Below, one piece after another: positions 1 through 64,000 of a DNA stretch of 64,000 bases (its first letter is position 1; each line of letters begins with the position of its first letter). The position numbers and the translations under genes are program-made. The DNA comes from Candidatus Zhuqueibacterota bacterium. GTDB taxonomy: Bacteria; Zhuqueibacterota; Zhuqueibacteria; Oceanimicrobiales; Oceanimicrobiaceae. The notes beneath the pieces are model-generated. The model did not search any database. It worked only from the letters and a program-made list of their open reading frames with translations, and was not told the DNA's origin. Where the stretch lies: the NCBI GenBank assembly GCA_029262055.1, contig JAJDAD010000071.1, positions 1-64,000 of the forward strand, in the 5' to 3' direction.

Positions 1-31
1 GGTTAGTACTTTGTCACAACCTCCGTTATGC

Positions 32-60
32 TTGACAATCGTTGAATTTGTTGTTATATT
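32..60 (+). promoter_or_regulatory. Sigma70-type promoter of prfB
   Basis: A perfect TTGACA (32-37) is followed after 17 bp by TATATT (55-60). Initiation near 67 would give a leader of about 43 nt before the prfB ATG at 110. The same -10 hexamer and spacing occur before smc and before the OLD-like gene, which supports the call. The ribosome binding site AGGAG is at 94-98. Confidence 0.8.
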
Positions 61-109
61 CGGCATCAATTTTAAGGCTTCAACGATAGATTTAGGAGAT
101 AAATTACCG

Positions 110-1244
110 ATGTCAGATGAATTGCGCGCTCAACTCAAGGAACTGGATGGCCGGATTCGTAATCTAAAGGTGCGTCTTTGACGTCGTCCATAGACAACAG
201 GAAGTTGATCGGCTCGAGAAGATTTCGGCTGAGCCTGGTTTTTGGGACGACCAGGAAAGAGCTCAAGCGGCCATGCGTGATCGGAGTGCGCATCTGGAAT
301 TCGTCGAGACCTACACAGAGATAGAAACGGGACATAACGATTTAGTAGACCTCCTGGAACTCGCCACGGAAGAGAAGGACCAGGAGACAATCAGTGAAAT
401 TGAAAACGATCTTGCCGGCCTGGTGAAGACCGTCGACCAGATTGAGTTTCAAAACATGCTTGGGGGAAAAGAGGATCCCAATAATGCCCTCTTGACTATA
501 CACCCGGGCGCCGGCGGTACAGAGTCTCAGGATTGGGCGCAAATGCTCATGCGGATGTACGTTCGCTGGATAGAAAACAGCGGCTACGGCCACGAGATTC
601 TCGACCTGCAGAGCGGGGACGAGGCAGGCATAAAGGGCGTTACAATCGAAGTAAAGGGGAAATATGCTTATGGCTACTTAAAGGCCGAAGCCGGGGTACA
701 TCGTCTCGTTCGCATCTCGCCATTCGACTCCAATTCCCGTCGCCACACTTCTTTTGCCTCAGTTTTCGTCTATCCCGAAATTGACGCCAATATCGAAATC
801 AAAATCGACGCAGGCGACCTGCGAGTCGACACCTACCGGGCCAGCGGCGCCGGTGGACAGCATGTAAACAAAACCAGTTCCGCAATCCGGATCACCCATT
901 TGCCGACCGGGATTGCGGTGCAATGCCAAAGCGAGCGCTCGCAACATCGTAACAAAGAAAGTGCGATGAAAATCTTGATGGCGCGCCTCTACCAAAAGAA
1001 GAAAGAGGAGGAGGACGAGAAGTTGTCCGAGATGGAGAAAAGCAAGAAAGATATCGCCTGGGGTAGTCAGATTAGATCTTACGTGTTTCATCCTTACAAT
1101 ATGGTGAAGGATCATCGGACCAGTGTGGAAACCGGCAATGTCCAGAAAGTAATGGACGGCGGCATTGATGAGTTTATTCATGCTTACCTGCTTGAGAGTG
1201 GCAGCAGCGGGGAGCCTGCACCGATATCGCAAGCTCCGGCTTGA
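110..1244 (+). CDS. prfB: Peptide chain release factor 2 with programmed +1 frameshift
   Basis: RF2 terminates translation at UGA and UAA. The ORF opens at ATG 110, reads 23 codons to an in-frame TGA at 179-181 and continues in the +1 frame from 180, giving about 377 residues, close to the usual 365. After the shift the protein reads PGFWDD, typical of the RF2 N-terminus. It carries the RF2 anticodon tripeptide SPF (in RISPFDSN) and the catalytic GGQ loop (GAGGQHVNKT). An automated call starting at the internal ATG 273 would lose the first ~54 residues. It is the first gene of a + strand run continuing with alr and lysS. Confidence 0.96.
166..182 (+). promoter_or_regulatory. RF2 autoregulatory frameshift site
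   Basis: A Shine-Dalgarno-like AAAGGTG (166-172) lies three bases before CTT TGA C (176-182), the same arrangement as in E. coli prfB. When RF2 is scarce the ribosome slips from CTT into the +1 frame and makes full-length RF2; when RF2 is abundant it terminates at the TGA. The mechanism is established for the family; its operation here is inferred from the sequence match. Confidence 0.93.
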
Positions 1245-1264
1245 TGTGAGTTGTGGTCGGACCG

Positions 1265-2386
1265 ATGAAGGCATGTACGCGGCCAACCTACGCTGAGATT
1301 TCTCTGGCAGCGGTTGGCCATAACATCAGGAAGATAAAGGAGCGGGTGTCACCTGCCCGGGTAATGGCTGTGGTGAAAGCGGACGGCTACGGTCACGGCG
1401 CGGTCGCCACGGCAAAAGCGGCTCTTGCCAACGGGGCGGACTCTCTTGCCGTCGCGCTCATCGACGAAGCGATTCAGTTGCGTCAGGCAGGCCTAACGGC
1501 GCCAGTTTTAGTGCTCGGGGGTTTCTTCGATTCGGATGCAGAGGTTTTCGGAGCTTACGAGCTTGAGGCCACTATTCTCGATTTCCGCAGAGCCCGGGCT
1601 CTCTCTGAATTGGGCGAACGGGACGGGAAACGCATTCGGGTCCACTTAAAAGTAGACACCGGTATGGGGCGCCTGGGCGTCGACTGGCTGCAGGCGCGAA
1701 CCCTGGCCGGACAGCTCGTCGAGCTTCCCGGCCTGCAACTCGCCGGGTTGTTCACGCACCTGGCGACTGCGGATCTGGCGGACAAGTCATTTGCTCGTAC
1801 ACAACTGGGACGATTTCAAGACGTTATTGTTGAGCTTGACCGGATGCAAATAGCGATACCGCTGAAACATGCGGCCAACAGTGGGGCCGTTTTGGATTTA
1901 CCCGAAAGCTATTTTGACCTGGTTCGGGTTGGCGTCTCGATGTACGGCTATTATCCCAGTCGGGAAACTTCGGAAAGTTTGCCGTTGATGCCGGCCATGA
2001 CTTTAAAGTCAAAAATCATGGCGACAAAGAAGATTGCAAAAGGCGGCTATATTAGTTATGGTCTTACCTATCAAGCGCCCGGGGAAATGCGTATTGCCAT
2101 TGTTCCTGTCGGGTACGGCGATGGGTACAATAGAAAACTGTCAAACAATGCCGAGGTCCTGATTCATGGCAGACGGTGTCCGGTCATAGGCCGGGTTTGT
2201 ATGGACCAGATCATGGTCGGGCTGAGCGATGATATCTCTGCGGAAGTTGGGGATGATGTGGTTTTGATGGGCAAGCAGGGGGATGCGGAGATATCGATTT
2301 ATGAAATCTGTGACAAATTGGACACGATTCCGTATGAGGTTACTTGTTGGGCCTCAAAGCGTGTACCCAGAGTCTACGCTAACTAG
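1265..2386 (+). CDS. alr: Alanine racemase
   Basis: This PLP-dependent enzyme interconverts L- and D-alanine for peptidoglycan. The N-terminal fold-III TIM barrel carries the PLP lysine in VVKADGYGHG (about residue 38 from this start), and the C-terminal beta domain has the catalytic tyrosine in ISYGLTY and the conserved GRVCMDQ. I chose ATG 1265 because family members begin close to the RPTYAEI motif; a GTG at 1253 in the same frame would add four residues. Neither has a strong ribosome binding site, so coupling to prfB, which ends at 1244, is likely. Length (373 aa) is normal. Confidence 0.95.
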   Translation: MKACTRPTYAEISLAAVGHNIRKIKERVSPARVMAVVKADGYGHGAVATAKAALANGADSLAVALIDEAIQLRQAGLTAPVLVLGGFFDSDAEVFGAYELEATILDFRRARALSELGERDGKRIRVHLKVDTGMGRLGVDWLQARTLAGQLVELPGLQLAGLFTHLATADLADKSFARTQLGRFQDVIVELDRMQIAIPLKHAANSGAVLDLPESYFDLVRVGVSMYGYYPSRETSESLPLMPAMTLKSKIMATKKIAKGGYISYGLTYQAPGEMRIAIVPVGYGDGYNRKLSNNAEVLIHGRRCPVIGRVCMDQIMVGLSDDISAEVGDDVVLMGKQGDAEISIYEICDKLDTIPYEVTCWASKRVPRVYAN

Positions 2387-2405
2387 TCGAGCAGAAATAT
2401 AGTTT

Positions 2406-3932
2406 ATGAGTGATATTGATAAAACTCAAGATACGGGTGACCTGAACGAGATAATGCGTGTCCGGCGCGAGAAGTTATCTCAATTGTACGATCTGGGTGC
2501 AAATCCTTATCCGTACGGTTTTGACCGGAGCCATTCTGCACATGAGATCCTTGCGGACCATGAGCAGCTTTTGGGAAAACAGGTCTCAGTCGCCGGCAGG
2601 CTTATGTCTATCCGTGGACACGGAAAAGTCGGATTCGGGCACATCATGGATACCAGTGGCAGGATTCAAATCTATGTGCGCAAGGACGAACTGCCGGAGC
2701 TGGACTTCAGCGTTTTTAAGCTCAGCGATATCGGTGACATCGTCGGCGTGACCGGAGAAGTGTTTATCACCAGAACCGGCGAGACCACGGTCAAGGCCGC
2801 AAAGTTTGAATTGCTGTCAAAGACGCTGCGGCCTCTCCCCGTCGTGAAAGAAAGGGGGGAAGGGGACGAGCGCGTTGTCTACGATCAGTTCGCTGACAAA
2901 GAATTGCGCTACCGGCAGCGTTACGTCGACCTGGTGGTAAATCCGGAAGTTCGCAATGTCTTCGTTGTGCGTTCCAGGGTGGTCAGCTACATGCGCCAGT
3001 TTCTCGATGACCTTGGTTTTCTGGAAGTTGAAACGCCTGTTCTGCAACCGATTTATGGTGGAGCGTCCGCCCGGCCTTTTGTTACGCATCACAATACGCT
3101 GGACATGCCGCTCTACCTGCGCGTGGCCGACGAGCTCTACCTGAAGCGGCTCATCGTTGGCGGATTTGATGGCGTTTACGAAATCTCCAAGGATTTTCGT
3201 AACGAAGGGATGGACCGGTTCCACAATCCGGAATTCACCATGATGGAGGTGTATGTCGCATACCAGGACTACACCTATATGATGGAGTTGGTCGAGAATC
3301 TGGTGAGCAGTATTGCTCAGAAGATTTTTGGTAAGACAGAACTGATTTACCAGGGAACCGAGATAGACCTGACACCACCGTGGCCGCGACTGCCATTGTT
3401 TCAGGCAATCGAGGAGCGTGTGGGGATTAATCTGTACGGCAAGAATCTTGCGGATTTGAAAAAAATCGCCTCTGACCTTGGCTTGAAGGTTGAACCGTTC
3501 TGGCGCGAGGGCAAACTCATCGACGAGATCTTCAGCGAAAAGGTCGAGCCATTCTTGATTCAACCAACGTTCATCACTGACTATCCGGTCGAGCTTTCAC
3601 CGCTGGCAAAGCGCCACCGGGATGACCCGAAGCTCGTGGAGCGCTTTGAACCGTTCATGATGGGGGGCGAAATCGGTAATGCATTTTCGGAGTTGAACGA
3701 CCCCATCGATCAAAGAGACAGATTCCTGGCGCAAAAGAAACTCCTCGAGCTGGGCGACGACGAAGCTCAGATGCTGGACGAGGATTATCTCCGGGCCCTC
3801 GAGTACGGCATGCCTCCAACCGGCGGTCTTGGCATTGGCATCGACCGTCTGGTCATGCTGTTTGCTGATCAACCATCCATTCGCGACGTCATTTTTTTTC
3901 CACAGATGCGTCCGGAAAAACCCACTGAATAG
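2406..3932 (+). CDS. lysS: Lysyl-tRNA synthetase, class II
   Basis: This enzyme charges tRNA-Lys. It has an N-terminal OB-fold anticodon-binding domain (about residues 60-160, including GRLMSIRGHGKVGFGHI) and a class II catalytic core with motif 2 (EISKDFRNEGMDRFHNPEFT) and motif 3 (GGLGIGIDRLVML) near the C-terminus. Length 508 aa is typical. It starts 19 bases after alr and ends 12 bases before the LolC/E gene, so the genes probably share a transcript. Confidence 0.96.
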   Translation: MSDIDKTQDTGDLNEIMRVRREKLSQLYDLGANPYPYGFDRSHSAHEILADHEQLLGKQVSVAGRLMSIRGHGKVGFGHIMDTSGRIQIYVRKDELPELDFSVFKLSDIGDIVGVTGEVFITRTGETTVKAAKFELLSKTLRPLPVVKERGEGDERVVYDQFADKELRYRQRYVDLVVNPEVRNVFVVRSRVVSYMRQFLDDLGFLEVETPVLQPIYGGASARPFVTHHNTLDMPLYLRVADELYLKRLIVGGFDGVYEISKDFRNEGMDRFHNPEFTMMEVYVAYQDYTYMMELVENLVSSIAQKIFGKTELIYQGTEIDLTPPWPRLPLFQAIEERVGINLYGKNLADLKKIASDLGLKVEPFWREGKLIDEIFSEKVEPFLIQPTFITDYPVELSPLAKRHRDDPKLVERFEPFMMGGEIGNAFSELNDPIDQRDRFLAQKKLLELGDDEAQMLDEDYLRALEYGMPPTGGLGIGIDRLVMLFADQPSIRDVIFFPQMRPEKPTE

Positions 3933-3944
3933 GTGGTTCACTCT

Positions 3945-5183
3945 ATGTCGTACGAACTATTCATAGCTAACCGTTACCTGAGGTCCAAGCGCAAGACCGG
4001 CCTGATCTCCATCATCACCTATATTTCCATTATTGGTGTTATGATCGGAGTCGCCGCCCTGATCATTGTGCTTTCGGTGATGAACGGCTTTGAGAGTGAA
4101 GTCCGCTCGCGGATTATTGGCTTTGGCGCCCATATCGAGCTGAGAACGTATCACAATGCCGGCCTGGAAGCACCGGATGATGTAGCTGAAAAAATATCGG
4201 GCATAGACAAGATCGTAGGCACGTCACCCTATATTAATGAAAAAGCGCTCATCATTTCGAAGAACAAAAAGGGTGGAGTAGCGGTTAAGGGTGTCGATCC
4301 CCAAACCCTGGCCAGCGTATCGGACATCGAAGAAAAAATCGTCTACGGCGTTTTCGACATCGGGCAGATCGATACGGACAGGAAATCTTATCCGGGCATT
4401 GTCCTGGGTGTCTATCTGGCCGACAACCTTGGCGCGGATGTGGGCGACAAAGTTCAGATACTGAGTCCCACCGGTATCAACCCGCTCTTGCTCAGCTCAA
4501 CGCCAAACCTCCGCACGTTTATCGTGACCGGCTATTTTGAAACCGGAATTTACGAGTTTGATGATATTTTTGCCTACGTCGCTATCCCGGAAGCGCAAAG
4601 GCTTTTCGACATGAAGGGCAAGGTGAGTGGCCTGGAAGTACGGCTGGAAAGTCTGGAGCAGGCAGACACTGTTGCCGGCCAAATTGAGGAAATCCTCGGC
4701 TATCCTTATGCAACCGTGACCTGGTTTCAAATGCATAAGAATCTTTTCTCGTGGATGCAGATTGAGAAATGGATGATGTTTATCGTGCTGAGCCTGATTA
4801 TCATGGTCGCGGCATTCAACATCGTGGGGACTGTCATCATGATAGTGCTGGAGAAGACCAAGGAGATCGGTATCCTGAAATCTATGGGCGCTACTTCCGC
4901 GGGAATAAGGAGGATTTTCATTCTCGAGGGCTTGATCGGAGGAGTGATCGGTACTATTTTGGGCCTCGTGATCGGCTTTACCTTATGTTGGATTCAACAG
5001 GAATACAAGATCATCTCCCTGCCACCGGATGTCTATATCATCACTGCTGTCCCGGTGCTTATGAAGAAACTGGATTTTTTGTTTATCGGTGCTGTTGCAT
5101 TGATTCTATGCTATCTGGCAGCGGTCTACCCGGCGCGCAATGCGGCCCGGCTAGAGCCGGTTGAGGCGATACGGTATGAGTAA
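3945..5183 (+). CDS. Lipoprotein-releasing ABC permease, LolC/LolE family
   Basis: Inner-membrane permease that extracts outer-membrane lipoproteins and hands them to a periplasmic carrier. It has a TM helix at residues ~20-45, a large periplasmic MacB-like domain (~50-270) and three C-terminal TM helices of the FtsX type, with KEIGILKSMGAT just after the second helix. ATG 3945 is preceded by AGGTGG (3931-3936) at 8 bases, so I prefer it to the in-frame GTG at 3933. One permease gene is present, so a LolC/E homodimer or a second distant copy is possible. It sits directly before lolD. Confidence 0.9.
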   Translation: MSYELFIANRYLRSKRKTGLISIITYISIIGVMIGVAALIIVLSVMNGFESEVRSRIIGFGAHIELRTYHNAGLEAPDDVAEKISGIDKIVGTSPYINEKALIISKNKKGGVAVKGVDPQTLASVSDIEEKIVYGVFDIGQIDTDRKSYPGIVLGVYLADNLGADVGDKVQILSPTGINPLLLSSTPNLRTFIVTGYFETGIYEFDDIFAYVAIPEAQRLFDMKGKVSGLEVRLESLEQADTVAGQIEEILGYPYATVTWFQMHKNLFSWMQIEKWMMFIVLSLIIMVAAFNIVGTVIMIVLEKTKEIGILKSMGATSAGIRRIFILEGLIGGVIGTILGLVIGFTLCWIQQEYKIISLPPDVYIITAVPVLMKKLDFLFIGAVALILCYLAAVYPARNAARLEPVEAIRYE

Positions 5184-5186
5184 GCA

Positions 5187-5891
5187 ATGAGCTCGGATAA
5201 TATCATACTCTCGGTTCGTGGCCTGCAAAAGGTCTACCAAAGTGGTCGCAACCGGGTGCATGTCCTCAAGGGCATCGACTTTGATGTCACCGAAGGCCAG
5301 ATCGTTGCGCTGATAGGCCCGTCCGGAGTTGGCAAGAGCACGCTGCTGAACATTGTCGGGACCCTGGATCGCCCGACTCAGGGCAATCTGCGGATCGCCG
5401 ATACCGACGTACTTGAGTTTGACGAACCAGGACTTGCGCGCTTTCGCAACGAGACAATTGGGTTTGTATTTCAGTTTCACCATCTTTTGCCGGAGTTTAC
5501 CGCAATTGAGAACGTCATGATGCCCGGCCTGATCGCCGGCCGGTCCAAGGCACAACTGTGGCAACGGGCACATGGTTTGCTCAAAGAAGTGGGACTGGAG
5601 CATCGGATTGAGCATCGGCCCGGGGAGTTATCGGGCGGTGAAATGCAGAGAGTGGCGGTGGCGCGAGCCCTGATGAACAATCCCAGAATCGTATTTGCCG
5701 ACGAACCTTCCGGAAATCTCGACATTTCGGCCAGTAAAGCCCTACATGATTTACTTTGGAACTTAAGCCGCAAGCATAACCGGACGTTTATAATAGTAAC
5801 GCATAACAACGAACTAGCCCGAGAAGCGGACAAGGTGCTCGACATCTTTGACGGCCGTATCAAGAACGAACATATGAATCAGGTTATCTAA
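5187..5891 (+). CDS. lolD: Lipoprotein-releasing ABC ATPase LolD
   Basis: ATPase partner of the preceding permease. Walker A is GPSGVGKST, the ABC signature LSGGEMQRVAVARAL, and Walker B IVFADEPSGNLD, where the SGNLD ending is typical of the MacB/LolD/FtsE class. Length 234 aa is standard. It begins three bases after the permease stop and ends one base before mcsA. The presence of a Lol exporter is direct evidence for a diderm cell. Confidence 0.92.
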   Translation: MSSDNIILSVRGLQKVYQSGRNRVHVLKGIDFDVTEGQIVALIGPSGVGKSTLLNIVGTLDRPTQGNLRIADTDVLEFDEPGLARFRNETIGFVFQFHHLLPEFTAIENVMMPGLIAGRSKAQLWQRAHGLLKEVGLEHRIEHRPGELSGGEMQRVAVARALMNNPRIVFADEPSGNLDISASKALHDLLWNLSRKHNRTFIIVTHNNELAREADKVLDIFDGRIKNEHMNQVI

Positions 5892-5892
5892 C

Positions 5893-6420
5893 ATGATCTG
5901 CCAACTCTGCAAAAAAACGCCTGCAAGTATCAAGATATCGCATCACATTAATAACAAAAAAATAGAGATCAGTTTGTGCAAAGAGTGCGCCGAGGAGAAA
6001 AGCCTTAACAACCCCCTGGTAACATTGCCCCAGATGTTCGGCAATTTTATCTCTGAATTGATCGGCGAAGATGCTTTTGCCGAAAGACAGCACAATTCCG
6101 GGCTATGCTGTGAAGCCTGTGGCACAAGCTGGGAAATGTTTCAAGATACGGGTCTATTGGGGTGCGATATTTGCTACCAGACTTTTCAGGCAGATTTGAA
6201 GGTTATTCTCAGACGTATTCACGGTAGCAATCAACACATCGGATGCCGTCCCAAATCGTTACGGCATATAATTGATGAGTCAGAGATCAAAAATCTCAAC
6301 GTTCGCTTGAAAACGGCGATAAGAAGAGAACAATTTGAAGAGGCAGCAAAGCTCCGGGACATGATACGGGACGCGCAAGACACGACTGATTACAACGACA
6401 ATGATGGAATCCTAAGGTGA
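5893..6420 (+). CDS. mcsA: McsA-like zinc/UVR protein, activator of protein-arginine kinase
   Basis: Two pairs of CxxC zinc sites are visible: C3/C6 with C29/C32 near the N-terminus, then CCEAC and CDIC in the middle. The C-terminus has a UVR motif (KTAIRREQFEEAAKLRDMIRD). This is the architecture of McsA, which in Bacillus activates the arginine kinase McsB. It overlaps mcsB by four bases (GTGA), indicating translational coupling. Length 175 aa matches the family. Confidence 0.88.
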   Translation: MICQLCKKTPASIKISHHINNKKIEISLCKECAEEKSLNNPLVTLPQMFGNFISELIGEDAFAERQHNSGLCCEACGTSWEMFQDTGLLGCDICYQTFQADLKVILRRIHGSNQHIGCRPKSLRHIIDESEIKNLNVRLKTAIRREQFEEAAKLRDMIRDAQDTTDYNDNDGILR

Positions 6421-7532
6421 ATAAACCGCACAGAGCTACTCAGGAAGATGTTACGCTAGTGGGCGTCGGCGCCTCAGTACGCAGGGAGCCTGATGACCTC
6501 ACCTGGCAATTTGCATCCTGGCTCACGACTGAAGATGAATTTTCAGACTCGGTGCTGTCTTCCCGGGTTCGTTTGGCCAGAAATATTCGGGGCTATAGAT
6601 TCCCCCATCGGGCATCGCATGAAGAGTTATCCGCAGTCATCAAACGGGTAAAGAACGTCTGTCCTAAATGCCCATCTCTGGAAAATGCGCGCTACATTGA
6701 GATTCAAAAACTGTCAGACCTGGAGTGTAAGTACCTGGTGGAACGCCGGCAGGCGAGCCCGCAACTCATTGAAAGTGATTCTCCGTCCTTGCTGATTCTG
6801 TCGGAATCCGAAGACCTCAGCATAATGGTCAACGAAGAAGACCATTTGCGCATTCAGTGTGTTGAGGCAGGCCTGGGCATTGACAGTGCCTGGGAAAAAA
6901 TAACACGCCTGGATGATGAACTTGAAGAGAGTCTGGACGTTTGCTATTCAAGAGAGTTTGGTTACTTGACGAGTTGTCCTACCAATATTGGGACTGGATT
7001 AAGAGTTTCGGTCTTCGTACATTTACCCGGATTGTCGTTGCGCGGCAAGATAGACTCTGTTCTGGAACGACTTCCTGACTCCGAAATAGCGATACGCGGG
7101 TTTTGCGGTGAGGGCTCAGAGTCGATCGGAAATATTTATCAGATTTCGAACCAACCCACACTCGGGCGAACGGAGTCGAACGTGATAAGCAGGATCATTC
7201 AGACGGCCAAACAATTGATCGAACTTGAGCGTGATGCCAGGGTCACACTGTTGGAGAAGAGCCGCGTAACAGTTGAGGATGCAGTTTTCCGGGCTCTGGG
7301 ATTGTTGAAACACGCAAGAGTAATCTCTTCCTTTGAGGCGATGGACTTATTGTCAACGCTGCGTCTGGGTTCGGAACTTGGACTTGTTAAAGAAATCTCG
7401 CGTCTGGCCGTCAGTCAGCTCATCGTTCTGGTTCAGCCGGGACACCTGCAACGGATTTATCGCAAGAAGCTCGGTGCCGAAGACCGCGATATGTTGCGGG
7501 CGGAATTCATCCGTCAGAATCTTGTTGTTTAG
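6417..7532 (+). CDS. mcsB: Protein-arginine kinase McsB
   Basis: ATP:guanido phosphotransferase that phosphorylates arginines on proteins and marks them for ClpC-ClpP. Recognisable motifs are SSRVRLARNIRGYRFP, NEEDHLRIQ with the catalytic acidic residues, and TSCPTNIGTGLR with the active-site cysteine. The start is the GTG overlapping the mcsA stop. At 371 aa it is slightly longer than Bacillus McsB because of about 25 extra N-terminal residues. The mcsA-mcsB-clpC order is that of the Bacillota ctsR operon, but no ctsR repressor gene is present here. Confidence 0.92.
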   Translation: MNKPHRATQEDVTLVGVGASVRREPDDLTWQFASWLTTEDEFSDSVLSSRVRLARNIRGYRFPHRASHEELSAVIKRVKNVCPKCPSLENARYIEIQKLSDLECKYLVERRQASPQLIESDSPSLLILSESEDLSIMVNEEDHLRIQCVEAGLGIDSAWEKITRLDDELEESLDVCYSREFGYLTSCPTNIGTGLRVSVFVHLPGLSLRGKIDSVLERLPDSEIAIRGFCGEGSESIGNIYQISNQPTLGRTESNVISRIIQTAKQLIELERDARVTLLEKSRVTVEDAVFRALGLLKHARVISSFEAMDLLSTLRLGSELGLVKEISRLAVSQLIVLVQPGHLQRIYRKKLGAEDRDMLRAEFIRQNLVV

Positions 7533-7614
7533 GAAAGATGGAATGTACGTCCGCCCGGCAGATGTTTCTAATAGAAGAAAGCAGTGCATCACATTTTTTC
7601 ATGGAGTTTAAAAT

Positions 7615-10116
7615 ATGAAGAATAATTTCTCTAGTCGAGTTCAGATGGTCATTCAGTTTTCCAGAGAAGAGGCATTGCGATTGGGCCATGACTATATCGG
7701 AACCGAGCATTTGCTGCTTGGATTGATTAGAGAAGGCGAGGGGATCGCAGTTGAGATTCTACGAAACTTAGGGTGTGACCTCGACGAAATCAAGAGATCC
7801 GTCGAGGACTCTGTCAAGCCTTCCGGGGAAACAATGACGATCGGGAACATCCCGTTTACGAAAAGAGCCGAAAAAATCTTGAAAATGGCCTATGTCGAGG
7901 CCGAGAAATATAAGTCGGATATCATTGGCACCGAGCACCTGCTATTGGCCCTGGTGAAAGAAAAAGATGGGGTCGCTGCGCAGGTTCTTCTCAGCTTTGA
8001 TGTCAACTACGATACGGTCCGAGAGGAGCTCGAGAATATTTTACGCGGCTCACCTTCGACAAAAGAGTCCGCTGGCCAGCAAAAATCCAAGACCCCGGCG
8101 CTGGACCATTTTGGCCGGGATTTGACGGAACTGGCACGCAAGGATGAGCTGGATCCTATCATTGGCCGTGACAATGAAATTCAGCGCGTCGCGCAAATAC
8201 TAAGCCGGCGCAAGAAAAACAACCCGGTCCTGATCGGTGAGCCTGGCGTTGGCAAGACTGCCATCGCAGAAGGGCTTGCATTGAGAATCATCGATCGCAA
8301 GGTTCCGAGAATCCTGCACAACAAGCGTGTCGTAACGCTCGACCTCGGCGCCATCGTCGCTGGTACAAAGTACAGAGGGCAGTTCGAAGAGAGAATGAAG
8401 GCCATTATGAACGAGTTGCAGCGGGCCAAGGATGTCATTCTGTTTATCGACGAATTGCACACGATTGTCGGAGCAGGCGGAGCCTCGGGCTCTTTGGACG
8501 CATCGAATATGTTCAAGCCTGCGCTGGCCCGCGGAGAGTTGCAATGCATCGGTGCGACAACCCTGGACGAGTACCGCCAGCATATTGAGAAAGACGGCGC
8601 TCTGGAACGGCGTTTTCAGAAAATTGTCGTCGATGCGCCATCTGCCGATGAAGCTCTGCTCATTCTGCAAGGCCTCAAAGAACGCTACGAACAGCACCAC
8701 AAAGTCAAGTTCGACGACGAAGCGATCGCCGCTGCGGTCAAACTGTCTGAGCGTTACATTGCAGATCGTTATTTGCCCGATAAAGCCATCGATGTGATGG
8801 ACGAAACCGGAGCGCGCGTCCACCTGGCCAATATCGTTGTGCCGAAAGAGATCACCGATTTCGAAGAGAAGATCAAGAAAGTACGGCATGAGAAAGAATC
8901 TGTGATCAAGGCACAGGAGTTTGAAAGAGCAGCCGTGCTGAGGGATAATGAGAAACAGTTAAACCGTAAACTCGAAGCTGCCAAGCGGCGTTGGAAAGAC
9001 ACCGAGGATGAGTTCCTCGCCACCGTTACCGAAGAAGATATCGCCGACGTCGTGGCCATGATGACCGGCATCCCGGTACAGCGGGTCGCAAAATCCGAAT
9101 CCGACAAGATTCTCGAAATGGAAAGCGAGTTACAGAAGTCAATCGTAGGTCAGGATGATGCCCTGCACGTTTTGAGCAAAGCGATTCGTCGCACCCGTGC
9201 GGGCTTGAAGGATCCCAATCGTCCTATCGGTTCTTTCATTTTTCTCGGACCCACAGGTGTTGGCAAGACGCAACTTGCCAAAGTGCTGGCTCGCTACCTA
9301 TTCGAAGATGAGGAAGCTCTGATTCGTTTGGACATGTCCGAGTACATGGAGAAGTTCTCTGTTTCGCGCCTGACCGGTGCACCTCCGGGATACGTCGGAT
9401 ACGAAGAAGGCGGCCAGCTCACCGAAAAAGTGCGGCGCCACCCGTATTCTGTAGTCCTCTTCGACGAGATTGAGAAAGCACATCCGGACGTTTTCAACAT
9501 CCTGCTGCAGATTCTCGACGATGGTCAGCTCACGGATGGATTAGGCCGCAAGGTGGATTTTAAGAATACGATTCTCATCATGACCTCAAATATCGGTGCC
9601 CGTGACATCAAGAAGGGCGGCGGGATTGGCTTTTCTTTCGATACGGAATCATCAGACTACGACGGAATGCGCAGCAAGATTCTGGAGGAAGTAAAGCGAT
9701 TGTTCAATCCTGAGTTCATCAACCGGGTTGACGAAACCGTGGTCTTCCGAGCCTTGAAGAAGGAGCACATGACCAAGATCGTCGACATCGTTCTGGATGA
9801 AATGCTGAGCAAAGTGGAGGACCGTGAAATCGAAATCGAGCTCACCAAAGGCGCAAAGGAATATATTGCAGACCTGGGCTTCGATCCGGTTTATGGCGCC
9901 AGACCGCTTCGGCGTACCATCCAAAAGCACATTGAAGATGCAATCGCCGAAGAAATATTGCGCGGAAAATTTGGCGATGGCAGCCAAATTTCCGTCAAGA
10001 AGAAAGGCGATGAACTGGTGTTTGTAGAGTCGGCCCGCAAGAAAGTCAAGAAAACCTCAAAGGGCCGGTCCAACGACAACAGGCAGAGCCCTAAGACGGA
10101 GGAGATTGAAAGCTAG
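7615..10116 (+). CDS. clpC: ATP-dependent Clp protease ATP-binding subunit ClpC
   Basis: Hsp100 unfoldase that feeds substrates to ClpP. Domains in order: double Clp-N repeat (residues ~1-145), first AAA module with Walker A GEPGVGKT (208-215), a middle region with a UVR motif ([20 protein letters not shown], ~420-445), second AAA module with Walker [10 protein letters not shown] (545-553), and a D2-small domain. The UVR motif separates ClpC from ClpB and ClpA and fits recognition of McsB/phospho-arginine substrates. The C-terminal tail is lysine/serine-rich. It lies 82 bases after mcsB. Confidence 0.95.
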
Positions 10117-10139
10117 CTGATGTGAGTAGGGCTGCCGGG

Positions 10140-10193
10140 ACTTTTGGGGGCAACACTCGCACGAGCGTTGTTCTCAAAAGTCTCTTCATTTTT
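10140..10193 (+). terminator. Rho-independent terminator after clpC
   Basis: Arms 10140-10159 and 10162-10181 pair over about 20 positions with three G-U wobbles and one mismatch, followed by a T-rich stretch ending in TTTTT (about 10189-10193). It lies 23 bases after the clpC stop and closes the long transcript that begins at prfB. Confidence 0.8.
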
Positions 10194-10285
10194 GTACGAC
10201 ATTTTCACGATGAAATCTGCAGGAAACAGGACGTTTTGTCTATCACCTTTCGCTCATTCTCCACGCCCTGTCCGGAAGTTTTAGC

Positions 10286-10314
10286 TTGATTTGGTTTTAG
10301 ACCGTATTTATATT
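10286..10314 (+). promoter_or_regulatory. Promoter of the OLD-like ATPase gene
   Basis: TTGATT (10286-10291) is followed after exactly 17 bp by TATATT (10309-10314). Transcription would start near 10321, ruling out translation from the upstream in-frame TTG at 10291 and supporting ATG 10357 as the start. Confidence 0.65.
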
Positions 10315-10356
10315 TTCGCCGATAATCTTGGGCTTTTCACTTTTCAAACGAACGTT

Positions 10357-11517
10357 ATGCTTGTATCCCGTGTAGATGTTAAGGCATTCAGGTCGATTTT
10401 TGAGCTCAATCTGCCGGTCGATCCAAAGGTGACCGTTATGATTGGCGCAAATGAGAGCGGTAAGACCAACACTCTCAAGGCCATGGACGCTTTCCGCCTG
10501 GCTACCAACTTCACTAATGCCCTAACCTGTCAGTACTCCGACTACTACTACCAGGGTAAGTGCCCGGAAGTCTCTTTCGAGTTTACCAATCTTTCGCGCG
10601 AGAATCGCAGGTATTTGATGCCGGTCTCGGAGGTGTTCAAAGACGTTGACAAGTTCACGGTAAAACGAGATGGCCTGGAATTGGCGCATTACCATCTTTA
10701 CGTCAATAACGAGGAAATCCCCGTTACGAACATGAAGCGGCTGCTCGAGTACCTGCCGAAGATCCTCTATTTCGATAACATCACTTTGCTGAAAAGCCGT
10801 GTGGATCTCAATACACTTCTAAACGGCGACAAGAATTACACGACGGAGAAAAATCTACTCAAAATCGGCGGCATCCAGAATAATTTTGAGTTGATTTTTG
10901 AAGACTCTACCAGGGGCCGCCGGGCCAGCGAAGAGGCCAGCAGGCTGATAACGCAACAGATACGGCGTGTTTGGTCGCAGGAACCAACCATCGAGATCAA
11001 GCTGAATGTGAACGGGAAAGTTCTTTACATCGACATCTCCGACGGCACGACAGTGTACGACACGCCGGAATCCCGAAGCCTGGGTTTTCGCTGGTATCTC
11101 TCGTTCTACATCAACTTTATCGCCCAAACCTTTGAGGCAAAAGCGAACGAGTACTTTTTTCTGCTGGATGAACCAGGCATTCATTTACATCCTGCCGGCC
11201 AGAAAGACCTCACCAAAGTGATGGAGGATCTGTCGATCAAAAATCAGTTGATCTATACGACTCATTCACCCTTCATGATAAATCGTGACTACCCGCAACG
11301 TGTCCGCCTGGTTAGCAAAGGACGGGATGGGACCAAAGTAGATGCCCGCGCCTATCGTGACAATTGGCGGCCCTTACGACGTTCAATTGGACTCGTGATA
11401 GGCGATTTGTTTTTCTTCAATGATAGCAGTCTAATCTTTGAAGTTCCTTCGCGCAAAGTGCCGTTTGCCCGCCGCTTTCAATTCTTCAAGCCCGGCTCTG
11501 ACAAGAACAATACCTGA
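10357..11517 (+). CDS. OLD-family-like AAA ATPase lacking a TOPRIM domain
   Basis: The N-terminus has an SMC/RecF-type ATPase: a Walker A variant GANESGKT, and a C-terminal signature/Walker B region (LLDEPGIHLHPAGQKDL) with the switch histidine region YTTHSPFMI. This matches OLD-family nucleases, in which the ATPase is followed by a TOPRIM nuclease domain that normally opens with a V-E-G-P type motif. Here the protein ends about 30 residues after GLVIGDLFFFN, with SLIFEVPSRKVPF where the TOPRIM start would be, so the nuclease half is missing. It is 386 aa from ATG 10357. Its stop lies two bases before the next gene. It may be a degraded gene or a stand-alone ATPase. Confidence 0.72.
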   Translation: MLVSRVDVKAFRSIFELNLPVDPKVTVMIGANESGKTNTLKAMDAFRLATNFTNALTCQYSDYYYQGKCPEVSFEFTNLSRENRRYLMPVSEVFKDVDKFTVKRDGLELAHYHLYVNNEEIPVTNMKRLLEYLPKILYFDNITLLKSRVDLNTLLNGDKNYTTEKNLLKIGGIQNNFELIFEDSTRGRRASEEASRLITQQIRRVWSQEPTIEIKLNVNGKVLYIDISDGTTVYDTPESRSLGFRWYLSFYINFIAQTFEAKANEYFFLLDEPGIHLHPAGQKDLTKVMEDLSIKNQLIYTTHSPFMINRDYPQRVRLVSKGRDGTKVDARAYRDNWRPLRRSIGLVIGDLFFFNDSSLIFEVPSRKVPFARRFQFFKPGSDKNNT

Positions 11518-11519
11518 GA

Positions 11520-12470
11520 ATGAAATCCAATTACCTGTCTATTTGTGACGTTCCCGGCATTCTCGTTGGGCACGTGCATGATGATGTAGGTAAAACCGGC
11601 TGTACGGTCATTATTCCTGAAAAAGGTGCGGTGGCCGGGGTGGACATCCGTGGCTCGGCTCCGGGTACGCGCGAAATAGAAACCATAAGAATGGGCCGGC
11701 TGATACCAAAGGTCGATGCCGTTCTTTTGACCGGCGGCAGCGCATTTGGCCTCGATGCCGCCGGCGGTGTCCAGCAATTTCTTGAAGAGAAGAAAGTCGG
11801 GTTTGATGTTGGTGTCACCACTGTGCCAATTGTACCCACCGCGGTTATTTTCGATCTTCATGAGGGCGACCATACGGTTCGACCCGACAAGGCGATGGGC
11901 TACGCGGCAGCTCAGAATGCGAGCCGCCAGTACCCCGGCGAGGGACGGATCGGCGTCGGCCGCGGCGCCACGGTCGGCAAGCTGCTCGGTCCTGCGAATG
12001 CTATGAAAGGTGGCATGGCCACGCTTTCAACAGTCGTTAGGAAAAGCGTTGTCGGAGTGCTGGTAGTGGTCAACGCCGTCGGCGATATCGTTGAAGGCGA
12101 CGGGGGCAAGATCCTCGCCGGTGCAGTCGATCCAGACTCGGGTAGATTGCTTGATTCGGAAAAATATCTGCTTAGCCATTCCGTCGGGGAGTTTCCCGCC
12201 AGAGCCAACACAACGCTGGCAGTCGTCGCCACCGACGCGCGGCTTAACAAAGAGGAGGCCACGCAATTGGCGCGCATGGCACAATGTGGCTTTGCGCGCG
12301 CAATCCGCCCGGCACATACGCCTTTCGACGGAGACCTCTGCCTGGTCCTTTCACTCGGTCAAAGCGATGGCGACGTCACAGCATTAGGTTCGGCCGCCAC
12401 CAATCTTATCGCCGAATCTATCCGCAGAGCTGCCCGGGCGGGGAACCACGACGACCAGGCAGCTTCTTAG
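11520..12470 (+). CDS. P1/S58 family peptidase (DmpA-like)
   Basis: Member of the self-processing DmpA/ornithine-acetyltransferase fold. Typical motifs are VDIRGSAPGTRE, LTGGSAFGLDAAGGV and a conserved NTTLAVVATDA. By family analogy the chain cleaves itself before Thr231 (N230/T231), exposing a catalytic N-terminal residue. Family members include aminopeptidases acting on D-amino-acid or beta-peptide substrates; the substrate here is unknown. No signal peptide is evident. It is packed between the OLD-like ATPase and the carbonic-anhydrase-like gene, probably in one operon. Confidence 0.85.
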   Translation: MKSNYLSICDVPGILVGHVHDDVGKTGCTVIIPEKGAVAGVDIRGSAPGTREIETIRMGRLIPKVDAVLLTGGSAFGLDAAGGVQQFLEEKKVGFDVGVTTVPIVPTAVIFDLHEGDHTVRPDKAMGYAAAQNASRQYPGEGRIGVGRGATVGKLLGPANAMKGGMATLSTVVRKSVVGVLVVVNAVGDIVEGDGGKILAGAVDPDSGRLLDSEKYLLSHSVGEFPARANTTLAVVATDARLNKEEATQLARMAQCGFARAIRPAHTPFDGDLCLVLSLGQSDGDVTALGSAATNLIAESIRRAARAGNHDDQAAS

Positions 12471-12481
12471 GAGAGCACGCC

Positions 12482-13006
12482 GTGATTTATCGCTACAATG
12501 ACATTGAACCAGTGATTCCTGCATCTGTTTTTGTCGCACCCAATGCTACAGTGATTGGTGATGTTGAAATCGGCGAGGACTCCGGGATCTGGTTTGGTGC
12601 GGTCGTCAGGGGAGACGTGAATCCGATTCGCATCGGGGCCAGAACCAATGTGCAGGACGGGTGCATCCTGCATGTCACTTATCGCAAGTGGTCACTGACG
12701 CTGGGGGACGACGTTACTGTAGGGCATGGCGCAATCCTGCACGGCTGCACCGTGGAAGATTCCTGCTTGATCGGTATGGGAGCAAAGGTCCTGGACGGGG
12801 CACGGGTTGGTCAGTTCAGTTTGGTCGCAGCCGGCTCTCTGGTCAGAGAAGGGTACCGGGTTCCGAAATACTCTCTCGTTGCCGGCGTACCGGCTATTGT
12901 CAAACGGACGCTCACCCAGGATGAAATTCAGCAGTGGCAAGCTTCTGCGGCACGGTACGTGAGCTACAAGGATGAGTATCTGAGCGGCGTCGCTAAACCG
13001 GTCTAA
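12482..13006 (+). CDS. Gamma-carbonic anhydrase-like hexapeptide-repeat protein
   Basis: A left-handed beta-helix protein of 174 aa with repeated hexapeptides (VIGDVEIGEDSGIWFGAVVRGD, NVQDGCILHV). The three metal-binding histidines expected in gamma-class carbonic anhydrases are plausible at ILHVT, VGHGAILHG. The start is GTG 12482 with AGGAGAG at 12469-12475; the reading frame is open far upstream but that part overlaps the S58 peptidase. Related YrdA/PaaY/CaiE proteins are annotated as acyltransferases or carbonic anhydrases, so the activity is not certain. Its 3' end overlaps the convergent antiporter by four bases. Confidence 0.85.
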   Translation: MIYRYNDIEPVIPASVFVAPNATVIGDVEIGEDSGIWFGAVVRGDVNPIRIGARTNVQDGCILHVTYRKWSLTLGDDVTVGHGAILHGCTVEDSCLIGMGAKVLDGARVGQFSLVAAGSLVREGYRVPKYSLVAGVPAIVKRTLTQDEIQQWQASAARYVSYKDEYLSGVAKPV

Positions 13007-14976
13007 ACCGTCTTTCGGCCGATTAGAAAAACGGCGCCCACCAGAATGATTGCCCCAACGAACAGAGAGAGGTATCCGTTCATTCCCCAGCCCGCCGGTA
13101 TGTAACCCACAACACTCGCCACAGCTCCGACAACCAGGGCGTACGGCATTTGAGTTCTGACATGATCGACATGGTCCGCCGCAGACGCCATGGAAGACAG
13201 GATGGTGGTGTCAGAAATGGGGGAGCAGTGATCGCCCAGGACTGAGCCCGACAGTATTGCTCCAATTGTTGCGATCAGCAGGTGTTGGCTTAAGTCGGCT
13301 GCCATGCCCACTTCCACCGGTAGCTTGTAGGCGATGGGCACCATGATTGGCGTCAGGATGGCCATTGTTGCCCAGGAGGCTCCAGTGGAAAAGCTTATGA
13401 ACGCCGCGATGACAAAAGTAGCAAATGGGATAAAGTGCGGTGATAGAATGCCGCGGGTCAGATCGATGACATAATCCGCGGTGTGTAAGTCTTTGCAAAT
13501 GCTCCCGATTGCCCAGGCTTGTACCAGAATCATAGCAGCCAACATCATCGACTTGTAGCCGGAAACAGTCGCTTCGAGCGCTTGATTGAGCCTGAGAATC
13601 TTTTGGGAGACCGCCATGATGATCGCGCTCAGGAGACCGCTGAAAGAGGCCCACATCAAAACCGCAAATGAGTTTGCCTCGCCATAGATTTGACCTAGGG
13701 TAGCCGCCTCTGCAGCTTCGCCGAGGGCTTCCTTGCCGTTGACATATAATCCGGCCAACGTTACGACGATGACAATCGCGATCGGTACCAATGCGTTTTG
13801 CCAGCGCAGCGGCGTGCCCTCGTCCGCAATCATGTCAAGCGAGGCTGTGTCAGTGAGTGGCTGAGCGCCATCAGCCAGGACTTTGCCTTCATTCACCGAC
13901 CTGACTTCCGCGCGCCGCATCGGCCCGAAGTCCCGCAGGCTCAGGGCCACAAGCAGAACAAATACCATTGCCAGAATACTGTAAGTGGAGTACGGGATTG
14001 ATTGCAGGAAGGCGCCGTATGCGTTTTGCGTCGAGTTCACAGACTTGAACGCTTGATCGATCAGGCCGATTTGAAAACCAATCCAGGTCGAAATCAACGC
14101 CACCGAAGCTACCGGCGCAGCAGTGGAATCAACAATATAGGACAGTTTTTCACGGGAAATCCTGAGGCGGTCGGTCATCGAGCGCATGGTGTTGCCGACA
14201 ATCAGCGTGTTGGCGTAGTCATCAAAGAAGACCAACAAGCCCATGGCCCAGGTTGCGACCTGTCCGCCGCGCCGATTGCTGGCATACTTCGAGAGCTTCT
14301 GAACGATGCCTTGCGTACCGCCGGATTTCGAGATGACACCGACCATACCACCAAGCGTCAAGCTGAAAATCAGCACGGAGGCGTTGTCGACATCCGCCAG
14401 TGATCCGGCAAGGTAAGTGTCAATCGTACGGACAAAGGCCTGGATCGGGTCATAGTCGTAGACAAACAAGGCTCCCAGCCAGATGCCACTGAAGAGAGAC
14501 ACCAGCACCTGACGCGCCAGAAATGCCAGCGCGATGGCAAATAGGGGCGGCAGCAGACTCAGAAACCCTGGAATTATCCGGATATTGGTGGTGGCCCTGA
14601 GGGTGCCACTGGTTACGTCGATCGATCTCTTGCCCAAAGCCGAGAGAACTGCATTGGGTATGGTTGCAGTGCCGTCCTGGAACACGAGCGGCATGGGAGC
14701 GGTGCTGCCCGACTCTTCCTGCAGCATGATTCCGGTAATGCTCAAACTGTCGGAGTAGGATTTGATTTTAACGCCATCAGCATCGAGTGCTTCTATTCTC
14801 ATGTCGAAGCCGACATCCTTTAACGCCAGGCTCGGAACCGTGAGTTGTAGCTTTGCAGCGGCTTTGCTCGCTCCGGGTTGTTCTTCGATTTGTCCCATAA
14901 CAGGACTGGTAGCCAGGACTGAACCCACAAGCAGGTGTAGGAAAGCGAGATGTCTCGCAAGCTTTTGTCGTTTCAT
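13003..14976 (-). CDS. NhaC-family Na+/H+ antiporter with N-terminal extracytoplasmic domain
   Basis: The C-terminal ~510 residues form a 10-12 TM transporter with NhaC-family motifs such as GGMVGVISKSGGTQGIV, FFDDYANTLIVGNTMR and SGSVLGDHCSPISDTTILSS. Ahead of it lie a signal peptide (residues 1-28, ending SPVMGQ) and a ~110-residue soluble domain of Ig-like beta character (LQLTVPSLALKDVGFDMRIEALD). This extension is also seen in some NhaC proteins of marine and FCB bacteria. Likely role: sodium or substrate/H+ exchange at the inner membrane. Total 657 aa. It is transcribed away from the GH2-like gene, with an inverted repeat between them. Confidence 0.87.
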   Translation of the reverse strand: MKRQKLARHLAFLHLLVGSVLATSPVMGQIEEQPGASKAAAKLQLTVPSLALKDVGFDMRIEALDADGVKIKSYSDSLSITGIMLQEESGSTAPMPLVFQDGTATIPNAVLSALGKRSIDVTSGTLRATTNIRIIPGFLSLLPPLFAIALAFLARQVLVSLFSGIWLGALFVYDYDPIQAFVRTIDTYLAGSLADVDNASVLIFSLTLGGMVGVISKSGGTQGIVQKLSKYASNRRGGQVATWAMGLLVFFDDYANTLIVGNTMRSMTDRLRISREKLSYIVDSTAAPVASVALISTWIGFQIGLIDQAFKSVNSTQNAYGAFLQSIPYSTYSILAMVFVLLVALSLRDFGPMRRAEVRSVNEGKVLADGAQPLTDTASLDMIADEGTPLRWQNALVPIAIVIVVTLAGLYVNGKEALGEAAEAATLGQIYGEANSFAVLMWASFSGLLSAIIMAVSQKILRLNQALEATVSGYKSMMLAAMILVQAWAIGSICKDLHTADYVIDLTRGILSPHFIPFATFVIAAFISFSTGASWATMAILTPIMVPIAYKLPVEVGMAADLSQHLLIATIGAILSGSVLGDHCSPISDTTILSSMASAADHVDHVRTQMPYALVVGAVASVVGYIPAGWGMNGYLSLFVGAIILVGAVFLIGRKTV

Positions 14977-14997
14977 AATAGGGTTTCTTTGGAAGAG

Positions 14998-15035
14998 TTA
15001 GGATAGTGGAAATTGATGTTAGGAATCTATCCTAA
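14998..15035. promoter_or_regulatory. Inverted repeat upstream of the antiporter gene (possible operator)
   Basis: TTAGGATAG (14998-15006) and its exact inverted copy CTATCCTAA (15027-15035) flank 20 bp. A second half-site TTAGGA (15019-15024) forms a tighter hairpin with TCCTAA (15030-15035). On the - strand the element overlaps a possible promoter TTTACT-17-TAACAT reading into the antiporter gene. It could be a dimeric regulator site or a structured leader. Confidence 0.5.
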
Positions 15036-15107
15036 AAAAGTAAAGAGAAATTTAGAATGCCGTGTTTGGCTTGATCTTGACCGATTTATTCGTATGTTTG
15101 TTGCCAC

Positions 15108-17747
15108 ATGATGGCAGAATCAAACAAGCGATGCCCAACAATGAGGACAGACATGTTCTTATTCTTTAGGTGCTTAGTTCTTTTGATGGTAGCCGTTTTT
15201 TTCGGCAGCGCCTCTGCTGGAGGAGATGACTGGTATTCCGGCTACGTCTCCCGGCCTGGCCTGGTTGATATCCTGCGGAAACCCGCTGCGAATCGCCGCC
15301 TCATAAACCTGAGCGGCACCTGGCAGGCCGGAAAGATTGATGAGGATTCTTCCCGCGAAATCCAGGTGCCCGGCGTTTATGAATCGGAAGAAGTGCTCGT
15401 CCTGAGCCGTACCTTCTCCCTGGATTCATCCTATTCAGAGCTGAACCTCACGCTGGTCGCGCTCGGAATCAACGACCGCTGCCGTATTTTTCTGAACGGC
15501 GAATACCTGCAAACCCACACTGGTGGACACCTGCCGTTTCAGGTCTATCTGCCTGAGGACAAGCTCAACTTTTTCGGGAAAAATGAGATCGCGGTACAGG
15601 TGGACAACAAGCGTTCGGCACGGCAGACGATTCCGCCACGACACGCACCCGGCCTGCCACGGCTTTATGGAGGAATTGCGCGCGAGATTTTTATCGTCGC
15701 CCGACCTGCACTCTCTGTTTCGATCCTGAAAACCTCCTATAATTATTCCCCGGACTTTGAGTCTTGTAGCCTGAGTGTTAAGACACAGGTGGACTGGCAG
15801 AGTGGGGCGACCGTCCCCGCCGGGTTGCGCCTCGTGATCGACCTTGTCGACTCGAGCGCTTCACAGGTGGTCGCCAAAGGAGTGAGTATCTCAGTGCTGC
15901 CGGAAGGTAACCGGACGAGTGCGCTTTCGACGTTCACGATCCCGCAGTATGTTTCATGGAGGCCCGACCGGCCGGAGCGCTACCAGGCGCGGGCGCGTTT
16001 GCTGCAGGGCAGAACGGTCGTGGACCAGGCCGTAGCGGACGTGGGCTTCGGTGATTTATCCATCTCCGGTTCACAATTCCTAATCAACGGCGAGCCAACC
16101 GTTCTGCACGGCGTCGACGCCTACCTGGGCAATCAGGGTCTTGACCCGGAGCAGATGACGGCCGCCGTTAAAAGAATCAAGGCTCTCGGGGCCGATGTTG
16201 TACGCTTTGTCGGGCCGCCGCCACATCCGCACTTTCTTGACATTTGTGACCGGCTTGGCTTGTTGGTCTTTTTGGAAATCCCACTGTCATTTGTGCCGGA
16301 TCAATATTTGACTGATTCCCAATTTAAGGAAAAGGCAACGGATTATGCGCTCGGAATGGTACAGGCGTACGGCGGCCATCCTTGCGTTGGCGCCTGGGGC
16401 ATCGGTGTGGATGTTGGCTCGCGTCATGACGAGACGCCGGCTTTTATCGATGAGCTGGCCGGCCGTCTGAAAGAGGAAAGCGACGTTCCTGTTTATGCGG
16501 TTCAGCGTTTCCTTGACCCGGAGCAGATCTGCCCCAATGTTGATTTCGTACTGGTGGATTGCTTTGGAGAAAGTCCCGGTGAGATTTCGAAAAAGTCGGC
16601 TTCCTACTTACATTTGAACAAGCCGGTTGTGTTTTCTGTCGGTGGTCTGCTACCGCAGGAAGGACAAGTCTCTGCCCCGATATCCGGAGCGCCTCATCAG
16701 GGCAGCGAGACCAGTGTGAGCAGCCTGGCCCGCGCTGCCGAAGAGCATCAGGCGTATCTGCTGGATCAAATTTTTTCCGCCAAACCTGTAGAAATGTCTG
16801 CCGGCGTTTTCGTCAACTCGCTGCAGGATTGGCCGACGAGCCGCCCGCATGTTCGCTTCGGCCGCAGTCCGGATAACAGGCTGTTCAGGTCCGGCATGCG
16901 TACCCAAGCCGGAAACAAGCGGTTGGCCTTTGACGTCGTGCAAGGTTTTTTTGCCGGGACAAAGGATAGGAGACTTGATCTGGAACCGGCACCGGAGCAG
17001 AACCCGGCGCTGTATCCCCTGATCGGAATCGCGCTGATTTTGATATTCTTGTTTAATTTCCATCGCAACCGCAGACTGCACGGCAACCTCCGCCGAATTT
17101 TCTTTTATTCGCATGGGTTTTATTCCGAGGTCCGCGAGCAACGGAAAATATCAGCCGGACAGACGTTCTTCGTTTGTGGCATGTCGAGTCTGATTTTGGG
17201 CATTATCCTTTCCGGAATCGGGTTCCATTTGCGCACTAGCCTCGTGTTCGACAGTTTCATGAACTTGCTCCTGGGAGCGGACGCTCTAAAGGGCGGTCTG
17301 GCCAGGCTCATCTGGAGTCCTGCGCTGAGTGTGCCTCTGTTCTCCATACTGGTCATGTCTGGTTTTGGTTTGCTCGTAGTGGTCCTGAAGCTTGCCACCG
17401 CCATCCTGGGCCGGCGCCTGAGAGTCGGTCAGCTTTTTACTTTCACTGTCTGGGCCGGCGCTAATTTCCTTTGGCTTTTGCCGGTCGTTCCGATCTTTCA
17501 CAGGATTCTTGCACAAACCGGCTGGGGTGTCTTAGCCATCATTCTGGTTGCCGGTTTCTTGGGCTGGTTCGGCCTGCGACTATTCAACGCGGTAAGAATC
17601 ACCCTGGGACTGTCTTTGCCCCGTACCGGCGTCCTGGTCGCAGTCATGTTAATGCTGACAGTCGGCAGCGCCGCGTTATACTACCACGAGCAGGTGGCCC
17701 TCTTTGATTATCTGCCGCTGTACTGGCACAGTTTTGCAGGCCCGTAG
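15108..17747 (+). CDS. GH2-like protein with C-terminal membrane domain, catalytic residues replaced
   Basis: A signal peptide (about residues 12-38, ending GSASAG) is followed by a GH2-type jelly-roll sugar-binding domain (~45-200), an immunoglobulin-like domain (~205-310), a TIM-barrel region opening at FLINGEPTVLHGVD, and about six C-terminal TM helices from ~635. In GH2 enzymes the acid/base glutamate lies in a W-S-L-G-N-E motif; here it reads WGIGVD (430-435). The nucleophile motif S/T-E-Y-G reads SVGG (510-513). It is therefore probably not an active glycosidase. ATG 15108 is the longest start; ATG 15141 or 15153 would place the signal peptide closer to the N-terminus. The role is unknown; a membrane-anchored glycan sensor is conceivable. 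Confidence 0.72.
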   Translation: MMAESNKRCPTMRTDMFLFFRCLVLLMVAVFFGSASAGGDDWYSGYVSRPGLVDILRKPAANRRLINLSGTWQAGKIDEDSSREIQVPGVYESEEVLVLSRTFSLDSSYSELNLTLVALGINDRCRIFLNGEYLQTHTGGHLPFQVYLPEDKLNFFGKNEIAVQVDNKRSARQTIPPRHAPGLPRLYGGIAREIFIVARPALSVSILKTSYNYSPDFESCSLSVKTQVDWQSGATVPAGLRLVIDLVDSSASQVVAKGVSISVLPEGNRTSALSTFTIPQYVSWRPDRPERYQARARLLQGRTVVDQAVADVGFGDLSISGSQFLINGEPTVLHGVDAYLGNQGLDPEQMTAAVKRIKALGADVVRFVGPPPHPHFLDICDRLGLLVFLEIPLSFVPDQYLTDSQFKEKATDYALGMVQAYGGHPCVGAWGIGVDVGSRHDETPAFIDELAGRLKEESDVPVYAVQRFLDPEQICPNVDFVLVDCFGESPGEISKKSASYLHLNKPVVFSVGGLLPQEGQVSAPISGAPHQGSETSVSSLARAAEEHQAYLLDQIFSAKPVEMSAGVFVNSLQDWPTSRPHVRFGRSPDNRLFRSGMRTQAGNKRLAFDVVQGFFAGTKDRRLDLEPAPEQNPALYPLIGIALILIFLFNFHRNRRLHGNLRRIFFYSHGFYSEVREQRKISAGQTFFVCGMSSLILGIILSGIGFHLRTSLVFDSFMNLLLGADALKGGLARLIWSPALSVPLFSILVMSGFGLLVVVLKLATAILGRRLRVGQLFTFTVWAGANFLWLLPVVPIFHRILAQTGWGVLAIILVAGFLGWFGLRLFNAVRITLGLSLPRTGVLVAVMLMLTVGSAALYYHEQVALFDYLPLYWHSFAGP

Positions 17748-17783
17748 CATTTGGTGGAATTCTCGACTCACCAGAAAAACAAC

Positions 17784-17812
17784 TTGACATTCGTAGAGAA
17801 TTCGGCTATATT
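17784..17812 (+). promoter_or_regulatory. Promoter of smc
   Basis: TTGACA (17784-17789), 17 bp, TATATT (17807-17812): the same boxes and spacing as the prfB promoter. A TA-rich symmetric stretch (about 17848-17869, containing ATATACCGTATATAGTATAT) follows downstream of the predicted start and could be an operator or bend. Confidence 0.75.
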
Positions 17813-17916
17813 CACCCCGGCCCTATATGGTGGCTGTTCCTGATTAGATATACCGTATATAGTATATCCAACCTCAGATTTCCTTTTCATCTCATTCTAA
17901 AAACAGCGAGGACCGC

Positions 17917-20900
17917 GTGTATTTAGAAAGTCTCAAGGTCAATGGTTTCAAATCCTTTGCAAGGAAGACAACGTTCAAGTTTAACGATGGCGTAACGGTC
18001 ATCGTCGGACCAAACGGCTGCGGCAAAAGCAACACCGTTGACGCGTTGCGCTGGGTTTTAGGTGAACAGCGTGCGGGTAGCATCCGAAGTGAAAAAATGG
18101 AAAATGTCATTTTCAATGGCACCAAAGATACGAAGCCGTTGGGCATGGCCGAGGTTTCTCTGCGGATTCATAACACCAAAAATGTTCTGCCGATCGAGTA
18201 TTCAGAGATAGAGATTACCAGGCGCCTGTTTCGCTCCATGGAAAGCCAGTACCTGCTCAACAATACGCCCTGCCGGCTTAAGGACATCTTAAATCTGTTC
18301 ATGGACACCGGCATGGGTGCAAATGCCTACTCGATTATCGAGTTGAGCATGGTTGAGACAATACTGAACGGCCGGCCGGAGGAACGCCGTCACATTATTG
18401 AAGAAGCCGCCGGAGTCACCAAGTACAAGGTTCGCCGCAAAGCCGCCTTCCGCAAGCTGGAAGCAACTGAAGCCGATTTGTTGCGCGTGAACGACATCAT
18501 CAGCGAAGTCGAAAAAACCGTGGCGTCGTTGCAGCGGCAAGTCAGAAAAGCGCAGCGCTACCAGGACCTCCGGGGTGAGCTGCAGGAGAAGGATATCCTT
18601 CTGGCCACGCATCAAGTTGCCAAAATCCAGGCCGAACTTGAACCAATGCTCGAGCGCCTTAAGGAGACGCAGACAAACCGGGTGTCGCTGACCACCAGGT
18701 TTGACCAGAAAGAAGCGGAAATGGAAGAGGCCCGCCGGAAACTTCTGGAGTCCGAACATGCCTTGAGCCAGGAGCAACAGGTTTTGAACCAGGCTTCCCT
18801 CAGGATTCAAAAAAAGGAAGAGGAAATTCTGGTAGGACGAGAGCGCCGCAAAGCTCTGGAAGACGCGAAAGTAAAACTCGATCGTGATCAACAAGAGGTG
18901 CAGGTACGCTTAGAGAAGAACAAGGTCCAGAGGGGCGCCACCGGCGAAAAGCTGCAGAAGTTGTTCGAGCAGATCCAGGTGGCGGAAAATGATTTTGGCG
19001 ACAAGAATGCGCACCTGAGTAAGCTCGAAAGTCAGTTGACGGACAGGCGCGACCAGATCAAGGCGCTCGAAATGCAGCGTTTGCAGGCCGTCGAAGGATT
19101 AACTGAAGGCAAGAAAGACGAGGAACGCCTCAAAACCCAACTCGCCAATATTAGTGACCGAGTTAAGATAATCAATCGCGAAGTAGAAGAAAACGAGTTG
19201 TTGCAACGCATTCGCCGGGAAAAAATCGACAAGCAGGTTGATAGCAAGACCACTGTGGCTGCGGAGTTGCGCAATCTGCAGGAAGAGCTAAACGAGTGCC
19301 AGCAGCACCTGGCCAGCCTTGCCGAACAAAAAGATGGCGTGCGTGAACAGATCCTGCTTCGGCGCACCGAGGTCGAGACATTGCGGGAACGCATCGAGTT
19401 GCTCAAAAAGTTCATCGAGTCGTACGAAGACCACCCGGACGGCGTCCAGCATATTCTGCTGCAGGGATTCTTGAACGGCGGCTGCAAAGGGACTCTGGCG
19501 GAAAACCTGAAGGTCAGTTCAACCTATCGCCGGGCGCTGGAAACGGCCATTGGCGAAGCGTCGGTTTCGCTCATTGTAGAGGGGACCGATCAAGCGTTTC
19601 AATGCATCGAACAGCTTAAGGCAGATGAAAAAGGGGCGGTTACTTTTTTCCCGCTGGATCGATTCCACGACAAAGGCAGCAACGGCAACGGAGCCGCGGC
19701 AAGCGACATCGTCATGGAAGATGGCCTTATCGATTGGGCCTACAACCTGGTAGACTGCGAGCGTGATTATCAGCCCGTCGTAAAGGGTCTGCTGCGCGAC
19801 TTTGTGGTGGTCAAGGATATGGCGACTGCCCAGGCACACGCCGGCCGGTTACAGAGCCTGCGCCTGAATCTGGTGACGTTGAACGGAGAGATAATTTCGA
19901 CTTGGGGCCCGATCAAAGGCGGCGCCAGTGAGAACTCCAATGCCGCCATCATCGGCCGTAAGGCTCTGGTTGGGGAATTGGAGAAGGAGTTGGAAGGAAC
20001 GTTCAAGAGACTGGACGAAGAAGAAAGCCAACGCTTACAAATCGAGCAGGACTACCAGCGTCGCTTTGCGCAAGAACAAGACCTCAGCCGAAAAGTCAAA
20101 AGTTCGGAAGGCCGTTTGAATGAAGTTGAGATGCAGTTGACGCAACTGGACTTTGAAGCGCGTAAGGATGCCGAACAGCGCGAGCGCCTGCTGAATGAAA
20201 AGAAACAACATATGGAGAATGAGGCAGAGCTGCGGGATGAGTTTGATGAAATCTCGCCGGCGCTCAGCGGTCTGGTAGACGATAAATCAAAATTTGAGAC
20301 CACGCTTCTCAACATCTCGGAGGAACAGGCCCAGCTGGAAGAAGCTTTGAACGAGGAACGTACGGTTGCGCAGGATAGCCGGGTCAAGCTGGTCGATTTA
20401 AAAAGCGAAGAAAAGCACTTGCAGGAAAACCTGGCGCAAATGCAGGAGTTTGACCTTGAGTTGCAGAAAACGCTTTTGCGCATCGAACAAGAAATGCACA
20501 ATTCCACAGCCGAACACTCTGAAATCGACGAGGCGATCTCGGCAAGCAAGACCGTCATCGAGGCCGAGTTCAAAGAGTATAATGGTCTGCAAACCAGAAT
20601 TGAGCAACTGGAACAAAAGTTTCTGCAGGAAAAAGAGGAACTCACTTCCAGAGAGAAGTTTATCCGCGACATCCGGGATGAGAAAGATCTGATATCCGAG
20701 ACTTTACACAGCATGGAGTTGCGTGTCTCTGAATTGAAGATGACCGGTGACAAGCTCAGGGACCGGATCAACGATGAGTACAATGTCCAGATTCAAAAGA
20801 GCGCAGTAGACGCCGAGCTCGACGAAGAGCAGTTGGGCGCGGAGATTGCCCGGGCCCGGCAGCGGGTGGAGAATATGGGCCCGGTCAACCTGCTGGCCCT

Positions 20901-21489
20901 GAAGGAATATGAAAAAGAAAAGGAGCGGTTTGATTTTCTCGTTGAGCAACGCGATGATCTCATCGAGGCGCAAGAGAACCTGAATCACACCATCAAGGTT
21001 ATCAATAAGACGGCACAGGAACAGTTTCAGGGGACATTCAAAGAAATCCGTGAGAACTTCATCAAAGTGTTCACTGGCTTTTTTGAGGCAGGCCAGGCTG
21101 ACCTCCGGCTGTCAGAGAGCGAAGATCCGCTGGAAGCTGATGTTGTCATTGAGGCCGATCCGAAGGGTAGAAAAATCGGGTCAATCTCACTGCTTTCCGG
21201 AGGAGAGAAAACACTGACGGCCATCTCGCTGCTGTTTGCCATCTACCTGGTCAAGCCCAGTCCCTTTTGCGTGCTCGATGAAGTCGATGCGCCTCTGGAC
21301 GACGCCAACATCGGACGTTTCGTCAAAGCCATCCGTAAATTTTCCGAGAACACGCAGTTCATCATTGTTACGCACAACAAACTCACCATGCGCGAAGCTG
21401 ACTGTCTCTACGGCGTGACCATGGAGCAGGAAGGCATCTCAAAAGTCGTCTCGGTCAATTTCACTGAGATGGAGGGCGTGGCTGCTTAA
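17917..21489 (+). CDS. smc: Chromosome segregation protein SMC
   Basis: Structural maintenance of chromosomes ATPase that organises and segregates DNA. Walker A is GPNGCGKS (31-38); two long coiled coils (~165-500 and ~670-1020) flank a hinge (~510-660, rich in glycines); the C-terminal head has the signature LLSGGEKT (S1094) and Walker B VLDEVDAPLDD (~1120). Length 1190 aa is typical. GTG 17917 is chosen because MYLESLKVNGFKSF is the canonical SMC N-terminus. No scpA/scpB neighbour lies in the window. Confidence 0.96.
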   Translation: MYLESLKVNGFKSFARKTTFKFNDGVTVIVGPNGCGKSNTVDALRWVLGEQRAGSIRSEKMENVIFNGTKDTKPLGMAEVSLRIHNTKNVLPIEYSEIEITRRLFRSMESQYLLNNTPCRLKDILNLFMDTGMGANAYSIIELSMVETILNGRPEERRHIIEEAAGVTKYKVRRKAAFRKLEATEADLLRVNDIISEVEKTVASLQRQVRKAQRYQDLRGELQEKDILLATHQVAKIQAELEPMLERLKETQTNRVSLTTRFDQKEAEMEEARRKLLESEHALSQEQQVLNQASLRIQKKEEEILVGRERRKALEDAKVKLDRDQQEVQVRLEKNKVQRGATGEKLQKLFEQIQVAENDFGDKNAHLSKLESQLTDRRDQIKALEMQRLQAVEGLTEGKKDEERLKTQLANISDRVKIINREVEENELLQRIRREKIDKQVDSKTTVAAELRNLQEELNECQQHLASLAEQKDGVREQILLRRTEVETLRERIELLKKFIESYEDHPDGVQHILLQGFLNGGCKGTLAENLKVSSTYRRALETAIGEASVSLIVEGTDQAFQCIEQLKADEKGAVTFFPLDRFHDKGSNGNGAAASDIVMEDGLIDWAYNLVDCERDYQPVVKGLLRDFVVVKDMATAQAHAGRLQSLRLNLVTLNGEIISTWGPIKGGASENSNAAIIGRKALVGELEKELEGTFKRLDEEESQRLQIEQDYQRRFAQEQDLSRKVKSSEGRLNEVEMQLTQLDFEARKDAEQRERLLNEKKQHMENEAELRDEFDEISPALSGLVDDKSKFETTLLNISEEQAQLEEALNEERTVAQDSRVKLVDLKSEEKHLQENLAQMQEFDLELQKTLLRIEQEMHNSTAEHSEIDEAISASKTVIEAEFKEYNGLQTRIEQLEQKFLQEKEELTSREKFIRDIRDEKDLISETLHSMELRVSELKMTGDKLRDRINDEYNVQIQKSAVDAELDEEQLGAEIARARQRVENMGPVNLLALKEYEKEKERFDFLVEQRDDLIEAQENLNHTIKVINKTAQEQFQGTFKEIRENFIKVFTGFFEAGQADLRLSESEDPLEADVVIEADPKGRKIGSISLLSGGEKTLTAISLLFAIYLVKPSPFCVLDEVDAPLDDANIGRFVKAIRKFSENTQFIIVTHNKLTMREADCLYGVTMEQEGISKVVSVNFTEMEGVAA

Positions 21490-21500
21490 AAGCCAATCGC

Positions 21501-21548
21501 CGGAGCCGTGCGTGGCTCCGCTACACGTTCCCACGCAGAGCGTGGGAA
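21501..21548. repeat. Tandem hairpins downstream of smc
   Basis: Hairpin one pairs CGGAGCC (21501-21507) with GGCTCCG (21514-21520). Hairpin two pairs TTCCCACGC (21528-21536) with GCGTGGGAA (21540-21548) around a 3-base loop. The second resembles a GTTCCCACGC palindrome that is dispersed in many bacterial genomes, and a degenerate relative lies at 24383-24403. They may act as a transcription end signal for smc and the opposing esterase gene. Confidence 0.7.
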
Positions 21549-21604
21549 GGAGGTCGATAATTTTTGGAAAGGACGTTTGCGCGTTAGTTTGCGGAACCCT
21601 TGGT

Positions 21605-22336
21605 TTAGTTGACCTTCTCTTTTCTGCGGAAACTGTCTAGCAGGGCAAAAAGTTTCTTACCATCATAAAACGCCTCGATCTGGTGCCCGGAGCCTGCAAC
21701 AATTTCCAGTTCCACATCGGCGCCGAGTTTGGCCAGTTCTCTTTGGGTGCGCTGCATTGCCTCGACCCAACCGGTATCGTGCTCTCCAACAAACATTCGG
21801 ACCGGCTTATCCTTCAGTAAGCTCAATTTGTGAAAGTCGTTGCCACGTGGAAATCCCGGCAAGGCGATGACGGATTGAAACATTTCCGGCGAGTTTAACA
21901 CGATACGAAATGTGCTGATACCGCCGTTGCTGATGCCGGCGATATGAAATTTCCCGCCTTCGGGCTGAAACTCGTCCGCAACATGTGCGAGCAACTCCGG
22001 AATGTATTTTTCAGAGCCTGAAAAGAACAACCGGCCGTTTGGCGCTACCGGACTGATGACCACCCAGCCGTTTTCTGCTGCGTCTTTGTAGATATTGTTC
22101 AACCCCCAATCAACCGTACCCTTGTGCTGTGGTCCGGGCGGAAGCGCCAGCAAGATCGGCAGTTCTTGTTTTACAGTTACGTTGTCCGGGGCAATAATGG
22201 CATAGTCGAGTTTTGTTTTGTCTTTTAGTTGCAGGACTCGGTATTCTGTTTTGGCTGCAACCGGGCCGTAGGAAATTGCAATCACAATCATCGAAATGAT
22301 GAACAATGCGGGGCGACGCCAAATCGGTTGTTTCAT
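21605..22336 (-). CDS. Secreted alpha/beta-hydrolase (esterase/feruloyl-esterase-like)
   Basis: A signal peptide (residues 1-28, ending GPVAA) precedes an alpha/beta-hydrolase core of PHB-depolymerase/esterase type. The nucleophile serine lies in GISNGG, a likely acid in MFVGEHDTGWV, and the histidine in AGSGHQI. The oxyanion region is LLALPPGPQ. The start has AAGGAAGG about 5-8 bases upstream. Length 243 aa. The substrate cannot be read from the sequence; proteins of this type are often annotated as predicted peptidases or esterases. Confidence 0.8.
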   Translation of the reverse strand: MKQPIWRRPALFIISMIVIAISYGPVAAKTEYRVLQLKDKTKLDYAIIAPDNVTVKQELPILLALPPGPQHKGTVDWGLNNIYKDAAENGWVVISPVAPNGRLFFSGSEKYIPELLAHVADEFQPEGGKFHIAGISNGGISTFRIVLNSPEMFQSVIALPGFPRGNDFHKLSLLKDKPVRMFVGEHDTGWVEAMQRTQRELAKLGADVELEIVAGSGHQIEAFYDGKKLFALLDSFRRKEKVN

Positions 22337-22661
22337 ACGAACCTTCCTTCAAAAAGCAATGGCACGATTACAGAATATCAAAGTATTTGAAGTCTTAAAC
22401 AGAAGCGGCGAAGATATATTCCCACGTTTTGACGGCTACGATTTCAAGAAACCAGCCATGCTTCTTCTCGTCATGCCCTGTTTGATCAATACAACGGCAT
22501 GCGGCGTACGTCGGAATAAATGACTTTACGGAGTTTTGATCGTGGTCAGAAACAAATCTTGTTCCCGCGCAGAGCGATGACAATGAGGTGGGTCAACAGG
22601 CCGGCCGCTGTTGACAGATTGGACGGTTTTTAAGACGAAGTTTAACGCAGTTCACAGAAAT
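22337..22661. other. Intergenic stretch with an 8-bp inverted repeat
   Basis: No gene is recognisable. GTCAACAG (22592-22599) is exactly inverted as CTGTTGAC (22608-22615) around GCCGGCCG. It lies about 256 bp upstream of the esterase start and 47 bp past the csp terminator, so it could be a regulator site, but nothing else supports this. Confidence 0.4.
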
Positions 22662-22692
22662 AAAAAAACCCCGGCTGGAAACAACCGGGGTT
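22662..22692 (-). terminator. Rho-independent terminator of the cold shock gene
   Basis: On the - strand AACCCCGG (22692-22685) pairs perfectly with CCGGGGTT (22674-22667) around a 10-base loop and runs into TTTTTTTA. It begins 21 bases after the csp stop codon. Confidence 0.93.
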
Positions 22693-22713
22693 AGATTTCG
22701 GCAAGTCTAAGAA

Positions 22714-22914
22714 TTATATCTTAGAGACGCTGGTTGCCTGCAATCCCTTCGGGCCCTGTTCTGTTTCAAACTGAACTTTGTCGCCTTCGTCCAGAGATTT
22801 GTAACCATCGCCTACGATGGCGTTGTAATGGACAAATACATCCTCGCCCGCTTCTCTGGTGATGAAACCATAACCCTTGGAGCCGTTAAACCACTTAACT
22901 GTTCCTTCTTCCAT
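22714..22914 (-). CDS. Cold shock protein (CspA family)
   Basis: A single-domain OB-fold RNA chaperone of 66 aa. Both RNA-binding motifs are present: GYGFI (RNP1) and VFVHY (RNP2). The start at 22914 ([17 protein letters not shown]) matches the family and has AGGA eight bases upstream; an ATG at 22929 in frame would add MRIGS. It has its own strong terminator and an unusual 5' leader containing a second terminator-like hairpin. Confidence 0.95.
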
Positions 22915-22971
22915 TGAACCAATCCTCATAAAAGCTGTAAAGTTGTGTACCTCTTTTCATCACCTTAATCC

Positions 22972-23014
22972 AAAAAAAAATCGTGTTGAATAATCTGACA
23001 TTATTCTTCACGAT
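22972..23014 (-). terminator. Terminator-like hairpin in the csp leader (possible attenuator)
   Basis: On the - strand ATCGTG (23014-23009) plus GAATAAT (23006-23000) pair with ATTATTC (22994-22988) plus CACGAT (22985-22980), interrupted by an AA/AA internal loop, and nine Ts follow (22980-22972). It lies 57 bases before the csp ATG. It is either the end of an upstream transcript or an intrinsic terminator inside the csp leader. Confidence 0.72.
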
Positions 23015-23308
23015 AAATTTTGATGTCGATAGCGAGTATTAGCAACAAAAATAAAAAAGCGAGAAAAACAGTGTACAATTATTTAGATGTCGAATATACG
23101 AGGTGGAACTTTAAGAAGCAACATAAATAATGACTGTGGGTGTATTTTCACGCCGTGCTTTGGAACGAGGACACTATTTGGGTTAGGAACCACAGGACAT
23201 CGACTTTGATTCTTCATAGATTATGAATCCCAATTGCCCGGTACAGGCACGACGTGTGGTTAGGGAGGGCAACCACAATACAGGAGCCTCCGTTCCTAAC
23301 TGCCGGAT
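23015..23308. other. Intergenic region between the lyase and csp
   Basis: About 290 bp without a gene. TGTGGTT and AACCACA form a 7-bp inverted repeat around AGGGAGGGC (about 23256-23278), and a related GGGTTAGGAACCAC lies near 23199. GGAGCCT (from 23283) pairs with AGGCTCC just inside the lyase 3' end. The csp promoter is expected here on the - strand, but I could not find clear -35/-10 boxes. Confidence 0.4.
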
Positions 23309-24169
23309 CTACTCAGGCTCCTCCCGCAAAAAGTTTGCTGCCTCCTCACGACTGAACATACTTTTCGTGAAACAATCATAGCTTCCCAAACCCTGCAACT
23401 CATCGGCGATGGCTGCAAACTTGCTCAAGCAGGATCGCAGGATAAACGGCCCAAAGCTCACGCGATTAATGCCGATTTCCTGCAGCGCCTGCAGTGGCTC
23501 TGCTGCGGGTGTGACGAGAACGTTGAGCGGAGTTGAAATGGCAGCGCGCAAAGTTTGCAAGGTTGCACGATCTCCCGGCCCCATCGGGTAGATGCAATCG
23601 GCGCCGGCTGCCGCATAAGCCTCTGCCCTGGCAACGGTATCTGCAATTCGCTCCTCTTTGTTGGCCAACGCCGAGGTCACAAAAGTGTCCACCCGGGCAT
23701 TAATCACCAGAGGGATTCCCTGCTTGCTCGCAACCTGCCGTACGGCAGCAATGCGTTCGCACTGCTCAGCCACGGGGCGTAAAGGTTCGCCTTCTACCAG
23801 GCTATCTTCGAGGTTAATGCCGACCGCGCCGGCGTCGAGCACCTGGCGGATGGTTTCTTGTAACTCTGCAATGTCAGCGCCGTAGCCTGCCTCGATGTCG
23901 GCAGTGACCGGTACTTCGACGCTGTGGGCGATGCGCGCAATCATTTCGATCATTGTGGCGCGCTCGATTTTCTCACCGTCCAGATAGCCCAGTGCGGTGG
24001 AGATGGCTGCGCTGGCCGTGGCCACGGCGGGATAGCCTTTTGCGGCCAGGATTCTGGCGCCGATGGGGTTCCAGATGTTTGGCAGGATGAGCAACTCGTC
24101 GCCGGAGTGCAGAGACAACAGGGCCTGCGCTTTGTTTTGCTGTTGTTTTGTCTGCATTTTATGTGCCAT
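23309..24169 (-). CDS. Isocitrate lyase/PEP mutase family protein
   Basis: A TIM-barrel protein of 286 aa from the PEP phosphonomutase/methylisocitrate lyase family. It shows the metal-binding DIEAGYG, the NLED motif, VINARVDTF and the C-terminal NRVSFGPFI. The KKCGH catalytic loop of true isocitrate lyases is not visible, so it is more likely a small lyase acting on a methylisocitrate- or oxaloacetate-like substrate. The exact reaction is unknown. It is monocistronic by spacing. Confidence 0.82.
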   Translation of the reverse strand: MAHKMQTKQQQNKAQALLSLHSGDELLILPNIWNPIGARILAAKGYPAVATASAAISTALGYLDGEKIERATMIEMIARIAHSVEVPVTADIEAGYGADIAELQETIRQVLDAGAVGINLEDSLVEGEPLRPVAEQCERIAAVRQVASKQGIPLVINARVDTFVTSALANKEERIADTVARAEAYAAAGADCIYPMGPGDRATLQTLRAAISTPLNVLVTPAAEPLQALQEIGINRVSFGPFILRSCLSKFAAIADELQGLGSYDCFTKSMFSREEAANFLREEPE

Positions 24170-24254
24170 TGTTAATTGACTTCTGTTTAACCCAAAATAG
24201 TATTCGCTCTCATTCCGTCATAGCCGAGTCTAAGTCTCGTGCATAAACCACTGG

Positions 24255-24403
24255 ATTCCGGCTCAACACCACGCCGGAATGACAGCTATACTGATTTCAG
24301 CAGTAGGCCGCGTTCCACGCGGCGGGAAGGATGCATGGGCTGCCGGATGGAATCCGGCCTACTTGGCAGGTGTGTCCCACGCCTCCACGCTCTGCATGGG
24401 GAC
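24255..24403. repeat. Cluster of REP-like hairpins
   Basis: Four short palindromes are packed into 150 bp: ATTCCGGC/GCCGGAAT (24255-24262, 24273-24280), CCGCGT/ACGCGG (24308-24313, 24317-24322), GCCGGAT/ATCCGGC (24342-24348, 24352-24358), and a degenerate GTTCCCACGC-type copy at 24383-24403 related to the one after smc. The third lies inside an outer TAGGCC/GGCCTA pair (24304-24309, 24357-24362). The 24170-24420 gap holds no gene; it separates the lyase from the 3' end of the TonB receptor. Confidence 0.7.
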
Positions 24404-24420
24404 GATAAGCGGAACTCCAT

Positions 24421-27108
24421 TTACCTAATCCTTAAATCCACCGAAACTGTTGGCGTAAATCCTAACGTTGGCACATCTTCCTGAACCAGCTCCCCCTCAC
24501 GTAATTCGAAGTTACGGTACCAGACATTCTCCCGGTCGTAGACGTTGTAAATCGAAAACCCGACATTGCCGTAGAAATGTTTGGTGATAAAAGAACGCGT
24601 CAGGCTGAGGTCGAGCCGGTGAGTCACCGGCAGTCGGTCGCGGTTTAGTTCGTCCGGTGGCACCAGGCGCAGAATGCTCCCGAAGTCGGACGAGGTCGCG
24701 GCTTCGATCTCCGGCTGCGTGTAGGGCGCTCCTGAGGCGTAGGTCCAGGTGGCGGAAAGGTTCCAGCCGTTGTGGGTGTAGCTGCCGACCAGGTTGAGTT
24801 TGTGCGGCACATTCTGATTGGCAGGAAACTCTTGCAGCGTTCGGCTGACAGTGGCTTCGATGTCGGTATCGTTGTAACTGTAACTGGCCCAGCTCGTAAA
24901 GCGGCCGCTTCTGCGTTCCAGCAGGACGTCAAGGCCGCGTGACAGGCTACGGTTGTTTCTGTAGACAGTGGTGCGCTCCGCAAGCGCCATATATTGCACC
25001 GCAGGGATGCCTTCGGTGACGTCCTGTTGCCGCCTCTCGTAGACCTCAAGGTCGAACAGCAGGCGCGCGTTCTGCAGCTTCAGGCCGGCGGTCCACTGCT
25101 CCGCCTGACCGGGCTCGATGGCGTTGCCGTTTGCCAGCACCCAAAAATCACGCCCCTCCGTGTACTGAAAAAAGCCGGGCATACGCCGCACAAACTGATG
25201 GTTTTTACCCCATGACCCTCGCAGAGATATGCCCGGTAGAACCGCCAGATCGGCTGATATGCGCGGCTCCACGTACAACGAATCCATCTGATCGTAGTAA
25301 GTTGCCCGCAGACCGGCCTCCAGCGTGAGCGGGTTCAGGCTCCAGGCGTCCTGCAGGTAGTAGGCGTACTGGGTCGCCCGGTCGCTGGCCCGCAGACCTA
25401 GGATGACGTCGAAGCCATTGTTCGTGTAATCAATTTCCGTCCTCGAGATCCATGCGCCAAAACCCAGTTTGTGCCCGGGGTGCATTTGCCAGCTGTTGTC
25501 CAGGCGAAAGGTCAAATCTTCGATGTCGTTGTTTGAGCTTAGCTCAAACAGAGCCGAGTCTGCCACTGTCGCGCCCGGCCGCGGCCGATGGCCGGAGAAA
25601 CGTGGATCGGGCGCGAAGGCCGGGCTATTTTCAAAGAAGCTCTGTTCGCTCGAAAACTTGGAGTAAGCGACCATCGCCGTCGACTGCAATCGTTCCTGCC
25701 ACTGCCTGAACCAATTGAAGCTGTAGCCCTGGTTGCCCCAGTCGGCTTGTTCTTCCCGGGCAAAAAGGGTGGTTTCCCGGGAGCGCATCTGTCTGCGCGG
25801 ATCGCCCGGGGCCGCAAACGTTTCGAAGCGTTCGAGATTGTCCTGGCCCAAGTACAGGCTTGCCGTGATCTTGTCGCGTGTCCCGGCGACCAGGCTTGCT
25901 TTTGCGATAATATCGTAAAATGAAATATCGGGATTTACGTTTGGCGCCGGGATTTCCCGGCTCGGCCGGAAGTTCAGCGGTTGGCGTCTCGGAATTGAGC
26001 TTGCGAAGGCGGAGAAGTTTCGGTCGTACAGATCCTCGAGGATGTATTCTGAGTAAGAGTGCCGCACGGACAGCAACAAGCCGCCGGCGCCGGCAAACGG
26101 CAACTCCAGGACCGCGTGTCCGTTCAGGGGGTTGGCACCGACCTGAAGCCGCGTCGTGCGAAAATCACCAGACTTGGCGGTGACTTCCATCACGCTGGAG
26201 AGCCGGCCGCCGTACTTAGCGGGAATCCCGCCTTTGTAAATCCGCACATCTTTGATCGCGTCCGCGTTGAACGCACTGAAATAGCCAAAGGAGTGGTCCA
26301 GGTGATAAAGCGTCATGCCATCAAATAAGACCAGGTTCTGCGAAGGCGTGCCGCCGCGCACGTACAAATCCGCCGAACCCTGGTTGCTGCTGCTCACGCC
26401 GGGCAACAGTTGCAGTGAGCGGAATATATCCTTGTCCCCGATAATGGGAAGCAGCGAAAAATTCTCAAGCGCAATCGCGAGCTGCCCGTTTCCTGCCGCG
26501 ACATTGATCAGTTCCCAATTGCCGGGTACCACTGTCACGGGTTCAGTCAGGATGTTTCTTTTCTTGAGACCGATGTGTAGAGGCGTTGCAAGCGTTCTCC
26601 GGTTAAGCTGAATCTCACGGTGCGCATAGCCGATGTAAGTGACCCTCAGCGTCCGCGTTTCCGCAGGTACTACCGGCAGGACAAAACGGCCATCCTGGTT
26701 GCTCGCGGTTCCCCTGTCCGTACCGACCAGAAGCACGTTGGCGTATGGCAGGCGTTCGCCGGTTTCAGCATCGAAGACGCTCCCCGCGATGTCGAATGTC
26801 AGCTTGTCGTTCTTAAGAAAGATAACAAGCTCGTCCGGGCCTTGTTGTTTAAAAGAAAGAGAAGTGTTGTGCAACAGGCGTTTGACAGCTTCTCTGACTG
26901 CGACTTTGTCTAAATCGCAACTGATCAGCAGGCTGTCGACCACAGCGTCCGGGTAAACCAGATGGATGTCCGCCTGCGTGGCCAACTGCCGTAGGGCATG
27001 TCCCAGGCCGACTTCCTGCAGATGCAGCGTCACGGCTTTTTCAGTTCTGGCTAAGCCCGTTCCGGAGACTAAGCTGAATGCCAGAAATATCCAGGGAGCT
27101 ATTTTCAT
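24421..27108 (-). CDS. TonB-dependent receptor with STN and carboxypeptidase-like domains
   Basis: Outer-membrane receptor for an energised uptake substrate. In order: signal peptide (MKIAPWIFLAFSLVSG), STN domain (~30-100, LHLQEVGLGHALRQLA) that usually contacts a FecR-type anti-sigma factor, a carboxypeptidase-regulatory-like beta domain (~115-190, DAETGERLPYANVLL), plug domain (DLYVRGGTPSQNLVLFDG) and a 22-strand-type barrel to the C-terminus. I prefer ATG 27108, right at the signal peptide; ATG 27165 would add 19 polar residues. STN plus the sigma/FecR genes upstream indicates cell-surface signalling. The substrate is probably an iron chelate or other scarce metal complex (inference). Confidence 0.9.
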   Translation of the reverse strand: MKIAPWIFLAFSLVSGTGLARTEKAVTLHLQEVGLGHALRQLATQADIHLVYPDAVVDSLLISCDLDKVAVREAVKRLLHNTSLSFKQQGPDELVIFLKNDKLTFDIAGSVFDAETGERLPYANVLLVGTDRGTASNQDGRFVLPVVPAETRTLRVTYIGYAHREIQLNRRTLATPLHIGLKKRNILTEPVTVVPGNWELINVAAGNGQLAIALENFSLLPIIGDKDIFRSLQLLPGVSSSNQGSADLYVRGGTPSQNLVLFDGMTLYHLDHSFGYFSAFNADAIKDVRIYKGGIPAKYGGRLSSVMEVTAKSGDFRTTRLQVGANPLNGHAVLELPFAGAGGLLLSVRHSYSEYILEDLYDRNFSAFASSIPRRQPLNFRPSREIPAPNVNPDISFYDIIAKASLVAGTRDKITASLYLGQDNLERFETFAAPGDPRRQMRSRETTLFAREEQADWGNQGYSFNWFRQWQERLQSTAMVAYSKFSSEQSFFENSPAFAPDPRFSGHRPRPGATVADSALFELSSNNDIEDLTFRLDNSWQMHPGHKLGFGAWISRTEIDYTNNGFDVILGLRASDRATQYAYYLQDAWSLNPLTLEAGLRATYYDQMDSLYVEPRISADLAVLPGISLRGSWGKNHQFVRRMPGFFQYTEGRDFWVLANGNAIEPGQAEQWTAGLKLQNARLLFDLEVYERRQQDVTEGIPAVQYMALAERTTVYRNNRSLSRGLDVLLERRSGRFTSWASYSYNDTDIEATVSRTLQEFPANQNVPHKLNLVGSYTHNGWNLSATWTYASGAPYTQPEIEAATSSDFGSILRLVPPDELNRDRLPVTHRLDLSLTRSFITKHFYGNVGFSIYNVYDRENVWYRNFELREGELVQEDVPTLGFTPTVSVDLRIR

Positions 27109-27179
27109 TGATTGATCACGGTTGTTGCGATTTACCCACCATCTTGTTGGACTGCGATCGGACATGTTTCATTCCATGG

Positions 27180-27518
27180 TCAGTCGGCCTGGTAGCGCGA
27201 TTGCAGCTTTCGCGTTCGCAGCACGAAGATTGCAAGTACGTTGACCAGAGTCACCAACCCCAGTATTAGCGCCAGGCGCAACCACGCTGCATCGTGCGCA
27301 ATTCTGATCTGAATCAGATTATATGCCGTGTTCAGCCAGATAAGGATGGCCACGGCTAACAAACCCTGCCACAGTTTAAGAACCCACGCTTTTCTGACAA
27401 GCAAGGTGAGCAACAGCAGTAGGGTCAGTACCGCCGGTATCAACCCGTTGAAACGCATGACATGCGCGGCCATGAGCAATGTTGCCAGGAACGTGGGTAG
27501 AAGTCTGAGGATGGTCAT
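27180..27518 (-). CDS. Small four-helix membrane protein
   Basis: 112 aa with four predicted TM helices (about 5-22, 27-43, 48-68, 80-100) and a basic C-terminus (RTRKLQSRYQAD). It overlaps the end of the PepSY gene by four bases (ATGA) and is followed within 75 bases by the TonB receptor. Family not recognised; position suggests an inner-membrane partner of the PepSY protein. Confidence 0.75.
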   Translation of the reverse strand: MTILRLLPTFLATLLMAAHVMRFNGLIPAVLTLLLLLTLLVRKAWVLKLWQGLLAVAILIWLNTAYNLIQIRIAHDAAWLRLALILGLVTLVNVLAIFVLRTRKLQSRYQAD

Positions 27519-29092
27519 AATCCGTTGCCCGCTTTAAGTCTGTGCAAGACGTTTAGATATAGCCAGTCGTAGAGTCCGCTGAGCGTTATCACAACAAATA
27601 GCAGGGAGCCCAGCGGCACGATCAGGAGATACCAGGTTCCCACCAAGTCCTGAAAGAATCTGCCATTGTGGATTTCAAACAAATAGTTCCAGAGCGGAAG
27701 CCGAAAGTCGTCCAGCAGCTCCGAGGGCATTTGGAAACGACCGTTCAGGGCAGCGCCTCGGAGCGGCAGCAGGCCCTGCTCGTGCGCGGTTATGAATTCC
27801 TCGCCCACCGGCGTCCGGAAATAACCGGTAACCATAATCTCAGCCGGCCGGACCGGTGACACGCCGTTCGCCGCGCGCTCGTTAAGGACGTCGGTGGCCG
27901 CGTTTGTGTTCCTGTTCCAGTTGTAGATGCCATTGAAAGATCCGACCAAAGCGCCGTCCGTGCGTGCTTCGAGAACCGTGCTGCCCATGACGAAAACGGG
28001 CACGGTGCTGTCAGCCTTGCGGAAGACGGTACCTGCTTGCGGGTTGCCCTGCCAGAAACCGTCGGTGCACTGCAGAAGGAGTTCACCTGTTGTTTCATCG
28101 AACAGTGCATTCTGGATTTTGTCATTCCAGGGACTGTCTTCGTGCAATCCCGGGTACAGGCCGGCGGGCATGTCTTTTCCGACCAGGGCCACCAGCAAAG
28201 GCGGCCGCATGAAGAGGCCGGTGCCGCCGATGAGCAGCAGAATGGCACAGATCCAGATACCGAGTTTCAGATGGTATTTAAACATGTACTTAAAGACCGT
28301 GCGGCTGCGCGGATTGGTCAGCAGTCTGCTGGCTTTGCGGCGGCGCTTCTGCCAGGGAAAGTACCATGTGTAAAAGGCTGAAATGCTCAAGAAGACGAGT
28401 ATGAGACCGGTAGCGTCGAAGAGTAACTTTCCGCCGATGCCCCAGGCCTCGCCGTTGTGCAAGTCGAAAAAGAGCTTGACCAGAGAGACTCGCGCTTGCG
28501 GCTCATCGCGGCCGATAGCAAGCGGCCGAAAGGCGATGGTTGCCGGCGGGTTGGGTGAAGCATAGACGTGGAACGGCGTCACGGCAATCAGCTTCTCCCC
28601 AGCGTGTAAAATTCTGAGCACAGGCTCACCCTTGTTCGCGAGCGGAATTTTGTACCACTTTTCACTGACCAGGTCGCAGCGGTATAGGCCCCCTTCGGTG
28701 GCGGCCAGGAGCAGGCTTTCCTCCTCCAGCAGGAGCAGGTCTTTTGCTTTGCGGTAGTATTGCGATCGCGGCAGGCCGTCCATCATCGGCGTGAAATTCC
28801 GGTAGCCGTCGCCGGTTTTCCAAATCCCCTGCTTGCCGGCGAGGTAGGCAACATCGGGGTTTCGTTTTGAAAATTCCAGCGTTACCAGAGAACTGCGATT
28901 CCAGTTTCTGACGTGGTACTGTGGCGGGACCAACCAGCCCGGGACGGATACGCCGCTGACCAGGCCGGGGTGGTTCATCAGAATTCCGGAGATGCTCGTC
29001 CACACCATAAACAGGATCAGTCCCAGCCCGATATACTTATGCAGCCATTTCGAGACTTTGAAAATGGCCGTCTTGCTTGTGGCGGCTGCCAA
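27515..29092 (-). CDS. PepSY-associated transmembrane protein with propeller-like insertion
   Basis: Four TM helices are visible (WLHKYIGLGLILFMVWTSIS; around GLILVFLSISAFYTWYF; LKLGIWICAILLLIGG; LLIVPLGSLLFVVITLSGL), as in PepSY-TM proteins linked to siderophore/iron reduction. Between helices 1 and 2 is a periplasmic segment with repeat-like strands (VAYLAGKQGIWKTGDGYRNF, LLLAATEGGLYRCD) resembling BNR/propeller blades. The frame is open to an ATG at 29194, but that would overlap the preceding CxxC ORF by 100 bases and add a low-complexity S/P/A tail, so I use TTG 29092, beside the CxxC stop. That start has no clear ribosome binding site and is uncertain. Confidence 0.78.
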   Translation of the reverse strand: MAAATSKTAIFKVSKWLHKYIGLGLILFMVWTSISGILMNHPGLVSGVSVPGWLVPPQYHVRNWNRSSLVTLEFSKRNPDVAYLAGKQGIWKTGDGYRNFTPMMDGLPRSQYYRKAKDLLLLEEESLLLAATEGGLYRCDLVSEKWYKIPLANKGEPVLRILHAGEKLIAVTPFHVYASPNPPATIAFRPLAIGRDEPQARVSLVKLFFDLHNGEAWGIGGKLLFDATGLILVFLSISAFYTWYFPWQKRRRKASRLLTNPRSRTVFKYMFKYHLKLGIWICAILLLIGGTGLFMRPPLLVALVGKDMPAGLYPGLHEDSPWNDKIQNALFDETTGELLLQCTDGFWQGNPQAGTVFRKADSTVPVFVMGSTVLEARTDGALVGSFNGIYNWNRNTNAATDVLNERAANGVSPVRPAEIMVTGYFRTPVGEEFITAHEQGLLPLRGAALNGRFQMPSELLDDFRLPLWNYLFEIHNGRFFQDLVGTWYLLIVPLGSLLFVVITLSGLYDWLYLNVLHRLKAGNGL

Positions 29093-29094
29093 GT

Positions 29095-29289
29095 CTAGTC
29101 GTGGTGATCTGCCGGGCGCAGCTTTTCCGCTCCCGGAAGCTTGCCGATAAGCTGGCTCGGATCGTGAATGAGAATGGGCAGGTGTTGCGGACATATCCAG
29201 AGATCTGATTCATTGTAGTTGAGATGAACCAGCGGCGTCGCATGACTGTCCCGCTGGCAGAAGAGACAAGTTGATTTTGTTTCGCTCAC
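29095..29289 (-). CDS. Small CxxC/CxxH zinc-ribbon-like protein
   Basis: A 64-aa ORF starting at GTG 29289 with GGGAGA 6-7 bases upstream. It has CLFC (residues 8-11) and CPQH (33-36), spaced like a four-ligand zinc or metal site. The last 28 residues overlap, in another frame, the longest possible form of the PepSY protein. The good ribosome binding site and protein-like composition favour this frame. It lies between FecR and PepSY in a metal-uptake locus, so a role in metal handling is an inference. Confidence 0.62.
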   Translation of the reverse strand: MSETKSTCLFCQRDSHATPLVHLNYNESDLWICPQHLPILIHDPSQLIGKLPGAEKLRPADHHD

Positions 29290-29346
29290 GGCGGTTCTCC
29301 CGGTTTGGACCTGACTGCTCAGGATTGGCTGAAGGGGAAGGCGGTT

Positions 29347-30354
29347 CTACTCGACGGATCTGATGACGTAGACACCGCCTTCTTTCTTGAAATTCAGACG
29401 CAGGGCCAGGCAGATGGATTCCAGGACCCGTTCGGGCGCTTTGCGTTCAAAGGAGGCCGTCAGGGTCTGGGGGCCGAGCCCGGTGTCTGCTAACTGAATC
29501 GGAATATCGTAAATCCGCTGCAATTCTGCAATGATTTCAGCCAGCGGGGTTTTGTCAAAAACGATTTTTCCTTCAAGCCAACCCAGTCGTTCCGCCGCAT
29601 TAACTGCAATCGGCGCCTCGGAGAGCGTGCTGCCGTCGTAAACCCCCATTTGATCGGCGGTGAGCAAAATTTGACCGGAGCCTGAAGCAGGCGTAAGAAC
29701 GACCTTGCCTTCTTGCACGATGACTCGGGTTTGTTCGTCCCGCGCCCAGACGTCAAAAACCGTCCCGAGTACACGAATGCGCGCGTTCCCGGTTTCGACA
29801 ATGAAGGGCCGTCCGTCTTTTGCCACTTCAAAAAAAGCTTCGCCGGTCAGGTGCACCACTCTCTCATCACCGGAGAAGTCCGGCAGATAGGAAATGGCAC
29901 TGACTGAGTTCAGACTCACGCCGGAACCGTCCGGCAGGATCACTTGCTCCGAGCTGCCTGCCGGGGCCGTGACCAGCAGCGTATCGCTTGTTTGGCGCAA
30001 ACGGTTGAAGACAGCGCTTGTGGTTATGATCAGGAAGACCATTGCAGCGATGGCCCAATAGCGGCGATTTTGCCGGGCAGGTTTTTGTACAGGCTTCTTG
30101 AGCTGAGTGACCCGGGCTTTCGGCGTCGCAGCGAAGCCCAAAGACTCGGCCACCCGGTCCCATTCGTCGTCGATGCCGGGAATGCTGTCCGGTTCGGATT
30201 TCGGAGCGTTTCGCCAGATTTTCACAAAGTCATCATAGAGCTTTTGATTGTCCGGGGACGCACTGCGCCACCGCTGCAGCTTGTTTTGCTCGTCCGCGCC
30301 TGCTTCACCGAGCAGGTGCTTAATGATGAGTTGTTTGTAGTCTTCCGTTTTCAT
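29347..30354 (-). CDS. FecR-family anti-sigma factor
   Basis: A cytoplasmic N-terminal region (EDYKQLIIKHLLGE) with sigma-binding character, one TM helix (~110-127, YWAIAAMVFLIITTSAVF), the FecR periplasmic domain (VILPDGSGVSLNSVSAISY, LTGEAFFEVAKDGRPFIVET) and a C-terminal STN-like DUF4974 domain (LAEIIAELQRIYDIPIQL). It would hold the ECF sigma factor inactive until the TonB receptor STN domain signals substrate binding. 335 aa. The gene for a lipoprotein lies between it and the sigma gene. Confidence 0.92.
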   Translation of the reverse strand: MKTEDYKQLIIKHLLGEAGADEQNKLQRWRSASPDNQKLYDDFVKIWRNAPKSEPDSIPGIDDEWDRVAESLGFAATPKARVTQLKKPVQKPARQNRRYWAIAAMVFLIITTSAVFNRLRQTSDTLLVTAPAGSSEQVILPDGSGVSLNSVSAISYLPDFSGDERVVHLTGEAFFEVAKDGRPFIVETGNARIRVLGTVFDVWARDEQTRVIVQEGKVVLTPASGSGQILLTADQMGVYDGSTLSEAPIAVNAAERLGWLEGKIVFDKTPLAEIIAELQRIYDIPIQLADTGLGPQTLTASFERKAPERVLESICLALRLNFKKEGGVYVIRSVE

Positions 30355-30454
30355 TTTGCTTGAGGTTGGTGCTGAACCGGAGCGGCACAGAGAAAGCAGG
30401 AATATCTCCTCTGACCTTCTCTGTGCCTCCGTGGTTTCATGGTCCTCGTTCGAT

Positions 30455-31486
30455 TTATTCTGCTACAGACAGTCGCACAGAGTCGCCGGCCCGCAACTGG
30501 ACTGCGTAACTCAGGTCGCCAGTCTCAAACTCGGCGGTAATCATTTGCCGTACTTGCAGCAGCGCGCCTTTGACGCCCTCGACCGCGAGCAGTTCCTGCA
30601 CGTCCGCCGCCGGGATTGTGAAGCTGCCGGTGTTGTCTTCAACGATGTAGCGGAACTGCAGGTGTGCATGTCTGCCGGGGCCGCCTTGCCCGTGATCGTT
30701 GCGGCCGGAAAATCCGCGACCCTGTGGACCGCCAAACCGTCCGCGACCAGGGCCGTCACCACGATTGCGTTCAAACGCGCCGCGGTCGATAGCCGGCGCC
30801 AGGCCGACCATCAAAGGCGTATCGCTTGCACCACCTTGCCAGGTGACCACGATATCGCTGCCGTCGATTGTGGTTTCGGCAGTTGGCGCAGTGATTTGCA
30901 AAGACTCGGTGGGCGCAGTAACTGAAGCAGATATCGCCGGCACTGCGTCCGAACCGGTGGCGTCAAACCGGTAAACCTGCCCCGCGACAAACGGAATCGC
31001 CTCGGCGATTTCACCGGTGTCTTCGTGCATCATACCTCGCGGGTGGCCTGGCTTTCTCTTGCCATAATTGTAAAAGACGCCGCCGTTACGCATTTCGACT
31101 TTGAGTAGTTCAACACTGCCGGTGCCGTAGTCCAGGGTAACGGTCCCCATGTCCTTACCACCAAGCCGGTGGTGGAAACCGTCGTTGTTGTTAGAGGTGT
31201 CGGGCGCGATTGCAAAAGCATTGCTGCGTTCCTGAACTTCCTCTTCGCGCGGATTGAAGAATTTACTCCAGCCGATTGCAAAGATTGCATCCTTGCCTTC
31301 CGGATCGACCTGCGTGGCGTTTACGCTACTGAGTTCAAAATTGACCGTGGTCTCCTCAGTCAATTGCGCTTCGCTGAAAGTGACGGCGGCATCGGGGTTA
31401 AGCCCGTTATCTGAGCTGTTGCATCCGAAGGAAAACACAAGCAGGCCGCTCAAGGCCAGACGGGTTAGAATACTGCTGCTTCTCAT
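30455..31486 (-). CDS. Lipoprotein with Gly/Arg-rich insertion, function unknown
   Basis: The signal peptide ends in a lipobox (LVFSFGC, Cys22), so it is membrane-anchored. The rest is beta-rich with one Ig-like stretch (SLQITAPTAETTIDGSDIVVT). A striking Gly/Arg/His/Asn-rich segment of about 38 residues (around 235-272) contains GRGRFGGPQGRGF and GQGGPGRHAH. The start at 31486 has AGAGGA six bases upstream. It lies between an ECF sigma factor and its FecR partner, an unusual place for a structural gene. Family not recognised; a His-rich surface that binds metal is conceivable. Confidence 0.75.
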   Translation of the reverse strand: MRSSSILTRLALSGLLVFSFGCNSSDNGLNPDAAVTFSEAQLTEETTVNFELSSVNATQVDPEGKDAIFAIGWSKFFNPREEEVQERSNAFAIAPDTSNNNDGFHHRLGGKDMGTVTLDYGTGSVELLKVEMRNGGVFYNYGKRKPGHPRGMMHEDTGEIAEAIPFVAGQVYRFDATGSDAVPAISASVTAPTESLQITAPTAETTIDGSDIVVTWQGGASDTPLMVGLAPAIDRGAFERNRGDGPGRGRFGGPQGRGFSGRNDHGQGGPGRHAHLQFRYIVEDNTGSFTIPAADVQELLAVEGVKGALLQVRQMITAEFETGDLSYAVQLRAGDSVRLSVAE

Positions 31487-31629
31487 CGTTTTGTCCTCTC
31501 TGTGTAAGGAATCAGAATTATCCGTTTACTGAACACGCTGGAATTCATCCGGCAACACGGGCCCTTGTTGCCTTCGAAGGTTCATGACTGCGTTCAATAG
31601 TGGATACGATGCAAAAGGACAATACCCTA

Positions 31630-32238
31630 TCATAATCTCGAAAAAAGTTTGGAAATCACTGCTATAGACAAAAACGGCTTGAGGTGATCGCGAAGAATGG
31701 TAAGTGCTTTGGTCATCCGGCTTTCCACCGTTTTGATCGAAATACCGAGGTGTTCGGCAATCTCGCCATTCTTCATCCTGTTGAACCGGCTCAGCTTGAA
31801 GACAGTGCGCAGCGCTTCCGGCAGTTTGGCGATTGCGCCGTCGATTACTTCTTCCAACTCGAAGGTCTCATCCGGGGTCTCACTTGGCTCCGTCTCGATC
31901 TCGTCGAGCGTCTGGTGTCGTACCTGGCCTTTCTGCCTGATGTGGTCTATCACCAGATTGGTCGCGATTCTGTACAGGTAACTCTTGAGCGATTGTTGTT
32001 CATCCAGGCGTTCCCTGCTATTCCACAAGCGGATGAAAATAGTCTGAACCAGACCCCGGGCCGCTTCTGTTTCCTGAACTCGCCGCCAGGCGAACTTGAA
32101 GAGCGCTTCATAATAGCGGTAGTAGAGTTGCTTGAACGCATGCTCATCCGCGGCTTTGATGGCCCGGCAGAGTTCCTCGTCGGAAACGGCCGGCCCTGCT
32201 GCGAGTGGAAGGATGCTCTTTCCCTGGACTTCTGCCAT
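31630..32238 (-). CDS. ECF-type RNA polymerase sigma factor
   Basis: Region 2 (AFKQLYYRYYEALFKFAWRRV ... SLKSYLYRIATNLVIDHIRQ) and region 4 helix-turn-helix (NGEIAEHLGISIKTVESRMTKAL) are clear, with an acidic linker between. This resembles the FecI-like sigma factors of the FCB group that work with FecR proteins. I prefer ATG 32238; a TTG at 32253 in frame would add five residues. It heads the iron-uptake-type cluster and probably activates it in response to substrate. Confidence 0.92.
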   Translation of the reverse strand: MAEVQGKSILPLAAGPAVSDEELCRAIKAADEHAFKQLYYRYYEALFKFAWRRVQETEAARGLVQTIFIRLWNSRERLDEQQSLKSYLYRIATNLVIDHIRQKGQVRHQTLDEIETEPSETPDETFELEEVIDGAIAKLPEALRTVFKLSRFNRMKNGEIAEHLGISIKTVESRMTKALTILRDHLKPFLSIAVISKLFSRL

Positions 32239-32661
32239 GGCCAATGATAACAATTAGGCCGTTGAATTGCAAAAGGTTTGCGGCGGAGAATGAGGTGGGA
32301 GAGTGTGAATGGCCAGGGTGATGCACCTTGTGCCCGTCCGTCGCCCGCAGCCACCTCCGAAGCGCGGGCGACGTGCCTGTTCGTTCTTGAGAATCCATGA
32401 TACCGGGTGGGTAGCCGTAGCTCTCTATTCCGAAGAGTAGGAAGAAAGCGTGCCAGATTATTAATTTTGACAACACTGGTTCGGGCGTTTTTCTTGAGTT
32501 TACGGAAAATGCCTGCGCATAAGTTACTATTTTGTCAAAAGAAAGAACGACCGTAGTGGTAAGGTAGTCTGGCAGGAATGATTCTTGCAAACATGACACA
32601 AATTCTCATCCCGGGGTGTTCTATCCCAAGCGCAATGTCACTCTTTCAGAGAAAGGATGTC
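32239..32661. other. Divergent intergenic region, sigma factor / hypA
   Basis: About 420 bp that must hold promoters for both the - strand uptake locus and the + strand hydrogenase maturation operon. No convincing -35/-10 pair or sigma54 site could be found by eye. The frame of hypA is open upstream to 32578, but the codons there are not HypA-like. Confidence 0.4.
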
Positions 32662-33012
32662 ATGCACGAACTCGCAATTGCACAGTCCATTATCACTGCC
32701 GTCGACGGCGAAGTAGCACGCCAGAGTCTGCCTCCGGTGACCAGGATTGTCGTAAGAGTCGGTGCTCTCAGTGACATCGTTCCCGATGCCCTTGTTTTCA
32801 ACTTCGAAGCGATAACCCAGGATACGCAGTTCGCGCAAACCAAGCTGGTGATTGAAGAAGTCGATGTGAAAGCACACTGCAAAGCCTGTGGCCACAAGTT
32901 CGCCATTGAGAATCTGTTTTTTTTATGCCCAAAGTGTGACAGCGGGCAGGTGGAAGTGACGCAGGGTGAAGAGTTACACATAGCCTATCTTGAAGTAGAC
33001 GATTTTAACTGA
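32662..33012 (+). CDS. hypA: Hydrogenase nickel-insertion protein HypA
   Basis: Delivers nickel to the [NiFe] hydrogenase large subunit together with HypB. The N-terminus is MHELAIAQSI, giving the nickel-binding Met-His; the zinc site has CxxC pairs in CKACGHKF and CPKCDSG. ATG 32662 follows GAAAGGA by about six bases and matches the invariant MHE start. Length 116 aa is standard. First gene of hypABFCDE. Confidence 0.95.
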   Translation: MHELAIAQSIITAVDGEVARQSLPPVTRIVVRVGALSDIVPDALVFNFEAITQDTQFAQTKLVIEEVDVKAHCKACGHKFAIENLFFLCPKCDSGQVEVTQGEELHIAYLEVDDFN

Positions 33013-33081
33013 AACTCGACCAGTATCCAGCCTGCGCGGTTGCAAGCATTTGAACCAGTGTAACTTTTATGGAGGTTCGCC

Positions 33082-33756
33082 ATGCCACGCCAGATCCCCC
33101 TTAAAGAAAAGCTCACCTCCGAGAATGATCGCCTGGCGGCGCAAATTCGGGAACAGCTGCAACAGCATGAGATTTTCGCGCTGAATTTCGTCAGCTCACC
33201 CGGTTCCGGAAAAACCAGCCTGTTGGAAAAAACCATCGCAGCCCTCGGCAATTCTTTGGAAATTGGCTTGATCGCCGGCGACGTGCAGACCGAAAATGAC
33301 GCTGAGCGCCTGACTCGGGCCGGCGGCCGCATGGTGCGTCCGATTGTCACTGGCGGCGCCTGCCATCTGGACGCAAAAATGATCACGCGTGTTCTATCGG
33401 AATTCAATCTGGAAACACTCGATCTGCTCTTCATAGAAAATGTCGGCAACCTGGTTTGCCCCTCTTCATTCGACCTCGGTGAGGACATGAAAGTGGTGCT
33501 GATCAGCACCACCGAAGGGGACGACAAGCCGCTGAAATACCCGGGTATGTTCCGGCGCTCTTCGGTGATGGTGGTCAACAAGATCGATCTGCTCGGGACC
33601 TCCGATTTCGACCTGGAGCGCGTGAAAAAGCATGCACGCCAGATCAACGCCGACCTTGATATTCTTGAACTTTCATGCCGAACCGGCGATGGCCTCGACA
33701 CATGGCTGCAATGGCTACAAAGGCGGGTTCGGAAGAATCGACCGATTGTTGCATAA
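33082..33756 (+). CDS. hypB: Hydrogenase maturation GTPase HypB
   Basis: GTPase that drives nickel insertion. The P-loop reads SSPGSGKTSLLE, followed by GDVQTENDAERL and the intersubunit metal motif GACHLDAKM; VVNKIDLL is the NKxD guanine specificity motif. It lacks both the N-terminal CxxCGC high-affinity nickel site and a histidine-rich tract, so it relies on the GTPase-domain metal site. TATGGAGG precedes the start. 224 aa. Confidence 0.95.
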   Translation: MPRQIPLKEKLTSENDRLAAQIREQLQQHEIFALNFVSSPGSGKTSLLEKTIAALGNSLEIGLIAGDVQTENDAERLTRAGGRMVRPIVTGGACHLDAKMITRVLSEFNLETLDLLFIENVGNLVCPSSFDLGEDMKVVLISTTEGDDKPLKYPGMFRRSSVMVVNKIDLLGTSDFDLERVKKHARQINADLDILELSCRTGDGLDTWLQWLQRRVRKNRPIVA

Positions 33757-33770
33757 ACAGCAGGGACACT

Positions 33771-36062
33771 GTGAACTCGATCATTCGTGAGAAGATTCGC
33801 ATTAACGGCATCGTGCAGGGCGTGGGCTTTCGGCCATTTGTCTACAACCTTGCGGAAGAATGCGCCCTGGCGGGTTTCGTGTGCAACAACAGCGACGGCG
33901 TCCTCATCGAAATCGAGGGCAAGGACGCAAACCTGACACGCTTCCGTGAGCGCCTGCAAGATGAACCACCACCGCTTGCGCAGATCGTGACCTGCGATGT
34001 GGAACAAGTTACGCCGAAGGGAGACCACGCATTCAGTATCGAAATCAGCGAGCGCAAAACGACGGCGGCCACGCTCATTGCTCCCGATATCAGCATTTGC
34101 GGAGATTGTCTGGAAGAGCTTTTTGACCCGAATAATCGTCGTCACCGGTATCCGTTTATCAACTGCACCAACTGTGGTCCGCGCTACACAATCGTGCGTG
34201 GCACACCGTACGATCGACCTCTTACCTCGATGGCTGAGTTTGAGATGTGCGATGCCTGCGCGCTTGAGTACAAAGACCCGGCCGATCGGCGTTTCCACGC
34301 GCAACCCAACGCTTGTTCGGATTGCGGGCCCCGGCTTAGCCTGTTCGACAACCGTGGCCATGAGATAGATTCATTCGACATTATCCTAAGCGTGGCCCAT
34401 TTCTTAAAGATGGGTAAAATTGTTGCCATCAAAGGATTGGGGGGATTTCACCTGGCGGTCAACCCGTTTGATGAAAACGCCGTTCAGGAGTTGAGGCGAC
34501 GCAAAGGCAGGGCACAAAAGCCGTTTGCGCTGATGGCGCCTGATTTGGAGAGCGTGCAGCGATTCTGTCACATTTCCGAAAACGAAAGCCACGTCCTGCA
34601 AAGTGCGCAGCGGCCGATTGTGCTTTTGCGAGCCCGCGCCGATCAAGAGCTGGCGCCATCGGTTGCGCCGGGAAACCGGTGTCTGGGGTTCATGTTGCCC
34701 TACACGCCGTTGCACTATTTTTTGCTGCGTGACAATTTTGGTGCGCTGGTGATGACCAGCGGCAACTTCAGCGAAGAGCCTATTGCCATCGGCAATGACG
34801 AAGCCAGGCAGCGGCTGGCTGGCCTGGCGGATGTTTTTCTCATGCACGACCGGGAGATTCTACAGCGCTCTGACGATTCCATCGTCCGCGAGGCCCGGGG
34901 CGCAACACGTTTGCTGCGGCGGTCGCGCGGATACGTGCCAAAACCGGTTTTCCTGAAAACGCCCACACACAACCGCATTCTGGCATGCGGCGGCGAATTG
35001 AAGAATACGGTCGCGCTGTCACGCGGTGCCACCGTGTTTCTGAGCCAGCACATCGGTGACCTTGACAATCCGGCGGCATTTACTTTCTTCGAAAATAGTA
35101 TCGCGCATCTGCAGAACATTCTGGAGATTGAGCCGGAAGCCATCGCATACGACCTGCACCCGGAATATCTCTCAAGCAAGTGGGCGCTGGAGCAAGATGG
35201 TCTGCCCAAAATCGGGGTGCAGCACCATCACGCGCACCTGGCCTCGGTTCTGGCCGAGAACCAGACAGAAGAGCGGGCAATCGGAATCATTCTGGACGGC
35301 ACGGGATACGGCACCGACGGGACCATTTGGGGCGGTGAAATGCTGATCGGCGACACCTGCGGTTTTGAGCGCTTTGCCTGGCTTTCGCCAGTGGCTCTGC
35401 CGGGGGGCGCGGCAGCCATCCGGCAGCCGTGGCGCATGGCCCTCAGCTATCTGTACCATGCTTACGGTGACGCTTTGTACGAGCTGAAGTTGCCATTTAT
35501 CAAGCCACGCCCGGCGCACGAAGTCCGGGTGATCATGCAAATGCTCGAGAAACGTCTGAATTCGCCGCTAACGTCGAGCTGCGGCCGGCTGTTCGACGCC
35601 GTTGCGGCGCTGCTGGGCATTCGTAGCGAAGTTAACTACGAAGCACAGGCTGCGATTGAATTGGAGATGTGCATCGACGAAAGCGAGCAAGACTGGTACA
35701 CGGACGCTATTCCGAACGTGGAGTCAAACCAGGCGCTGGACATCTCGCCCCTCATTCGCGCGGTTGTGGCGGATCAAGAAAATGGCACGGATGCTGGCAA
35801 GATTGCAGCCCGTTTCCACCGCACGCTGGCGGAAGTTTTTCTGGCGGCGGCAGGGACTGCCCGCGACAATACCGGAATCGAGACGGTGGCGCTCAGCGGC
35901 GGGGTTTTCCAGAATGTCTATTTCTGCAATTATCTGGTGGACCGATTGCGCGAGGAAGAGTTTCGTACATTGACCCACACGCTGGTGCCAACCAACGACG
36001 GCGGCGTTGCACTCGGCCAGATCGTCATCGCCGATCAAAAGCTGCAAAAACTGAACACGTAG
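33771..36062 (+). CDS. hypF: Carbamoyltransferase HypF
   Basis: Makes the thiocarboxamide that becomes cyanide ligands of the active-site iron. Domains in order: acylphosphatase-like (~5-90, RINGIVQGVGFRPFVYN), two zinc-finger motifs (CGDCLEEL ... CTNCGPRY; CDACALEY ... CSDCGP), YrdC-like nucleotide-binding (~200-385, IKGLGGFHL) and Kae1-like (~400-750, VQHHHAHLASVLAEN, ALSGGVFQN). GTG 33771 is used because the frame upstream overlaps hypB and is not HypF-like. 763 aa, normal length. Confidence 0.95.
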   Translation: MNSIIREKIRINGIVQGVGFRPFVYNLAEECALAGFVCNNSDGVLIEIEGKDANLTRFRERLQDEPPPLAQIVTCDVEQVTPKGDHAFSIEISERKTTAATLIAPDISICGDCLEELFDPNNRRHRYPFINCTNCGPRYTIVRGTPYDRPLTSMAEFEMCDACALEYKDPADRRFHAQPNACSDCGPRLSLFDNRGHEIDSFDIILSVAHFLKMGKIVAIKGLGGFHLAVNPFDENAVQELRRRKGRAQKPFALMAPDLESVQRFCHISENESHVLQSAQRPIVLLRARADQELAPSVAPGNRCLGFMLPYTPLHYFLLRDNFGALVMTSGNFSEEPIAIGNDEARQRLAGLADVFLMHDREILQRSDDSIVREARGATRLLRRSRGYVPKPVFLKTPTHNRILACGGELKNTVALSRGATVFLSQHIGDLDNPAAFTFFENSIAHLQNILEIEPEAIAYDLHPEYLSSKWALEQDGLPKIGVQHHHAHLASVLAENQTEERAIGIILDGTGYGTDGTIWGGEMLIGDTCGFERFAWLSPVALPGGAAAIRQPWRMALSYLYHAYGDALYELKLPFIKPRPAHEVRVIMQMLEKRLNSPLTSSCGRLFDAVAALLGIRSEVNYEAQAAIELEMCIDESEQDWYTDAIPNVESNQALDISPLIRAVVADQENGTDAGKIAARFHRTLAEVFLAAAGTARDNTGIETVALSGGVFQNVYFCNYLVDRLREEEFRTLTHTLVPTNDGGVALGQIVIADQKLQKLNT

Positions 36063-36075
36063 AGGAGGCCTAACG

Positions 36076-36381
36076 ATGTGCCTGGCAATTCCCGGAAAAG
36101 TCCTTGAAGTCTATGCTCAGAATGGTTTGAAAATGGGCCGCATCGATTATGCCGGTACCGTCAACACGGCATGCCTGGAGTATGTGCCCGAAATTGAACC
36201 GGGCCAATATGCCATCGTGCACGCCGGGTTTGCCATCAGCATCGTCGACGAGGAGGAGGCGCAGAAAACCTACGCGGTCTGGGCCGAATTGGTGCAAGCC
36301 GCCGCTGAAGAGGGCACGGATATTTTCGGCATGCCGCTGGACGACCCGGGTGCCGGCCCGGATAAGGAGGGCGCAGCATGA
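36076..36381 (+). CDS. hypC: Hydrogenase maturation chaperone HypC
   Basis: Small chaperone carrying the Fe(CN)2CO unit with HypD. The invariant MCLAIPGKV start contains the essential Cys2. At 101 aa it is longer than usual (75-90) because of an acidic C-terminal tail. AGAGGAGG lies 6-7 bases upstream. Its stop overlaps the hypD start (ATGA). Confidence 0.95.
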
Positions 36382-37484
36382 AATATCTGGATGAATACCG
36401 CAACCCCGACATCGCCCGCCGGATTATCGAGGAGATTCACGCCGTTACGACGCGACCCTGGGTGATCATGGAAATATGCGGCGGCCAGACGCATTCCATC
36501 ATTAAGAATGGCATCGACCAACTGCTGCCGTCTGAAATCGAGCTGGTGCACGGTCCGGGCTGCCCTGTGTGTGTGACGCCATTGGAGCAAATCGACAAGG
36601 CATTGGAAATCGCCTCACGACCGGATGTGATCTTTACTTCCTTTGGTGATATGCTGCGGGTGCCGGGTTCCGAAAAAGATCTGTTTGTGGTCAAATCAGA
36701 AGGTGGCGATGTTCGCATTGTTTATTCACCGTTGGACGCCGTAGACCTTGCCCGCAAGAATCCCGACAAGCAGGTGGTTTTCTTCGCCGTCGGGTTTGAG
36801 ACTACTGCGCCCAACAATGCCATGGCGGTTTGGCAGGCGCACCGGGAGGGTCTGAAAAACTTCTCTGTTCTGGTCTCGCACGTGCTGGTGCCGCCTGCCA
36901 TGATCGCGCTACTGTCCGCGTCGAGCAACCGGGTGCAGGGCTACCTGGCAGCGGGCCATGTCTGCACCGTGATGGGATGGGAGGAATACATCCCCATCGC
37001 CAGCCAGTTCGAGGTGCCTATCGTGGTCACCGGTTTCGAGCCCATGGACATTCTGGAAGGGGTTCTGCTGGTGGTTAAGCAATTGGAACAGGGCAAGGCC
37101 GAAGTCGAGAATCAATATTCGCGCGTGGTGCGGCGCGAAGGCAATCGTCCGGCACAGGATCTCATCAAAAGAGTGTTCCGGATAAGCAATCGCAAGTGGC
37201 GCGGCATCGGCGAAATCCCCGCGAGCGGCCTCACCCTGACTCCCGAGATGCAGGACCATGACGCGGAGCTGGTTTTCGATGTCGCAGATCTCAAAGTCGA
37301 AGAGCCCGCCGAGTGCATCAGCGGCGAAGTCTTGCAAGGCTTGAAAAAACCCTTTGAATGTGACGCATTCGGAAAAACGTGTACTCCGCAGACTCCGTTG
37401 GGCGCGACCATGGTGTCCACGGAGGGCGCATGCTCCGCCTACTATCTCTATCACCGCAAGAACGGCGCCGCACTGAAAAGCTGA
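36378..37484 (+). CDS. hypD: Hydrogenase iron-cofactor assembly protein HypD
   Basis: Scaffold for Fe(CN)2CO assembly. Conserved motifs: [26 protein letters not shown], and a C-terminal Cys cluster ([24 protein letters not shown]) binding a [4Fe-4S] centre. 368 aa. Coupled to hypC by a four-base overlap. Confidence 0.96.
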
Positions 37485-37502
37485 GAAAAGACCAGGAGAA
37501 CG

Positions 37503-38591
37503 ATGGAACAGAGCAAAACCAGACCCTCCGCCACGGAAGTGAATCCCGATAGCTTCGGCCAGTGTCCCTTGCCGATTACGGAGCATGCCACCGTCCAGCT
37601 TTCTCATGGCAGCGGCGGCAAGATGATGAGCCAGCTCATCGACCAGCTCTTTCTCTGGGCCTTCGACAACGAGAACCTCAAGCAGCTCGACGACCAGGCC
37701 GTCCTCACAATGAACGACGGACGCCTGGCATTCAGTACCGATTCGTTTGTCATCGACCCAATCTTTTTCCCGGGCGGCGATATCGGAGAGCTGGCAGTCA
37801 ATGGAACGGTCAACGACGTCGCCATGTGCGGCGCGCGGCCGCTTTACCTCAGTGCAGGCTTTATCATCGAGGAAGGGTTTCCTCTGCAGGACTTGAAACG
37901 CATCGTCGTTTCCATGAGCACCGCCGCTACCCAAGCCGGTGTGGCAGTGGTAACCGGGGACACGAAAGTGGTCAACAAAGGCAAGGGCGACAAAGTCTTT
38001 ATCAACACCGCCGGGATCGGTGTGATCGAGCATGACCACAACATCAGCAGTCACAACTTGCAGCCGGGCGATCTGCTGCTGGTCAACGGTTCAATCGCTG
38101 ATCACGGCATGGCGGTCCTTTCCCGGCGCGAAGGACTGGCTTTTGAAATACCGATCGAAAGCGACACCGCGGCGCTCAACGGGCTTATCTCGGAAATCCT
38201 GAACGCGGGGCAAGGCAGTGTGCACGCCATGCGGGATCCGACCCGGGGCGGCCTCGCCAGCACTTTGAATGAGTTCGCCGCCAATTCCGAAGTCGGCATT
38301 CGCATCAGGGAAAGCAAACTCCCGCTCAAACCAGCCGTGGCCGGCGCATGTGAAGTCCTCGGTTTGGACCCTCTGCATGTCGCCAATGAAGGCAAGCTGG
38401 TCGTGGCCGTGGCGCGCGATCGCGCACAGGCGGTCCTCGAAACCATGCGCGCGCATCCATTGGGTAAGGATGCCGCGCTTATCGGAGAAGTCATCGCTGA
38501 AGAAGCAGGCCGGGTCTCGATGCAAACCCGCATCGGCGCCTGGCGCATCGTCGACATGCTGGTCGGCGAGCAGTTGCCACGGATCTGCTAG
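37503..38591 (+). CDS. hypE: Hydrogenase maturation dehydratase HypE
   Basis: Dehydrates the thiocarboxamide on its C-terminal cysteine to cyanide. It is a PurM-like ATP-binding protein with HGSGGKMM, FSTDSFVIDP and DPTRGGLAST, ending in the obligatory PRIC. 362 aa. Last gene of the maturation set; the structural genes follow after 360 bp. Confidence 0.96.
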   Translation: MEQSKTRPSATEVNPDSFGQCPLPITEHATVQLSHGSGGKMMSQLIDQLFLWAFDNENLKQLDDQAVLTMNDGRLAFSTDSFVIDPIFFPGGDIGELAVNGTVNDVAMCGARPLYLSAGFIIEEGFPLQDLKRIVVSMSTAATQAGVAVVTGDTKVVNKGKGDKVFINTAGIGVIEHDHNISSHNLQPGDLLLVNGSIADHGMAVLSRREGLAFEIPIESDTAALNGLISEILNAGQGSVHAMRDPTRGGLASTLNEFAANSEVGIRIRESKLPLKPAVAGACEVLGLDPLHVANEGKLVVAVARDRAQAVLETMRAHPLGKDAALIGEVIAEEAGRVSMQTRIGAWRIVDMLVGEQLPRIC

Positions 38592-38951
38592 TGCGGATTG
38601 TTTTCCGCAAGACGCCGGTCAGGCACAATGCACCTGAAGAGCGGCGCGGGATGTACGGAGTGTTTCTTCAGCTTTGGGCATGCACGGCAACTTCATCAGA
38701 AGCTGTTGCTTGAATCTGGGACAAATTATCAGAAAGCAGTCGCGTTCTTTCTCAGCCTGAGTCATCCATGAAATTTGGCTTTGGAGCCCCGTCTGACAAT
38801 CAATGGCATTCCGATGAAGCCTTTTGATCACATCGGGCTCTGGGTTTGATCCAAAGAGGTTTTTTTGAGGATCACGGCACAATGCGAACAGAATAGTACA
38901 GGATAGGTTGATTTGAAGAGCACACCTCAACACAAACTAACGGAGGAAGCT
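38592..38951. other. Gap between hypE and the hydrogenase genes
   Basis: No credible gene. The - strand has a 104-codon open frame (38619-38933) whose product resembles nothing I know and which lacks a good ribosome binding site. TTGATCAC and TTGATCC occur near 38823 and 38847, but no FNR-like palindrome forms. A promoter for the structural genes probably lies here. Confidence 0.35.
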
Positions 38952-40076
38952 ATGGCAAAGCAATTACCCTCGCTATGGGAAGCGATGCAGGCGAAAGGTT
39001 ACTCGCGACGCGAATTTCTGAAGTTCTGTGGAGCCGCTGCCGCCGTCGCCGGTGTAAAGGCGACCGGAATGGCGTCGGTGGTGCATGCATTCGAGAATAA
39101 GCCGCGCCCGCCTGTGATCTGGCTGCATTTTCAGGAGTGTACCTGTTGTAGCGAGTCGTTCATCCGATCGTCGCATCCGATCGTCTCAGACGTCGTGTTC
39201 GACTACCTCTCGCTGGACTACACTGAGACCCTGCAGGCGGCCGCAGGCCATCAGGCTGAAAAGTGCCTGCATGACACCATGAAGAACTACCCCGGGCAGT
39301 ACATTCTGCTTGTCGAAGGTTCCGTGCCGACGAAAGATGACGGAGTCTACTGCACAATTGCCGGACGCTCCGCCGCAGACATTCTGCATGAGACCGCGAA
39401 AGACGCAGCCGCCGTGATCGCCTGGGGAAGCTGTGCCTCCCACGGATGTGTCCAGTCAGCCAATCCTAACCCGACCAGTGCCACGCCGATTCACAAAATC
39501 ATCAGCAAGCCGGTAATCAACGTGCCCGGCTGCCCGCCAATCGGCGATGTGATGACCGCAGTCATCACGCACTTGCTGGTCTTCGGCAAAGTCCCCGATC
39601 TCGATAGTCAGGGACGTCCGAAAGAGTATTACGGCCGCCGGGTGCACGATACCTGCTACCGCCGTCCCTACTACGACGCCGGCCTTTTTGTCGAGGCCTG
39701 GGATGATGAAAAAGCACGCAAGGGCTACTGCCTCTATAAGATGGGTTGCCGCGGCCCGGTCACCTACAACGCCTGTTCGGTTACCCGCTGGAACGAAGCC
39801 ACGAGCTACCCGATCCAGTCGGGGCACGGCTGCATCGGTTGCAGCGAAAACGGCTTCTGGGACAACGGACCCTTCTACCGGCATCTGGCTTCGTTCCCCG
39901 GATTCGGTATTGAGACCACTGCAGACACCATCGGGACAGTCGTGGGCGTCGCTGCTGCTGCAGGCGTGACCGCGCATGCTGTAACCACAAATATCCGCAA
40001 AAAGAAAATCATCAACGATAGAATCGATCGTTCGGTTACGGATCGCGAACCTAAAGAAGAAGGAGGTGATGAATAA
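38952..40076 (+). CDS. hyaA: [NiFe] hydrogenase small subunit, group 1, oxygen-tolerant type
   Basis: Electron-transfer subunit with three FeS clusters. The Tat signal has the twin-arginine SRREFLKFCG (residues 18-27), so it is exported folded. The proximal cluster ligands are C63, C65, C66, C161, C166 and C194: C65 and C166 are the two extra cysteines known from oxygen-tolerant enzymes such as E. coli Hyd-1. The medial and distal cluster motifs (CYRRPYYD, CLYKMGCRGP, GCIGCSENGFWD) are intact. A C-terminal hydrophobic helix (TIGTVVGVAAAAGVTAHAV) anchors it to the membrane. ATG 38952 has GGAGG five bases upstream. 374 aa; its stop overlaps the next ATG. Confidence 0.95.
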   Translation: MAKQLPSLWEAMQAKGYSRREFLKFCGAAAAVAGVKATGMASVVHAFENKPRPPVIWLHFQECTCCSESFIRSSHPIVSDVVFDYLSLDYTETLQAAAGHQAEKCLHDTMKNYPGQYILLVEGSVPTKDDGVYCTIAGRSAADILHETAKDAAAVIAWGSCASHGCVQSANPNPTSATPIHKIISKPVINVPGCPPIGDVMTAVITHLLVFGKVPDLDSQGRPKEYYGRRVHDTCYRRPYYDAGLFVEAWDDEKARKGYCLYKMGCRGPVTYNACSVTRWNEATSYPIQSGHGCIGCSENGFWDNGPFYRHLASFPGFGIETTADTIGTVVGVAAAAGVTAHAVTTNIRKKKIINDRIDRSVTDREPKEEGGDE

Positions 40077-41791
40077 TGGCACGCATCGTCGTTGACCCGA
40101 TTACACGTATCGAAGGACACCTTCGTATCGAGGCTGTTGTTGAAAACGGCAGAATTTCCGAGGCGTACAGCTCGGGCACCATGGTGCGCGGCTTTGAGAA
40201 AATCCTCAAGGGCCGCGATCCGCGCGACGCCTGGGCTTTCACCGAACGGGTGTGCGGAGTCTGTACCACCGTGCATGCCCTCGCCAGCGTCCGCGCCGTG
40301 GAAGATGGATTGGGTATCTCGGTGCCCAGGAACGCGGAGCTGATTCGTAACCTGATGTTCTGCGCCCAGTATTGCCAGGACCACGCCGTACATTTTTATC
40401 ACCTGCACGCCCTGGACTGGGTGGATGTTGTCAGTGCGCTTTCTGCAGATCCGAAAGAAACCTCCAGAATCGCACAATCGATTTCCAGGTGGCCCAAAAC
40501 TTCACCGGCCTATTTCAGTGATATCCAAAAGCGGGTGAAGACCTTTGTCGAAAGCGGACAGTTGGGTATTTTCGCCAACGGCTACTGGGGGCATTCCGCC
40601 TACCGGCTGCCGGCTGAGGTCAACCTGCTCGCGGTTGCCCACTACCTGGAGGCGCTGGAGTGGCAAAAAGAGATCGTGAAGATCCACACGATTTTCGGCG
40701 GCAAGAATCCGCATCCCAACTACCTGGTCGGTGGCGTGCCCTGCTCGATCAATCTCGAGGAGATGAACGCCATCAACAGCGAGCGTCTCAACCACGTCGG
40801 GCAACTGATCAAAGACGCCATCGAGTTTATCGAGCAGGTCTATATTCCCGATCTGATGGCCATTGCCGGATTTTACAAAGACTGGGGCGCCATCGGCGGC
40901 GGTCTGGAGAATTACCTGTCCTACGGCGATTTGCCCACGCTGGGTTACAATCAGCCGGATTCGTTCAAATTCCCGCGTGGTGCAATCCTCGGCCGCAATC
41001 TCAATGAGGTGCATGAGGTCAACGGCAAGGACACTGAAGAGATCAAAGAGTACATCACGCGGTCGTACTACAAGTACTCGGGCGGCGATGCCCAGGGTCT
41101 GCACCCCTGGAGCGGCGAAACAGAATTCAATTATACCGGACCGAAACCGCCCTACGACCTGCTGGATGTCGACAACAAGTACTCCTGGCTGAAAACACCG
41201 CGCTGGCGGGATAACCCGATGGAAGTCGGTCCGCTGGCGCGCCTGTTGGTGGCATACGGCAAAGGCCACGAAGAGGTGCAGGAGGTAGTCAATGATGCGC
41301 TCAAACGATTGAATGTGCCGGTCACCGCCCTGTTCTCCACTCTGGGCAGGACCGCCGCCCGTGGTCTGGAAACACAACTGGTCGTGCAGTGGATGAAAGG
41401 GTTCTACGATGACCTGGTGAACAATATCAAAAACGGCGACACGCGTACCTTCAATGATGCGAACTGGGAGCCTTCGACCTGGCCCTCGACCTGCGACGGC
41501 GTCGGTCTCACCGAAGCTCCGCGCGGGGCGCTGGCACACTGGATTCGTATAAAGGACAAAGTGATCGACAACTACCAACTGGTGGTACCGAGCACCTGGA
41601 ATGCTTCTCCGAAGGACCACAACGGCAAGCGCTCCGCCTACGAGGAGTCATTGGTGGGTACACCCGTCGCCAACGAGGATCAGCCCCTCGAGATTCTGCG
41701 TACGGTACACTCGTTTGACCCATGTCTGGCGTGCGCCGTGCATTTGTACGATCCCGATGGCAAGCACATTCAGCAAATCACCGTAACCTGA
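40076..41791 (+). CDS. hyaB: [NiFe] hydrogenase large subunit, group 1
   Basis: Catalytic subunit. The nickel ligands are in RVCGVCTTVHALASVRAVED (L1) and DPCLACAVH (L2). After the final His come 15 residues (LYDPDGKHIQQITVT) that the maturation protease must remove. AGGAGGTGAT precedes the start within the end of the small subunit gene, giving a one-base overlap and tight coupling. 571 aa, typical. Confidence 0.97.
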   Translation: MARIVVDPITRIEGHLRIEAVVENGRISEAYSSGTMVRGFEKILKGRDPRDAWAFTERVCGVCTTVHALASVRAVEDGLGISVPRNAELIRNLMFCAQYCQDHAVHFYHLHALDWVDVVSALSADPKETSRIAQSISRWPKTSPAYFSDIQKRVKTFVESGQLGIFANGYWGHSAYRLPAEVNLLAVAHYLEALEWQKEIVKIHTIFGGKNPHPNYLVGGVPCSINLEEMNAINSERLNHVGQLIKDAIEFIEQVYIPDLMAIAGFYKDWGAIGGGLENYLSYGDLPTLGYNQPDSFKFPRGAILGRNLNEVHEVNGKDTEEIKEYITRSYYKYSGGDAQGLHPWSGETEFNYTGPKPPYDLLDVDNKYSWLKTPRWRDNPMEVGPLARLLVAYGKGHEEVQEVVNDALKRLNVPVTALFSTLGRTAARGLETQLVVQWMKGFYDDLVNNIKNGDTRTFNDANWEPSTWPSTCDGVGLTEAPRGALAHWIRIKDKVIDNYQLVVPSTWNASPKDHNGKRSAYEESLVGTPVANEDQPLEILRTVHSFDPCLACAVHLYDPDGKHIQQITVT

Positions 41792-41802
41792 GGAGAAGTA
41801 CC

Positions 41803-42489
41803 ATGGCAAATTCACAAGCTGTAACGTTTCATCGTGTTTATGTCTGGGAGCTTCCGGTGCGGTTTTATCACTGGCTCAATGCGATCTGCGTGCTGACGCT
41901 CATCGGTACCGGCTATCTCATCGGCAGACCACTGGCCATCACCTACTCAACGGAAGCATATCAGCAATACTGGTTCGGCACGGTGCGGTTCATTCATTTC
42001 GTGACGGCGTTTGTTTTCTTCTTCAATTTTCTATTTCGAACGTACTGGGGCTTTGTCGGCAACAAATACGCCCGCTGGAATAACTTCATTCCTTTCAGAA
42101 AGGCACACCTCCAGGAAATAAAAGAAGTCTTGAAAGTCGACATCTTGCAAGCCAAAGCGAAAGGGATTATCTCGATCGGCCACAACATGCTCGCAGGTAC
42201 CACCTATTTTCTTTCGTTTTTGGTGTTCCTGTTCCAGGTGTGCACCGGCTTCGCCCTGTATTCGTCCATGAGCAGCTCCTTCCTGCCAAAACTGTTTGCG
42301 TGGGTGATCCCGCTCATGGGCGGCGATTTTGCGGTACGGCAGTGGCACCATGTGTTCATGTGGTTTTTTATCGTGTTTACGATTATCCACGTTTATCTGG
42401 TGTTCTATCACGACTATGTGGAAGGGCGGGGCACCACCTCGTCCATGGTCGGCGGCTGGAAGTTTGAGCGGGAAGATGTTCTCAAATAA
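41803..42489 (+). CDS. hyaC: Hydrogenase b-type cytochrome (HyaC-like)
   Basis: Di-haem cytochrome b that passes electrons from the small subunit to quinone. It has four TM helices with histidines in VRFYHWLNA, VRFIHFVTA and RQWHHVFMWFF. ATG 41803 is preceded by GAGGAG, and the longer open frame upstream overlaps the large subunit. 228 aa. It shows that the enzyme feeds the respiratory chain. Confidence 0.93.
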   Translation: MANSQAVTFHRVYVWELPVRFYHWLNAICVLTLIGTGYLIGRPLAITYSTEAYQQYWFGTVRFIHFVTAFVFFFNFLFRTYWGFVGNKYARWNNFIPFRKAHLQEIKEVLKVDILQAKAKGIISIGHNMLAGTTYFLSFLVFLFQVCTGFALYSSMSSSFLPKLFAWVIPLMGGDFAVRQWHHVFMWFFIVFTIIHVYLVFYHDYVEGRGTTSSMVGGWKFEREDVLK

Positions 42490-42952
42490 CGCGCCGCGCA
42501 TTCTGATTGTCGGCATCGGCAATGTGCTCATGGGAGATGAAGGCGTGGGCGTGTACGTGATCCGGCATTTGGAAAAGCAGACTTTGCCGTCCGATGTCGC
42601 CTGCCTGGATGGCGGCACGGGCGGCTTTCATCTGCTCGAGCCCATGCAGCAACCGGAACGCCTGGTCATGGTGGACGCCACCGCTGACGGTGCGCCGGCC
42701 GGGACGGTGCAACGACTGCAGCCGCGCTACTCAACCGATTACCCGCCGACTCTGTGCGCGCACGATATCGGTTTGAAAGACCTGCTGGACAGCATGTATC
42801 TGTTGGGAACGCCGCCGAACGTCACTCTGTTTGCGGTTTCGATAGATGTCCCGGACGGTGTCGGCACCGAGTTGTCGCCGGCGGTGGCCGGCGTGGTGCC
42901 AGAGGTTGCAAAGCAAGTTATGGCAGAAGTGAAGGTAGGGTCACGATCGTAA
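42476..42952 (+). CDS. hyaD: Hydrogenase maturation endopeptidase (HyaD-like)
   Basis: Cleaves the C-terminal tail of the large subunit after nickel insertion. The nickel-sensing residues are expected at GNVLMGDEGVG (Glu), VMVDATADG (Asp) and LCAHDIG (His). The start overlaps the cytochrome gene by 14 bases. 158 aa. It is the last gene of the hydrogenase operon. Confidence 0.92.
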   Translation: MFSNNAPRILIVGIGNVLMGDEGVGVYVIRHLEKQTLPSDVACLDGGTGGFHLLEPMQQPERLVMVDATADGAPAGTVQRLQPRYSTDYPPTLCAHDIGLKDLLDSMYLLGTPPNVTLFAVSIDVPDGVGTELSPAVAGVVPEVAKQVMAEVKVGSRS

Positions 42953-43006
42953 TTTGGAGATCCCTCCTTCACGTTCAAATAAACACCATCGATTTAGAAA
43001 AGCTGG

Positions 43007-44683
43007 TTATTTCACCGATATCTCTTTCTCGGAGACAGCCTGAATCGTCGAGTCCTGCAAGGACGCCACAGTCACTTTGAGTAGATTGCGTCCCTTCTTG
43101 ACATTCCTGAGGTCGATTTCGACAAGCTCATGCATCATTTCGCTGAGCGCCGGCCGGGTAAAGCTTAGATTCACAGAAGCTTTTTTCCCCTTTATAGGAG
43201 TAATTGTGTAAGAAATCCGCAACCTTTCACCAATATTTGCGGATTGAATATTGTATATTTCAAAATAGACCAGCGGTGGCACCTTCTTTCGAATCTCGTG
43301 AAACGGATAGGGACTGATCAAAAAATCGGGATGATGCACAATCGGCAGGATTTCTGCCTGCGCATCATTCTTAACCCGGTAGTTCAGTTGAATGTCGCTT
43401 AACAGCAACTCGGTTCTGGAGGAGAAATCCCGAATTGGCAAAGGCCGGCGGTCATAGCCTGATTTGTCGCGCTGCTTCTGTTCTACTTGCAACGTTATTT
43501 CCGCATCTTGTGGTTTGCCCAGAAGTGAAACTTTTCCGATCGCATTCGGCAGTTTTTCTCCCGCGGCCAATTTGACGGGCAATGACGAGGAGCTTTGATT
43601 CCGAATCAGCGGGTCAAAATTCTCATCGCGCAACATCCCGCTGAACTCCACATTCAGCGTATCTTCGAGCGACTTCTTGATTTTCTTTACCAGGTTCTTT
43701 CTTAGGGGCACGAAAAGCGCAACATCTATTCTGGTTTTTCCTGCTGGCCCGCGAAATTGTGCCACACGATCGAAGAATTTCAAATTGTTTCCAACATGAA
43801 TGACGTCCCGGGCAGCGGGCGGGGCTTTGTAACTAGCCACTTCATTGAAAAAAATTAGCTGATCAGCTCTCACTCTGAGAGCAGCCACGTGGGAGCCCAC
43901 CCCGAAGTCAGGTATTGGCAGAACGGCTCGCGCAAGTGCGGGGGAAATATGCTGCCTCTTTTCTACCATATCGCGCCAGATGAAGTATTCCACATTCGGA
44001 TCGTTGGATCCCGTGACATTTCTCATAACATGCCTATCCAAATCCATCACGGCATCATAGATGCTCCGAACCTGGCGGTATGAGACCCCCTCTCTAACAA
44101 AATATGCCACAAAGTTGGACTGTACGTTTTCATAGGTCCAGGTTTCATTGGGAAAAGTAGAGTAACGTATTCGAAAATCATCATCGAATGTAACGAGGCC
44201 ACCAGAGTCTACGAACCTTCCATTTGGCTCACCATACTTTATATAGTATTTCGCCCGCTCATCGACATAAGGCGGAGATGCTCGGGAGAAATGCTTTTTT
44301 GAGTACTGAACCCGCCGGTTGAACTCCAGCAGCCAGTCGTTTTCGCGAAGCAGCGGATTCGGGTTAGAGGCCTTCCAATAGTAGTGAATGTACACTTTCT
44401 TTTCAGCTAAGGATTCCAAGCCCTCGTATTCCCTTTTTTGCTCGGAACCCATAAGAAGCAAAAACCAGGTCTCGAAATCTCGTTTGAACGTCTCTTCGTC
44501 CGCTGCTCTTAGTTTCGAGGAATACTCCTGTTCGGTCATTACCGCATCGGCGTCGGCATTGGAAGAAGAGAGCGAAGCGTTGCCTGTCTGCTCTTGACGT
44601 GAAGCTCTAGTAGCTGAGATACTATTTGAGGGATTTAGGAAAGAAGGAGTGAGTACAAGAAAAATTGCAATCGTGATACTCAT
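43007..44683 (-). CDS. Secreted GWxTD-type domain protein
   Basis: A signal peptide (MSITIAIFLVLTPSFL) is followed by a helical segment and the core typical of GWxTD proteins: WLLEFNRRVQYSKKHF ... DERAKYYIKYGEPNGRF, where the usual GWxTDRG has become PPYVDERA. The C-terminal half is beta-rich. Start 44683 has AGAGGA six bases upstream; the in-frame ATG at 44698 sits on the preceding stop. Such proteins are frequent in FCB-related candidate phyla and of unknown function. 558 aa. Confidence 0.75.
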   Translation of the reverse strand: MSITIAIFLVLTPSFLNPSNSISATRASRQEQTGNASLSSSNADADAVMTEQEYSSKLRAADEETFKRDFETWFLLLMGSEQKREYEGLESLAEKKVYIHYYWKASNPNPLLRENDWLLEFNRRVQYSKKHFSRASPPYVDERAKYYIKYGEPNGRFVDSGGLVTFDDDFRIRYSTFPNETWTYENVQSNFVAYFVREGVSYRQVRSIYDAVMDLDRHVMRNVTGSNDPNVEYFIWRDMVEKRQHISPALARAVLPIPDFGVGSHVAALRVRADQLIFFNEVASYKAPPAARDVIHVGNNLKFFDRVAQFRGPAGKTRIDVALFVPLRKNLVKKIKKSLEDTLNVEFSGMLRDENFDPLIRNQSSSSLPVKLAAGEKLPNAIGKVSLLGKPQDAEITLQVEQKQRDKSGYDRRPLPIRDFSSRTELLLSDIQLNYRVKNDAQAEILPIVHHPDFLISPYPFHEIRKKVPPLVYFEIYNIQSANIGERLRISYTITPIKGKKASVNLSFTRPALSEMMHELVEIDLRNVKKGRNLLKVTVASLQDSTIQAVSEKEISVK

Positions 44684-44698
44684 GATTGTTCCTCTCAT

Positions 44699-44908
44699 TC
44701 AACGTCTTCGACTGTCCACTACTTTGCCTTGCATAGCCGGGGTCAATGCCGCCCACCAATCAGGATGACGTGCCCGATCAACTCCGTAATGACGATCACC
44801 CGTGCCTTGATTTTTCGGATAGTCGGCCGGGCACAGATGCAGGGTAGCCCAGTGAGTCCCGCCGGATGCGCTGTGCATACAAAGGTGCAGGGATTGCTTC
44901 CCGCGCAC
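44699..44908 (-). CDS. Small ORF or gene remnant upstream of the GWxTD gene
   Basis: A 69-aa frame (GTG 44908) with protein-like composition, including GGTHWATLHLCPADYP and DRARHPDWWAALTP. Its stop lies 15 bases before the GWxTD start, as if coupled. A TGA lies three codons before the GTG, and no ribosome binding site is evident, so it may be the tail of a decayed gene. Family not recognised. Confidence 0.35.
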   Translation of the reverse strand: MRGKQSLHLCMHSASGGTHWATLHLCPADYPKNQGTGDRHYGVDRARHPDWWAALTPAMQGKVVDSRRR

Positions 44909-44971
44909 AGGACATCATCGAGAAGAAACAGCAACCGCCTGCAAAGCCGGCTTCAGGAGGTGAATTCCCTT

Positions 44972-45240
44972 GGAGATTCTCAGTTGGAGAGGAGTAGGTT
45001 TGTGGCATGCCCGTCATCGGTACGCACCTTTTTACTGACAACCAATGCCGTTAACTTAAGAAAATCACGTTTAACAGGCAATCGGTTTTTGAATTTACCG
45101 GTCGCCGATAGGAACAGCCGGCACGAGCAAATGATTCCCGGTTGATATTGTGTAATGAGCACAAATCTAAAAGCCACAGTCATTTAGGAGGTATCTCTTT
45201 TGAATGAGTCCTGTGGCGCTCAACGGACACGGACTCTACC
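44972..45240. repeat. Dispersed repeat R2, diverged copy A
   Basis: This stretch aligns by eye with 58495-58775: shared blocks include ATGCCCGTCATCGG, GGCAAYCGGTTT, GCCACMGTCATTYAGGAG and a GCTCAA block. It holds no gene. The rest of the 44909-45392 gap is unrecognised. Element type unknown. Confidence 0.55.
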
Positions 45241-45392
45241 AGATAAGATCCTTACAGGGTGGCAGGAAAGGTAGTTTATGAATAGTGCAAGTTAGATGCC
45301 AGGGGCGCATCCTGATTGCCGTCAACCGAAAGGCAGCGGTCCTGCAAAACTTGGAAATAACACGGTCTTGGCGTTTACATCCGCTAGTGCAC

Positions 45393-46811
45393 TTACTCCG
45401 CATAAAAATTGATAACTTCCCGAATAGCAGCACTGCAAACCGGGTCATACGGAACAAGGCTTCTGGAAAACATGCGACAATCGACCGCGGGCCGGTAAAG
45501 TCCGGCTGAGCTGTAACCCGCACCTTCGAATGCGCCGACTTTGCCATAATGTTCGGTCTGCTGCATTTTCTCTAATTGCTGCACCCGCAATTTATCCCAC
45601 TTTTCGTAATAGCCCGGCTTACTCCTATCCCAGGTGCGGCGCACGGCTTCGAGGCTATCGAAGAATGCTTTGGACCAGGGGGTCGGCAGGGGCGTGTTCT
45701 CTTCAGTAAACGAGTGCCATTTGAGTTCAGCCGGATCGAGTAAGGCAGTTACGTTTGCTTCCCAGGGCTCGACCCCGGAGGCGTAAAAATCAAGATAAGA
45801 GATGGAGCTGGAGTAGTACTCGTCACCAAGTCCGGCAAAAGAGTGGCCGAATTCGTGGGTGATCATGTACTCAAGCTGCCATTCGAGGTCCGGGTTTTCT
45901 TCGATGGTGTGACCGGTTGCATAAAGCTGGTAAATGCCGCCTCCGCCATAGCGGTTGGCGTTGGTCATGATGTAAATGAAATCATAAGGCGCGGCTGCTG
46001 CAATGTCCCGAATCGTGCGGTTTTCATAAGTCAAAACATAGCGCGGAGAATCAAAGGAGTTGTAGGAGGTCCCGAGAGCCGTGTTCTTCCAGAGGTTCTT
46101 GCGCGGCTCATCGATGCCGGAATCTTCGGAGATCACTTCGATGGCGCGGATGTTCAGCTTGCCGGCGTTTTCCTTAAAAGGTGAAGTTCGCAAAATGACC
46201 TCTCGCCAGCGCTGGGCGTCCTTTCTGAACTTGCCCATGTCGTCTTTGCTGTAGCCATCGCCGAGAAGAAGAAAGTCAACTTTCTGGTGCGGAGGGCCAT
46301 TCTCCAGCAAGTTGACCACTTTGAATGCCCGGCCGCGCTTCTCCCGGTTCACGAAACGGGAGGAAGGGTCGATGACAGTTGAAAAAATATCCTGGAAATG
46401 CATCCACTTGTCACGCTTAGCCAGCACCACTTGCACCGGTTTTTTCGAAAATGGCAGGAGCACGCTTTCATGAAACGTGCGAACTTTTTCGTCCCGTGCT
46501 TCCTGCGTCGTCTCCCATTCGCCGTAAATGCTGGCAAATCCGCGCGAATAAATGAGCTGGTTGGTTTCGACGTCGAAGACTTTAACCAGGTATTTGCCGC
46601 GATTTAGCGTATCAATGAGGTCCTTACGGCTGCCGGCCCAGGCGCCCTCTTCATAAACCTGATCCAGGCCGACAAACTCGGTGGTGGCAGTGCCGGTGTG
46701 AAAGTAGTCAACGCGCAGGGTTTTGTTTTCGAAGAAGCGCTCAAATAGCGGTGTTTGCGCGGTTGCGGCGGTAGCCGCCAAAATCACAAATAGGCTTAAA
46801 GAGAATTTCAT
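45393..46811 (-). CDS. Secreted M64-family (IgA-type) metallopeptidase
   Basis: A signal peptide (MKFSLSLFVILAATAATAQ) precedes a ~110-residue beta domain and an M64 catalytic domain. The zinc motif is HEFGHSFAGLGDEYY, and the fold opens with VDFLLLGDGYSKDDM. Members cleave proteins outside the cell. GGAGG lies five bases before ATG 46811. 472 aa. Confidence 0.9.
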   Translation of the reverse strand: MKFSLSLFVILAATAATAQTPLFERFFENKTLRVDYFHTGTATTEFVGLDQVYEEGAWAGSRKDLIDTLNRGKYLVKVFDVETNQLIYSRGFASIYGEWETTQEARDEKVRTFHESVLLPFSKKPVQVVLAKRDKWMHFQDIFSTVIDPSSRFVNREKRGRAFKVVNLLENGPPHQKVDFLLLGDGYSKDDMGKFRKDAQRWREVILRTSPFKENAGKLNIRAIEVISEDSGIDEPRKNLWKNTALGTSYNSFDSPRYVLTYENRTIRDIAAAAPYDFIYIMTNANRYGGGGIYQLYATGHTIEENPDLEWQLEYMITHEFGHSFAGLGDEYYSSSISYLDFYASGVEPWEANVTALLDPAELKWHSFTEENTPLPTPWSKAFFDSLEAVRRTWDRSKPGYYEKWDKLRVQQLEKMQQTEHYGKVGAFEGAGYSSAGLYRPAVDCRMFSRSLVPYDPVCSAAIREVINFYAE

Positions 46812-47274
46812 TTTTCCTCCGGATTTTGAAACGTGTTAGTCGACCCCGGTCTCCTAACAGACTTAACTGAGACGTGCGGCAATTGGGCACTATCGTGCTC
46901 GCTATACACTGCAAATAGGCACGGCCCTAGCAGACTGTGTGAAAAGGCCTGTTTTCCGCCCTGAAGGGCTGAGATGGTTGTCTTGGCGCCTTGGACCCCG
47001 CCATGAATGGCGGGGCTGTTGATATGTTTTGGTTGTAAACAGCCGCCCGCGCTCCCTCTTGCCGGTAGCTTTTTGCTAAGGCTGTTGATATGTTTTGGTT
47101 GTAAATAGCCCCATGCTTCAGCGCCGGGAATCGGTTAAGTTCAGCACAACATCAAGGGCTTCAGCCCCTGTTCACACAATCTCCAAGGGCACACGCCACA
47201 CAACATTCCAGTTCATGTTACCCATTTTCCGGGCCAGCCGTCCAGGCATTCGGGCTGGATTGCGGCCTGTCCAT
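46812..47274. other. Intergenic region rich in palindromes
   Basis: No gene. It contains a GCCCTGAAGGGC palindrome (about 46959-46970), the hairpins and direct repeats of 46996-47110, and GGGCTTCAGCCC (about 47156-47167). These look like REP-type repetitive sequences. Confidence 0.6.
46996..47110. repeat. Hairpin plus 31-bp direct repeat
   Basis: CCCCGCC (46996-47002) pairs with GGCGGGG (47009-47015). The 31-bp unit 47014-47044 recurs at 47080-47110 with one difference; each unit is itself a hairpin (GGCTGTT ... AACAGCC, and GGCTGTT ... AATAGCC in the second copy). Confidence 0.75.
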
Positions 47275-47754
47275 TTATTCTTCGATGAGCGCGCCCGCTC
47301 CCTTGATTTGATAAATGGTCAAAGGGCCCCCGGCCGTCTCCGGATCAAACATCTCGCCGCGTTCTTCAGCCGCATGTTCAAGGTAGGCCAGGGCCTGTTC
47401 TGCGTCCAGTTCGATCTTGTACAGCTCCCCCTCTGCGACTGTCTTCTTCCCTTTTGCGTCGCCCGGGAAGACTATCTCGCCGTCCTTTACTTTCACCTTT
47501 AGCTTCTGCCCCGGTTCGGAGCCGGAGACTTCAATCCAGCAGCCCTGGTTCTGACAGACATCGGCGATGGTCCCTGCGATTTGCACCTTTTTGCCCAGGT
47601 GCGCATCCGGATCTGCCAGGATCATGGCGATGGCGGTTGATTCCGACAGGGTCATTTTTTCGCCGAACTGTGTCATCTCTTCGCCGGTCGTGCAACTGCT
47701 CAGGGATATCGACATGCCGACCAGCGCCGCGGTTAATCCAAATTTCAGTAACAT
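47275..47754 (-). CDS. DUF4920 lipoprotein
   Basis: Lipobox SISLSSC (Cys at ~22) followed by a domain with the DUF4920 hallmark DVCQNQGCWIEVSG. The function is unknown; the conserved Cys pair suggests metal or redox chemistry. GGAGAA lies upstream of ATG 47754. 159 aa. Confidence 0.82.
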   Translation of the reverse strand: MLLKFGLTAALVGMSISLSSCTTGEEMTQFGEKMTLSESTAIAMILADPDAHLGKKVQIAGTIADVCQNQGCWIEVSGSEPGQKLKVKVKDGEIVFPGDAKGKKTVAEGELYKIELDAEQALAYLEHAAEERGEMFDPETAGGPLTIYQIKGAGALIEE

Positions 47755-47797
47755 AGTGTTCTCCTCAAATCAGATTGAATGTTTTCCTCCATCATTG

Positions 47798-48154
47798 TCA
47801 GCACTGGTTATCCGGTTTCGGATGCTCAATTGCATGCTTGATGACTCCTTTGACATCCTTTATTGGCAGATCATCAGTGTCTTTGAAATTTATGCATCCC
47901 TTACCCGTTTTTATGCCCGGGTTGTTTTCTTTGAATGCTGCAATGTGATGGTAGCCGCAGGTGTACAACGAGATATATTTTTTCTGGTTCGCCAATGCCA
48001 CCCAGCCCTCGCCAATCTTGTAGGTTGGCATCCTGTAACTCATATCTACAACAGCGGCCGGATAGAGCTTGACAATCAAAGCGTGCAGCGTATCGAACCG
48101 CTCACGCCGCTCCGCCGGAACCGAATTGATGTAACTCCCTACTTCAGCATTCAT
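47798..48154 (-). CDS. DUF1801 (YdhG-type) protein
   Basis: 118 aa with the family pattern MSYRMPTYKIGEGWVALANQKKYISLY and GKGCINFK near the C-terminus. Small cytosolic proteins of this family have a CyaY/YjbR-like fold and no firm function. AGGA lies about 12 bases upstream. Confidence 0.85.
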   Translation of the reverse strand: MNAEVGSYINSVPAERRERFDTLHALIVKLYPAAVVDMSYRMPTYKIGEGWVALANQKKYISLYTCGYHHIAAFKENNPGIKTGKGCINFKDTDDLPIKDVKGVIKHAIEHPKPDNQC

Positions 48155-48419
48155 TTTGACCTGGTCCTCATGAAGGCGCCGGACGACCGCTTCGAACTTA
48201 AGGCGGAGAAAAGAGCACGACAGTCAGTTCTTTCTGGCACAACACAAATCGCGCTTGTCAAGCGGGTCGCCTGCACACAAAGTGTAAACCCGAAATGGGC
48301 ATGAATGGGGTACAAAAACCCTGCGAACGAATCTCTGTGTGCTTAAACGTACAGCAATTGCGAGTGAAAGGCAACCGTAAATCCGTGAGGATCAGTTGAT
48401 GCGGCGGACAGAGTCCGCC
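48155..48419. other. Intergenic region, nothing recognised
   Basis: About 265 bp between the DUF1801 gene and the 3' end of the DUF2867 gene. I see no gene, hairpin terminator or repeat family here. Confidence 0.4.
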
Positions 48420-49049
48420 CTACTTCTGCCAGTCCTTTAGTCCAGTGATTGAACTAGTGGTTTGTGGGGTAGAGGCGTACGTTACACACCAGGCACGATG
48501 CAGGCGACGCAACAGGGATGGATATACGATCCACTGCCGAAACGGTTTGATCAAGGGCATATAGAATGCGGTGATCACACCGACGGGTTTGACATGGATG
48601 GCCCACAACAAACGATAGCCATCCTCTTGTGGCAGGAGTACCCAGACGAGCGCGGCGTGTACTGTCGCATTGCGGATTTCACTTACCGCCTCGGTCGGGT
48701 ACACGTAGAGCACGGTGAACGGGCCGTCCTTGGTTCCGGGCGTAACCAATGAGCCGGCCTGGTCCGCTTGCGTCAAACGATGCCGAAGCAAACCCGCGCT
48801 GCTTGCCGGCTTGCGGTCCCACCCGAACAAAGAACCCAGCATCCAGCGAATGGCGAATAACCACCTGACCGGAGCGCTCGGCCGGCCGGTCGCCGACAGG
48901 GTACGCACATCTGCGACCGTACGCCCTTCACCTCCGCCGGGTAAGTCCAGACGCCAGACATCGTGGAGGGGTACATCTTGGAGGATGGCGTGCGCGCGTA
49001 GGTCTTGCTTCAGATACTCTGTTCCGTCTGTTCGCCTCCAGGGGGCGAT
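48420..49049 (-). CDS. DUF2867-like protein with possible AUC start codon
   Basis: The conserved part runs from DVWRLDLPGGGEGRTVADVRTL through WMLGSLFGWD to the C-terminal LLRRLHRAWCVTY. The frame is open upstream to a TGA, yet the only standard start is GTG 48908, which would cut off ~47 residues including DVWRLDLPG. At 49049 an ATC (IAPWRRTDG) is preceded by GGAG (49061-49058) with an ideal eight-base spacer, so translation probably begins there with a non-standard AUC, or the base is a sequencing error. 209 aa from that point. Confidence 0.65.
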   Translation of the reverse strand: MAPWRRTDGTEYLKQDLRAHAILQDVPLHDVWRLDLPGGGEGRTVADVRTLSATGRPSAPVRWLFAIRWMLGSLFGWDRKPASSAGLLRHRLTQADQAGSLVTPGTKDGPFTVLYVYPTEAVSEIRNATVHAALVWVLLPQEDGYRLLWAIHVKPVGVITAFYMPLIKPFRQWIVYPSLLRRLHRAWCVTYASTPQTTSSITGLKDWQK

Positions 49050-49168
49050 GGTTGTTTCTCCTTTTGTTCTACATGGCGCCGCAAATCAGAGGCACGTTTT
49101 GTGAAGATGGACAAGGGCTCGAAGCCTCAAAGTCGCAGGCTTGCGGCAGCGTAAGCGCGTCCGTTGAG

Positions 49169-50608
49169 CTACGGCTTCCATCCAAAACAATAAAGTGCTT
49201 TAACGGTTCGAATATAAAGCCTGCCATCAGCAATGGCGGGGGTAGCATAGCACGCCTCGTCAAGATCATTTACCGCGACTACATCGAGGCTGCCATCGGT
49301 GGTCAGCACGCTGACCTTGCCTTCTCGGCTGACCATGAAAATCTTGTCGTCAGCCGCTACCGGCGAAGCATAGTACTGGCCCAACGCGCCTTTGAGGCGC
49401 CCTTGCTTGATCACAGCACCCGTCGCCGGCTTGAAGGACGTTGCAATGCCGCCATCGTTTACCATGTAGAGAACATCGTGATACAGCAATGGCGAGGGCA
49501 ACTGAGGAACGGCCCGGCGGTACTGCCAAAGTATACTTTCTTCAGTCATGTCTCCTTGCCCACCCAAGCGGATGGCGAGCATCCCGTTCAGGCTGCTCAG
49601 CGCCGCCCGAAAAAAATACCAGTCGTTTTTGTCGAGTTGTTTGTCCCCTGCTAAATCTACAAAACCGAACCAGGAACTTGCGGGTTCATCCGGCAATTCG
49701 TTTTCAGTCAGGAATCCGTTGCCGTCGTTATCTTGTTTAGACAAGGTCTCCTCAAAGGAAGGCACGTTAACCTGTTTTCCGGGTTGATTGAGCGAAGAAC
49801 CGTAACCGTTAATGAATAAGGTGTCATTCCTCATGACAGGTGTAGACTTCATTTCAAATGAAAGGCCCCGGACCCACCAGATCTTTTCGCCTGTCTCGAC
49901 CGAATATGCGGTTAAGAGAAAAGAGCCGGGAACAATGACCTGCGTTCCTCCTGCCGGAGGAGAGTAGAGAACAGGTGTGGAATGTCCGCTTTTGGCTTCA
50001 GGGCGGGCCGTCTGCCACAGTACCTTGCCGCTGTTCTTGTCTACGGCTATGATGAAAGAATTCGTATTTTGGTCGCAAACCAGAATCAGTTTACTGCCGG
50101 CCAGGATGGGCGATGCCCCCATGCCGTAAATATTGTTAAAAGGCCCAAGCGGTAGCTGCCACTGCTTGCGACCGTCAACACTATATGAAATCAAACCGAA
50201 GTCCGGGAAAAAGACGTAAGCGGTTTTACCGTCTGTTGCTGGAGTTGGTGACGCCGGTGAATTTCGATGGTCCAGTTTTTCTGTGCGTGGTCTCGGCGCC
50301 TTTCTACGCCAAACGGTATCCCCGGTCACGCGGTCGATGCAAATGGTCAACAAGTCATTGCCCTCATAGGCCGTCAGGAAGACGTGCTTGTCCGTAAGAA
50401 CAGGAGATGAATAACCGTCAGGCAGCACGGTTTTCCAAATCAGGTTTTCATCCGGGCTTAACTCGACGGGCAGACCCGTTGTGTGACTGATGCCGGAACC
50501 ATTCGGTCCACGAAACTGCCACCAATTATGATCCGTTTTGTCTTGCGCGACCGTTGTCCCGGCAGTTATTACGAGCACTGCTAAACTAAACACGCACCTT
50601 GCGGGCAT
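49169..50608 (-). CDS. Secreted PQQ-type beta-propeller protein with EF-hand-like insertion
   Basis: A signal peptide (MPARCVFSLAVLVITAGTTVAQD) is followed by an eight-bladed PQQ-like propeller (WWQFRGPNGSGIS opening, blades such as GDTVWRRKAPRP and GKVLWQTARPE). A segment near residues 290-325 contains DNDGNGFLTENEL and DLAGDKQLDKNDW, two EF-hand-type calcium loops inserted between blades. Start 50608 has AGAGGA six bases upstream; 50662 would add 18 residues. Enzymatic activity is not evident; 479 aa. Confidence 0.85.
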   Translation of the reverse strand: MPARCVFSLAVLVITAGTTVAQDKTDHNWWQFRGPNGSGISHTTGLPVELSPDENLIWKTVLPDGYSSPVLTDKHVFLTAYEGNDLLTICIDRVTGDTVWRRKAPRPRTEKLDHRNSPASPTPATDGKTAYVFFPDFGLISYSVDGRKQWQLPLGPFNNIYGMGASPILAGSKLILVCDQNTNSFIIAVDKNSGKVLWQTARPEAKSGHSTPVLYSPPAGGTQVIVPGSFLLTAYSVETGEKIWWVRGLSFEMKSTPVMRNDTLFINGYGSSLNQPGKQVNVPSFEETLSKQDNDGNGFLTENELPDEPASSWFGFVDLAGDKQLDKNDWYFFRAALSSLNGMLAIRLGGQGDMTEESILWQYRRAVPQLPSPLLYHDVLYMVNDGGIATSFKPATGAVIKQGRLKGALGQYYASPVAADDKIFMVSREGKVSVLTTDGSLDVVAVNDLDEACYATPAIADGRLYIRTVKALYCFGWKP

Positions 50609-50735
50609 TGCGATTCCTCTGGTTTGGTTGATGATCAAAAAGCAGATATGTTTCAGTAGCAATTTAACGATTCTTCTACCTGGTTGAAGAATGCCGGATA
50701 ACGCCCCTCATCGGGCGCGCTACTTGCCGCAACTG

Positions 50736-51719
50736 TCAGGTTTTGCTGTCATGTTCCATCGCTATGATCACTTTGCCTTTATGGCTTCCTTCGCCAAGAT
50801 ACCGGATGGCTTGAGGTGCCTCACTCAACTTGTACGGGCCATCTAGCACGGGCTTGACTTTACCGGCTTCGAAAAGTTCAGTCACATAGCCCAAATCTTT
50901 GTTAGGCTTCAAGGCAACGATACGTATTTTCTTTTTACTGATCATCGAAATCCACGGCCCCAGGACTAAGGCCTGGAAAACTCGAGTCAGGGACCCCCCG
51001 ACCGTGACATAGGTTCCACCGGGACTTAGTGCGCGCGCGTAATCGAATGTCGAACGATTGGTTTTAACATCGAGAATCAGGTCGTAGCATTGTCCATTTT
51101 TCGTGAAATCTTCCTGAGTGTAATCAATGACATGGTCAAAGCCCAGTGAGCGTAGCATATCCAATTTCCCTGAGCTGTCAACACCAGTCACTTCCACGTC
51201 CTTTAACCTGGCAATCTGCACTCCAAAAGTGCCGACGCCTCCGCCCGCACCGTTAATCAAAAGCTTTTGCCCTGCCTGAATTTGCCCTTTGTCACGAAGG
51301 CCCTGTATAGCCAGCATTGCCGCGTGCGGGATCGACGCTGCCTCATCGAAAGTCATGCTGGCCGGTTTCAGCGCTAATGCATTTTCCCGTGCACAGACAT
51401 ACTCAGCGAAACCGCCAAAGCCGCACTCCGATATGTCCCCGAACACCTCATCACCTGGTTGAAACTTGTCTACGTTTCTGCCAACCGTTTCAACCTGCCC
51501 GGCTACGTCAAGTCCAAGTATATTGATTTTTGGTTTTAGAAGCCCAAATAGCAGGCGAATCAGGAACGGCTTGCCGCGCAGGAGACCCCAGTCCCAGTCA
51601 TTGACGGAAGCGGCGTGAACTTTGATTAAGACCTCGTCGTCCCTGAGAACAGGTTTATCTACTTCTCTTAATTCGAGACCATCAGGCGTTCCGTATTTTG
51701 AAAACACGATTGCTTTCAT
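50736..51719 (-). CDS. Zinc-independent MDR oxidoreductase (quinone-oxidoreductase-like)
   Basis: NAD(P)-dependent medium-chain reductase. The Rossmann motif is GAGGGVGTFGVQIAR and the substrate domain has ASVNDWDWGLLRG; the Cys/His/Cys zinc ligands of alcohol dehydrogenases are absent. The start 51719 has GGAGG five bases upstream; 51731 would add four residues. 327 aa. The substrate is unknown. Confidence 0.88.
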   Translation of the reverse strand: MKAIVFSKYGTPDGLELREVDKPVLRDDEVLIKVHAASVNDWDWGLLRGKPFLIRLLFGLLKPKINILGLDVAGQVETVGRNVDKFQPGDEVFGDISECGFGGFAEYVCARENALALKPASMTFDEAASIPHAAMLAIQGLRDKGQIQAGQKLLINGAGGGVGTFGVQIARLKDVEVTGVDSSGKLDMLRSLGFDHVIDYTQEDFTKNGQCYDLILDVKTNRSTFDYARALSPGGTYVTVGGSLTRVFQALVLGPWISMISKKKIRIVALKPNKDLGYVTELFEAGKVKPVLDGPYKLSEAPQAIRYLGEGSHKGKVIIAMEHDSKT

Positions 51720-51750
51720 GGCTTCCTCCAAGACCGGTTTGGCCGGTCAT

Positions 51751-51885
51751 TTTCAGAATAGTGAACTATTCTCCCAACCCGGTTGAATCTACCTTGGCTG
51801 CAGGATGTTTGCTTGATGTGTGGCACGAGCCTTTAAAGCTGCGTGCCACACAACGTCTTTGTCCGGCCTTTCGTCCGGTTTGCGG
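51751..51885. repeat. Hairpin repeat R1, copy 1
   Basis: The fullest copy. It contains the palindrome GAATAGT/ACTATTC (about 51756-51771), then GTTGAATCTACC, then an 11-bp perfect stem TGTGTGGCACG (51817-51827) / CGTGCCACACA (51842-51852) and the common tail ACGTCTTTGTCCGG. It lies between the MDR and S9 peptidase genes. Confidence 0.82.
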
Positions 51886-51897
51886 ATCACTCCAAAA

Positions 51898-53820
51898 TCA
51901 TTTCTCGGACGACATTTCCTGCTCCTTCGTTCCATCTTTCAGGTGTTGATCCAAGAATCCCAAAATTGCCTTATAGCCATTGATTCGGTTTTCCTTTTTT
52001 CTGAATCCATGTCCTTCGTCATCAAATACAACGTACTCAACAGGGACACCATTTTGCCGGACCGCCTCGACAATATCATCCGATTCTACCTTCAGCACCC
52101 TTGGGTCGTTCGCGCCCTGCAGCACCATCAACGGTTGCACAATTTGGTCGGCATGAAACAGCGGTGAAATCCGGTGCAAGTATTCCTTGTCCGTTTCCGG
52201 GTTGCCCATTTCTTTGTAGAGTGCTTCTCTGAAGGCTTCCCACCACGGTGGAATGCTTTCTAATGTCCGAACCCAGTTTGAGATGCCGAATATATCAACA
52301 CCCGCCTGGAATTCCTCGGGTCGAAATGCTGCCGCCGCCAGGACCATATACCCGCCATAGCTGCCACCGATAATGCCGATTTTGCTTTCGTCCACGTAGC
52401 CGGTGGATGCAAGGAACTTTTTGGCGTCGACACAATCCGACAGATCATCTTCGCCGTGTTTGAGGTCGTCCAATTTGAAGAACGTTTTGCCGTATCCTGA
52501 ACTGCCCCGATTGTTGACGTCAATCACAACATAGCCATGATTGACTAAATATTGCGTCAACGCGCTATAACCGATTCTCGCCTGTCCGCCCGGTCCGCCG
52601 TGGACTTTCACCAACGCAGGGACTTTTTCTCCACGTTTGATGTGCTGCGGTTTGTAGAACACGGCCGGGATTTCAAGTCCATCGAATGATTCATAACGGA
52701 CGATCTCCGCTTCAACCAGGTCGAGCGGTTCAATTTCGGGATTTATGCTATTCGTGAGCTGGGTATATTGGTTCGTTTCAAAATTGTACACATACAAATT
52801 ATTCGGAGAACGTGAACCGTTGAAATAGAACGTCATCAACTTTTCGCCTTTTGAGATATTGACGGAAGTGATATTTCCGTTCGGTAGCTCTGGGAGGCTA
52901 ATCGGCTGAGTGGTTTCCGTATCGTAGATCTTAATCTCGGTTTTTGCATCACTGTTGATCCCGATGACCCGATATTTCCCGTTGTGGGAAAAATAACCGT
53001 ACATAATATCCCAATTCGTCTCCTCCACTTTTTCCGACTGACCCGCTTCGATGTCATAACTCTTCAGATATGTAAATTCCCTTCCTTCATCTGTCAGGTA
53101 ATACAGGTTTTTGGAATCAATACTGAATGTGACTGGAGAATAAGTCACGTCACCCTCATGAGGGCTCAGATGCTGTAATTCTCTCGTTTCGATGTCATAT
53201 AAGTACATCTCTGAGTTGTTTCTGGTAATCGTCTTACTTAAGGCCATAAATCGCTTGTCATTTGACATGCCGCCAAAGTTGTATCCCGCATCATTTTGAT
53301 AGATCCTTTTCGCGGCAAACGTTTCGATATCCACCTCATAGACGTCCATAAACTTGGGGTTTCTCATGTTCGAACCGTAGAAGAAACTCTTTTCGTCGCG
53401 GCTCCATCCGTAAAAAACTGCTCGCGCATTTTCACCGGGAGTCAAATCTTTGACTGTTCCATCTTCTTCCCGAAGATAAATGTGCCAGATTTCATCGCCG
53501 CCTTTGTCACCCCGGTAAAGGATGCGATTATCGGTGGGAAAGTAAGAAATAGCGAAGATGGCATCGTCTTTTGAATCGGTGAGCTGCTTCGGCTCACCAC
53601 CTTCGACCGGGATCGTATAGGCATTGTAAACACCCGACGCATCACTGGAGAATAGAACGGTCTTCCCATCAGCGGAGAAAGAACTTCCGAAGATGGAAGT
53701 TGTGTTCAAGAATTGTTCGATGGTGTATTGCCTTACTTCCCTGTAATCCGTATTGCTCTGACATCCGAAGAAAATGAACAAGACTAGCAAGAACATGACT
53801 GCAATTGCTTCTTTTTTCAT
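51898..53820 (-). CDS. S9-family prolyl oligopeptidase lipoprotein
   Basis: Lipobox FIFFGC (Cys20) anchors it to the envelope. A beta-propeller (~40-370) precedes the alpha/beta-hydrolase domain with nucleophile GGSYGG, acid GANDPRV and histidine DEGHGF, the standard S9 triad. Such dipeptidyl/oligopeptidases digest peptides in the periplasm. GAGGGGG lies five bases before ATG. 640 aa. Confidence 0.93.
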   Translation of the reverse strand: MKKEAIAVMFLLVLFIFFGCQSNTDYREVRQYTIEQFLNTTSIFGSSFSADGKTVLFSSDASGVYNAYTIPVEGGEPKQLTDSKDDAIFAISYFPTDNRILYRGDKGGDEIWHIYLREEDGTVKDLTPGENARAVFYGWSRDEKSFFYGSNMRNPKFMDVYEVDIETFAAKRIYQNDAGYNFGGMSNDKRFMALSKTITRNNSEMYLYDIETRELQHLSPHEGDVTYSPVTFSIDSKNLYYLTDEGREFTYLKSYDIEAGQSEKVEETNWDIMYGYFSHNGKYRVIGINSDAKTEIKIYDTETTQPISLPELPNGNITSVNISKGEKLMTFYFNGSRSPNNLYVYNFETNQYTQLTNSINPEIEPLDLVEAEIVRYESFDGLEIPAVFYKPQHIKRGEKVPALVKVHGGPGGQARIGYSALTQYLVNHGYVVIDVNNRGSSGYGKTFFKLDDLKHGEDDLSDCVDAKKFLASTGYVDESKIGIIGGSYGGYMVLAAAAFRPEEFQAGVDIFGISNWVRTLESIPPWWEAFREALYKEMGNPETDKEYLHRISPLFHADQIVQPLMVLQGANDPRVLKVESDDIVEAVRQNGVPVEYVVFDDEGHGFRKKENRINGYKAILGFLDQHLKDGTKEQEMSSEK

Positions 53821-53920
53821 GCGGGCCCCCTCTGTAGGGTTTAAGGTTTGGGATTGGGTTTAAGCGCACCTGCTGCTGGAGATCAGACACCATGCTTGCT
53901 TGAATGTTGCTGTTAGACAC

Positions 53921-53964
53921 GTAAAGCCGCGTGCCACACAACGTCTTTGCCCGGGCCGTCCGTC
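53921..53964. repeat. Hairpin repeat R1, copy 2 (partial)
   Basis: Has the right arm and tail (GCGTGCCACACAACGTCTTTG, CCGGGCC) but the left arm has decayed. It lies just past the 3' end of the arsenite pump gene. Confidence 0.7.
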
Positions 53965-53987
53965 CGCGCGTGTTCTTGAAATTCTAT

Positions 53988-55109
53988 TCATGCCTCCTGA
54001 GCATAAATTGTCGGTTTGCATCGTGGGTAGTCCAAATGACACTCGTTGAATATGTGGCACGTGCGCTTGCATATAGATACAAGCATGAGCATCAGAGGGA
54101 CTTCTATCAGCACGCCAACCACTGTAGCTAATGCTGCCCCGGACGACAAACCAAAAAGAATAACGGCAGTTGCTATGGCTACTTCAAAATGATTGGAAGC
54201 CCCTATCATAGCCGCCGGTGCAGCATCCTCGTAAGAAAGTTTTAGCCACCTCGCGAGTACAAAATAACCGATGGAAAAAATGACGACTGTTTGAATGAAA
54301 AGGGGAATGGCGATCCATAAAATAGTAAGCGGATTGCTGATGATGACTTCGCCTTTGAATGAGAAAAGCAGGACCAGGGTTAACAGTAGTGCAGTGATGC
54401 TGACAGGGGTGAGCCAATGCAGAAATCGTTCATTGAACCATTCTATGCCTTTGTATTGGATTATCCACTTCCTCGACCAATAGCCTGCAATCAGAGGCAC
54501 TGCCACATAAATTGCGACTGAAAGCAACATCGTCTGCCAGGGCACGGGCATGGAATTTACATTCAGCAATAATCCTCCCAATGGACCGTAGAGGACAAGC
54601 ATCATTAAAGAGTTGATTGCAACCATCACCAAAGTCAAACCATCGTTGCCTTTTGACAGATACCCCCACATCAGGACCATTGCCGTGCACGGTGCAATTC
54701 CCAACAAGATAGTGCCCGCGATATAACTGCGCCATAGCTCCACTTCTTCACCATTGGCAAGGATTTCCGTGCCGGGCAAGAAGTCTCTGAACAAGTAGCC
54801 CAAGAAGAAATAAGCGATTGCAAACATCGTGAATGGCTTGATAGCCCAATTTATGAAGAGAGTGAGAAAAACTGATTTCGGTGTTTTTGCTGATTTTACC
54901 ACTTGCGTGAAATCGATCTTTACCATAATCGGGTACATCATAAAAAACAGACAAACGGCAATGGGGATAGACACCTGGTAAATTGAAAAATCATTTAGAG
55001 TTGTGGCAATATCAGGAGCTACTTTTCCCAAAAGGATACCGCCGGCAATGCAAAGCAACACCCAGGCGGTCAAATACTGCTCAAAGATCGACAATTTTTT
55101 CTCAGCCAT
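53988..55109 (-). CDS. Arsenite efflux transporter ACR3
   Basis: Ten-helix inner-membrane transporter that expels As(III). The essential cysteine lies in [19 protein letters not shown], and [12 protein letters not shown] is in the conserved second half. 373 aa, normal length; the last ~20 residues ([20 protein letters not shown]) differ from typical endings and carry three cysteines. No arsR or arsC is adjacent, so its regulation is unclear. Confidence 0.93.
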
Positions 55110-55294
55110 TTGAATTAGTCTGCGTTATTCATGAATTGTTGTTCTATCAAATCCGCACGCCTCGAACGCGGCTGGATCCTTCAAAATAGATTTCGCCTGA
55201 ATGATAGTGATTGCTATATTAATGTTCAATACGTTGATTCAATATTTACCCAGGTTAGGTTTCCGGATGTACTTTTAAGGCACCGGTTGGCGGC

Positions 55295-55485
55295 CTAGGT
55301 CTGCTCTCGAATTCGCCTTACCAGTGCAAAAATAAAAAACAGCGCCCCACGCCCATGACAACCAAATCAACGGTCGTGGCCGGCGCTGGGGAACGAATGT
55401 TGAAATAAACCACCAACGCAAGAAAGAGCGCCGCCCCGGTTAGGGTCGACACTCGTTTCTGGCTTTTCTTCTCTGGTGTTTCCAT
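55295..55485 (-). pseudogene. Frameshifted small two-helix membrane protein
   Basis: From ATG 55485 (AAGG seven bases upstream) the frame reads a basic N-terminus, a TM helix (TGAALFLALVVYFNI) and VDLVVMGVG, then goes out of frame in a GGGG run (55348-55345) and stops at 55318. A -1 shift at that run continues as ALFFIFALVRRIREQT and stops at 55295, giving a sensible second helix and a basic tail. One lost G would explain it. Full length would be ~64 aa. A sequencing error or functional slippage is possible. Confidence 0.6.
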
Positions 55486-55570
55486 CAGGGTGCCTTCATT
55501 CTATCAGTGTGACGCAAGCTCACTGGCGAGCCAAGTGATCGGTTAGCGCCTTTCCCCACGCCCAATGTTC

Positions 55571-55680
55571 CAACTCCAGTTGAATCTACCTTTGAAGTAG
55601 GATATTTGCTTGATGTGTGCCGCGTGCCACACACGTCTTTGTCCGGGCCACTGTCGCTGATTTTTAGAATAGTGAACTGT
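55571..55680. repeat. Hairpin repeat R1, copy 3
   Basis: Carries TTGAATCTACC, a shortened stem TGTGTG/CACACA around CCGCGTGC, the tail CGTCTTTGTCCGGGCC and, unlike copy 1, the AGAATAGTGAACT block on its right side (55666-55678). Confidence 0.72.
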
Positions 55681-55814
55681 ACGACATATTGCATGCCTGT
55701 AAAACCTACGGAGAGCGCGTCCGGCAGTTTCATCGTGAAATTCAACGTGTTCGGAAAGCGGCCCATGCGGGGAGTTAACGAGGCAGAGGATGGGTTAGCG
55801 GTTTATTCTGCGTG

Positions 55815-55920
55815 ATAGGTGGACCTACCCTTGGGTGCGGGATGTTTACCTAATGCGTGTCACTTGCCTCAAAAGCCCCGAGACACGCAACATTTTTGTC
55901 CGGGCCACCCCCCGGTCGCT
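55815..55920. repeat. Hairpin repeat R1, copy 4 with compensatory stem changes
   Basis: The stem is TGCGTGTC (55854-55861) / GACACGCA (55882-55889). Relative to copy 1 it differs at two positions on the left arm and at both of their pairing partners on the right, so pairing is retained. The tail TTTTTGTCCGGGCCACC is conserved. Confidence 0.78.
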
Positions 55921-55956
55921 CCCAAGCGGGTGAGGAGAAATCCGGGAAAGCACAAT

Positions 55957-56640
55957 TCAATCTTGTGTCATATTGCTCATCTCAATTTCCCTTCTCATTT
56001 CAGGCGATAGCGCGGCCGCCCAGCCAAAGAAAAATGCTGAGACCAGGTTTATCTTAAATCCCGTAGCCAAGCCAAACAAATCAAACCCAAAAGAAAGCGG
56101 AATATCAAATTGAGCCGTAGGCCACCACTTAAACTGCCATAATTGAAATCCAAACGAGAATAAGCCCCAGCAGATCGCCAGAGTAAGTTTAGATATTCTT
56201 CTATCAATAAACGACCCGATTGCACTGATTATAAAAAGTGAATTGATAGGTATTATCAGAGAGTAGAAGAGTACTTTAAGAGCCTGTGAACTCAAGTTCT
56301 CGATGCCTGGAAGTTGAAGGGTGATGTAGTAGCCAAAACCTCCAAACGGAATAAGGCAATTGATGAAAGTGGCCAAACCAAAAAGTAGAGAAATCAAGTA
56401 CAAGAATGGCGCAGCTGAAGTGTAGAATCTAAGATATTTCTCCAGGTCTATTTCTTTTCCTGGTAATTCTGAGTGCGCCTCAGCTCTGTTCTCTTTAACA
56501 GGTAAAGTCTTGTTTCTTTGCAAGCCCTTTATCTTTGCGCGAATCTTGTCGCTACGTTCCGGGAAAGCGTAGTCATCAATCGTGGCCAGTGCTTCTTGCA
56601 GTTCCTCCAATGAATAGTTGTCGTAATTCGGCTCTGGCAT
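55957..56640 (-). CDS. Hypothetical four-helix membrane protein
   Basis: A soluble N-terminus with a recurring short motif (YSLEELQEALATIDDYAFPER, residues 9-29) precedes about four TM helices (~75-95, 115-135, 145-160, 195-212). Similar N-terminal motifs occur in assorted bacterial membrane proteins of unknown role. GGGAG lies upstream of the ATG. 227 aa. Flanked by repeats on both sides. Confidence 0.7.
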   Translation of the reverse strand: MPEPNYDNYSLEELQEALATIDDYAFPERSDKIRAKIKGLQRNKTLPVKENRAEAHSELPGKEIDLEKYLRFYTSAAPFLYLISLLFGLATFINCLIPFGGFGYYITLQLPGIENLSSQALKVLFYSLIIPINSLFIISAIGSFIDRRISKLTLAICWGLFSFGFQLWQFKWWPTAQFDIPLSFGFDLFGLATGFKINLVSAFFFGWAAALSPEMRREIEMSNMTQD

Positions 56641-56730
56641 GTTGTGATTTTCTCCCTTTATCCCAACCTCGCAAAGTGCCCGGTGGCGAAGGCGGTTATG
56701 GGGCGCGCGCCTTCCGGCGGTTAAAGAAGT

Positions 56731-56836
56731 AATTCATGAATCGGGCTACCAGGCAAGAATCTAACAGCCACCGTCATTCAGGGGGAATCCTTTTTGCACC
56801 GGTCCGGTAGCTCTCAAGCTTCCACGTTATTCTGAG
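56731..56836. repeat. Dispersed repeat R2, copy B (partial)
   Basis: Nearly identical to the last third of copy C (58668-58775): TAATTCATGAATC, GGCTACCAGGCAAGAATCTA, CAGCCACCGTCATTCAGG, GTAGCTCTCAAGCTTCCACG. It runs straight into an R1 copy. Confidence 0.82.
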
Positions 56837-56837
56837 C

Positions 56838-56890
56838 GGCCACGGGCTAAGTCACGTGCCACACACTGTCTTTGTCCGGGCCACCTGTCG
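56838..56890. repeat. Hairpin repeat R1, copy 5
   Basis: Contains CACGGGCTAAGTCACGTGCC, ACACACTGTCTTTGTCCGGG and CCACCTGTCGC. It overlaps the 3' end of the nuclease-like reading frame on the - strand and supplies its stop codon. Confidence 0.78.
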
Positions 56891-57229
56891 CATGTGTAAT
56901 GGATATTCTCTGCACATATTGTATAAGCCAGTTGACCGCTTGGCTTGGAGAAAAGTCATTCTAGCATGAAAACCAGGCTGCGTGCGATACGTCACGATTA
57001 ATAAATCAGATAGTTCGCATCTACTGAGAGGTCTTCCCCAAGAACCCCTTCCTGCAAAACCAACTTGATATTTCGTACCATGAAATTCCTCGATCTTGAA
57101 TCTTCTCGATAGAGACAAGAAGGAATCCATCAAGGCACGAAAGAGCGGCACCTCTGAAAACGGTGTGCTGGCTGCTTTCCGATGCCAAGCAGTGCATAAC
57201 TCCATTGCGAAAGTCTCTGCCAGGCTCAC
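56852..57229 (-). pseudogene. Truncated PD-(D/E)xK nuclease-like protein
   Basis: GTG 57229 has a perfect AGGAGG six bases upstream, so the 5' end is genuine. The product begins with a helical region and reaches CELSDLLIVTYRTQPGFHAR then MTFLQAKR, the spacing of a restriction-endonuclease-like E-D-QxK core. Soon after, the frame enters repeat R1 (from ~56890) and stops inside it, so the rest of the domain is missing. The family assignment is by motif only and is tentative. Confidence 0.55.
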
Positions 57230-57250
57230 TCAAGACCTCCTGCTCTTCAT

Positions 57251-57370
57251 TTAGCTAACACATTGCTAGGTGACTTACATAGCCTGTTAGAGGAGACCGA
57301 TTTTGTCACCTAGGGAAATACGGATTAATAACATAATAACAATCCTTTATGAGCAATTCAGGCCTTGACG
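57251..57370 (-). promoter_or_regulatory. Element R3, copy 1: leader of the nuclease-like gene
   Basis: On the - strand it contains TTGCTC-17-TGTTAT (promoter-like), then a 9-bp stem CTAGGTGAC/GTCACCTAG (57313-57305 with 57274-57266), ending 22 bases before the gene start. It is about 78% identical by eye to copy 2 before the HEPN-like gene. Confidence 0.62.
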
Positions 57371-57372
57371 CT

Positions 57373-57430
57373 AGAGCACGGGCTAAAGCCGCGTGCCACA
57401 CAACGTTTTTGGTCGGGCTACCCGTCGCGA
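57373..57430. repeat. Hairpin repeat R1, copy 6
   Basis: Contains AGCACGGGCTAAAGCCGCGT, GCCACACAACGTTTTTGG and CGGGCTACCCGTCGC. It directly abuts R3 copy 1 on its distal side, between it and the HEPN-like gene. Confidence 0.78.
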
Positions 57431-57493
57431 GGGATTACTCAGAAGGTGTGACGGCGAGCTGGCAAATCCCCCGCGAGCTCTCTTATTTTCCCC

Positions 57494-58282
57494 TCATTTG
57501 ATGTCACCAAGTGAAATAGATGCACTTGCGTTATAGGAAATCGAGAAATGATTGTCCGTCATGTTCGTGCCAGAAACGACTTGCCCTTGCTCTCTGTCCC
57601 TTTCGGGTATTTGGAGCTGGAAGTTTTTGCTTTTAACTAGACCGATTGCCTTAGGTAGTAGCCTATACAATGTCTTATTCAACAACTGTCCAATTTGGTC
57701 AAAAGTCTCTGAAAGGTATTCCGATAAGAAGGCGAAGTCCTTTGACTCGACTTCACTCCAAAGTTTATTGGAATGCCATTTGTTTGAGTCTTGCTTTTCT
57801 GCCATGATTGAAGGAATTGCCAAAAGCCCTTCGATAACTATGAAAGGAATCTTGCAACCGTGAAGGATTTCGTTCCGCTGTTGGTAGTAGTCATAGAGTT
57901 CTCTCTCAAGGTCTTGGCATCCAAATAAGTTGCCCATTCTTTTGACGCAATCGTGTATCCTGCCCGCAGGAGCCTGAAATGCCAAGAATTCATTATTGGC
58001 ATTAATGTAACCTTCAATCACAGTCAGGTCAATCTTGTCGATGTCATCTGCAATGACTCTCATACATACGAGACTCTCGAAGGAGGAGTAATGATACTGG
58101 GCGAAGATCTCTCTATCCTTTTTTTCTTGTTCATCTAAGTTCGGGATCTCGATCAGATTTGCTGTCCCATCGTTTCCCAGGTAGCGATTCCAGATTTCTA
58201 TGTATGCCGGTAGCTTCCCCAGCAGCACATCGTGATATGCTTTTTCGAGGACATCGCCGTGAATTGATATATCCGGTTGCAT
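57494..58282 (-). CDS. HEPN-like hypothetical protein
   Basis: 262 aa, mostly helical, cytosolic. The segment YYQQRNEILHG (~133-142) gives R136-x4-H141, the core motif of HEPN ribonuclease or nucleotide-binding domains. Other helices (SSFESLVCMRVIADDIDKID) fit a four-helix bundle. The C-terminus is Ser/Asn-rich. AAGGA lies about seven bases upstream of the ATG. No obvious MNT or other antitoxin partner is adjacent. The family is not recognised beyond the motif. Confidence 0.6.
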   Translation of the reverse strand: MQPDISIHGDVLEKAYHDVLLGKLPAYIEIWNRYLGNDGTANLIEIPNLDEQEKKDREIFAQYHYSSFESLVCMRVIADDIDKIDLTVIEGYINANNEFLAFQAPAGRIHDCVKRMGNLFGCQDLERELYDYYQQRNEILHGCKIPFIVIEGLLAIPSIMAEKQDSNKWHSNKLWSEVESKDFAFLSEYLSETFDQIGQLLNKTLYRLLPKAIGLVKSKNFQLQIPERDREQGQVVSGTNMTDNHFSISYNASASISLGDIK

Positions 58283-58306
58283 AGGATAATCCTTACTTCT
58301 TAAACA

Positions 58307-58426
58307 CCTAACATATTGTGAGGTGACTTACCCAGCCTGTCATAGGAGACAGATCTTGCCACCCAAGAAAATACGGATCAATAACATAATAACAGTCCTT
58401 CATAAACAAAGTAGGCCTTGAAGAAA
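58307..58426 (-). promoter_or_regulatory. Element R3, copy 2: leader of the HEPN-like gene
   Basis: Matches copy 1 through ATACGGATYAATAACATAATAAC, AGCCTGT and AGGTGACTTAC. It retains TTGTTT-17-TGTTAT on the - strand and a weaker version of the stem (GGTGAC with GCCACC). It ends 25 bases before the HEPN-like start codon. Confidence 0.62.
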
Positions 58427-58494
58427 CCCCTACTATGTGACTTGGCATGAAGGTGAGAAACATATTCAATGCGGCGTCCGAACACGGATTTCCT

Positions 58495-58775
58495 GGAGAT
58501 TGTGATTTGAAAAAGGAGTAGCTTTGGGGTATGCCCGTCATCGGACCTCACGCTTGATTAGCAAATCACCTCATCCAATTTACTGAAATTGTGCGCAGGA
58601 GGCAACCGGTTTCTTTGATTTCGCCGTTAGCTTGCCGGACCTCAGTCGCAAAATAAGCTGCGTGGATAATTCATGAATCTGGCTACCAGGCAAGAATCTA
58701 GCAGCCACCGTCATTCAGGAGAAATCCTTTTTGCATCGGGCCGGTAGCTCTCAAGCTTCCACGTTATTCTGAGCA
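58495..58775. repeat. Dispersed repeat R2, copy C (fullest)
   Basis: About 280 bp shared with copy A over its whole length and with copy B over its last third. It lies in the gene-free interval 58427-58946 between the HEPN-like leader and the Phe operon promoter. No coding potential or terminal inverted repeats are evident. Confidence 0.72.
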
Positions 58776-58946
58776 CGCCGTCCGGGAGGCTGCGTTTTAC
58801 CCGTGAGCATACGTGTGCGAAGAATCCCCCCGGGCCATGTGTAGATTCTTCGCGCTGCATGGGTTTCCTGACCCAACGAATCTCGACTTCGCGCTCAGAA
58901 TGACCTTGCGTGCGAAGTGAGAATGCTTTACGGTGAATAATTCCAG

Positions 58947-58975
58947 TTGACATTCTCCAACTTGATTTGTATCAT
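58947..58975 (+). promoter_or_regulatory. Promoter of the Phe operon
   Basis: TTGACA (58947-58952), exactly 17 bp, then TATCAT (58970-58975). The transcript would start near 58982, 13 nt before the leader peptide ATG. Confidence 0.8.
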
Positions 58976-58994
58976 TACTGAAATACAAAAGCCT

Positions 58995-59075
58995 ATGCAG
59001 ATAATTAAGCCACAATCTTCCTTTTATTTTTCCTTCTTTTTTTTCGGTCCCCGATCCGGGGCGCGAAGGTTGTGA
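58995..59075 (+). CDS. Phe-rich leader peptide of the pheA operon
   Basis: A 26-codon ORF from ATG 58995 to TGA 59073-59075. Residues 10-17 read FYFSFFFF, six Phe and one Tyr in eight codons (59022-59045). In composition it parallels the PheL leader of E. coli. No Shine-Dalgarno is visible, but the short leader from the predicted transcript start leaves little room. Stalling at the Phe codons would place the ribosome over the first hairpin arm of the attenuator. Confidence 0.85.
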   Translation: MQIIKPQSSFYFSFFFFGPRSGARRL

Positions 59076-59137
59076 GCTAGACTACACAAATAGAGTAGAA
59101 GCCGACCCAAGCCCCGACGAAAATCGGGGCTTTTTTT
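59049..59137 (+). terminator. Ribosome-mediated transcription attenuator of pheA
   Basis: Region 1 CCCCG (59049-59053) pairs with CGGGG of region 2 (59057-59061). Region 2 as CGGGGC (59057-59062) can instead pair with GCCCCG of region 3 (59111-59116). Region 3 AGCCCCGA (59110-59117) pairs with region 4 TCGGGGCT (59124-59131), followed by seven Ts (59131-59137): a canonical terminator. The 1:2, 2:3 and 3:4 alternatives are the hallmark of attenuation. It ends 49 bases before pheA. Confidence 0.85.
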
Positions 59138-59186
59138 ATGGGTGTAAGTGGCAACGACTTTCAAATAACCAGCGGGTACGAGTTTT

Positions 59187-60032
59187 ATGCGAATCGCGAT
59201 TCAAGGTGGCCGGGCCTCTTTTCACGATATGGCCGTGCGCCGGTATTTTTGCGAACAGGAGCCGGAGCTGATCGCCTGCCGCACTTTCCGCGAGCAGTTC
59301 ACCGGCTTGCGCGCCGGCGCTGTGGACTACGTGGTGATGGCCATTGAGAACACCCTGGCCGGCAGCCTGCTGCCCAACTACAGCCTGCTGGAAGAGTTCG
59401 AGGCGCGAGTCGTAGGCGAAGTTTACCTGCACATTCAGCAGGACCTGATGGCATTGCCCGGCCAGTCACTCAGCGAAATCCGGACCGTGCGTTCGCACCC
59501 CATCGCCCTGCAGCAGTGCAGCGGCTTTATGGAGAATCATCCCCACCTGCGCAGCGTGGAAACGCACGACACCGCGGACAGTGCACGCGAGATTAGAGAA
59601 AGCGCAATCAGCGGCGCTGCGGCGATTGCCGGTAATCTTGCCGCCGAGGTTTATGAACTCGAGATCCTGGCAGCCGGAATTCAGAACATTGCCGACAACT
59701 ACACGCGCTTCTGGGTTATTTCCAGGAACGGGCAAGACGAGCAAACGCAGACCGCCAACAAGGCTTCGTTGAGCTTTCACGTCCGGCATGAGGTGGGCGC
59801 GCTGGCCAATGTGCTCGATATTTTTCGGGACAACGGCGTCAGCCTCGGACTGATTCAGTCCGTGCCGATTCCGGGCCGGCCCGATGAGTACGCCTTTCAT
59901 GTCGATGTCGAGTCTTTCGCCCGCGCGGACTTTGAGCGGGCTTTGACGAGGGTCAAGAAAATCACCAGTCATTTCCACATTTTGGGCGAATACCAATCCG
60001 GAGTGAAACCGTATGATCGTGCCAGTAGCTGA
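59187..60032 (+). CDS. pheA: Prephenate dehydratase
   Basis: Converts prephenate to phenylpyruvate. The dehydratase domain (~1-180) starts IAIQGGRASFHDMA and has the catalytic region NIADNYTRFWVI (conserved T-R-F). A C-terminal ACT domain (~195-275) has GALANVLDIFRDNGVSLG; the usual ESRP regulatory motif reads IQSVPI, as in Bacteroidota-type enzymes. 281 aa. Its end overlaps the aminotransferase start by 20 bases. Controlled by the upstream Phe attenuator. Confidence 0.95.
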   Translation: MRIAIQGGRASFHDMAVRRYFCEQEPELIACRTFREQFTGLRAGAVDYVVMAIENTLAGSLLPNYSLLEEFEARVVGEVYLHIQQDLMALPGQSLSEIRTVRSHPIALQQCSGFMENHPHLRSVETHDTADSAREIRESAISGAAAIAGNLAAEVYELEILAAGIQNIADNYTRFWVISRNGQDEQTQTANKASLSFHVRHEVGALANVLDIFRDNGVSLGLIQSVPIPGRPDEYAFHVDVESFARADFERALTRVKKITSHFHILGEYQSGVKPYDRASS

Positions 60033-61182
60033 ACGTCTCAACCGCGTCGGGGAGTATTTTTTTTCCAGAAAACTAAGAGAAGTTGCTGAACTGGGTCAGT
60101 CGGGTCCCGAGATCATCAATTTTGGCATCGGCAGTCCTGACCTGCCGCCGTCCCCGGAAGCCATCACGGCCCTGGTGCAGGCCGCACCCACTCCGAATCA
60201 TCACGGCTACCAGCCGTACCACGGCACACCCGCTTTACGGCAGGCCATGGCAAAGTGGCATAAGCAAACCTATGGAGTAGATCTCGATCCGGCGACCCAG
60301 GTTTTGCCGCTCATGGGCTCCAAAGAGGGGATCTTCCACGCTTCGCTTGCCTTCCTGAATCCCGGAGATGCGGTGCTGGTACCCGATCCCGGCTATCCCA
60401 GTTACGCGTCGGTCACCAGGCTGGTGGGGGCAGAGGCGATTCCGTACGACCTGACCGAGGAGAACAACTGGCTGCCTGACTTCGCTGCTCTCGCAGAGCG
60501 TGACTTGTCGCAGGTCAAACTTATCTGGGTCAATTATCCGCACATGCCGACCGGCGCCATGACGACGCTCACGGCGTTACGCCAGGTCGTGGATTTTGCC
60601 CTGGAACACGAGATTCTCATCTGCTACGACAATCCGTACAGCCTGGTCCTGAATCAGGAACCTCCTTTCAGTATCCTGCAAGTAGAGCGGGCTTTCGAAT
60701 GCGCCGTGGAGTTCAACTCGTTGAGCAAATCACACCACATGGCCGGTTGGCGGGTGGGCATGGCCTTGGGCCAGGAAGACCACATCAAATCGATTCTGGC
60801 GATAAAGAGCAACATGGACTCCGGCATGTTTTTACCGGTGCAGAAGGCTGCGATCGCAGCGCTGAGAAATGCTTGGTCGTGGCACGATGAGCAGAACCGG
60901 ATCTACGCCGAACGCCGCAAGAAAGTCTGCGAGTTGATGGATTTGCTCGGTTGCACCTACACCCGCGACACTCCGGGCCTGTTTGTCTGGGGCCGCACTC
61001 CTGAAAGCGTCGCGGATATCGAGAAGTTTCTCGATGAACTTCTGTATGGCGCGCGGGTCTTTTTGACGCCGGGAATTATCTTTGGCCGCAACGGCGAGCG
61101 CTACATTCGCGCATCGCTCTGCCTTTCAGTTGAACAAATAGAAATCGCGATAGAACGTATTCGTACCCACTTGAAGGATTGA
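60013..61182 (+). CDS. Class I/II aminotransferase, probably aromatic (phenylpyruvate)
   Basis: PLP enzyme of fold type I with the PLP lysine in SLSKSHHMAGWRVG, NYPHMPTGA, and a GIGSPDLPPSP N-terminal loop. It resembles LL-diaminopimelate and aspartate-type aminotransferases. Placement between prephenate dehydratase and DAHP synthase/chorismate mutase argues for transamination of phenylpyruvate to phenylalanine. 389 aa. Confidence 0.88.
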   Translation: MIVPVAERLNRVGEYFFSRKLREVAELGQSGPEIINFGIGSPDLPPSPEAITALVQAAPTPNHHGYQPYHGTPALRQAMAKWHKQTYGVDLDPATQVLPLMGSKEGIFHASLAFLNPGDAVLVPDPGYPSYASVTRLVGAEAIPYDLTEENNWLPDFAALAERDLSQVKLIWVNYPHMPTGAMTTLTALRQVVDFALEHEILICYDNPYSLVLNQEPPFSILQVERAFECAVEFNSLSKSHHMAGWRVGMALGQEDHIKSILAIKSNMDSGMFLPVQKAAIAALRNAWSWHDEQNRIYAERRKKVCELMDLLGCTYTRDTPGLFVWGRTPESVADIEKFLDELLYGARVFLTPGIIFGRNGERYIRASLCLSVEQIEIAIERIRTHLKD

Positions 61183-61184
61183 TC

Positions 61185-62282
61185 ATGGAAACCCTGAGCA
61201 TTGACATCTTCCCGCAAACCGATTTAAAGAAGAGCGGCAATAGGCCGTACGTGATTGCCGGGCCTTGCAGCGCCGAGTCGCAAGAACAGGTGCTTGCTAC
61301 TGCCCGGGCCCTCGACCAAATGACCGATGTGCAGGTATTCCGGGCGGGAGTCTGGAAGCCCAGGACACGGCCAAACACATTTGAAGGGGTAGGTGCGCCG
61401 GCGCTGAAATGGTTGCAGCAAGTGCAGCAGGAGACGCGACTGGCAGTGGCCGTTGAGGTGGCAAACGCCGCGCACGTCGAGTTGGCCCTGGAGCACGGGA
61501 TGGATGTTTTGTGGGTCGGGGCACGCACAACGGTCAATCCATTTTCAGTGCAGGATGTGGCCGATGCGTTGAAGGGAGTAGATATTCCGGTTTGGGTCAA
61601 GAATCCGGTCAACCCTGATTTGCAGTTATGGATTGGCGCGCTGGAACGCATCAGCAAAGCCGGTATTCGACGGCTGGGCGCGATTCACCGTGGCTTTACC
61701 AGCGAACAGAAGAGCGCCTACCGCAACGCACCGAAGTGGCAGGTGGCGGTCGAATTGAAACGCCTTTTACCTGAAATTCCGGTCATTTGCGATCCGAGCC
61801 ACATTGCCGGCGACGGCGGGCTGGTACGGGAGCTGGCACAGAAAGCCATGGATCTGGCCATGAGCGGATTGATGATCGAGGTGCACCCGGACCCGGCCCG
61901 GGCCATGAGTGACGCCAAGCAGCAGATCGTACCGTCGGATCTGGAGCAGCTTTTGGCCGGCCTGAAAATCCGCAAGGAAAATGGCAGGGGATATTCCGCG
62001 GATGATGAACTTGGCCGCTTGCGGCAGCGCAGCAACGCAATCGACTATGAGCTTCTGGAAACACTGGCACGGCGGATGGATGTGGTAAGAGACATCGGCC
62101 GGTACAAAAAACGCAACAACCTCACCATCCTGCAGGTGAAACGTTGGGACGAAGTTTTGCAAGACCGTTTGGAGAAAGCCGGTGAGATCGGCCTCGATCG
62201 CCATCTGGTCGAAACGATTTACCAACTGCTGCACAGCCACGCTATCAAGCTGCAGTCGGAAGTGATGAATGAAGAAGACTGA
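61185..62282 (+). CDS. Bifunctional DAHP synthase / chorismate mutase
   Basis: Fusion of the first shikimate-pathway enzyme (type I-beta, ~20-265; AGPCSAESQEQV, FRAGVWKPRTRPNTFEG, CDPSHIAGDGG) with an AroQ-type chorismate mutase (~275-360; LRQRSNAIDYELLETLARRM). ATG 61185 has AAGGA six bases upstream; the in-frame TTG 61179 is less likely. With PheA and the aminotransferase it covers entry to the pathway and the Phe branch; no tyrA follows. 365 aa. Confidence 0.95.
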   Translation: METLSIDIFPQTDLKKSGNRPYVIAGPCSAESQEQVLATARALDQMTDVQVFRAGVWKPRTRPNTFEGVGAPALKWLQQVQQETRLAVAVEVANAAHVELALEHGMDVLWVGARTTVNPFSVQDVADALKGVDIPVWVKNPVNPDLQLWIGALERISKAGIRRLGAIHRGFTSEQKSAYRNAPKWQVAVELKRLLPEIPVICDPSHIAGDGGLVRELAQKAMDLAMSGLMIEVHPDPARAMSDAKQQIVPSDLEQLLAGLKIRKENGRGYSADDELGRLRQRSNAIDYELLETLARRMDVVRDIGRYKKRNNLTILQVKRWDEVLQDRLEKAGEIGLDRHLVETIYQLLHSHAIKLQSEVMNEED

Positions 62283-62545
62283 GTTGTGGTTCATCCAACC
62301 ATCACGGGATAAGCCTACAGACTAATTTCCTTGATGTTGCGCCCGATCTAAACGTCACGCCATTTTAATCCCCCCTGCAGACAATCGCTACATTGGTTGT
62401 CGACATTCCTCATGTCCAACGATCGCCCACGAGTCGGCGACAAATAATCTAAACCTGAATTAAACTATTGTTATTAGGTGATCGTTAAATATGTCGATAT
62501 TCATATTGACGATTAGCACGAGTAGATTCGAACGAGGAATAAGAC
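62283..62545. other. Intergenic region before the Ppx/GppA gene
   Basis: No gene seen. A near-perfect inverted repeat GTCGATAT/ATATTGAC (about 62493-62510) lies about 36 bp upstream of the next start and could be an operator. TGGTT/AACCA (about 62287-62301) forms a short hairpin just after the DAHP synthase stop but lacks a T-run. Confidence 0.4.
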
Positions 62546-63436
62546 ATGAAGTTTGCGGCAATCGACATAGGTTCCAACGCGATCCGTCTTCTGCTGTGCC
62601 AGGTTGAAGATGATGGCGAGGAAATCTATTTGAAAAAGAATGCCTTTCTGCGCGTGCCCGTGAGACTGGGTACGGACGTTTTTGAGACGCAGAGGATATC
62701 TGAGAAAAAAATCGAAAACCTGGTTGACGGTATCACTGCCTTCAAGCATCTGATCAATGCCTACGATCCGATTCGTTGTGCTGCCTACGCGACTGCAGCT
62801 ATGCGGGAAGCGGAAAACTCAGAAGAGGTCGTAGAAATCTTAAAGCAACGAACCGGGTTTGATGTAGAAGTAATCGATGGCAGGCGGGAGGCTGAAATTC
62901 TCCACTTGAGTGGGTCCAGAGCGAAATCCGGGAAGAAAAAGCAATGCCTGCTCATCGATGTGGGGGGCGGGAGTACAGAAGTAGCTCTAATACTAGATCG
63001 CAAAATCGTCAAGGCGAAGGCGTTCAATCTTGGCAGTTTACGCTTGTTAAATGGGACCGATGCGAAAAGCGAGTGGCAATCTTTGCGTAAGTGGATAGTA
63101 GATAATACGGCCAACAGGAAAGGTCTGGTAGCCGCCGGTTCAGGCGGGAGCATTAGCAAAATTTTCAACCTGTCGCGTATAAAAGCCGGTAAGCCGCTTT
63201 CATATAATAAGCTAAAAGATATTTGCGCGGGTCTTGCTGACTACTCCCTTGAAGATCGAATAAGAGTATTGGACCTCAAGCCGGATCGCGCGGATGTGAT
63301 CGTCCCTGCCGGCAGCATTTTTCTGGCTATCATGGACTGGGCAGGGATTAACAAACTTTATGTGCCCCGGTTGGGATTGGTCGATGGAATCATTCGTGTT
63401 CTGTACGACCGCCATAAAAAGTCCGGGCATAAATAG
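62546..63436 (+). CDS. Ppx/GppA-family exopolyphosphatase / pppGpp phosphohydrolase
   Basis: ASKHA-fold phosphatase with phosphate-1 motif AIDIGSNAIRLL and phosphate-2 motif LLIDVGGGSTEVAL; the catalytic glutamate is expected near YATAAMREA. At 296 aa it is the short, two-domain form without the C-terminal HD region. GAGGA precedes the ATG by seven bases. Substrate could be polyphosphate or pppGpp. The next gene is a pyrophosphatase, so phosphate metabolism is a common theme. Confidence 0.93.
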   Translation: MKFAAIDIGSNAIRLLLCQVEDDGEEIYLKKNAFLRVPVRLGTDVFETQRISEKKIENLVDGITAFKHLINAYDPIRCAAYATAAMREAENSEEVVEILKQRTGFDVEVIDGRREAEILHLSGSRAKSGKKKQCLLIDVGGGSTEVALILDRKIVKAKAFNLGSLRLLNGTDAKSEWQSLRKWIVDNTANRKGLVAAGSGGSISKIFNLSRIKAGKPLSYNKLKDICAGLADYSLEDRIRVLDLKPDRADVIVPAGSIFLAIMDWAGINKLYVPRLGLVDGIIRVLYDRHKKSGHK

Positions 63437-63735
63437 TCAGCGAGTCCAGGAATATCTGATCTTTAGTCCAACGTAATTCCGGTTTGCATAGTTCAGGACC
63501 ATTCTTTCTTCATCCCGGGCAGATCTATATGTGGCAGCGGTTGATCGTGCGGGTGGATCTCTACACGTCGTCCTGGGCACCATGTTTTCATGTCGGCAAT
63601 AGACAGCGGGTGCGCATCAGCACGAAGATGACTTTGCACGTAGATTCATTCAAGACCCGGTCACCCGGCACCGCTTAATAAGCGGAACGTAAATAACTGC
63701 AGTGCCTCGAACCGAAACTCTAACCACTTGAGAAA
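63437..63735. other. Intergenic region
   Basis: No credible gene; a 64-codon frame at 63484-63678 has no protein-like features. CCGCTT/AAGCGG (about 63672-63686) forms a short hairpin. Confidence 0.4.
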
Positions 63736-64000
63736 ATGAATAACACAAAACGGATTCTACCCTACTTATCTGTCCTGATTTTGGCTGCCTGCTCGGGAGG
63801 CAATGGTTCCGGTCCTGGCGCTAGTGACGCCGGCAGCGGGCAAGAGCAGCTCATCCTTAAAGGGGATAGAAGCTTCCTGGACGGCTACGCGCCTACAAAC
63901 GCCGACGGCACGATCAATGTCGTGGTTGAGATCCCGGCAGGCACCACCGCAAAATGGGAGGTCAGCAAGCCGGATGGTACGATGAAATGGGAACTGGTGA
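63736..64000 (+). CDS. Lipoprotein inorganic pyrophosphatase (partial, runs off the end)
   Basis: ATG 63736 opens a signal peptide with lipobox LAAC (Cys19), a Gly/Ser-rich linker and then FLDGYAPTNADGTINVVVEI, the opening of family I inorganic pyrophosphatases (PAGTTAKWEVSKPDG). The window ends at about residue 88. Family I enzymes are normally cytosolic; a lipobox places this one outside the cytoplasm. The frame extends through the end of the window. Confidence 0.82.
   Translation, partial: MNNTKRILPYLSVLILAACSGGNGSGPGASDAGSGQEQLILKGDRSFLDGYAPTNADGTINVVVEIPAGTTAKWEVSKPDGTMKWELV

Follow-up and report, generated by a model that had tools for sequence, protein, structure and literature searches.

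Known attenuators and the locus under study

Among the attenuators described so far, the pheL-pheA leader of E. coli (Rfam family RF01859, Phe_leader) is the closest counterpart of the element reported here, as both combine a Phe-rich leader peptide with alternative antiterminator and terminator structures, including a T run, directly before a prephenate dehydratase gene. The attenuator surveys of Vitreschak (2004) and Lopatovskaya (2010) reportedly include Bacteroidetes/Chlorobi. In general, ribosome-mediated attenuators are known for trp, his, leu, thr, ilv and pheA, and superattenuation denotes the formation of the 1:2 hairpin together with the terminator in untranslated RNA (PMC1183508). 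Leader-peptide attenuators have also been reported in Actinobacteria and Firmicutes (his) (PMC2965389, PMC9413887). The present locus lies in a stretch of 64,000 nucleotides, in the following called the window, whose gene set had been described as "Bacteroidota-like" in the first-pass annotation but whose host belongs to candidate division KSB1, the label of the three MAGs that are its closest public relatives. With high probability, it carries a ribosome-mediated transcription attenuator by which expression of a pheA-aminotransferase-aroG/chorismate mutase operon depends on charged Phe-tRNA (Table 1).

Table 1 Features of the Phe element and its operon, a further gene of the window, and the Trp and His attenuators found elsewhere in its genome
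Feature	Position	Strand	Details and basis
ACR3-family arsenite efflux transporter	53988-55109	-	above curated cut-off
Sigma-70-type promoter	58947..58975	+	TTGACA-17-TATCAT; as read from the sequence, -35 TTGACA 58947-58952, -10 TATCAT 58970-58975, spacer 17 nt
Leader ORF MQIIKPQSSFYFSFFFFGPRSGARRL	58995..59075	+	26 codons; start ATG 58995, stop TGA 59073-59075; 6 Phe + 1 Tyr codon within 59022-59045 (Phe: 59022-24, 28-30, 34-36, 37-39, 40-42, 43-45)
Hairpin 1:2 (CCCCG-ATC-CGGGG), protector/pause hairpin	59049..59061	+	arm 1 CCCCG 59049-53; from sequence; imperfectly kept in relatives
Antiterminator	59057..59116	+	CGGGGC 59057-62:GCCCCG 59111-16 plus capping stems GGTTG 59068-72:CGACC 59103-07, GCT 59076-78:AGC 59100-02 and CTAC 59082-85:GTAG 59095-98; from folding
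Intrinsic terminator AAGCCCCGA-CGAAAA-TCGGGGCTT + seven Ts	59109..59137	+	stem of 9 bp (59109-59117:59124-59132) at -15.3 kcal/mol; T stretch 59131-59137; shared by the six family genomes that carry the operon
pheA, prephenate dehydratase	59187..60032	+	NCBIfam PRK11898, E=3.5e-58, residues 1-271, under curated cut-off
Class I aminotransferase	60013..61182	+	many aminotransferase models, best E=3.4e-118; among models shown, none over curated cut-off; overlaps pheA
DAHP synthase with fused C-terminal chorismate mutase	61179..62282	+	profile matches: PRK08673 (DAHP synthase), residues 15-263, E=5.4e-51; chorismate mutase models at ~residues 276-362; overlaps aminotransferase
Trp attenuator, leader MKHLPANYFWRNWYWYYYTSSGKDSHSSSR	L080:1266-1358 (G000:C14)		~240 nt before trpE domain match; terminator CCCACTACATA...TATGTAGTGGG + T run
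His attenuator, leader MLLQKYTHRPHHYHHYPHLEVGLVMRAT + terminator	L056:1166-1252 (G000:C26)		before hisG

Promoter, leader and downstream operon

The promoter ahead of the leader agrees with the consensus at 11 of 12 positions and is the top promoter-like site across the 4.3 kb between 58300 and 62600; a similar TTGAC...TAT.AT-like pair is located ahead of the Phe leader in most relatives. Transcription is predicted to start near 58982, giving a 5' UTR of ~12 nt in which no clear Shine-Dalgarno sequence was found before the leader. A longer in-frame leader start further upstream was rejected, as it would fall inside the promoter. The leader ORF is rich in codons for the product amino acid of the operon, with six Phe within eight codons, a density (at least six per eight codons in a short leader ORF) that did not arise in any of 2000 sequences obtained by dinucleotide shuffling of the upstream region.

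The cognate biosynthetic genes follow directly, with the intrinsic terminator placed between the leader and the first of them. Since each gene overlaps the preceding one, pheA, the aminotransferase and the DAHP synthase/chorismate mutase very probably constitute one operon; their putative family assignments have strong E-values, yet remain under the NCBIfam curated cut-offs. The first-pass annotation had proposed a near-consensus promoter, a 26-codon Phe leader, three pairings including a terminator with seven Ts and, directly behind, a Phe operon, and all of these were recovered at the positions it had given.

Predicted folds and proposed mechanism

For folding, the RNA was treated as free from ~11 nt past the A-site codon of the ribosome, before the terminator 3' arm is transcribed. 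For each of the six Phe codons as ribosome position, the predicted fold is an antiterminator of about -22.5 to -26 kcal/mol that captures six of the nine bases of the terminator 5' arm. Once the ribosome has moved to the stop codon (59073), the predicted fold of the remaining RNA amounts to just -0.3 kcal/mol and the 2:3 pairing is lost, as had been expected from ribosome coverage of region 2. The other five family genomes are predicted to switch in the same direction (-14 to -28 vs 0 to -3.2 kcal/mol), so that in all six genomes the predicted antiterminator excludes the terminator and depends on ribosome position. In shuffled sequences, a terminator of equal stability arose in 2 of 1000 cases, and an antiterminator that was equally stable and paired arm 3 as fully in none of 1000.

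Two details of the mechanism as originally drawn needed revision. The antiterminator had been described as the helix 59057-62:59111-16, and this pairing is indeed predicted, but as the base of a larger compound hairpin and not as 6 bp alone. Masking of region 1 by the stalled ribosome had also been invoked; it is not essential, because the antiterminator is predicted even for a ribosome at the first Phe codon, a position that leaves region 1 exposed, and likewise anywhere else in the Phe run. In untranslated window RNA, hairpin 1:2 and the terminator are predicted to fold together, and it is more likely that this hairpin matters mainly when the leader is untranslated.

Transcription from the predicted start and translation of the leader would then have the following consequences. 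When charged Phe-tRNA is scarce, the ribosome would stall in the Phe run, whereupon the downstream RNA (59057-59116) could fold as the compound antiterminator, capture the 5' arm of the terminator and let the polymerase continue into pheA. A ribosome that reaches the stop codon would instead permit termination, and hairpin 1:2 would be expected to favour termination of an untranslated leader. In some relatives, charged Phe and charged Tyr are probably sensed together. Attenuation of the Phe operon, as modelled here and as first suggested for the window, is strongly supported by the comparative and folding evidence.

Conservation within one family

A close pheA (56-62% identity) is present in five of the seven other genomes of the family, and all five carry the element. 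The leader peptides read MLSNTHFRFFFFYFFGSEPGS (G002), MQKKRLYFIFFYSPGDV (G004), MKLYFYTYFAYFFFFSPLRGISDMC (G005), MKLSFCTQFLSIGFLTRPLLGP (G001) and MNFNTSFFFFGFFNGPRPGP, or two codons longer, in G007; four of them are rich in Phe/Tyr and the fifth (G001) has three scattered Phe codons. In each of these genomes a GC-rich terminator precedes pheA, and the Phe codons stay in frame while the surrounding leader sequence diverges. G003 carries a dissimilar pheA (36%) that lacks a leader, and the incomplete genome G006 yielded none.

An automatic screen of pheA loci for a short Phe/Tyr-rich ORF followed by a terminator was positive at five of the six family loci, missing G001 with its three Phe codons, which was recognised by inspection, and at none of the 39 other pheA loci of the KSB1 class. 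A covariance model of the element, R1, detected the six family genomes (E 1e-11 to 4e-17) and nothing beyond them at E<=0.01 across 82 genomes of the phylum; since these six genomes supplied the sequences for R1, it matches them by construction and its information lies in the absence elsewhere. Weak R1 matches outside the family (G038, G012, G060; E 0.02-0.1) were discarded, not being Phe leaders. The element is thus conserved in one family and restricted there to the Phe operon, accompanying a pheA-(aminotransferase)-aroG/chorismate mutase arrangement. At most other KSB1 pheA loci that were read, neither an aminotransferase nor an aroG/chorismate mutase of the window type was detectable nearby, and three had a weakly similar aroG/chorismate mutase match (28-36%) in the vicinity. 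At two loci of genus g2 (L036 and L037, from G001 and G007), no window-type aminotransferase was detected between pheA and aroG/chorismate mutase, and the leader is kept.

The alignment of relatives, which the first-pass annotation had named as a check, revealed Phe codons and the same basic layout in all six family genomes, but covariation at one pair only. Among the six sequences, a single compensatory change was seen, from A-U to G-C in the terminator stem, and the 2:3 helix showed none. Little covariation is found because the GGGGC/GCCCC core barely varies, and such near-invariance is expected where a single arm has to match two partners. Hence, covariation is not claimed as proof of the attenuator. 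G001 and G004 are weaker examples of it: G004 has three Phe codons and a non-canonical antiterminator that performs less well against shuffles. Upstream of pheA in G004 (L004), the GGGG arm is missing and AAGGTTG pairs with CAACCCTT instead; an extra AGCCCCGG at this locus could pair with the terminator 3' arm.

Alternative explanations

Intrinsic terminators are common and the leader region is T-rich, so the terminator might be constitutive or serve an upstream transcript, with the Phe-rich ORF as a by-product of a U-rich tract. This explanation is very improbable given the Phe density beyond all 2000 shuffles, the near-consensus promoter directly ahead of the leader, an antiterminator pairing beyond that of shuffles, and the recurrence of leader plus terminator in relatives together with their absence at other pheA loci. 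Terminator/antiterminator pairs as such are shared by T-boxes, riboswitches and leaders read by RNA-binding proteins, any of which might act here in place of a translating ribosome. Against such a reader, which we regard as hardly credible, stand the Phe codons held in frame amid diverging sequence and the Rfam search of the whole window, in which no family, T-box and riboswitches included, matched at its gathering threshold and Phe_leader ranked first among the sub-threshold matches to the leader.

A variant of the preferred reading, compatible with it, is a leader that responds to a general aromatic signal, Phe together with Tyr, and not to Phe alone. The leader of G005 contains four Tyr and six Phe codons and that of G004 two Tyr and three Phe, the window and G002 leaders have one Tyr codon each, and both the DAHP synthase and the aminotransferase of the operon can also serve Tyr; Phe, on the other hand, dominates in the window (6:1) and in G007 (7:0), and the first gene encodes prephenate dehydratase, which makes joint sensing a possible but rather unlikely variant. 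At the loci L004 and L005 (G004 and G005), Tyr accounts for 2/5 and 4/10 of the Phe/Tyr codons, respectively, a hint of joint sensing there.

Trp, His and other leaders in KSB1

Attenuators of similar build precede other amino acid operons of KSB1. In the window genome, to which the detailed examination of Trp and His terminators and folds was confined, both leaders are predicted to switch folds with ribosome position as in the Phe leader. A Trp leader, defined by at least two Trp per five residues with a T run behind, occurs at 21 of 30 trpE loci, and a His-rich leader with T run at 13 of 33 hisG loci, in each case in several families of the class. These attenuators resemble the Phe element in having a leader ORF with cognate codons followed by a T run, but use GTGGG/CCCAC arms where the Phe element has GGGGC/GCCCC, and are spread over the class, whereas only one family has the Phe element. 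In several KSB1 Trp leaders, Tyr alternates with Trp codons, and TGGTAT and ATACCA can pair. At trpE of G005 (L107 / L081), no Trp leader was found in the 500 nt upstream; five other family genomes differ in this respect.

In E. coli, the Phe attenuator pheM is located before pheS; inspection of six family genomes recovered no such leader upstream of pheS, nor was a leader with an amino acid run found before ilvB at the family loci. On balance, we favour the reading that leader-peptide attenuation is old and general in KSB1, and that one family either evolved a Phe (or Phe/Tyr) attenuator on its pheA-aminotransferase-aroG/chorismate mutase operon or acquired both together. By the same joint reading, the operon in this form would probably be missing from most other families of the class.

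Comparison with known systems

Measured against RF01859, the window leader aligns over its full length at 33.1 bits (G005, 42.4 bits; G007, 42.3 bits) and thus falls short of the 55-bit gathering threshold for Phe_leader, and no match of at least 55 bits was obtained among the 81 genomes searched. Phe_leader gives matches of 30-41 bits at many further sites in the phylum as well, and none of those inspected was a Phe leader; a sub-threshold score alone therefore proves little, and its use as strong independent support was dropped, weak scores of this model being unspecific in the phylum. Unlike in RF01859 systems, the window has a monofunctional dehydratase, followed by an aminotransferase and a DAHP synthase/chorismate mutase, and its host belongs to KSB1. 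In the literature covered, which was partial and mostly without subscription papers, no work joining KSB1 and attenuators was found.

The first-pass annotation had considered such a leader notable outside Proteobacteria. Its occurrence there stands, but the emphasis was overstated in view of the many Trp and His leaders in the same class and of the leader-peptide attenuators in Actinobacteria and Firmicutes, non-proteobacterial hosts with the same mechanism as the window (PMC2965389, PMC9413887). With attenuators in general, the element shares product-cognate regulatory codons, mutually exclusive II:III and III:IV pairings and a superattenuation hairpin I:II, and it differs from them in lineage and in the details of its capping stems (PMC1183508). 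In function, the Phe attenuator is a classical amino acid attenuator and not a new mechanism. A classical regulatory mechanism is extended to an uncultured phylum, with testable amino acid control for the phe, trp and his operons of organisms accessible by metagenomes only, and an attenuator that one family has and its sister families lack is informative on the frequency at which such switches evolve or move together with their operons.
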